26,390 bases of DNA from a virus. Made by a program: the position numbers and the translations under genes. The notes under the pieces were generated by a model. That model was given only the letters and a program-made list of their open reading frames with translations. It was not told where the DNA came from and did not search any database. The stretch lies in IMG/VR virus record IMGVR_UViG_3300017951_000101, positions 1-26,390 of that record; one strand, written 5' to 3'. This document shows positions 1 to 26,390 of the stretch, one piece after another. Within the stretch, counting starts at the first letter, position 1, and each line of letters opens with the position of its first letter.

Positions 1-1479
1 AGTGCTGATTGTTCCTGAAATAGGCGTACTTTGATATAAGTCATCGCCGGGACTGCTCTTTCTTACGTAGCCAGAAACGGGTTGATTTTGCGTTAAAGAA
101 CGTGTGTCGCTTATCTCGCCGTTAGCGTCTGTTAATCCGTTTATTATTACAGTTCCTGCCGCTATCGCACCTCCTGAATCAGCCGTCAAATAAACCCTAG
201 CGTCTTGTATCAAAGCACTAGTAAAGGCGTCTTTTGCAGTAACTGTAGTTGTTACCTGACCAGTTACTACGGTCATTGTACCAGCGCCTGTGTTGGTTAC
301 AGATGATGTGTTGCCATCTGAAGGCGTGTTAAATGTAGAGTTAGACGCGTTGTTGTAGTCTATGTCAAAATTGTTAGTACCGTGCGTAAAGGTTTCATTG
401 TTGTACGTACCTGCATCTGTAATCAACAGGTCTCTGTCGTTATCAGCAAACGTAATGTTGTTAATGTTGTTAGTCAAGGGTAACCGCAAAGCACCAGTAC
501 CTGCGCCTGTGGCTGTGCTGTTTTTAATTGTGTTGTCAGTAAAGGTAGCTGTCAAAGGTTCTATCTGACCACAACTATCAAAAACAGAGTTTACAACTGT
601 ATCACCAGAAGAAAAGTCTGGGTTTGTGCATTTACTTATTTGCAGGCCGTCAAATGAAAAACTTTGAGTTCCTGTCGTTGTATCTATATTATAGTTTTGC
701 GTACCTGCGGCTGAAATAGCGCCGCCCGTCACGTCTACATCACAAGCGGTTCCTTGGTAATTGAGTTCGTACAAAGTTGTGGACACAGGTCGGTCACGGA
801 AAACAAGAATATCCCCATTACTTTCAAGATAAGTAGCAGTAGATCCTGTACCTATCTGAACGCGTCCTGTTAAAAAGATAACGCCGTCTACGTTAGTAAC
901 AATACCGTAGGCACTAGCGGCGTCAACAGAAGCAATGCCCGACCACGTAATAGGATCTACAGACGTACCGCCTGTGACTGTATACCCGTCTCCAAAAGTC
1001 CACTGGTCGACCCATGTGTTTGCCGGGACGTTTCTAGGCTTAGATGTTGTGTTAACACGTATGCCTATCTGTGTGCTGTTTCCTGTAGGTACAGTACCGC
1101 TGGTAGGTGTGTTGCCTGTGTAAACAATAAACTGTCTCCAACCACCAGCATAGGTATCACTGCCTCCTACAGTCCAGAAAGCAGTGTTTGTACCATCAGA
1201 AATCCACAATTGGATTCCGTCATTGGCTTCTGTATCAATGTTACCAACAAACGAAAAGTTGCACCAGAGGCGAAGATGCTCGCCCCCGGACAAGTTGAAA
1301 GTACCACTAACATAAATTTCATTGACACCATTAGTAGTTAAAGCGCAAGAAACAGAGTTGTTTCCTTCGACTTTAATATCAGGGTCTAATGAAAAGGTAT
1401 CTCCTACCCAGTTAGCAGTACTTTCACCGTCATCAATGACAGTAATATTGCCAGTAGTTACTAGAGTTGGTGTAGCCAT
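1..1479 (-). CDS. Tail/surface structural protein, C-terminus outside window
   Basis: The reading frame is open from an ATG at 1479 down to the window edge, giving 493 codons with no stop, so the C-terminus is missing. The start overlaps the TAA of the upstream gene by one base (TAATG), implying translational coupling. The protein begins MATPTLVTTG and is rich in Thr, Gly, Asn and Ser with few charged residues and almost no helix-forming stretches. This is the composition of beta-rich phage tail or fibre proteins. I see short 'TFTDNTIKN'-like repeats around residues 320-370 that would suit a beta-helix. No enzymatic motif is visible. It is the last visible gene of the leftward late operon after portal, collagen-like fibre and the 566-aa protein. 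A role in the tail or virion surface is inferred from composition and position. Confidence 0.7.
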   Translation of the reverse strand, partial: MATPTLVTTGNITVIDDGESTANWVGDTFSLDPDIKVEGNNSVSCALTTNGVNEIYVSGTFNLSGGEHLRLWCNFSFVGNIDTEANDGIQLWISDGTNTAFWTVGGSDTYAGGWRQFIVYTGNTPTSGTVPTGNSTQIGIRVNTTSKPRNVPANTWVDQWTFGDGYTVTGGTSVDPITWSGIASVDAASAYGIVTNVDGVIFLTGRVQIGTGSTATYLESNGDILVFRDRPVSTTLYELNYQGTACDVDVTGGAISAAGTQNYNIDTTTGTQSFSFDGLQISKCTNPDFSSGDTVVNSVFDSCGQIEPLTATFTDNTIKNSTATGAGTGALRLPLTNNINNITFADNDRDLLITDAGTYNNETFTHGTNNFDIDYNNASNSTFNTPSDGNTSSVTNTGAGTMTVVTGQVTTTVTAKDAFTSALIQDARVYLTADSGGAIAAGTVIINGLTDANGEISDTRSLTQNQPVSGYVRKSSPGDDLYQSTPISGTIST

Positions 1480-3179
1480 TACGCATCACTCGTTCTAATC
1501 GCCGCTGACGAGCCTCCACCTGAACCCAGTGTTGCAGGAGACAAGAACTCGACAATCGGTGTTACACCACCGTCACGTACTTTAACTACTAGCTCCCTAT
1601 CTGCGTTATATACTACTGTAAATGTTTCTGATGTTGATGCCGCAACTTTGTCAATGTAACTAATAAATACATTGTTAGCCGATGTTGCATTGTCACTACT
1701 AAAGTCCGTACTGGCGATAGTAAACGTGCTTCCGCTAAACGATGTATAAGCAACCCGTCTGTAAAGACCTGCGTCTGTCTGAATACGAATTGTACCAGAA
1801 GAAGGAGTATCACTAGGAATTGCGGTAGTGACTACTACAGACGTTTCTGTGGCTCCTGAAAGGGTAGTGTTTAGTGATAGCTGTGCAGTATCAATAGTTG
1901 TGCTACCCACGCCTGTTGAGCTTGCTACAAGAATAGTATCTTCTGTTGCTACAACACCCGAAACAGTGAATGTTACATTGTTTGGTGGCTCACGTAGAGT
2001 TCCAGTCAGGTCAGTAAAGTCGTCGTTGGCTGTTACGTCGTTAGGATCGAAACCGACACCAAACGCACCAATAATAGCAGAACCTGTAGACACACCTAGC
2101 ACAGAAACTGTAGGTACGTCACGCTCTGTAGCTGAACCTGTGGTTGTTACAGTAGCTCCGGACGTGCCAGCAGTAATTAGTGTGCCGCTAGAAGGCGCAG
2201 TTCCTGTCAACAACTGAATCCACATCTTAGTTGCTGATCCTGCTGTGGCGTTATCTACGGCAAGCATTTGACCTGTACCGCCTGTCCAGCTTACGGGTTC
2301 AAAACCAGCGGCGTCAAATGTACCAGAGCTAGTACCGCTTAAGTCAAGCTCGTGTGTAATACCACGGAACAACAGACCGTTCAAACCAAATAGTGTGTCA
2401 CTGGTTCCGTCACGAGTCAAGTACTTAACACGCTCGTAAGTGTCGTTGATTGTTTGAGTACCTTTGTCCCATTGAACGTAGTAATCTTCGTCAGCACCGT
2501 CACCTGTAATATCAATCTGCTGGTAACCTTCGGTAAAGGTAACTGACGTATAACCTGCTACAGTACCTAACGCTGTTCCGTTGTTGAGGTCAGTACCTTC
2601 CGACAACGCTAGTACGTTGTTACCTCGGGTTGAGCCGTTAATTGAAAACTCCGAGTAGGTGTTTCCGTAAGTCCGACTAAGACCAATTAAACGACGACCA
2701 TCGATGTCTGCTCCGCCTGTGCGTACTTTAACTAGGAATCGGTGTGAAATACCAGAGGCGGCATCTCCAGTAGCGGCCTTATGTGCCGCCTCGTTCCAAT
2801 AGTCATTAGTCAATACTGCTCCGTCTTGGATGACTTGGAGAGTGGCGGCGTTACCAAAATTTACAACACCATCGTAAATTACGTCACCGCCTGACTGAAT
2901 GATAGAACCGTCGTACAGGTATTCTGCGGAAGCGTCGTCAATATTATATCCATTGATTAGCGTAATAATGTTGTCCGTAGAACGCTGTGACGGGTTAGCG
3001 TCAGTAATGTCTAACTGGTCGTCACCTGAAGACGTTGCGTTGTCTGCAAAGTTCTGTAACTCCCTGTGTAGTTCAATGACCGTGCAATAGCTTGGGGAAG
3101 CTCCGCCGTGAAGGTCACCTACGTATCGAATATTACCCGTAGAACGAGTAATACTCCAATCTGTTGCAACAAAAGCCAT
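1479..3179 (-). CDS. Large Thr/Gly/Ser-rich structural protein (566 aa)
   Basis: The ATG at 3179 is preceded by a near-perfect Shine-Dalgarno (AAGGAGG, five bases upstream), the strongest ribosome site in the late block, which suggests a high-copy virion protein. Residues 1-60 include a mixed region with an 'IELHRELQNFADNA' helix. The rest is low in Lys, rich in Thr/Ser/Gly/Val and beta-like, with Ig-like or beta-prism-like segments such as 'NVTFTVSGVVATED' around residue 400. The C-terminus has a GSGGGSS linker and ends RTSDA. No catalytic motif is seen. It lies between the collagen-like fibre and another beta-rich protein. Proteins of this type are common in marine podovirus structural operons, but I do not recognise a named family. 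A tail, fibre or decoration role is inferred. Confidence 0.75.
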   Translation of the reverse strand: MAFVATDWSITRSTGNIRYVGDLHGGASPSYCTVIELHRELQNFADNATSSGDDQLDITDANPSQRSTDNIITLINGYNIDDASAEYLYDGSIIQSGGDVIYDGVVNFGNAATLQVIQDGAVLTNDYWNEAAHKAATGDAASGISHRFLVKVRTGGADIDGRRLIGLSRTYGNTYSEFSINGSTRGNNVLALSEGTDLNNGTALGTVAGYTSVTFTEGYQQIDITGDGADEDYYVQWDKGTQTINDTYERVKYLTRDGTSDTLFGLNGLLFRGITHELDLSGTSSGTFDAAGFEPVSWTGGTGQMLAVDNATAGSATKMWIQLLTGTAPSSGTLITAGTSGATVTTTGSATERDVPTVSVLGVSTGSAIIGAFGVGFDPNDVTANDDFTDLTGTLREPPNNVTFTVSGVVATEDTILVASSTGVGSTTIDTAQLSLNTTLSGATETSVVVTTAIPSDTPSSGTIRIQTDAGLYRRVAYTSFSGSTFTIASTDFSSDNATSANNVFISYIDKVAASTSETFTVVYNADRELVVKVRDGGVTPIVEFLSPATLGSGGGSSAAIRTSDA

Positions 3180-3188
3180 GTGGCCTCC

Positions 3189-3773
3189 TTAAATTGTTAA
3201 ACCCCTAGAGATTACAAGGCCGCTAAGGGTAGGGCTTGAAAAAGATCTGTAAAACGAGTCTTCACTAGTACCGACAAGACGGTAGAGTGTCGTACTTCCG
3301 TACACGTAGGAGTACACGTCCCCACTAGTAATAGTCTCAACAAACGTGGGCGTAGATGTAAACCCAGAGGCGTAGTCTATCCACGTATAAGTTTCGTCAG
3401 CGTTGGTTATTCCACCAGCAGAAACAGAGGCATAAACCTGCTGTCCTACCGCAGTTAGGCTTTCTAAGCTTCCTGCGTCTACGTCAGAGCCGTCGCTAAG
3501 TTTTAGTACAAGATGGTTATCAACATCAATTTCAGCGTCTACTACCGATACGCCGTCCTGTCCGTCTTGACCATCTTTTCCGTCAACACCGTCCCGACCA
3601 GCTTTTCCTTCTGGTCCAGTGTTTCCTTGTTCACCACGGTCACCTTGCTCACCTTTCGGGCCTTGTATGCCCTGCTCGCCTTGGTCACCTTTTTCGCCCT
3701 GTATAGTTTCTACTGCGCGTATTTCAGCCAGCAGTTTATCATACAGCGCTGTTAATTTTAAGTCTACATTCAT
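3189..3773 (-). CDS. Collagen-like tail fibre/spike protein
   Basis: This 194-aa protein has three parts. Residues 1-25 form a predicted amphipathic helix (MNVDLKLTALYDKLLAEIRA) that could nucleate a trimer. Residues 26-76 are 17 uninterrupted Gly-X-Y triplets (GEK GDQ GEQ GIQ GPK and onward), a collagen-like triple helix. Residues 77-194 are a beta-rich C-terminal domain with Tyr, Thr and Ser. Phage collagen repeats of this kind occur in trimeric fibres and tail appendages. The start ATG overlaps the portal stop (ATGA, 3770-3773), so it is translationally coupled to the portal gene. The Y positions are dominated by Gln, Lys, Arg and Asp rather than Pro, as expected for bacterial/phage collagens without proline hydroxylation. 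A receptor-binding role is plausible but unproven. Confidence 0.8.
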   Translation of the reverse strand: MNVDLKLTALYDKLLAEIRAVETIQGEKGDQGEQGIQGPKGEQGDRGEQGNTGPEGKAGRDGVDGKDGQDGQDGVSVVDAEIDVDNHLVLKLSDGSDVDAGSLESLTAVGQQVYASVSAGGITNADETYTWIDYASGFTSTPTFVETITSGDVYSYVYGSTTLYRLVGTSEDSFYRSFSSPTLSGLVISRGLTI

Positions 3774-5749
3774 TGAGAAAGTCGTGACATCAACAGTTGT
3801 TCAGCTTTGTTAGTCTGCTCTGATGCTTTTTCTGTGTTCTCTTGTTGTCGTTCGCGTGTGACTACTTCTCTCTCTTTTAGCATAGCTTCGGCAATCCGCA
3901 TTCGACGATCAAACTCTTTGTCATCAGCGTCACCTTCTTTGAGATTCTTTGTAATAGCGTTGATCTTGTCAATCTCAAGCTCTTGTGGAACCACTGCGGC
4001 TTCTGCTGACAGCTTAGTAGCCCTAGCGCTAAACTCTTGAGCTTGTGCTTTAATAGCCGCAGTTTGTGACTGCTGGAACTCAAGCTGTGCCTGTTGCTGT
4101 TGCATAGCCATCTGCTGTGCTTGTGGGTTAGGCTCTAGTGCTTTCTGCATTGCTCTAATCAAGTCTTCTCTGTTAGACAGATTCATGTTTTCTACAATGC
4201 TTTGGATTAGTGTGTTATATACCGGAGACTGTTTATCCATAGTTTGCAGGAGTTGTACAAGCTGTGTAACTTCGTATTCTCTTGCAATAATCCCTAATGT
4301 ACTCGTTGCGTTAAACTTATAGTCAGCTACAGGATAACTATCAGGGTCAAACTGCATATAACGGTAAGCCGCTTTTTTAACAAACGGAATTAAAAATGAC
4401 TGTTGGAAGTTGATTAGAGTTCGCTTATGACGTTTAATAATAGCCCCAAGAGACATAGAAATACCGGCGGCAGTAGCCTCGCCATTAACCTGACCCGCAA
4501 TTCCTGCTGAGTCCACGGCTCCGGTAGCCTGTTGTACCATCTGTTGTAGCGCCCCGGCTTGTGCAAAGGTAATCTGATTAACATTACCAAAGTTAAATGG
4601 CTGAAGAATTTCACGAGGATCTCCGTTGGTTAAGATCATCTTACCGGGACGTACTTCGGGCTTAGCGCCTCGTGGGAGCCTCGTAGCGTCCAAAGCAAGC
4701 ATGGGGTGAATAGTTAGGTTAAGTGCATCAATACGTGCCCTTAGCTCGGTATCTAGGGCCTTCTGGGAGTTGTATCCTTTTTCGCACACACCACGACCCC
4801 AGAAGCGTCCGGGCACTACGTCCCAAGGGAATGCCACAACAGGACGGTCCTGCATCATGTACGGGTTTGGCTCTGCTTTTAGTAACTCGCCATTTCCTAA
4901 AACGACAATAGCTTCAGCGTAATAAGAGTCTTCTTCCATTACGTCATCGCTTTCTTTTTCTAGCATATGACGTGGAACTTTACCATAGTACTTAGTAAGC
5001 CTTACTTTTTCGTCTGCATAAACTAAAAGGTCGTCGTCTGTAGGCTCTAGGGAAGAATCGGGAGCCGCTGTACCTAAGTCTACTTTTCTGTACACACCCT
5101 GTTCTTGTAGTTCTTCTACGTGGTATTTAGAAACAAACTCGTCAATCGCCACACCTACGGCGTCTTCAACAGAGGTTGCTACAGGTTCAATAAGAAAGTT
5201 TTGGGGTAAGACAGGTCGTAACTTAACTACGGTTCTATCTGCGGTGTTAACGCCTACAGCAGTCAACTGTCCGTCCATAACTGGTTGTGTTGCCGGTGTC
5301 ATTTCTTTTATTTCTTCTAAAACAACTTCACCAATACCTACACCGTATACTGCGGCATTAATTAGGCATTCTGCAACAGCTTGTCGCACTTTGCATTGCT
5401 CAAAGTCTTCCGTCAGTTTGTTTCGTAGAAACTGTACGTCTTGTTTTTCTGTGTCGCCCATGTTGTCTGAAATGTCAAACCACTTGCCACGACCAAAAGT
5501 AGCCTCTTCTAGTTCTGCTACGTTAGACTCAACAGCTTGCTGTAGTGCAGGAGAAATAATACGGGAGCGCTCAGAGCGACGCTGGCTGTCAGCAGGATCC
5601 CAAATACCACGCCATAATCTATAGTATTCATCGAATTTTTCTTCATAATTTGCTTCGTAATAGTCCCTCCAATCTTGACATTTAGTAGTAACCCACTCTT
5701 CTAGGGTTTCTTCAGCCATCAAAGGATCTAACTCAAACATTTCTTCCAT
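3770..5749 (-). CDS. Portal (head-tail connector) protein
   Basis: This 659-aa protein is larger than T7 gp8 (536 aa) and matches the podovirus head-tail connector type. An acidic N-terminus is followed by an aromatic segment (residues ~25-50, WRDYYEANYEEKFDEYYRLW) and by 'ERSRIISPALQQAVESNVAE' and 'EEATFGRGKWFDI', a pattern typical of marine podovirus portals. A clip/stem-like core follows. Residues ~538-659 form a long Gln/Ala/Glu/Lys-rich helical tail with coiled-coil character, fitting a portal barrel or C-terminal extension. The gene lies directly downstream of TerL (one base between TerL stop and portal ATG) and overlaps the collagen-like gene. A dodecameric ring at the capsid vertex through which TerL drives DNA is family knowledge. 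An AGGA ribosome site lies about eight bases before the ATG. Confidence 0.88.
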   Translation of the reverse strand: MEEMFELDPLMAEETLEEWVTTKCQDWRDYYEANYEEKFDEYYRLWRGIWDPADSQRRSERSRIISPALQQAVESNVAELEEATFGRGKWFDISDNMGDTEKQDVQFLRNKLTEDFEQCKVRQAVAECLINAAVYGVGIGEVVLEEIKEMTPATQPVMDGQLTAVGVNTADRTVVKLRPVLPQNFLIEPVATSVEDAVGVAIDEFVSKYHVEELQEQGVYRKVDLGTAAPDSSLEPTDDDLLVYADEKVRLTKYYGKVPRHMLEKESDDVMEEDSYYAEAIVVLGNGELLKAEPNPYMMQDRPVVAFPWDVVPGRFWGRGVCEKGYNSQKALDTELRARIDALNLTIHPMLALDATRLPRGAKPEVRPGKMILTNGDPREILQPFNFGNVNQITFAQAGALQQMVQQATGAVDSAGIAGQVNGEATAAGISMSLGAIIKRHKRTLINFQQSFLIPFVKKAAYRYMQFDPDSYPVADYKFNATSTLGIIAREYEVTQLVQLLQTMDKQSPVYNTLIQSIVENMNLSNREDLIRAMQKALEPNPQAQQMAMQQQQAQLEFQQSQTAAIKAQAQEFSARATKLSAEAAVVPQELEIDKINAITKNLKEGDADDKEFDRRMRIAEAMLKEREVVTRERQQENTEKASEQTNKAEQLLMSRLSQ

Positions 5750-5750
5750 A

Positions 5751-7001
5751 TTAGTATCCTGCCACTATGTCTAATATTTCGTGGTCATCAATTTCAAATT
5801 CGTAGCTATACGCCACGTTAGCCAACTGGTCTATGTACGCTAGCGCATCGACTAAGTCGTCGTGCGTCAGTACGTCTGGAAATTGAAACAACTGGTCGAG
5901 AAACCTAGAGTTCCATTCACCTTTGTTAAGTGTTATGAAGCCGTTTTCAAACCTTCCCTGTAACGCCCACATAACACGGTCTGTTTTCTTTTTGTTACCG
6001 TGTGTAAGTTCTTCTACCCGGAAAAACGTACCGTAACGCTTCTGTAAATCAAACAGGGGCGACATTACGGCTTGTTTAGCAATACCTCTCTCGATACCCA
6101 CGCTAACGGGACGGTAGTCTCTAACGGCCTGAAAAATTTTGGCGGCAGTCTCGTTAAGGTCCCATCGACCATAAATAATATTATCAACATACCAACCATC
6201 AGGATTGACTTTAACGACTGCGATTGCTGTTTCGTCGAGCTTACTGTTTTTGGTCTTCTTTTTATTGACTTCCTCAAACCCTGCCAAGTCAACAGCAATG
6301 TAGTAGTCTCCTATCTCCGGCTTATCTTCACTAAACTTAACCCAATCTTCCTTAAACATTTCTGACCCACGCGCTTCAAAACTAGCCATAAATTCTTGGC
6401 GAAACGCGTAAGAAGACATAGACTTTTTTGCAATATCGATTTCACTGGGGTCCAGCAACGGATTATCATACGAAGTAAAATGCCAACTGCGATACGTAGG
6501 ATCGTCTTCCAGTTCAGCGTACTTGTATAGTTCATAAAAATGGTTCCTTCCCATTGGTGTACCGATGAACAATGCACCGCCCTTTTGGTCAGCCAACGCA
6601 GGTCTCAAGATCTGCTCGAATACCTCTGGCTTCATGTCGGCGTATTCGTCCATTACTAGAAACTTCAAGGACACACCACGCATCGTCTCGGGTCTGTCGG
6701 CTCCCTTAAGACTAATCGTGGCCCCGTTGACTAGCTTGATCTGAAGGTTGTTAATATGCGAACCTTGGATCACTGGGTGTCCTAGCTCCAACAAGGTCTG
6801 CCACATGATGTCACGGGCTTGTCCTTGTGTGGGCGCAACGTAAAACACATGGCCTTTGTTTGCCTGTAGTGCGTTTACAATCAAAAGCCAAGCGGCTAGT
6901 CGAGACTTACCTGTCCGTCTACCTGCCGCTACAATCTTAAATCTTGTGTCGTCTGACCAGACATCTTGTTGCCAAGGCAGTAATTCTATGTTAAGATCCA
7001 T
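5751..7001 (-). CDS. terL: Terminase large subunit (packaging ATPase-nuclease)
   Basis: The 416-aa protein has a full two-domain terminase. The ATPase domain has Walker A at residues 26-33 (AGRRTGKS) and Walker B at 115-119 (LVMDE), with Glu119 as the catalytic carboxylate. The C-terminal RNase H-fold nuclease has Asp238 in 'IAVDLAG', Glu304 in 'VGIERG', and Asp381/Asp382/Asp385 in 'HDDLVDALAYI' near residues 380-390. All expected acidic residues are present, so it should be active. It powers DNA translocation through the portal and cuts concatemers. At 416 aa it is shorter than T7 gp19 (586 aa). The start overlaps the preceding TAA by one base, and the portal gene follows after one base. Packaging mode (headful or direct terminal repeats) cannot be told from the sequence. 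Confidence 0.95.
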   Translation of the reverse strand: MDLNIELLPWQQDVWSDDTRFKIVAAGRRTGKSRLAAWLLIVNALQANKGHVFYVAPTQGQARDIMWQTLLELGHPVIQGSHINNLQIKLVNGATISLKGADRPETMRGVSLKFLVMDEYADMKPEVFEQILRPALADQKGGALFIGTPMGRNHFYELYKYAELEDDPTYRSWHFTSYDNPLLDPSEIDIAKKSMSSYAFRQEFMASFEARGSEMFKEDWVKFSEDKPEIGDYYIAVDLAGFEEVNKKKTKNSKLDETAIAVVKVNPDGWYVDNIIYGRWDLNETAAKIFQAVRDYRPVSVGIERGIAKQAVMSPLFDLQKRYGTFFRVEELTHGNKKKTDRVMWALQGRFENGFITLNKGEWNSRFLDQLFQFPDVLTHDDLVDALAYIDQLANVAYSYEFEIDDHEILDIVAGY

Positions 7002-7363
7002 TAAACAAAGTTAACCAGTGCTGGTGCATTTTCTTCTAAGTTAAATGTAACAGCAACTTCCATGTCACCTACCTGCCCAGCTTGAGCCCTAACTACTTCT
7101 CCCTCGTGTAGAACAAAGATAGGTGCCTGTGATTGCCCACCTAGCGTTATGTTGTTGTTAGCCGCTACTTGTACAGTGTCAAAAATGTACATTAAGTCGT
7201 TAGGCGTGCCTGCGTCGTCTGTCCACTTAACGGTTACGTTTCCGGGAGTGCCCGAGTGGTTAGCCGCAAAAACAAAAGTAATGTTAGCGTGATAACCATC
7301 AGGAACTGTAAACAACGGAGTCTCTGTCGTGTCTGTCAGTGTTACGTGTTTAGTATAATACAT
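7001..7363 (-). CDS. Small beta-rich protein between lysin and terminase
   Basis: I place the start at the ATG at 7363, which overlaps the lysin stop (TGATG), giving 120 aa beginning MYYTKHVTLT. A TTG three bases upstream is possible but less likely. The protein is rich in Val, Thr, Asn and Ala with alternating hydrophobic residues ('TPLFTVPDGYHANITFVFAA', 'NNITLGGQSQAPIFVLHEGE'), the pattern of a small beta-sandwich. There is no signal peptide, membrane segment or catalytic motif. Its position just before TerL in a virion operon suggests a head decoration, head-completion or tail accessory protein. That is an inference from fold appearance and context; I do not recognise the family. Confidence 0.75.
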   Translation of the reverse strand: MYYTKHVTLTDTTETPLFTVPDGYHANITFVFAANHSGTPGNVTVKWTDDAGTPNDLMYIFDTVQVAANNNITLGGQSQAPIFVLHEGEVVRAQAGQVGDMEVAVTFNLEENAPALVNFV

Positions 7364-7707
7364 CAATACGTCCAGATTACAGGGGTTGTGCCACGGGTGT
7401 CGAGGTGTACAAAATTCTTAGCTACACCTATACCAGTAAACCCGTGCTTAAGAGCTAAGTTTACAATGGTGTATAAAGAACCGCCGTTTGTTATTTTTAT
7501 GTCGGCGGCAATGCCCTGACTATGTGTCCCCGGACGAGTCTTTTTGCTCTCTTCAGGGTGCGTAGGCGAACGATAGCCAGAGGTCACAATAAAAGGAAAG
7601 TTACATTCTTCCCGTAGAGCGTCTAGCTTCTCTAGAAACTCCATGCACATACGGTTTTCCCCGCTATGTGAGCAATCAAACTCGTCAACAGTGAAATATT
7701 TAAGCAT
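7363..7707 (-). CDS. Peptidase M15-family endolysin
   Basis: This is a 114-aa zinc peptidase of the M15 (D-Ala-D-Ala carboxypeptidase / L-Ala-D-Glu endopeptidase) type, consisting of the catalytic domain only. Visible motifs are 'SGYRSP' (43-48), 'THSQGIAADI' with metal ligands His62 and Asp69, and 'FVHLDTR' with His101 and Asp103. The 'DEFDCSHSG' segment at 8-16 is common in this phage subfamily. It should cleave peptidoglycan cross-links or stem peptides. No signal peptide or transmembrane export segment is present, so release would need a holin, and none is obvious next to it. It overlaps the upstream AT-hook gene (start within GATGCTTAA) and the downstream gene (TGATG). A lysis gene inside the packaging operon is compact but not unprecedented. 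Confidence 0.9.
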   Translation of the reverse strand: MLKYFTVDEFDCSHSGENRMCMEFLEKLDALREECNFPFIVTSGYRSPTHPEESKKTRPGTHSQGIAADIKITNGGSLYTIVNLALKHGFTGIGVAKNFVHLDTRGTTPVIWTY

Positions 7708-8083
7708 CGTCTATTATTTCACCTTCTATTGTAGACGCAGGGCTTACATCAACTTCCCCCACGCCTGTAATATTAATTTGTATGGCGTTTCTGCCCGCAC
7801 CTTGGACTACATCTTTCTCAAAAGCCCCTACAGGTAGTATCCTGTCCATCACAAGTTTCCAAGCGGCGGCTTGGTTTTTATGTTCGTTGTCCAAAGCGGC
7901 GTCAAAAATAGTCTCAAGCACTTTACGTGACTTAGGACTAGCCAACATACGAGCTTTGTACTCGTTTATGATCGATGCGTCGCCTTTTGGACGACCTACG
8001 GCACCTCTGTTGCCTGATTTTACGGCAGAAACTTCAGTCTTTCGGGGCCTGCCACGACCTCTTTTTTTAATTTCGTCTGGCAT
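7700..8083 (-). CDS. AT-hook DNA-binding protein, candidate small terminase subunit
   Basis: This 127-aa protein is the first gene of the leftward operon. Residues 8-15 contain an AT-hook core (RGRPRK, residues 10-15), and 'GRPKG' at 30-34 is a second, partial hook. The middle (residues ~40-90) is helical and includes 'ETIFDAALDNEHKNQAAAWKL' followed by 'MDRILPVGAFEKD', reminiscent of the helix-plus-'RLLP' segment in small phage DNA-binding proteins of the DUF5681 type. The C-terminus is acidic (EGEIIDDA). DNA binding by the minor groove is well supported by the hook. A TerS role is inferred from position at the head of the packaging operon and size. It could instead be a transcription regulator acting on the AT-rich region immediately upstream of its own promoter. 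Confidence 0.7.
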   Translation of the reverse strand: MPDEIKKRGRGRPRKTEVSAVKSGNRGAVGRPKGDASIINEYKARMLASPKSRKVLETIFDAALDNEHKNQAAAWKLVMDRILPVGAFEKDVVQGAGRNAIQINITGVGEVDVSPASTIEGEIIDDA

Positions 8084-8109
8084 TAAAAGTTATCCCTAAT
8101 TACAACAAT

Positions 8110-8138
8110 AGTATAACACAAGTTTACACAAAAGTCAA
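8110..8138 (-). promoter_or_regulatory. Strong sigma70-like promoter for leftward late operon
   Basis: On the minus strand, TTGACT (8138-8133) and TATACT (8115-8110) are separated by exactly 17 bases; each hexamer has one mismatch to consensus. Transcription would start near 8103, about 20 bases before the ATG at 8083. The 17-base spacer contains GTTTACACA on the plus strand (8122-8130), one mismatch from the relaxed DnaA box TTWTNCACA. DnaA, or whatever binds the adjacent array, might therefore repress or modulate this promoter. That last point is inference. Confidence 0.7.
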
Positions 8139-8194
8139 GCTATTTTTAGACTAATTCCTGGGATACTGTAAACTTTAGTAAAATCAACAGGCTA

Positions 8195-8239
8195 CATATG
8201 TTTATTTTTAACATAATTTTCTTAATTTTCACCTATTTT
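8195..8239. other. AT-rich stretch, candidate DNA-unwinding element
   Basis: Of these 45 bases, 38 are A or T (about 84 percent), clearly more than in the flanking coding sequence. It lies about 60 bp from the first perfect DnaA box. Between them is a C-rich tract (8278-8293). AT-rich DNA followed by a GC-rich spacer and then DnaA boxes is the arrangement of many bacterial chromosomal unwinding regions. Function as an unwinding element is inferred. Confidence 0.45.
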
Positions 8240-8266
8240 GTGCCTAGGTAGCAACCCTATTATAAT
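8238..8266 (+). promoter_or_regulatory. Possible rightward promoter entering the DnaA-box array
   Basis: A perfect TATAAT (8261-8266) has a weak -35 candidate, TTGTGC (8238-8243), at 17-base spacing. Transcription would start near 8273 and run through the DnaA-box array toward the early genes. It could supply the early operon leader, a replication primer, or transcriptional activation of the origin. The poor -35 makes it a candidate only. Confidence 0.35.
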
Positions 8267-8290
8267 TAACGTGGCGTCCCTCCCCCCGCC

Positions 8291-8470
8291 CCCAAGTTAT
8301 CCACAGGTTTTACACAAGTTGTCCACACCTGTGAATATCCTGTGGATAACTTTACCGCGACCTGTGGATAAATCTGTGGATAACTTTAGGCTGCCTAGGG
8401 TTGTGGATAAAGTTATGCACAGGTTATCCACAGGTTATCCACAGGGTCAACCCAAGTTATCCACAGGTTT
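8291..8470 (+). repeat. Exact 20-bp direct repeat bounding the DnaA-box array
   Basis: The 20 bases at 8291-8310 (CCCAAGTTATCCACAGGTTT) recur exactly at 8451-8470, 160 bp apart. Each copy contains a complete DnaA box in the same orientation. The identity extends beyond the 9-bp box on both sides, so the two ends of the array share a common larger unit, suggesting duplication or selection for flanking bases. Confidence 0.9.
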
Positions 8471-8477
8471 ATCCACA
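8297..8477. other. Dense DnaA-box array: candidate replication origin or DnaA titration site
   Basis: Perfect TTATCCACA boxes lie at 8297, 8424, 8435, 8457 and 8469 (left ends, plus strand) and, as the complement TGTGGATAA, at 8341, 8363, 8375 and 8402. TTTTACACA (8308) and TTATGCACA (8413) fit the relaxed consensus TTWTNCACA, and TTGTCCACA (8319) has one mismatch. The orientation pattern is three forward, four reverse, five forward (one reverse-forward boundary at 8402/8413). Many left ends are 11 or 22 bp apart. Chance expectation of a given 9-mer on either strand in 181 bp is about 0.0014. TTATCCACA is the high-affinity box of bacterial DnaA (for example R1/R4 in E. coli oriC). Origin function, promoter control and DnaA titration are alternative interpretations. 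The sequence shows the array itself. Confidence 0.85.
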
Positions 8478-8783
8478 AGGCTCTAGAAGGCCATAGAATC
8501 GCCGTCACGGGGTTCCACTGCTGGGGTATGCTTGGGTATCAACTCAAGTTTGTCCGCGTTTTGCAAAATAAATTGCATTTTGATATTGACAAATGTGTGG
8601 ACTTATGTTGGTGCCTATAGTTGGCATGGTTCATGCTACGCGAGCATTCTATATCACGCGCACACGCGAGTAACATACAACACCGTCAATAGTCAATAAA
8701 AAATTAATGGTAATATTTACACTAGACAATGGCCTGTAATTCAGTACAATGGTCACATCTTAAATAAACAAAGGTAATGACAT
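8478..8783. promoter_or_regulatory. Early leader region without genes
   Basis: I find no credible gene here. It holds several small dyads. TGCAA/TTGCA arms (8562-8566 and 8573-8577) sit in AT-rich DNA. A perfect 13-bp palindrome, GCATG-GTT-CATGC (8624-8636), looks like a small operator. CGCG-CACA-CGCG is at 8657-8668. A TTGACA at 8586-8591 has no -10 at proper spacing (TATAGT at 8616 is 24 bases away). A better promoter lies at 8723-8750 and is listed separately. The region probably controls the early rightward operon. Confidence 0.4.
8723..8750 (+). promoter_or_regulatory. Candidate early rightward promoter
   Basis: TAGACA (8723-8728) and TACAAT (8745-8750) are each one base from the sigma70 consensus and are 16 bases apart. 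The predicted start near 8757 lies 27 bases before the first early ATG at 8784. It would drive the small-gene cluster. The spacing is slightly short, so confidence is moderate. Confidence 0.45.
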
Positions 8784-8987
8784 ATGGATAGACTAGAATA
8801 CGCAAAGAACGTTGCACAGGACGCAATAGCATGTGCGCAGGTAGCCGCTGATGAGGCGCTATACGCGATCACTCACTCAAACAACCGAGACACCGTTAAC
8901 GCTCTGATGTCAGATATGCGTAAGAAAGCACTGCTAGCGGACGATGCACTGCTAGCGTACCAACAGATCAAACAACAGAAAGCGTAG
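8784..8987 (+). CDS. Small Ala-rich helical early protein, unknown
   Basis: This 67-aa protein is the first early gene, with an AAAGGTAATG ribosome site before its ATG. It is Ala-rich and predicted almost fully helical ('YAKNVAQDAIACAQVAADEALYA', then 'NALMSDMRKKALLADDALLAY'), with alternating charged and small residues that suit a short coiled coil or helical bundle. There is no membrane segment, signal peptide or metal motif. First-expressed small phage proteins often bind and inhibit host proteins, but nothing in this sequence points to a specific target. The family is not recognised. Confidence 0.65.
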   Translation: MDRLEYAKNVAQDAIACAQVAADEALYAITHSNNRDTVNALMSDMRKKALLADDALLAYQQIKQQKA

Positions 8988-9002
8988 ACGCTTGACTAAT
9001 GC

Positions 9003-9026
9003 TAGGGGATTCGTTAGAGTCCCCTA
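9003..9026 (+). other. Stable RNA hairpin in the leader of the second early gene
   Basis: TAGGGGATTC (9003-9012) pairs with GAGTCCCCTA (9017-9026) over 10 bp with one G-U pair and a GTTA loop. No T-run follows, so it is not a standard terminator. It could be an RNA processing or stabilising hairpin between the first and second early genes. A weak promoter-like pair, TTGACT (8992) and TAGAGT (9015), overlaps it. Confidence 0.5.
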
Positions 9027-9084
9027 TCGTGAGTCGAGCCACTGCCGGCGAGACCTAAACCTAGCCCAAGGGAGGGCAAACAAC

Positions 9085-9276
9085 ATGGAAAACGTAACCA
9101 CATCAAAAATTCTTGGTCGATCTGTAATCCTTCGCAAGCGCAAGATCGTAGCCAAGCCGTTTAGCTACTCGGAAGGCCTATGCTTTCACAAGCTAACCGG
9201 TGGCCTGTACTCTCTCTACATTGAGAAGGGTTCACCGGAGCGTGCGGTTGGCTTCGGTAAAATCATAGATCGGTAG
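9085..9276 (+). CDS. Small basic early protein, unknown (63 aa)
   Basis: I start at the ATG at 9085, preceded by AAGGGAGGGCAAACAAC, a strong ribosome site. A longer version from TTG at 8992 would run through the hairpin leader and lacks a ribosome site. The 63-aa product begins MENVTTSKIL, is basic in its first half (ILRKRKIVAKPF) and has an aromatic/Gly-rich second half (GLCFHKLTGGLYSLYIEKGS). It looks like a small beta-rich domain. No catalytic motif is seen. Its leader shares several short elements with that of the next gene. Function is unknown. Confidence 0.65.
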   Translation: MENVTTSKILGRSVILRKRKIVAKPFSYSEGLCFHKLTGGLYSLYIEKGSPERAVGFGKIIDR

Positions 9277-9290
9277 TTACTGCCGGGATT

Positions 9291-9322
9291 CACGGAACCT
9301 CGCCTAGTGCGGGGTTTTCGTG
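9291..9322 (+). terminator. Hairpin with short T-run, possible terminator or attenuator
   Basis: CCTCGC (9299-9304) pairs with GCGGGG (9309-9314, one G-U) around a CTAGT loop and is followed by TTTT. The stem can be extended outward (CACGGAA with TTTCGTG, one bulge) to span 9291-9322. The T-run is only four bases and lies about 30 bases before the next ATG. It may only partly terminate and so step down expression of downstream early genes. Confidence 0.45.
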
Positions 9323-9348
9323 GTATCTAAACAAAAGAGGGCAACACT

Positions 9349-9552
9349 ATGTACTTTGACCGATGGGACATTTGCGAGGCATACTATATCTATGCTGTCG
9401 ACTATATGAATGGGCAAAAAAGCCCTGAAATGCGTATGCTTTACAGGCTCAACAAAATGGGGTATAAACCTGCCGGATTCCATGGTGGTTATTCGTCGCT
9501 ATCAGAAAACGGTAAGGCCATCTATCAATCATTGATTCGGAGATACGCATAA
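9349..9552 (+). CDS. Small conserved-looking phage protein, unknown (67 aa)
   Basis: The ATG follows AGAGGGCAACACT, a good ribosome site. The 67-aa product begins MYFDRWDICEAYYIYAVDY and ends with a 'LYRLNKMGYKPAG...SLSENGKAIYQSLIRRY' pattern. It has an aromatic N-terminal helix and a C-terminal helix and looks like a folded mini-domain with one Cys. I have the impression that 'SENGKAIY' mini-proteins recur in environmental phages and plasmids, but I cannot name a family or function. Its stop overlaps the start of the GP88-like gene (TAATG at 9550-9554), so the two are translationally coupled and may act together. Confidence 0.7.
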   Translation: MYFDRWDICEAYYIYAVDYMNGQKSPEMRMLYRLNKMGYKPAGFHGGYSSLSENGKAIYQSLIRRYA

Positions 9553-10199
9553 TGATTAAACTGTCGAAGGCCTCAAAAATGCCCGGGCGTTCATGGTCAC
9601 TACAAGCGCTTGACACTTGTCCCGGTTCAAAGAATCGAGACGGGTCACTAGTGGACGCCTGTAGTGGATGCTATGCCACGCAAGGCAACTACCGCTACCC
9701 AAACGTCAAAGCCCCTAGGGAGCATAATCGACAAGATTGGAAACGTGGCCAATGGGTAGACGACATGGTCGCAGAATTGGACAATGATCGTTATTTCCGG
9801 TGGTTTGACAGCGGCGATGTTTACGACATCCGACTAGCCCGTAAAATCCTGGAAGTGATGAAACGGACGCCATGGTGTAACCATTGGTTACCGACACGCT
9901 CGTACAAATACGAAAAGTTTATCCCTGTTTTTACTGAAATGATGAAATTGCCTAACGTGGTTGTCCGTTATTCTTCAGACAGTATTATTGGAGAAACCGT
10001 AGAAGGCTCTCAAACGTCCACCATAGCAACGCCAAGCACTATCCCTAGTGGTGCCCTAGTTTGCGAAGCATATCAACGAGACGGCAAATGCGGGGCTTGT
10101 AGAGCGTGTTGGTCAAAAGACGTGGCGATAGTCTGCTACATTGGTCACGGGAAAAGCATGGTTAAAAAGCAAAATGACATCATTGCGAGGGTAGCATAG
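9552..10199 (+). CDS. GP88-like Cys-rich phage protein
   Basis: This 215-aa protein resembles the phage 'gene product 88' family. Conserved-looking features are 'TCPGS' (Cys23), 'ACSGCYA' (Cys37, Cys40), 'RWFDSGDVYD' (~residues 83-92), 'HWLPTRSYK' and 'NVVVRYSSD'. A C-terminal cluster has Cys171, Cys180, Cys183, Cys186 and Cys195 ('CGACRACW'). The Cys spacing (CxxC, then CxxCxxC) suggests a bound metal or an Fe-S centre. The fold of the middle part (short strands each followed by helices, with 'FDSGD') could be barrel-like. The biochemical role is unknown to me; a radical-SAM-like or metal-dependent enzyme is only a speculation. It is coupled by overlaps to both neighbours (TAATG upstream, TAGTG downstream). 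Confidence 0.75.
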   Translation: MIKLSKASKMPGRSWSLQALDTCPGSKNRDGSLVDACSGCYATQGNYRYPNVKAPREHNRQDWKRGQWVDDMVAELDNDRYFRWFDSGDVYDIRLARKILEVMKRTPWCNHWLPTRSYKYEKFIPVFTEMMKLPNVVVRYSSDSIIGETVEGSQTSTIATPSTIPSGALVCEAYQRDGKCGACRACWSKDVAIVCYIGHGKSMVKKQNDIIARVA

Positions 10200-10324
10200 T
10201 GGAAAATCAGATATTGACGGACATTGTTATACTGTTATCATTTTTTGGCGTTTGGGTGCTCTTTTGCGCCCTGACGGAAAGACTAGTAGACAAACGCAAA
10301 CCAAAGGGAGCGACTAAACGATGA
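10199..10324 (+). CDS. Tiny single-helix membrane protein, GTG start (41 aa)
   Basis: A 41-codon frame runs from GTG at 10199, overlapping the upstream TAG (TAGTG), to TGA at 10322-10324, overlapping the next ATG (ATGA). GCGAGGG upstream is a good ribosome site. The product is MENQILTDIV followed by a hydrophobic stretch (residues ~8-27, including ILLSFFGVWVLFCAL) and a basic tail (RLVDKRKPKGATKR). That is the topology of an N-out/C-in single-pass inner-membrane protein. It could be a small holin/pinholin-like or inhibitory membrane peptide. Early-operon position argues against holin; superinfection exclusion or membrane targeting of a neighbour is equally possible. Both-end overlaps make it very likely a real gene. 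Confidence 0.7.
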   Translation: MENQILTDIVILLSFFGVWVLFCALTERLVDKRKPKGATKR

Positions 10325-10515
10325 CTACTACATTTTACATGTGCCAAATTACCGGCAAATACTTTGAAGACACGTTAATTGGTAAGACTGCAGTGCGAGT
10401 CATGGATTACCCGGGCGAGCCATCATGGGGACTATACAAGACCTTTGATGGTCTAGCAGTACTTTGTGATTGTGATGTAGAACACGCTATAGAGGGTTTA
10501 AACAATGGTGATTAA
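10321..10515 (+). CDS. Small early protein with Cys pairs, unknown (64 aa)
   Basis: The ATG follows AAAGGGAGCGACTAAACG and overlaps the preceding stop (ATGA). The 64-aa product begins MTTTFYMCQITGKYFED and contains 'AVLCDCDVEHAIEGL' near the C-terminus. Cys8 and the CDC pair could bind a metal, but the spacing is not that of a classical zinc finger. It is mildly acidic with no membrane segment. The stop overlaps the next gene by 11 bases. Function is unknown. Confidence 0.65.
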   Translation: MTTTFYMCQITGKYFEDTLIGKTAVRVMDYPGEPSWGLYKTFDGLAVLCDCDVEHAIEGLNNGD

Positions 10516-10834
10516 GATTTTAAATGATAGGGTGTCTGTTGATGCCCTAGGGTTACTGCCAAATTTCTTTGATAGGGCGTTATATATCGAAGGACAACCA
10601 ATACAGTCTGTAGCAGACAATATGGACGATATCTATTATTACGGTGGTTTTAAGTACCCTTTTGATGGTGTTATCGATAGCGACGGTTTGTACGTAGCAG
10701 ATAACGATGAAGACGAACCATTGGAACCTATTGCAAAGCTAGATAAAATGGGGTACACTCTATTTATCTACCCCTACGCAATAACCGGGTTAGTAGACAA
10801 CAAAGGTAATCAAAAAATAGGGAGGTTTGACTAG
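10505..10834 (+). CDS. Acidic early protein, unknown (109 aa)
   Basis: The start ATG lies inside the upstream gene with AGAGGGTTTAAACA as ribosome site. The 109-aa product is acidic (Asp/Glu-rich, with 'DNDEDEPLEP' around residues 66-76) and rich in Tyr and Gly. 'YYYGGFKYPFDGVIDSDGLYV' suggests beta strands and turns. Small acidic phage early proteins sometimes mimic DNA or bind host enzymes. The charge fits such a role, but there is no direct evidence. Its TAG overlaps the GTG of the next gene by one base. Confidence 0.65.
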   Translation: MVIKILNDRVSVDALGLLPNFFDRALYIEGQPIQSVADNMDDIYYYGGFKYPFDGVIDSDGLYVADNDEDEPLEPIAKLDKMGYTLFIYPYAITGLVDNKGNQKIGRFD

Positions 10835-11301
10835 TGAATGTGTTCTATTTAGACCGTGATCCAGAAAAAGCCGCCAGTGTTCAGTGTGATCAACACGTGG
10901 TGAAAATGATATTGGAATCTGCACAGTTGCTTTCTACCGCTCACCACGAATTAGACGGCGAATCACCGGCATATAAACCAACGCACAAGAACCACCCGAG
11001 CGCTGTTTGGGCTAGGTCTGATGTTAGTCACTACAATTGGCTTTACCGGCATATGATGGCGCTAGGTGACGAATATACCCGGCGTTTCGGGAAGGTACAC
11101 TTGACCATCCATAAACACGCTAAAACGCTCCAGAAGCCGCCAAAGACCATAAAAAACCAAGTGTTTAGTGATCCACCCCAGTGTATGCCGGACGAGTGTA
11201 AACGCTTAACGGCTGTTCACGGTTACCGAGTGTACTACAAACGCAAAGCAGACGATTGGACAAAAGCCGGACGTCCAATGCGATATACGGAGGCTGTTTA
11301 G
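10834..11301 (+). CDS. Conserved phage protein of unknown function (155 aa)
   Basis: The start is GTG at 10834 (TAGTG overlap) with a GGGAGGTTTGACTA ribosome site. The 155-aa protein has a distinctive N-terminal signature, 'FYLDRDPEKAA' and 'CDQHVVKMILESAQLL', then 'KPTHKNHPSAVWAR', 'NWLYRHMMALGDEYTRRFGK', and 'MPDEC' followed by 'YRVYYKRKAD.W' near the end. I recall this pattern from many environmental phage genomes, where it is usually uncharacterised. Conserved His, Arg, Lys and Trp residues and helical content would suit a nucleic-acid-binding or DNA-repair fold, and a link to pyrimidine-dimer glycosylase-type proteins is possible but not established here. It is soluble, with no signal peptide. 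Confidence 0.72.
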   Translation: MNVFYLDRDPEKAASVQCDQHVVKMILESAQLLSTAHHELDGESPAYKPTHKNHPSAVWARSDVSHYNWLYRHMMALGDEYTRRFGKVHLTIHKHAKTLQKPPKTIKNQVFSDPPQCMPDECKRLTAVHGYRVYYKRKADDWTKAGRPMRYTEAV

Positions 11302-11481
11302 ATGAAAACCTATAGAGTAGAAATAAACGCTGTTTACCGGGAGGTTTACGAAGTACAGGCAAACAGTGTCGAAGAGGTCGAAGACGTTCTATATGAAGGC
11401 CAGTGTTATAATACAGAGTCCGAGTGTATAGAATCAGACATAACTGAAATCAAACTAGTGGAGAAAGCAAACAATGGCTAA
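11302..11481 (+). CDS. DpnD/PcfM-like mini-protein (59 aa)
   Basis: The ATG follows directly after the TAG of the upstream gene, with ATACGGAGGCTGTTTAG as ribosome site, and the frame runs 59 codons to TAA at 11479-11481. The product starts MKTYRVEINAVYREVYEVQA, followed by 'NSVEEVEDVLYEG' and ends 'ITEIKLVEKANNG'. The strand-strand-helix-strand pattern (V-x-V-x-A-x-S-x-E-E-A) is that of small DpnD/PcfM-type domains common in phage accessory regions, whose biochemical role is mostly unknown. The gene at 11640 has the same plan (YRIGV..., ISAESPEQAKEKA, TDVEVKK), suggesting distant paralogues. The two bracket a 54-aa acidic gene. Confidence 0.65.
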   Translation: MKTYRVEINAVYREVYEVQANSVEEVEDVLYEGQCYNTESECIESDITEIKLVEKANNG

Positions 11482-11638
11482 AGAAAGCTGGGAACTATGG
11501 CATGACGACATTCAGCGTCAATATGAACTAGAGGACGCTTACGACGAACTAGACGAGGATGATCCAGACCTTGAGTGGAAACTAGAGCAAAACCAAATGG
11601 TGAACGCTGTTATTAATATTTTACGGCAGGGGAAATAG
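11474..11638 (+). CDS. Small acidic early protein (54 aa), unknown
   Basis: The frame starts at ATG 11474, within the last codons of the upstream gene (8-base overlap), after a GTGGAGAAAGCAAACA ribosome site, and stops at TAG 11636-11638. The 54-aa product is helical and acidic (ELEDAYDELDEDDPDLEWKL around residues 18-37). It has Trp residues near the N-terminus (ESWELWHDD) and a short amphipathic C-terminal helix. Such acidic mini-proteins can act as DNA mimics, but no specific motif supports that here. Overlap, ribosome site and strand agreement support it as a gene. Confidence 0.6.
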   Translation: MAKESWELWHDDIQRQYELEDAYDELDEDDPDLEWKLEQNQMVNAVINILRQGK

Positions 11639-11639
11639 T

Positions 11640-11840
11640 ATGACTATGAAAGACTACAGAATAGGTGTGTTTTTTGAAGAAGGCGCTGTACTTAATATTA
11701 GTGCAGAGAGTCCAGAGCAAGCGAAGGAAAAAGCTATAGAAATGCTAGATTTATATGCTGGTGTGGACTATTCAGATAGCTCTAATTCAGAAGTAGTGTA
11801 TCGGGATTATACAGTTACGGATGTGGAGGTGAAAAAGTAG
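11640..11840 (+). CDS. DpnD/PcfM-like small protein, possible paralogue (66 aa)
   Basis: The start ATG follows the upstream stop by one base, with CAGGGGAAATAGT as ribosome site. The 66-aa product (MTMKDYRIGVFFEEGAVLN, then 'ISAESPEQAKEKAIEML', ending 'YTVTDVEVKK') shows a beta-beta-helix-beta pattern like the gene at 11302, including the 'A-x-S-x-E-[EQ]-A' helix cap and a final 'VEVKK' strand. Similarity is weak at the residue level, so the paralogy is tentative. It is soluble with no catalytic motif. Function is unknown. Confidence 0.65.
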   Translation: MTMKDYRIGVFFEEGAVLNISAESPEQAKEKAIEMLDLYAGVDYSDSSNSEVVYRDYTVTDVEVKK

Positions 11841-11841
11841 C

Positions 11842-12063
11842 ATGACACTGGAAGACTTTGAAAGAGGTTACAGCGTAGGGCTAGAGGACGATCCTTGCCC
11901 TACTAGTGACCCCAGAGACCACGCAATGTTAGAACACATAGTGGAGTTTGAGACTGAAATGTACCGTTTAGACTGTTACAGGCGTTACCGGGGATGCACT
12001 TCCCGGCAACTTGAGCGAATCATGGCGAGCATTCACGGGGAGGGCTGGGAAGATGCGTTGTAA
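11842..12063 (+). CDS. Small early protein, unknown (73 aa)
   Basis: The ATG at 11842 is preceded by GTGGAGGTGAAAAAGTAGC (GGAGGT about 12 bases away). The 73-aa product has 'DFERGYSVGLEDDPCP' and 'HAMLEHIVEFETEMYRLDCYRRYR', then 'SRQLERIMASIHGEGWEDAL'. It is predicted helical with several Arg and aromatic residues. 'YSVGL.DDPCP...P.DHA' resembles small phage proteins that begin with a DxFxxGY pattern, but I cannot name a family. Its last 11 bases overlap the start of the zinc-ribbon gene. Confidence 0.62.
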   Translation: MTLEDFERGYSVGLEDDPCPTSDPRDHAMLEHIVEFETEMYRLDCYRRYRGCTSRQLERIMASIHGEGWEDAL

Positions 12064-12226
12064 AGCTTGTGATAGAATACTGGAAGAGCAAGAGCTTGTT
12101 AAAAAAGACCAAAACGGTGATTTTCTTGATTTGTGTACTGTTTGTGTACGTGCATCGGAAGATTATGACGAAGATACACTAAATTTAGACTTGACAAACG
12201 AGGAAAACTATGATACCCTCTACTAA
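12053..12226 (+). CDS. Small zinc-ribbon protein (57 aa)
   Basis: I choose the ATG at 12053 (ribosome site GGGGAGGGCTGGGAAG); an in-frame TTG at 12011 lies deep in the upstream gene and lacks a ribosome site. The 57-aa product has Cys3-x2-Cys6 and Cys28-x2-Cys31 (MRCKACDRIL and LCTVCVRA), a classic treble-clef/zinc-ribbon spacing. An acidic tail follows (EDYDEDTLNLDLTNEENYDTLY). Small zinc ribbons of this sort occur in phage early regions and may bind RNA polymerase or nucleic acid. The acidic tail argues for a protein partner. It overlaps the genes on both sides. Confidence 0.68.
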   Translation: MRCKACDRILEEQELVKKDQNGDFLDLCTVCVRASEDYDEDTLNLDLTNEENYDTLY

Positions 12227-12467
12227 AGTATATACTAAAGAAGATAACCAAAGAAATAAAACAAAAGAAATACTTCTTTGGTTAACTTCTGTAGTTATTC
12301 TTATGTTAGGGGGCTGTGTGTTACCAAAAGAACCTGAAGGTGTTTGTCTGGACTACAAAAGGTTTAGGACAATAGTTGAGGAATGCACCCCACTGTACGG
12401 ACAATTGATCTGTATTGAAAAAGAAAAGGTAAGAGTTATTTGCACTAGGCGGGAGAATAGTGTATAA
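12210..12467 (+). CDS. Putative small lipoprotein (85 aa)
   Basis: The ATG at 12210 overlaps the zinc-ribbon gene and follows ACGAGGAAAACT. Residues 1-20 are polar and basic (EDNQRNKTKE), then a hydrophobic stretch (ILLWLTSVVILMLGGC) ends in a lipobox-like LGGC with Cys36. The mature part has four further Cys (VCLDYKRF, EECTPLY, LICIEKEK, VICTRREN) that could form two disulfides in the periplasm. This suggests a lipid-anchored envelope protein. Superinfection exclusion and a spanin-like role (Rz1-type) are possible, but it lacks the proline-rich stretch of Rz1 and has no Rz partner beside it. The stop TAA overlaps the -10 of the next promoter. Confidence 0.65.
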   Translation: MIPSTKVYTKEDNQRNKTKEILLWLTSVVILMLGGCVLPKEPEGVCLDYKRFRTIVEECTPLYGQLICIEKEKVRVICTRRENSV

Positions 12468-12468
12468 T
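12440..12468 (+). promoter_or_regulatory. Internal promoter for the replication module
   Basis: TTGCAC (12440-12445) and a perfect TATAAT (12463-12468) are exactly 17 bases apart, lying across the end of the lipoprotein gene. Predicted start is near 12475, about 50 bases before the SSB ATG at 12526, which has an ACGGAGATTATTCCAA ribosome site. This would allow high expression of SSB and the replication enzymes independently of the early promoter. Confidence 0.65.
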
Positions 12469-12525
12469 ATTAGTATGTTCTGCATAAGTAGAGCAATTTT
12501 TAAACGATAACGGAGATTATTCCAA

Positions 12526-12906
12526 ATGACAGCAAGAACTGTTGAAGGTGTTGTTAATTTTAGTAACCTGACCGAGCACGACGTGTTCAATGGTCAATCC
12601 ACCGGCTCTTACACTATGACAATCACGTTGTCCGACGAGGACGCTAACGAACTGTCAGCCAATGGTGTTAAGATCAAGGACTATCAAGGCAACAAACAGC
12701 GCAAGTTTAAATCGATCTACGAGATCAAGCGTTTCGATGCCGAAGGTAACCCATACATGGGGGAAGTGCCGTATAACTCCCGTGTCCGCCTGAAGTACAA
12801 GCTAGGTAAGGCTCACCCGGTGCATGGCGTGTCTACTTACCTTGAGGCTGTTAAGGTGTTAGAAGAGGCTGAATTTGAAGCTTCGGCAGATGCGTCAGAC
12901 TTCTAA
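12526..12906 (+). CDS. Single-stranded DNA-binding protein (T7 gp2.5-like family)
   Basis: The 126-aa protein has the signature of short podovirus SSBs: 'VVNFSNLTEHDVFNGQSTGSYT' near the N-terminus, then 'GVKIKDYQGNKQRKFKS', 'GEVPYNSRVRLKYKLGKAHPVHG' and an acidic tail ending with a C-terminal Phe (EASADASDF). The acidic C-terminus with terminal aromatic residue is the classic partner-docking tail of phage SSBs such as gp2.5. An OB-fold is expected. It coats ssDNA and organises the polymerase and primase-helicase encoded just downstream. It has its own promoter and lies first in the replication module. Its last codons overlap the primase-helicase start region by 17 bases. Confidence 0.85.
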   Translation: MTARTVEGVVNFSNLTEHDVFNGQSTGSYTMTITLSDEDANELSANGVKIKDYQGNKQRKFKSIYEIKRFDAEGNPYMGEVPYNSRVRLKYKLGKAHPVHGVSTYLEAVKVLEEAEFEASADASDF

Positions 12907-14506
12907 GTTTGTTCGTCACGAGGGTTGTCCGAAGTGTGGTTCTTCGGATGCCCTCGCTGTTTATGACGACGGCGGGAGACACTGCTTTGGTGTTAACTGT
13001 AACTATCATCTTAATGGTCAAGACTCTGCTATGAACGAAACACAATTACCAAAAGCCATCCCACTTAAAATGGGTGGTACAGTAGCGTCAATCCCCCAAA
13101 GGCGGTTATCCGAGCAAACCTGTGCTCGCTACGGGGTGACCATTGAGTACTCTGCCACGGGTGAAATATTACGGCACTACTACCCTTATTACAAGACCGA
13201 CACGGGTGAAATCTCGGGTGCTAAAATAAGGGACGTAGACACAAAAGGATTCCGAACCTGTGGTGACATGACGGGTGTTGGTTTCTTTGGTCAGCAAAAC
13301 TGCACACAAAACAGGTACGTCACGATCACCGAGGGTGAGCTGGACGCAATGTCTGTTTACGAAATGTTCGGCAAACAGTACGACGTAGTGTCTCTACGCT
13401 CGGGTGCTGGCAATGCGGCAAAAGAAGTGAAGGAACAGCTAGAGTGGTTGGAATCGTATGAAACCGTCGTTCTCTGTTTTGACACTGACAAAGCTGGTGA
13501 TGCGGCTGTTGATGCTGTTAAGGATTTGTTCAGCCCGAACAAGCTACGCATCTGTCGTTTGCCACTAAAGGACGCCAGCGAAATGCTGGTATCCAACCGG
13601 GTTAAGGACTTTGTCCAACTGTGGTACAACGCCAAGGTTTACCGACCTGACGGTATTGTAGCCGGTACAGACACTTGGGACAAGCTTGTAGAAAAACGTA
13701 ATGTGAAGTCTATCCCTTACCCTTGGGCAGGACTCAATCACATTACTAGAGGACATAGACCCTATGAACTCGTCACCATCACCAGCGGTAGTGGAATGGG
13801 CAAGTCCCAATTCATACGTGAACTCGAATTTGATCTACTACAACGATGCGAAGGCAATATTGGAGTCCTTGCTCTTGAGGAAGATCTGGCCAGAACGACG
13901 CTTGGTATCATGTCGGTGGCGGCAAATAGGCCGTTACACTTGGAAGAGGACACTCCTGTCGACGAACTGCGACCATATTGGGAAAGCACGTTGGGAACAG
14001 GACGTTACTACCTATTCGACCATTGGGGGTCAACTTCGGCTGACAACTTGCTTGCCCGTGTCCGTTACATGGCAAAAGCCTTGGACTGCCGGTATGTTGT
14101 ACTTGACCATTTGTCTATCGTCGTTAGTAGTCAAGAGTCGGGAGACGAACGAAAAGCTATTGACGAAATAATGACCAAGCTACGCACCTTGGTTGCCGAG
14201 ACAGGCATCTGTCTGTTTCTCGTGTCACACCTTAGACGATCTCAAGGTAAGGCACACGAGGACGGTGCACAGATATCCTTGGGTGAACTCCGGGGTAGCC
14301 AAGCGATTGCACAACTGTCAGACATGGTTATTGCCATGGAGCGTGACCAGCAACACGAGAACGAAGAAATCAGAAACACAACAACTGTACGTGTTCTGAA
14401 GAATCGTTACACTGGTGAAACTGGCCCGGCTTGTTGGCTGTCCTATGATCGTACCACCGGGAGACTGTCGGAGGTGCCTAACCCAAACATTGGTGATGAT
14501 TTTTGA
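12890..14506 (+). CDS. Bifunctional primase-helicase (T7 gp4 type)
   Basis: I choose ATG 12890 (538 aa); a TTG at 12875 with AGAAGAGG upstream is an alternative. Domains: a zinc-binding domain with Cys13, Cys16, Cys32 and Cys37 (last pair spaced x4 rather than the T7 x2); a Toprim primase core with 'TEGELDAM' (Glu148, Glu150) and 'CFDTDKAG' (Asp198, Asp200); a linker ending near residue 270; and a RecA-like helicase with Walker A 'GSGMGKS' (300-306), 'ALEED', Walker B-type 'YVVLDHLS', 'LFLVSHLRR' and 'LRGSQAIAQLSD'. All key residues are present. It unwinds the fork as a hexameric ring and makes primers, working with SSB and PolA. It ends at TGA 14504-14506, overlapping the polymerase TTG start. 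Confidence 0.93.
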   Translation: MRQTSKFVRHEGCPKCGSSDALAVYDDGGRHCFGVNCNYHLNGQDSAMNETQLPKAIPLKMGGTVASIPQRRLSEQTCARYGVTIEYSATGEILRHYYPYYKTDTGEISGAKIRDVDTKGFRTCGDMTGVGFFGQQNCTQNRYVTITEGELDAMSVYEMFGKQYDVVSLRSGAGNAAKEVKEQLEWLESYETVVLCFDTDKAGDAAVDAVKDLFSPNKLRICRLPLKDASEMLVSNRVKDFVQLWYNAKVYRPDGIVAGTDTWDKLVEKRNVKSIPYPWAGLNHITRGHRPYELVTITSGSGMGKSQFIRELEFDLLQRCEGNIGVLALEEDLARTTLGIMSVAANRPLHLEEDTPVDELRPYWESTLGTGRYYLFDHWGSTSADNLLARVRYMAKALDCRYVVLDHLSIVVSSQESGDERKAIDEIMTKLRTLVAETGICLFLVSHLRRSQGKAHEDGAQISLGELRGSQAIAQLSDMVIAMERDQQHENEEIRNTTTVRVLKNRYTGETGPACWLSYDRTTGRLSEVPNPNIGDDF

Positions 14507-16137
14507 TTTACCTTGATTTAGAAGCAGACGGACTCAACCCAACCACCATCTGGTGTGTCGTAACACGGGAAAACGGGGTATCACAGGTACATACCAACCG
14601 TAACACCCTCTGTGACGCTCTGGCTGGCTCTGTGAGCGTTTGTGGACACAATCTAATAGGGTACGACCTCCCTGTGCTAAAACGTCTCTGGGGGCTTTCT
14701 GTGGCCTCTGACAGGGTAGTCGATACTTTGGTACTTTCTAGGCTGTACGACCCAAGTCGGCAGGGTGGGCACTCGTTGAGGGCTTGGGGTGAAACCTTGG
14801 GCTTCCCCAAGGGTGACCATGACGATTGGTCGTGTCTGTCACCCGAGATGATTGACTACTGTATCCGGGATGTTGAAGTGACCGAGGCAGTGCACAAGAA
14901 GCTCGTAAACGACATGGAGGGTTTCTCTCAAGAGTGTGTCGATTTAGAGCATAAGGTGCAGTTTGTTGTTCAACAGCAGGAACGCAACGGGTGGGTGTTG
15001 AACCAAGGTCTAGCCCACGAGCTATGTGGGTTGTTCAAGGAGGAAATGAATGACATTGAGGCCGAACTACAGGAAACCTTCCCGCCAATTGTCGAGCAAA
15101 GGTTCTCTGAAAAGACAGGGAAAAGACTTAAAGACAAAGTTACAGTTTTCAATGTGGGATCCAGACAACAAATTGCAGAAAGACTTGCAACTAAGGGTGC
15201 AACGTGGAGCCAGAAAACGCCAAGCGGAAAGCCTGTTGTCGATGAAAAGACGCTTAAGGAGAACAGTCACGTCTCCGAGGCGGGAAAAGTTTTGGAATAT
15301 CTTACTCTTCAAAAGCGATATGCGCAAGTTTATTCTTGGCTAGAAGCGGTTGAAGACGACGGTAGAGTCCACGGTCGTGTCATTAGCAATGGCGCTGTCA
15401 CTGGACGGATGACACACCAGAGTCCCAACATGGCGCAAGTCCCGGCAAGCCACAGCCCATACGGGCACGAGTGTCGCTCCTGCTGGACTGTACCAGAAGG
15501 GAAAAAACTAGTCGGGTTTGACGCTAGTGGCCTTGAGCTACGGATGTTAGCCCATTACATGGACGACAAGGAGTTTACCAATGTCCTGCTCACTGACGAC
15601 ATTCATACAAGAAACCAAATGGCTTCAGGACTTAAAACAAGACCTCAAGCAAAGACTTTCATCTACGCTTTCCTTTACGGAGCCGGAGACGCAAAAATTG
15701 GAAGTATCGTTGGAGGAAGCGCAACAGACGGCGCAAATCTTAAGCAACGATTTCTACGAAATACTCCTGCTCTTGAAAGTTTACGAGAACGAGTTATTAG
15801 AGCGTCTAGGCGTGGCTATCTCGCAGGACTTGACGGTCGAAGACTACGAGTTAGATCTGAACACTCGGCACTAAATACGCTTCTACAAGCGGCTGGTGCA
15901 ATTGTGATGAAAAAGGCTCTGGTGATACTCGACGAGTACGCAACAAGCTGGGGCATTGATTACAAATTCATAGGTAACATACATGACGAAGTACAATCGG
16001 AGGTGGCTGAACACCAAGCAGAGAAGTTTGGCTGGCTCGCAGTCGAGTGCCTTAAGGCGGCAGGAGTACACTTTGGTCTCCGATGCCCACTCGACGGAGA
16101 GTACAAAGTCGGATACACATGGGCGGAGACGCACTGA
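14503..16137 (+). CDS. polA: Family A DNA polymerase with 3'-5' exonuclease
   Basis: The frame is closed by a TGA just upstream, and the first exonuclease motif starts at residue 5, so TTG at 14503 (TTGA overlap with the helicase stop) must be the start. The nearby ATG at 14496 is out of frame. The protein is 544 aa. Exonuclease motifs: Asp5/Glu7 (DLEADG), Asn50/Asp55 (GHNLIGYD), and Tyr119/Asp123 (YCIRD). Polymerase motifs: A with Asp340 and Glu345 (DASGLE), B with Lys384 and Tyr388 (KTFIYAFLYGAG), and C with His494-Asp495-Glu496 (IHDEV). It is shorter than T7 gp5 (704 aa). The Tyr at the Klenow-762 position matches T7 Tyr526. All catalytic residues are intact, so this is the replicative polymerase. 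Confidence 0.95.
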   Translation: MIYLDLEADGLNPTTIWCVVTRENGVSQVHTNRNTLCDALAGSVSVCGHNLIGYDLPVLKRLWGLSVASDRVVDTLVLSRLYDPSRQGGHSLRAWGETLGFPKGDHDDWSCLSPEMIDYCIRDVEVTEAVHKKLVNDMEGFSQECVDLEHKVQFVVQQQERNGWVLNQGLAHELCGLFKEEMNDIEAELQETFPPIVEQRFSEKTGKRLKDKVTVFNVGSRQQIAERLATKGATWSQKTPSGKPVVDEKTLKENSHVSEAGKVLEYLTLQKRYAQVYSWLEAVEDDGRVHGRVISNGAVTGRMTHQSPNMAQVPASHSPYGHECRSCWTVPEGKKLVGFDASGLELRMLAHYMDDKEFTNVLLTDDIHTRNQMASGLKTRPQAKTFIYAFLYGAGDAKIGSIVGGSATDGANLKQRFLRNTPALESLRERVIRASRRGYLAGLDGRRLRVRSEHSALNTLLQAAGAIVMKKALVILDEYATSWGIDYKFIGNIHDEVQSEVAEHQAEKFGWLAVECLKAAGVHFGLRCPLDGEYKVGYTWAETH

Positions 16138-16463
16138 TGGACAACCCAAATAGAAAAGGAGACCTCGCTGAATATTATGCTGTTACTTGGTTGTGGGACA
16201 ACGGATACGAAGTTTTTTTAAATGCCGGTTGCACTGGACCGATAGATATGATAGCATATAAGGATGGAGAGGTAAAATTGATTGATGTTAAAACCAGCAG
16301 TAAAGACCATAGAGAAGGATATCCACATAGGATTGGTACAGGAAGGACACCGCTACAGAAAGAAATGGGCGTTGTGTTCCTGTCTTACCACCCGGATACA
16401 CGCAAGCTTGCTTGGGTAGATCATCACGGACTAAACGACAAACAGCTAGGACTTGACTTATGA
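16137..16463 (+). CDS. Hjc-like PD-(D/E)XK nuclease (108 aa)
   Basis: I start at ATG 16137, which overlaps the polymerase TGA (TGATG) and has GGGCGGAGACGCACTG upstream; longer versions would run into polA. The 108-aa protein fits the small PD-(D/E)XK archaeal-Hjc-like / restriction-like fold: 'KGDLAEYYAV' with Glu12, 'CTGPIDMIAY' with Asp37, and 'LIDVKTSS' with Asp50 and Lys52. The core is complete (E...D...DxK), so an active nuclease is expected. Possible jobs are Holliday-junction or branched-DNA resolution or host-DNA cutting. A T7 endonuclease I homologue is encoded 1.2 kb downstream, so this is a second potential resolvase. Its stop overlaps the next ATG (ATGA). Confidence 0.78.
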   Translation: MDNPNRKGDLAEYYAVTWLWDNGYEVFLNAGCTGPIDMIAYKDGEVKLIDVKTSSKDHREGYPHRIGTGRTPLQKEMGVVFLSYHPDTRKLAWVDHHGLNDKQLGLDL

Positions 16464-17329
16464 AAAACATTTATACGCTCGTAGACGACATCTACAAATT
16501 CGTAGAGACGAAAAGGGTGCCGGAGGGCGTAGACATTGACCAGTGTATTGACGACTTCGGTGAAGCTGTTAAGAGCTTGATGAAGAAGGAATTTGGTGGT
16601 AGTCGTGGTTGGGACGGTCGAAAGCTCCGTATGTCTAACATTGGTCGGGAAGATAGATTCCTATGGAACCACTACAACAATGTGGAGAAGCTGAAAGACA
16701 TCCAGCCGCACACGCTTGTTAAGTTTTTGTACGGTCATTTGATTGAAGAATTGTTATTATTCCTTACGAGGGCATCGGGACATGAAGTCACAGCAGAACA
16801 GAAACAATGTGAAGTCAATGGTATTACAGGCTCTATGGACTGTAAAATTGATGGTGTTGTCACTGACGTTAAAAGTGTTTCCAGTTATGGGTTTAAGAAG
16901 TTTAAAGATGGAAATCTGGCTTTTGACGACCCGTTTGGATACATTGCTCAAATTAAGGGTTATGCAAAAGCAGAGGGAGAGACTGAATATGGTTGGCTAG
17001 CGATGGACAAACAAAACGGTCACCTTACCTATCTTATGTATGACGACAAGGACACACAGGCTCCTGTCCATGAAAAGATAGGGTTTGACATCAGTGACCG
17101 TATTGAACACGTCAAGGAGATGGTGAAACAACCAGAGGCACCGGAGCATTGTTACCAGCCAAAGCCTGACGGCAAGAGCGGCAACATGAAGCTGGACATA
17201 GGTTGTTCATACTGCCCTTACAAGAAGAGCTGTTGGCCGGGTCTACGTGCCTTCTCTTACTCAACAGGACCTAGGTTTTTAACGGAGGTTGTCAATGAGC
17301 CGAAGGTTCAAGAAATCGAAATTTCGTAG
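16460..17329 (+). CDS. RecB/Cas4-like PD-(D/E)XK exonuclease with Cys cluster
   Basis: This 289-aa protein has 'KFLYGHLIEELL' (Glu96/Glu97), 'GSMDCKIDGVVTDVKS' (Asp127; Asp136-x-Lys138) and 'GYIAQIKGYA' (Gln of motif QxxxY type), the order of motifs in RecB/Cas4-family nucleases. The C-terminus has Cys231, Cys249, Cys252 and Cys258 ('GCSYCPYKKSCW'), resembling the Fe-S cluster Cys of Cas4 and AddB, although the usual N-terminal fourth Cys is replaced by one at 231. It probably degrades host DNA to feed nucleotides or processes recombination ends, the place taken by gp6 exonuclease in T7. It is coupled to its neighbour by an ATGA overlap. 'PEAPEHCYQPKP' is a possible linker. Confidence 0.8.
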   Translation: MKNIYTLVDDIYKFVETKRVPEGVDIDQCIDDFGEAVKSLMKKEFGGSRGWDGRKLRMSNIGREDRFLWNHYNNVEKLKDIQPHTLVKFLYGHLIEELLLFLTRASGHEVTAEQKQCEVNGITGSMDCKIDGVVTDVKSVSSYGFKKFKDGNLAFDDPFGYIAQIKGYAKAEGETEYGWLAMDKQNGHLTYLMYDDKDTQAPVHEKIGFDISDRIEHVKEMVKQPEAPEHCYQPKPDGKSGNMKLDIGCSYCPYKKSCWPGLRAFSYSTGPRFLTEVVNEPKVQEIEIS

Positions 17330-17684
17330 TACGTTTGAAGAAGACGTATCAAAAATATTAAAAGGGTTTGATTATGAACCGTTCACTGTTCCATACACTA
17401 TTAAGCGTAACTATCGTCCTGACTTTGTTCATAGGTCTGCTGGTGTTCTTGTTGAGTGCAAGGGATTCTTCCGAGAAGGAGACACCAAAAAGTACACCAG
17501 CATACGAGACAGTCTGCCCGACGGCCAGCAACTGGTGTTTGTTCTGATGCAACCCAACAAGAAGATACGTAAGGGGGCTAAAATGACTATGTCTCAATGG
17601 TGTGACAAAGAAGGAATTTTATGGTATAATATAGATACATTACAGGAGTTGATTGATTATGTCACTAACGCTAGAGGAAATTAA
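17295..17684 (+). CDS. T7 endonuclease I-like Holliday junction resolvase
   Basis: I choose ATG 17295, with an ideal GGAGGT five bases upstream; the TTG at 17289 is less likely. The 129-aa product matches phage T7 gp3 (endonuclease I): 'RSTFEEDVSKIL' with Glu15, 'YTIKRNYRPDFV' with Asp43, 'GVLVECKGFF' with Glu54 and Lys56, then 'KKYTSIRDSLPD', 'VFVLMQPNKKI' and 'TMSQWCDKEGI'. These correspond to T7 Glu20, Asp55, Glu65 and Lys67, so it should be active. It resolves branched DNA before packaging and may help degrade host DNA. It overlaps the exonuclease end by 35 bases and contains the next promoter inside its last codons. Confidence 0.9.
   Translation: MSRRFKKSKFRSTFEEDVSKILKGFDYEPFTVPYTIKRNYRPDFVHRSAGVLVECKGFFREGDTKKYTSIRDSLPDGQQLVFVLMQPNKKIRKGAKMTMSQWCDKEGILWYNIDTLQELIDYVTNARGN
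17602..17630 (+). promoter_or_regulatory. Extended -10 promoter for the RNR cassette
   Basis: GTGACA (17602-17607), a 17-base spacer and a perfect TATAAT (17625-17630) preceded by TGG (17622-17624, an extended -10 TGn) make this one of the best promoters in the window. Predicted start is near 17637, about 20 bases before the ATG at 17659. It would let the 57-aa gene, DUF3310 gene and RNR be expressed independently of the replication operon. Confidence 0.65.
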
Positions 17685-17832
17685 GGAACGCCTCTTGAAA
17701 ATCTATGATCCTGACGATCTTTTGGAAGCTTTAGAGATAAGCTCCGAAGAGTTACTGGACAGATTTGAAGATAAATTAATCAACCGACTGGAACAGTTTG
17801 AAGAAGAGCTAGAGGACGAAGATGAGCATTGA
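17659..17832 (+). CDS. Small acidic helical protein before DUF3310 (57 aa)
   Basis: The ATG at 17659 lies within the end of the endonuclease I gene and has TACAGGAGTTGATTGATT as ribosome site; the frame stops at TGA 17830-17832. The 57-aa product (MSLTLEEIKERLLKIYDPDD, then 'LEISSEELLDRFEDKLINRLEQ') is predicted helical, with a short 'DPDDLLEALEISSEELLDRF' core and an acidic tail (EEELEDEDEH). I recall similar mini-proteins in T7-like and cyanophage genomes near nucleotide metabolism genes. Function is unknown; its small size and acidity suit a protein-binding regulator. It overlaps the next gene by 11 bases. Confidence 0.72.
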   Translation: MSLTLEEIKERLLKIYDPDDLLEALEISSEELLDRFEDKLINRLEQFEEELEDEDEH

Positions 17833-18109
17833 CAACGCAAAACCCGAAGAGTGGGACGCATTGGTAGCATTAGATGGTCTGTCTGTTTTGAAAAACCCAG
17901 ACCCGGTAGAGAAGCCGGATCATTACAACAAAGGATCAATCGAAGCAATAGAAGCAATCAAGGCGTCCATGCCTGCTAATGAATTTAATGGATACCTGAA
18001 AGGCAACGCTTTGAAGTACCTTTGGCGGTACGACTACAAAGGTAAGCCAGTGGAAGATTTACGGAAGTGTCGGTGGTACATTGACAGACTAATCAAGGAA
18101 ATTAATTAA
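17822..18109 (+). CDS. DUF3310 protein (T7 gp1.7-like family)
   Basis: The 95-aa product has an N-terminal ~25-residue unstructured part, then 'VEKPDHYNKGSIEAIEAI' and 'FNGYLKGNALKYLWRYDYKGKPVEDLRKCRWYIDRLI', the DUF3310 signature (HYNxGxIExI, GYxxGNxxKYxxR). DUF3310 is widespread in phages, and I associate it with T7 gp1.7, a reported nucleotide kinase. Whether this shorter protein is catalytic is uncertain, and a conserved HYN/GN/KYxxR surface is all that is visible. Neighbourhood with RNR fits a nucleotide-pool role. ATG 17822 overlaps the upstream gene, and its TAA overlaps the RNR ATG (TAATG). Confidence 0.8.
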   Translation: MSIDNAKPEEWDALVALDGLSVLKNPDPVEKPDHYNKGSIEAIEAIKASMPANEFNGYLKGNALKYLWRYDYKGKPVEDLRKCRWYIDRLIKEIN

Positions 18110-19980
18110 TGGACGCATATCAACAATACATTCACAAGTCACGCTACGCCCGGTACTTACCCGACGAGAACCGACGAGAGACTTGGGAAGAAACAGTAAA
18201 CAGATACTTGGAGTTTTGGCTTGAGCGTGATCAGATTACTCTAGAGGAGATGAATGAAATCTTCCCGGCTATCCATGATCTGGACGTTATGCCCAGCATG
18301 AGAGCGTTGATGACTGCCGGAGAAGCCCTGAAGCGTGACAACGTAGCTGGCTTCAACTGTAGCTATCTACCCATTGACCACCCTAAAGCCTTTGACGAGA
18401 TGATGTACGTGCTTATGTGCGGCACCGGAGTAGGCTTTAGCGTAGAACGACAATACATTAGCAAGCTACCAGAAGTAGCAGAGGAATTCCATGACACCGA
18501 TACCGTTATACACGTCGCCGATAGTAAAATTGGGTGGGCTAAAGCATATCGAGAACTTATCAGCTTGTTGTATTCAGGTCAACTTCCCAAATGGGACATC
18601 AGTGGAGTACGACCTGCTGGGGCAACCCTTAAGACTTTCGGTGGTAGAGCGTCTGGTCCAGAACCTCTTGTCGATCTGTTTAACTTTACCGTTGAGGTCT
18701 TTAGGGCCGCTTCTGGACGTAAACTCTCTTCAATCGAAGCACACGATATCTGCTGTAAGATTGCACAGATCGTTGTCGTCGGAGGCGTCAGAAGGTCTGC
18801 CCTTATCAGTCTTAGTAACCTCACTGACGACAGAATCCGAAGAGCCAAGTCCGGACAATGGTGGGTAGACAATCCACAACGAGGGTTGGCAAACAACAGT
18901 GCGTGTTATACAGAGAAGCCAGACTTTGAGGCGTTTTTGAATGAGTGGCAAAGCCTATACGAGTCCCGGTCAGGAGAGCGAGGTATGTTCTCTAGAGTCG
19001 CAAGTCAACGACAAGCTGAAAAGAACGGGCGAAGAGATGCTACCTATGATTTTGGAACTAATCCATGCAGTGAAATCATCCTCCGACCCTACCAGTTCTG
19101 CAATCTTTCGGAAGTTGTTGTCCGGCAAAACGATAGTCTCGCAGACCTCAAACGAAAAGTACGTGTTGCGACTGTCCTTGGGACTTTACAGGCTACCCTG
19201 ACAGACTTCCGTTACCTACGTAAGATCTGGAAGGACAACACACAAGAAGAGGCTCTGCTTGGCGTGTCTCTAACGGGCATCATGGATCACGCTGTAATGT
19301 CAGGAAGAGGAAACAAAGATGATCTCAAAGATTGGCTTTCTCAACTCCGAGAGGAAGCGATTAAAGTTAATGCAGAATGGGCTGGAAGGCTTGGTATTAA
19401 TGCTTCTACTGCCATTACTGCTGTTAAACCTTCCGGTACTGTTAGTCAGTTGGTTGATTCTGCATCTGGTATCCACCCTCGATATGCGGATCAGTACATT
19501 AGACGAGTTAGAGCGGATGCAAGGGACCCGCTATGCTCCGTCCTCGAAGCCGCCGGAATTCCCGTAGAGGACGACGTAATGTCACCCACTACCAAGGTAT
19601 TCTCCTTCCCCATAAAGTCGCCTGACGGGGTTGTGACGGCCTCTGAGATGGGTGCCATGGAGCAGTTAGACCTGTGGGAGATCTATCAGGACTACTGGTG
19701 TGAGCATAAGCCGTCCATGACGTGCTACTACCGGGACAACGAGTTCCTTGAGGTGGGTCAGTGGCTGTACAATAAGTTTGACAAGATTAGTGGTATTTCT
19801 TTCTTGCCTTACAGTGAGCACACATATCAACAAGCACCTTACGAGCCTGTGGATATTGAAACCTACAAAGAAATGAAAGCAGAGTTACCCGAGACTATCG
19901 ATTGGAATATCGAAGAAGCCTCGGACATGACCGAAGGGTCCCAGCAGTTAGCCTGTACCGGCAACAACTGCGAATTGTGA
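18109..19980 (+). CDS. nrdJ: Monomeric class II (adenosylcobalamin-dependent) ribonucleotide reductase
   Basis: The 623-aa protein resembles the monomeric RTPR of Lactobacillus leichmannii (739 aa). Visible catalytic Cys: Cys84 ('FNCSYL'), the thiyl-radical Cys320 with Asn318 and Glu322 ('NPCSE'), Cys331 ('FCNLSE', exactly 11 residues later, like C408/C419 in RTPR), and the C-terminal shuttle pair Cys616 and Cys621 (CTGNNC, the C731/C736 spacing). 'KPSGT' at 440-444 is the phosphate loop. It reduces NTPs to dNTPs with B12 and thioredoxin, both from the host. It is shorter than RTPR between Cys84 and Cys320 (236 versus 289 residues), which may mean a trimmed allosteric/dimer-mimic insertion. 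It has its own promoter region upstream and a terminator right after its stop. Confidence 0.93.
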   Translation: MDAYQQYIHKSRYARYLPDENRRETWEETVNRYLEFWLERDQITLEEMNEIFPAIHDLDVMPSMRALMTAGEALKRDNVAGFNCSYLPIDHPKAFDEMMYVLMCGTGVGFSVERQYISKLPEVAEEFHDTDTVIHVADSKIGWAKAYRELISLLYSGQLPKWDISGVRPAGATLKTFGGRASGPEPLVDLFNFTVEVFRAASGRKLSSIEAHDICCKIAQIVVVGGVRRSALISLSNLTDDRIRRAKSGQWWVDNPQRGLANNSACYTEKPDFEAFLNEWQSLYESRSGERGMFSRVASQRQAEKNGRRDATYDFGTNPCSEIILRPYQFCNLSEVVVRQNDSLADLKRKVRVATVLGTLQATLTDFRYLRKIWKDNTQEEALLGVSLTGIMDHAVMSGRGNKDDLKDWLSQLREEAIKVNAEWAGRLGINASTAITAVKPSGTVSQLVDSASGIHPRYADQYIRRVRADARDPLCSVLEAAGIPVEDDVMSPTTKVFSFPIKSPDGVVTASEMGAMEQLDLWEIYQDYWCEHKPSMTCYYRDNEFLEVGQWLYNKFDKISGISFLPYSEHTYQQAPYEPVDIETYKEMKAELPETIDWNIEEASDMTEGSQQLACTGNNCEL

Positions 19981-19987
19981 CGCTAGT

Positions 19988-20009
19988 GGGGGCTTAGGCC
20001 CCCTTTTTT
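19988..20009 (+). terminator. Rho-independent terminator after the RNR gene
   Basis: GGGGGC (19988-19993) pairs with GCCCCC (19998-20003) over six G-C pairs, with a TTAG loop, followed by TTTTTT (20004-20009). It lies eight bases past the RNR stop and ends the rightward transcript before the convergent minus-strand genes. On the opposite strand no T-run follows, so it acts in one direction. Confidence 0.85.
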
Positions 20010-20024
20010 ACCATAGAGGTTAGA

Positions 20025-20165
20025 ATGAGCTACACCATCAAGCAACAAATAGAGCTACGTATTCGTATACTAGAGCACAAACTTACTAGGAGCATCCCTG
20101 CGGCACGTAACAACGAAATACGAGGTGAAATTATGGGTCTTAAGTGGGTACTAGAGAAGCTCTAG
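20025..20165 (+). CDS. Small basic helical protein after the terminator (46 aa)
   Basis: An ATG at 20025 follows CATAGAGGTTAGA, a good ribosome site, and runs 46 codons to TAG 20163-20165. The product (MSYTIKQQIELRIRILEHKL, then 'TRSIPAARNNEIRGEIMGLK', ending WVLEKL) is a predicted single amphipathic or coiled-coil helix pair. It lies just past the RNR terminator, so transcription needs readthrough or a promoter that I do not see. Its last four bases (CTAG) are shared with the TAG of the convergent minus-strand gene. Ribosome site and codon pattern support it; function is unknown. Confidence 0.55.
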   Translation: MSYTIKQQIELRIRILEHKLTRSIPAARNNEIRGEIMGLKWVLEKL

Positions 20166-22975
20166 TCCTGTGTTGCCCTCTTCAGCTCTCGTGCAAACTT
20201 AGGATCTTCTGCCTGTAGTCTTTCCAACCTACCACTAGACTCTAGCTTCTTGTAGATTCTAGCCCGGCTTGACTTAGGCAAGCTTCTGATTGTTTCTTTT
20301 GCATCTTCGCTATACAAAGTACCTTCAGACACAGCAAGCGATTCACCTATTCCTGTAACAGCTCCTGTAGGCTGGGTGTACGCTACTTCGGCTCCCCGCA
20401 CTGGCACGCTTTCCAGAGTCTTTTGTGCCATTTCATCAATCTGACTAACGCCTTCACGAATAGCTTGCTGACCTTTAGTCTGCTTAGCAATCAACCTCTG
20501 TCCTACTTCTGTAGCTAACAAGCGTGCACCAACGAAACCTGTCGCAAGACTGCTCCCAAAAGCTTGAGCACCTTCTACAATTCCCATTTGCCTACCAGCA
20601 AAGATAGACGCTTGGCCTATTAACGCCGTGTTGAAAAGACTTTCAAAAACAGAAGCGTCAAAGCTACTTGGCATAAGTCTTTTAAGCGCCTCTGTTTCGT
20701 TTTTGGCACGTATTCTTTGTTTTTCTAGGTCTGCTAAATTTATTTTGAAGTCTCTTTGTGCTTGTGCAATACGTTCCTGCAAATCTTGTCTAGAAGCAAC
20801 TGACGTTCCTTCAACTTGAGCCTGTCTTTTTAGTTCTCTAATTTTTTGCGTATGCGCTATTGTTAAATCACGCTTAGCTTGCTTTAAAGATTCTTGAAGC
20901 TTAGTCTTATCAGCCTCTGCTTGCAGTTTAATCTCCTCTAAATCTTTGTTAGCTTTTGCAAGTATGTTTTTATTGTTTTGCTCGTTAAGTTTAGCCAACG
21001 TCTGAGCTGTTTTCTGAAACCTTCCTTGTGCCCTAGCGGCAAACCTTGGACTATAACTTTTAACAGCCTCTAACCACTCCTTGGCCGTATAAGCCCCAGA
21101 AGCGGCGTTTCCACCAGAGGCTCTTGCAGTAGCGCTGTCTGCTATGGATTTAACACTCCAAGCAAACCTGTCTGCCTCTAGTTCAGCAATTTGGTTTGGC
21201 TTTAGTCCAGACTCAAGTAGAGTATCTATTTCTGCCTGCACTTCTCTAGCAAATTGTTGACTTGTGGAAGAATTTTGGGATAGGTTGTTAATAGCTCGGG
21301 CGACGTTAGACCTTATCTGAATCAGATCCCGACCACTGATAACACCATCCACGGATCTTAGCTCAAGCTCACTTGCTAAATAGTTTTTAATTTTAGTGGG
21401 GAAAGCACCGCTGTCCAAAAGCGCTAATTCAGGATATTCTTTTTGTACCCGAGAAACCATAGCGTCTAAGGCGTTTGGGTTTACTTTATATTCTAAATCG
21501 TTAACAGTCGTAAAACCATGCTTTTTCCAAAGCCTGTCTAAGTGACGTAATGCCGCCTGTGGGTCCATAGATCCAAGCGCCAAGATTTCTTCTTCCGGGG
21601 CACCGGGAGGCGCAGACGCCCTTAAAGTTTGTCCTCTAAATGAAGCGTTCGCAACCGATACCGCTTCATCAGCATCTTTTACTTTAAGAGCTTCTCTTAC
21701 TGCTTTGTCTTCTTCAGCTTGCTGTAGAATAGCTAATTTTTCTCTTGCTTTTCTCTGGCCGATCTTACTCGTAGCTTCTTCAAACTCTATGTTTGCCGCT
21801 GAAATTCTATCTTCAAGTTCTTGTGCTACTTGCTCTTTGTTTTCTGTGCTTTCTCTTCCAATTATTCGTTTAGCTCTCTCCAGCTCTTTTGCGGCGTCTG
21901 CTATGATTCGATCGTTTTCCTCTTTTACCATAGTAGGAGTAAGCGCTCTTCCGGCAACTTTCCTAGCTTGTTGTTCGGTCAGGGTTTTACCGCCATAAGC
22001 TTTACTAACAACTGATCTGTAGACGCTACCAGCAAGACCATCAGTAAACATCAAGTTTAAAAAGTCTTTTCCTTTTCCTAACTGTTGGGCCATTCTGTTT
22101 TCTGTAGCCCCATCATATGCCTTTTTAGCGCCAGCAAATACAAAAGGAACAGCCGCAGACACGCCTGCTGTAACTGCCGCATTCTGTACTTTTTCTTCTA
22201 AGTTCTGGCCTTCAAAACCAATTACAGCACCTTCTGTGGCGGCTACACCAGCTAACGCTTTAGTAGGACCTACTTTTGAAAGCGTCGAAGCAACCGGGGC
22301 TGACAACGAAGCTGTAGGAACACCAAAGACGGCTTGCTTAGGTGCTCCCGCAACAGCAGGCAATGCTGATTCTCCCCTAGAAAGTGCTTTAGCAAGTTCT
22401 AGAGATTCGTCACTTCTTGCGGCAAACTGACCACCTAAAGTTGCGGCAACGTCGTCAGCGGCTTGCGCCCCGGTAGAAACATTACGCATTCTGGCGGCTT
22501 GTGCAAGGGCTTGACCACCCGCTAAAGATGCCGGAGACAATATACTACCTGCAATGTTGGACGTTATTGCAAGGCCGGGCCTTTCTTCTTGGAATCTAGC
22601 CGACTGCGCTTCTAAGCCCCCTAGCATTTCCTTTTGAATTTGTCCAATCGACTTGCCTTTTGCGAGGTCTGGCTGTAAAGCTTTAAAAGCGGTAGCCGCA
22701 ATATAAGCCCCTATTTCTTCGCCTTTGTTTAACCAAAGTCCGTCGATAAAAGAACGAGCAACCATTTCAACATCACCCGGCTGTAGATTACCTGACTCTA
22801 CTTTTTCTACCGTTGCTTGCATGTTTTCAGCAACAAGCTGTTCCTGCTTTTCTTGTGGTGAAAGGCGTAAATAGTCTGATTCTCTAGGAAAAGCCACTCC
22901 GGACAAAAGAGCGGCAACTTCTGGATCAATGTCTTCTGGAAGATCTTCCCCAGTGTGTCTATGTTTCAAAGCCAT
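20162..22975 (-). CDS. Large internal virion / ejection-type protein (937 aa)
   Basis: The ATG at 22975 follows AAAGAGATAAAAT. The 937-aa protein starts MALKHRHTGEDLPEDIDPEV and has Ala/Gly-rich helical segments, including a semi-hydrophobic stretch around residues 255-280 ('VSAAVPFVFAGAKKAY'). Two long coiled-coil regions run roughly at residues 360-440 and 655-765 (heptads rich in Lys, Glu, Gln, Ala). It is the largest protein in the window and ends the operon of the two smaller virion-type proteins. T7-like and P22-like phages have three such helical, DNA-tunnel-forming proteins, and this fits the largest of them. I see no lysozyme or transglycosylase motif, unlike T7 gp16. The exact role is inferred from size, composition and order. 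Confidence 0.7.
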   Translation of the reverse strand: MALKHRHTGEDLPEDIDPEVAALLSGVAFPRESDYLRLSPQEKQEQLVAENMQATVEKVESGNLQPGDVEMVARSFIDGLWLNKGEEIGAYIAATAFKALQPDLAKGKSIGQIQKEMLGGLEAQSARFQEERPGLAITSNIAGSILSPASLAGGQALAQAARMRNVSTGAQAADDVAATLGGQFAARSDESLELAKALSRGESALPAVAGAPKQAVFGVPTASLSAPVASTLSKVGPTKALAGVAATEGAVIGFEGQNLEEKVQNAAVTAGVSAAVPFVFAGAKKAYDGATENRMAQQLGKGKDFLNLMFTDGLAGSVYRSVVSKAYGGKTLTEQQARKVAGRALTPTMVKEENDRIIADAAKELERAKRIIGRESTENKEQVAQELEDRISAANIEFEEATSKIGQRKAREKLAILQQAEEDKAVREALKVKDADEAVSVANASFRGQTLRASAPPGAPEEEILALGSMDPQAALRHLDRLWKKHGFTTVNDLEYKVNPNALDAMVSRVQKEYPELALLDSGAFPTKIKNYLASELELRSVDGVISGRDLIQIRSNVARAINNLSQNSSTSQQFAREVQAEIDTLLESGLKPNQIAELEADRFAWSVKSIADSATARASGGNAASGAYTAKEWLEAVKSYSPRFAARAQGRFQKTAQTLAKLNEQNNKNILAKANKDLEEIKLQAEADKTKLQESLKQAKRDLTIAHTQKIRELKRQAQVEGTSVASRQDLQERIAQAQRDFKINLADLEKQRIRAKNETEALKRLMPSSFDASVFESLFNTALIGQASIFAGRQMGIVEGAQAFGSSLATGFVGARLLATEVGQRLIAKQTKGQQAIREGVSQIDEMAQKTLESVPVRGAEVAYTQPTGAVTGIGESLAVSEGTLYSEDAKETIRSLPKSSRARIYKKLESSGRLERLQAEDPKFARELKRATQD

Positions 22976-22990
22976 ATTTTATCTCTTTAT

Positions 22991-24304
22991 TTATGGAGTT
23001 GTGGTTTCTTCGGGTTCTTGTACAAACCTAAACGCTAGCGGTCTTACACCGAATATTTTACCCATTTCTTCTGTTGCTCTAGCCCTCGACATCTCTCCAG
23101 ATTCTATTTTTTCAACGTATACGTCAAAGATATTTTGGTATTCAGCAACCCGGCTTGTGCTTCCTGCTGAAGACGGTGAAATACCTGCCTCCCTTTGGTC
23201 CATAAGGTATTTATCAAACAACAAAGCTCGGTCAGCCGCATAAGCTTGTGCCGCCGCTGATACTCTTAAGTAAGCCATTATTTGTTTGGGATTTGCGTCG
23301 TTATCCGGAAAGCCCCTACTAAAAATCTCGATGTCTGTATCAGAAGCTACTCCCGGAGGTAAAGAATTTACAATGTCGGTATTTATTTCGCGAATAGCCT
23401 GTATTTTTTGTTGCTCGTTTTTATCAGTAAGGCCCAACAACTTATATGTTGCTGTTTTTATACTACCAAAAACACCAGCCGCTCGGTCAGGATCTACCGC
23501 AAAATCCGCTAATAAGTCTAATGCTCTTTCATAACCATTACTGTTTTTCGTATAAATTTCGTTTGCTTCCTGTGCCGCCTCTTCAACTTTAGCAGATAAT
23601 TCTCCTAAACCTTGGTTTTCAGTTTGATCCAAGTCTCGCATATTTTGTACTAAAACTTGATTGTCAGGGCCTATTAAGAAAGCACCGTCAGGAAGTACTG
23701 TTGTTTTTTCAACCGGTTTGTTGTAGGCAACCTCTATAAAATTTCCTTTGTCATCTTTAACATAAACTTTTTGTCCCGAGCTTGTCGTAATAGGGTCTTG
23801 CTCTGGTTTTTTCAGTACTTGAGTGGGGTCGTCTCCAGACAATACTGTTGATCCTTTAGCTACAACAAGAGGGTCTTTGGGAGTAGTGTACGCCACCCTT
23901 TGCGCGTCAGTCATGTTTAAGACCCTTTGAATTTCTTGTTCAGGGTTTTCTGCCTGTCGTGCCTTATACAAAGCAGAGGCTTTAAGCTGGTCTCTTTGTC
24001 CTTGCACTAGATTGACTTCTCTTAGTCTAGCAATTTCGTCGTTTGCTTGTTTTGTATAGGCCGCCGCTTGAGCGTAGTCCCCATCTTCAGTCGCAAATTT
24101 TGAAAGCATCTGAAGCCTAGAAATAGTACCAGCCGGAGTGTCGCCTGCGGGAATGCCTGAAAGCATACCTGCTCTTTTTTCTTTCTTTGCCTTTTCTCGC
24201 ATCATTTGAGGAGAAGAACCGATCGCTTTTCCAGCGGTAAACAGCCCTTTACCAAAACTAGGGTTAGCCAGTCCGGCAATTACACTTTCACTTATTCTAG
24301 CCAT
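22991..24304 (-). CDS. Internal virion-type protein (437 aa)
   Basis: The 437-aa protein begins MARISESVIAGLANPSFGKG. Residues ~60-130 have helical repeats rich in Ala, Gln, Arg and Glu ('DYAQAAAYTKQANDEIARLR'), the middle (~155-215) is beta-like ('SGQKVYVKDDKGNFIEVAY'), and the C-terminal half is helical. There is no signal peptide or catalytic motif. It lies between the Gln-rich 267-aa protein and the 937-aa protein with close overlaps (TAATG at 24304), a three-gene arrangement like ejection-protein operons (T7 gp14-15-16, P22 gp7-20-16). A DNA-ejection or internal core role is inferred from this context. Confidence 0.68.
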   Translation of the reverse strand: MARISESVIAGLANPSFGKGLFTAGKAIGSSPQMMREKAKKEKRAGMLSGIPAGDTPAGTISRLQMLSKFATEDGDYAQAAAYTKQANDEIARLREVNLVQGQRDQLKASALYKARQAENPEQEIQRVLNMTDAQRVAYTTPKDPLVVAKGSTVLSGDDPTQVLKKPEQDPITTSSGQKVYVKDDKGNFIEVAYNKPVEKTTVLPDGAFLIGPDNQVLVQNMRDLDQTENQGLGELSAKVEEAAQEANEIYTKNSNGYERALDLLADFAVDPDRAAGVFGSIKTATYKLLGLTDKNEQQKIQAIREINTDIVNSLPPGVASDTDIEIFSRGFPDNDANPKQIMAYLRVSAAAQAYAADRALLFDKYLMDQREAGISPSSAGSTSRVAEYQNIFDVYVEKIESGEMSRARATEEMGKIFGVRPLAFRFVQEPEETTTP

Positions 24305-25107
24305 TAGTTACCACCTCCAAAAATACCGGCCAGCATCCCTGCCGCCGCTTCACCAAGCAGATTAGACCTTCCAAGGTTAGCCGCTAGGTCAGCATCGATA
24401 CCAGACATAGTAGACTCACCAAACAAACCAGCGCCGTACAGTTGCGCTTGCTGTTGCTGTGCCGCAGAAGTAAGACCCGGCTGTAACGCTTGTAGAAGCT
24501 GTTGTTGTGGCATATAGCCAAGACCCATGTACTGCTGTCCCAACTGAGCTTGTTGCGCCTGTTCACGCTGTGCTTGCTGTGTAGCGGTAAAGTAAGCTTG
24601 ATTCATCGCTTCTTGTTGCGCTTTGTTCATCTGGAAGTCTTCAGGAGCCATGCCGCCAAACATATTACTAGATACGCCTAAACGGCCTTGTGCCGCCATG
24701 CGCTCTTCGTTAGCAAGACGCTGGCGTTGCATTGGGTCTTGCATAGCTGATTCCATCTCACCAAAGATTTCTTGAGTCCTCTGAGCTGGATCAAGCATTG
24801 CTTGGTCAAAGAATCCTGTAGCTCCTCCAAACAACTGCTGTTGCATGGCCTGTTCTTCAGGGCTTATCGACATTGTAGTTTGGAAGGTGCCGTCAGGGCC
24901 CATAGAAGCTCCAAACTGACCTCCAGTAGCAGACGTTAGCGTGTACGGTGTAAACGCCGTCTGTTGCATCTGAAGGTCTGCTAGAGTGTCTGCGTATCCT
25001 CTCGCTTCCTCTCCTAGATCTCCTAAATCTTGATAGGCACCGCCCAAAAGGCCTAGGGCGGCGGCTCCTCCTATAAGATCACCGTATTTGTTCCACCATT
25101 CACCCAT
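24304..25107 (-). CDS. Gln/Ala/Gly-rich internal virion-type protein (267 aa)
   Basis: The ATG at 25107 follows CTAACGGAGCAGAACT. The N-terminus carries a small glycine-zipper-like hydrophobic segment (residues ~10-25, 'DLIGGAAALGLLGGAY'), and the C-terminus has a second ('GEAAAGMLAGIFGGGN'). Between them the protein is rich in Gln, Met and Ala ('QQAQLGQQYMGLGYMPQQQLLQ'). This pattern (two hydrophobic ends and a Gln-rich middle) is typical of small podovirus ejection proteins that enter the host envelope, such as T7 gp14. It is the first of the three ejection-type genes. The role is inferred. Confidence 0.72.
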   Translation of the reverse strand: MGEWWNKYGDLIGGAAALGLLGGAYQDLGDLGEEARGYADTLADLQMQQTAFTPYTLTSATGGQFGASMGPDGTFQTTMSISPEEQAMQQQLFGGATGFFDQAMLDPAQRTQEIFGEMESAMQDPMQRQRLANEERMAAQGRLGVSSNMFGGMAPEDFQMNKAQQEAMNQAYFTATQQAQREQAQQAQLGQQYMGLGYMPQQQLLQALQPGLTSAAQQQQAQLYGAGLFGESTMSGIDADLAANLGRSNLLGEAAAGMLAGIFGGGN

Positions 25108-25119
25108 AGTTCTGCTCCG

Positions 25120-26390
25120 TTAGAAAATCTTACCCATTAAGGCTAAGACATTTAATTCCTGTACTGAAAATTCTGATCCGTTTATTGTTGCTTCTAGACC
25201 GATACTTACAAGGTTGCCATAACCAGTCGTGTTCCCGTTTAGTCTAGAAATGTTTACACCTGTTGAAAACTTATTTACATTAAACTGTGAAGCACCTTCT
25301 GCATCAATATCGCTAGCGAAGTACGCTGGTTCTTGGCTAGTGCCTATTGTCAAAGATGTTGAGTTAAAAACATCTGAAAAATCATAAGCCCACTTTAAAG
25401 CTACTATTGCGTTATTAGCTCCGATGATTGTAGGCTTAATTTTCTTTAGTAGTTTTGTTCTCGATGTGTCGCCAAAGCTCAACCGAGGACTTAAATACTT
25501 AAACGTATAAGTAGCGTTATCATCTAGATAAGTGCCGTACTTACAAAGACCTTCGATTGTTCCTACTAACAAGTCACCGTCTTCTGTTTCAGTATAAGCA
25601 GTTCCTTGATAACTAGGCCAACGGGTAACTCTGTACGCTCCGTTTTCTAGTGTACCTCTTACGTCAAAACAATAGGTAAGCCGCTGTCCTGCAAAAGTAA
25701 GCAGGTAAAAGTTATTCTCTGGGCTGTACACTGTCCTAAACCCTGCTGACGGTATTGTTGTTCCTGCCGCTACTAAGGTTTTTTCTTGTTCTGTCGCCTC
25801 AATGATGTCTTTTGTAATGTTACCGCTAAGAATCTGTAGTGGCATTGAGCCTGACTGTATTGTTCTACCAAAGCTACGCAAACCGGAATCAGACAAAAAC
25901 AAAATGTCAGTACCTGTGTTTTGTACCGTGTTTCGGTCTACACAGCCCACGCCTGATATTGTGTCAGCCAAGACCATGCTCGTTGGAGACTCTGCTCCCT
26001 TGTATACCACAATGCTATGCTTACCAAAGATAATAAGGAGGCCGTTGTGCGCCGCTAGCGCTACAATTTCATCCCTACCATCAGGCCATACTTTAGAAAT
26101 GTCAATAAATCCTGATGAACCGCTAGTAAAGTTTTCACCAATAAGCAAATCAGACCAGTATACTCTAGACTTTTCTAGGTTTTCAAAATCAGCAACCCAC
26201 AGTCTACCGTAAGCCGCCACAGCTTCGTTACCGTGGACATTAGCAGTACCTCCGGCAGTCGCTAACGCACTGATTACTTGTACGTCGTTTGTGGCGTTGT
26301 CGTACACCAAGGGTTCATAGCCTCGCTGAAAGAAGTAGATCTTATTATTAAAAGATACGGCCTTCCAGTCATTGTCTGTGATTGTGTAAC
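25120..26390 (-). CDS. Beta-propeller-like tail protein (P22 gp10/T7 gp12 type), N-terminus outside window
   Basis: The frame stays open to the window edge on the minus strand (first full codon at 26388), so at least 422 aa are present and the start is missing. A TTG at 26310 would be a truncated start. Repeated beta motifs such as 'IYFFQRGYEPLVYD', 'GRLWVADFENLEKSRVYWSD', 'IVALAAHNGLLIIFGKHSIVVY', 'ILFLSDSGLRSFGR' and 'NNFYLLTFAGQRLTYCFD' fit a propeller with visible blade-like units. Similar proteins form the tail hub or DNA-stabilising adaptor in P22 (gp10) and nozzle in T7 (gp12). Position upstream of the ejection genes supports a tail tube/adaptor role. No enzymatic motif is seen. Confidence 0.6.
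   Translation of the reverse strand, partial: YTITDNDWKAVSFNNKIYFFQRGYEPLVYDNATNDVQVISALATAGGTANVHGNEAVAAYGRLWVADFENLEKSRVYWSDLLIGENFTSGSSGFIDISKVWPDGRDEIVALAAHNGLLIIFGKHSIVVYKGAESPTSMVLADTISGVGCVDRNTVQNTGTDILFLSDSGLRSFGRTIQSGSMPLQILSGNITKDIIEATEQEKTLVAAGTTIPSAGFRTVYSPENNFYLLTFAGQRLTYCFDVRGTLENGAYRVTRWPSYQGTAYTETEDGDLLVGTIEGLCKYGTYLDDNATYTFKYLSPRLSFGDTSRTKLLKKIKPTIIGANNAIVALKWAYDFSDVFNSTSLTIGTSQEPAYFASDIDAEGASQFNVNKFSTGVNISRLNGNTTGYGNLVSIGLEATINGSEFSVQELNVLALMGKIF

Follow-up and report, generated by a model that had tools for sequence, protein, structure and literature searches.

Interchangeable arrays of putative DnaA and sigma-54 sites within the short direct terminal repeat of an uncultured phage group

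In the phage DNA analyzed here (the window, 26,390 bases of a partial genome), a dense array of DnaA boxes was found in a stretch that, by homology to relatives, is predicted to be a short direct terminal repeat (DTR). Among close relatives, the type of array was found to be replaced while the terminal repeat was kept. The reading that we tentatively favor is that of an exchangeable array at the DNA ends on which host proteins dock, its likeliest role being the control of DNA entry. An earlier, sequence-only reading had recognized the dense boxes and their position at the divergence point, but had missed their enclosure by the DTR and the swapping of sites in relatives.

The array and its genomic setting

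The whole window was scanned for the DnaA box TTATCCACA. Nine perfect copies, five on the plus strand and four on the minus strand, were found within 181 bp (Table 1), and no other perfect copy was present in the 26,390 bases, both as had been noted from the sequence alone. Of three near copies also reported there, two have a single mismatch, whereas the third (TTTTACACA, around 8308) matches only at two. With up to one mismatch allowed, the window contained 18 sites against 5.9 expected, and none of 100 shuffles scored as high. The steps from box to box were mostly 11, 12, or 22 bp.

The array lies between the last leftward gene (7700 to 8083, minus strand) and the first rightward gene (8784, plus strand), and these flanking directions bear out its earlier placement at the point where early and late transcription diverge. 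The GC skew of the window also flips at the array, an effect that is fully confounded with gene direction. An AT-rich block and a C-rich cluster lie beside the array; the AT-rich block is kept in relatives with or without boxes and falls mostly outside the DTR cut site.

The leftward genes encode the large terminase subunit (TerL), a portal of the SU10/P22 type, and a peptidase, while the rightward genes encode a T7-type primase-helicase, PolA, a PD-(D/E)XK nuclease, endonuclease I, DUF3310, and a class II ribonucleotide reductase. The description of the phage as T7-like holds for its replication genes but not for its portal. The T7-type primase-helicase, PolA, and endonuclease I are shared with the Autographiviridae, whereas the single-subunit RNA polymerase of that family was detected in 0 of 10 relatives of 34.8 to 37.7 kb, the window itself being partial; the same polymerase model matched two true T7-like phages, P483 and phiEap-1. 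No DnaA domain was found in the ten relatives of this size, and bacterial controls were detected.

The group is uncultured. The closest TerL among phage records was below 60% identity, and among isolates neither a close TerL nor any match to the small terminase subunit (TerS) was found. No DnaA array was present at the divergence region of the phages HTVC103P and HTVC115P. Host assignment through contigs of metagenome-assembled genomes was dropped, as it returned four unrelated bacterial groups.

Table 1. Features of the window around the divergence point (a slash marks the predicted cut)
Feature	Position	Strand	Basis or remark
Large terminase (TerL)	5751..7001	-	Pfam Terminase_6N/6C
Small basic protein adjoining terL, AT-hook match; likely small terminase subunit	7700..8083	-	Inferred from position
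Left DTR-edge motif TTTTGTGCC/TAGGTAG; family form TTTTGTGYC/TRRGTRG	8236..8251	+	Conserved in relatives
Predicted DTR, 367 bp, expected at both genome ends	8245..8611		Homology to relatives including G019 and G020
Conserved C-rich cluster CCCTCCCCCCGCCCCC	8278..8293	+	Alignment and motif profile
DnaA-box array, 9 perfect and 2 single-mismatch boxes, both strands	8297..8477		Motif scan
DnaA box 1, TTATCCACA	8297..8305	+	Perfect
Near box TTGTCCACA	8319..8327	+	1 mismatch
DnaA box 2	8341..8349	-	Perfect
DnaA box 3	8363..8371	-	Perfect
DnaA box 4	8375..8383	-	Perfect
DnaA box 5	8402..8410	-	Perfect
Near box TTATGCACA	8413..8421	+	1 mismatch
DnaA box 6	8424..8432	+	Perfect
DnaA box 7	8435..8443	+	Perfect
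DnaA box 8	8457..8465	+	Perfect
DnaA box 9	8469..8477	+	Perfect
Right DTR-edge motif GTGTGTGGACTTATGTTGG	8593..8611	+	Conserved in relatives
Sigma-54-like -24/-12 site TGGCATGGTTCATGC, one base off TTGC	8622..8636	+	Just outside the window DTR

The terminal repeat and its edges

A TerL search returned 80 loci of relatives. In several, 5 to 10 perfect boxes lay at a matching distance from terL (1.29 to 1.53 kb upstream of its start in the array-bearing relatives), and many had none. Arrays at the same divergence point, the first check proposed for the sequence-only reading, are thus present in relatives. When the relatives were aligned, a fixed left element, TTTTGTGYCTRRGTRG, was followed, usually after 28 or 29 nt, by CCCTCCCC and then by the variable array; the spacer between the left motif and the GC cluster was 28±1 nt in nearly all of 131 matches. 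A right element, GTGTGNGNNYYTRNGTNGG, came 62 to 444 nt further on in 96 of 121 relatives. The two elements are alike, reading GTCTAGGTAGG and GTCTRGGTTGG in one subgroup, and this likeness may mean that both are cut by a single terminase. The left edge is predicted to be cut before TAGG at 8245. In L206 and L207, the divergence region of the Pelagibacter phage HTVC103P contains TTTTGTGCAATGAGT...CCCACCCCC, which resembles the left core and suggests that the terminus signature may reach the pelagiphages.

Contig ends coincided with these elements. Six contigs (G009, L091, L105, L267, L297, and L311) each terminate on the final base of the right motif, and in one (L318) the first base is that of the left TAGGTAGG. 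Of the right ends of 106 complete contigs, six lay in the 20 nt that follow the right motif, where the background is 1 to 2 per 100 nt. In a near-complete relative of 35,799 bp (G019), the succession of left motif, array, and right motif was found at both ends, starting about 10 nt inside the left element and ending on the last base of the right one; its two repeat copies both hold DnaA boxes and differ slightly from each other, as expected from a strain mixture. In a second near-complete relative of 35,152 bp (G020), the two elements bound a terminal repeat of 190 bp whose copies are identical. Contig breaks caused by the hypervariable array alone were considered, and breaks are indeed enriched there, but this is insufficient: a real terminus is needed to account for two contigs that carry the repeat at either end and for six that stop on one and the same base. 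In the relatives, the stretch between the left and right motifs is therefore a short DTR. The window record stops short of its own ends, and its DTR, placed by homology, is predicted to enclose every box, so that the array is expected at each end of a packaged genome.

Site content of the repeat in relatives

Within 450-bp regions of 121 relatives, TTATCCACA was found 218 times, compared with 0.5 in shuffles, and the -24/-12 signature of sigma-54 (RpoN), TGGCAYRN4TTGC, was found 206 times, compared with 0.3. Both kinds of site were identified by consensus match and are putative binding sites. Motifs for CRP, FNR, ArgR, PurR, IHF, CtrA, and alphaproteobacterial LexA showed no enrichment in the relatives' regions. 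A total of 137 distinct DTRs were then compared, ranging from 124 to 505 bp with a median of 214 bp. RpoN sites characterized 57 and DnaA boxes 39, with 6 carrying both; 4 were Fur-like, 1 was Zur-like, and 30 held no recognized type. Confinement to the repeat was strict for DnaA boxes, 219 of 230 lying within DTRs (31.7 kb) and 11 outside (1.03 Mb), an enrichment of about 650-fold. RpoN sites numbered 240 within DTRs and 36 outside, the latter mostly within 50 nt of the repeat, and 32 forward sites were located no more than 50 nt from the DTR end. The sigma-54-like site of the window at 8622 to 8636 occupies this same place and may be a real early promoter.

DTR arrays of several further, unidentified repeats were also seen, namely AATGCAATGCAGA (L040, L153, L179), RGTTCYAWAATAGAACT (L170, L181, L182), ATAAAGATATCTTTAT (L137, L143, L169, L177), AAACAAACAGACACGMTTGTTT (L127, L171, L176, L196), and GCAACACGAGAT (L166), which are possibly sites of further host proteins. 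An initial impression of Fur and LexA arrays in DTRs was scaled down, since no LexA site and only a minority of Fur sites fall within the DTR. Fur-core matches outside DTRs numbered 24, and a Fur-box-like AATGAGAATCATTATCAT or close variant overlapped or directly neighbored the first early gene's start codon in six relatives (L011, L015, L016, L018, L020, L041). In four others (L040, L153, L176, L177), CTGTA-N6-TACAG, which is like gammaproteobacterial LexA boxes, occurred downstream of the right motif. Together, the Fur-like and LexA-like sites hint at gammaproteobacterial hosts. Repeats that bind TerS (pac) are an unlikely identity for the arrays, which coincide with perfect DnaA and sigma-54 consensus sites.

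The different arrays were exchanged between close relatives. Mapping of three array classes onto the 88 rows of a TerL tree required no fewer than 24 changes of class, compared with 38 when shuffled, and well-supported branches forced at least 5 per class. The closest pair, L166 and L051, is 99.8% identical in TerL, yet the first has three DnaA boxes and no RpoN site, and the second nine RpoN sites and no DnaA box. The same DnaA-versus-RpoN split was observed for L178/L149, L117/L112, and L013/L018, with the pairs spanning 99.8 to 98.8% TerL identity. The flanking edge elements were constant across array types. Hence, the array type is replaced while the terminal repeat is kept.

Placement in other phages and candidate functions

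Unrelated phages were identified by BLAST with the array as the query; a sigma-54-array query gave no match among phages. In the Berlinviruses P483, A7, and nasanit, the interval separating terL from the first early gene, near the concatemer junction, holds phased TTATCCACA arrays. These are true T7-like phages, P483 having its own RNA polymerase, and the likeness rests on position relative to terL and the first early gene. In phiEap-1 and ZK1, the array is in the first ∼200 bases of the record, and in Vibrio phage BD1 it is in the last bases. Siara has three single-mismatch boxes inside a 2,528-bp PhageTerm repeat, and arrays lie <100 bases from the end in Arthrobacter phage Seahorse and ∼340 bases from the end in Microbacterium phage Squash. 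Other matches, for example in Lactococcus phages, are away from record ends. Dense TTATCCACA-like repeats were also seen around 2011 to 2081 of Microvirus mar31 (MZ089777), a small single-stranded DNA member of the Microviridae.

The known system closest in kind is the injection stop signal of T5, whose repeats, palindromes, and DnaA boxes are proposed to recruit host components and halt further transfer, by a mechanism still described as unresolved (PMC13250531). The annotated signal (9140 to 10149) lies inside the left terminal repeat, which enters first, and contains four box-like sites at 9437 to 9510, only one of them perfect. Common to T5 and the present group are the direct terminal repeat (in the window, by homology), repeated DnaA boxes or box-like sites, and the proposal that host components bind them. 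The T5 element, however, sits ∼9 kb from the end, on the far side of a 10-kb repeat, whereas the arrays described here are 50 to 230 nt from the tip; and in place of four box-like sites there are up to 10 perfect boxes in a repeat of 124 to 505 bp, exchangeable for sigma-54 sites.

On the docking reading, the location of the array inside a short DTR would give each linear genome docking sites at both ends. The docked protein would be host DnaA in the window phage and mainly sigma-54, on promoter-type sites, in close relatives. Given the free exchange of sites between fixed repeat edges, what seems to matter is that some tightly binding host protein sits on the DNA end rather than DnaA itself. 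Once the first few hundred bases reached the cytoplasm, the host protein would bind and the end would be paused or anchored, a pause that may be comparable to the T5 stop signal. Protein binding, the identity of the first-entering end, and the role in entry are each our inference, and entry control is ranked first among end-specific functions on the T5 precedent. Docking at the ends is also favored by the confinement of sites to the DTR, their mixed orientations, and the similar placement of arrays in other phages. Counting against it are the 30 of 137 DTRs without a recognized site and the presence of the array in both DTR copies, with which a role at the right end, in packaging or repeat duplication, fits equally well.

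Among the alternatives, a decoy ranks next but is unlikely. Here, many high-affinity sites would titrate host DnaA or sigma-54 and so block host initiation or regulation while the phage multiplies. Nine perfect boxes per DTR, in two DTRs and multiplied by phage copy number, are consistent with titration, as are the near-consensus boxes and the targeting of more than one regulator in relatives. It leaves unexplained, however, why the sites are confined between the DTR edges, why arrays recur at the termini of unrelated phages, and how titration of DnaA and of sigma-54 could be interchangeable between near-identical phages.

A host-DnaA-dependent origin, one of the functions proposed from the sequence alone, appears improbable. 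DnaA would melt the neighboring AT-rich block and the phage primase-helicase would load, replacing the RNA polymerase priming of T7. Dense, phased, high-affinity boxes beside a conserved AT-rich block and C-rich cluster, the skew reversal, and the lack of a detectable phage RNA polymerase in the ten relatives all agree with this, and sigma-54 sites could serve as a transcription-activated alternative. Judged from array-bearing relatives alone, the resemblance to oriC (unwinding element, GC cluster, and boxes) was strong, but it weakened once the same flanks were seen to hold other arrays. Dense high-affinity boxes at helical spacing are shared with bacterial oriC and datA clusters; here, by contrast, they are on a phage terminus, are swapped in close relatives, and come with no IHF enrichment. 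The boxes end at the edges of the DTR, the AT-rich block is kept whether or not they are present, and the skew has the confounding described above. Boxes were not conserved among close relatives, being absent where TerL is nearly identical, and since they are exchangeable between such phages, a conserved DnaA-dependent origin is the weaker reading.

Processing of the terminal repeat is a candidate that we consider more doubtful still. Docked proteins would form an obstacle on the concatemer at which forks, RNA polymerase, or terminase pause, and this would allow the single repeat to be copied and then cleaved at each edge. The bracketing of the array by two related cut motifs next to terS and terL and the Berlinvirus arrays at the concatemer junction would fit, but an obstacle of this kind would need to work on DNA that is being replicated and thereby cleared of bound proteins. 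Finally, host DnaA or sigma-54 might regulate the early and late promoters that diverge here, a role also raised earlier for DnaA, but this reading is very improbable: the divergent location, the bias of DTR sigma-54 sites toward the early genes (189, against 51 opposite), and the 32 forward sites just after DTRs are in its favor, but it explains neither the strict confinement to the DTR nor the mixed orientations (both strands in 16 of 32 DnaA arrays and 21 of 63 RpoN arrays), and control by DnaA would differ from control by sigma-54.

T5 already provided a case of DnaA boxes located in the terminal repeat of a phage. As far as our partial coverage of the literature shows, in which no paper on the arrays of this phage group was found, what is new is that a short repeat holds a dense array and that this array has repeatedly been exchanged for sigma-54 sites. 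The DTR edge motifs provide sequence signatures by which genome ends may be recognized in this abundant uncultured group of phages. It is possible, though we hold this with less confidence than the docking array itself, that a widespread marine group carries interchangeable host-regulator arrays in its DTRs, mostly one kind per phage, either DnaA or sigma-54 and occasionally another, as generic landing strips. Any tightly bound host protein might then hold the incoming end, and the protein would be evolutionarily replaceable, a proposal that we likewise rate as no better than possible. Little is understood of the part that host DNA-binding proteins play at phage genome ends during entry or packaging, and repeated site swaps at a fixed terminal position amount to a natural experiment that sets a need for DnaA against a need for any bound protein.
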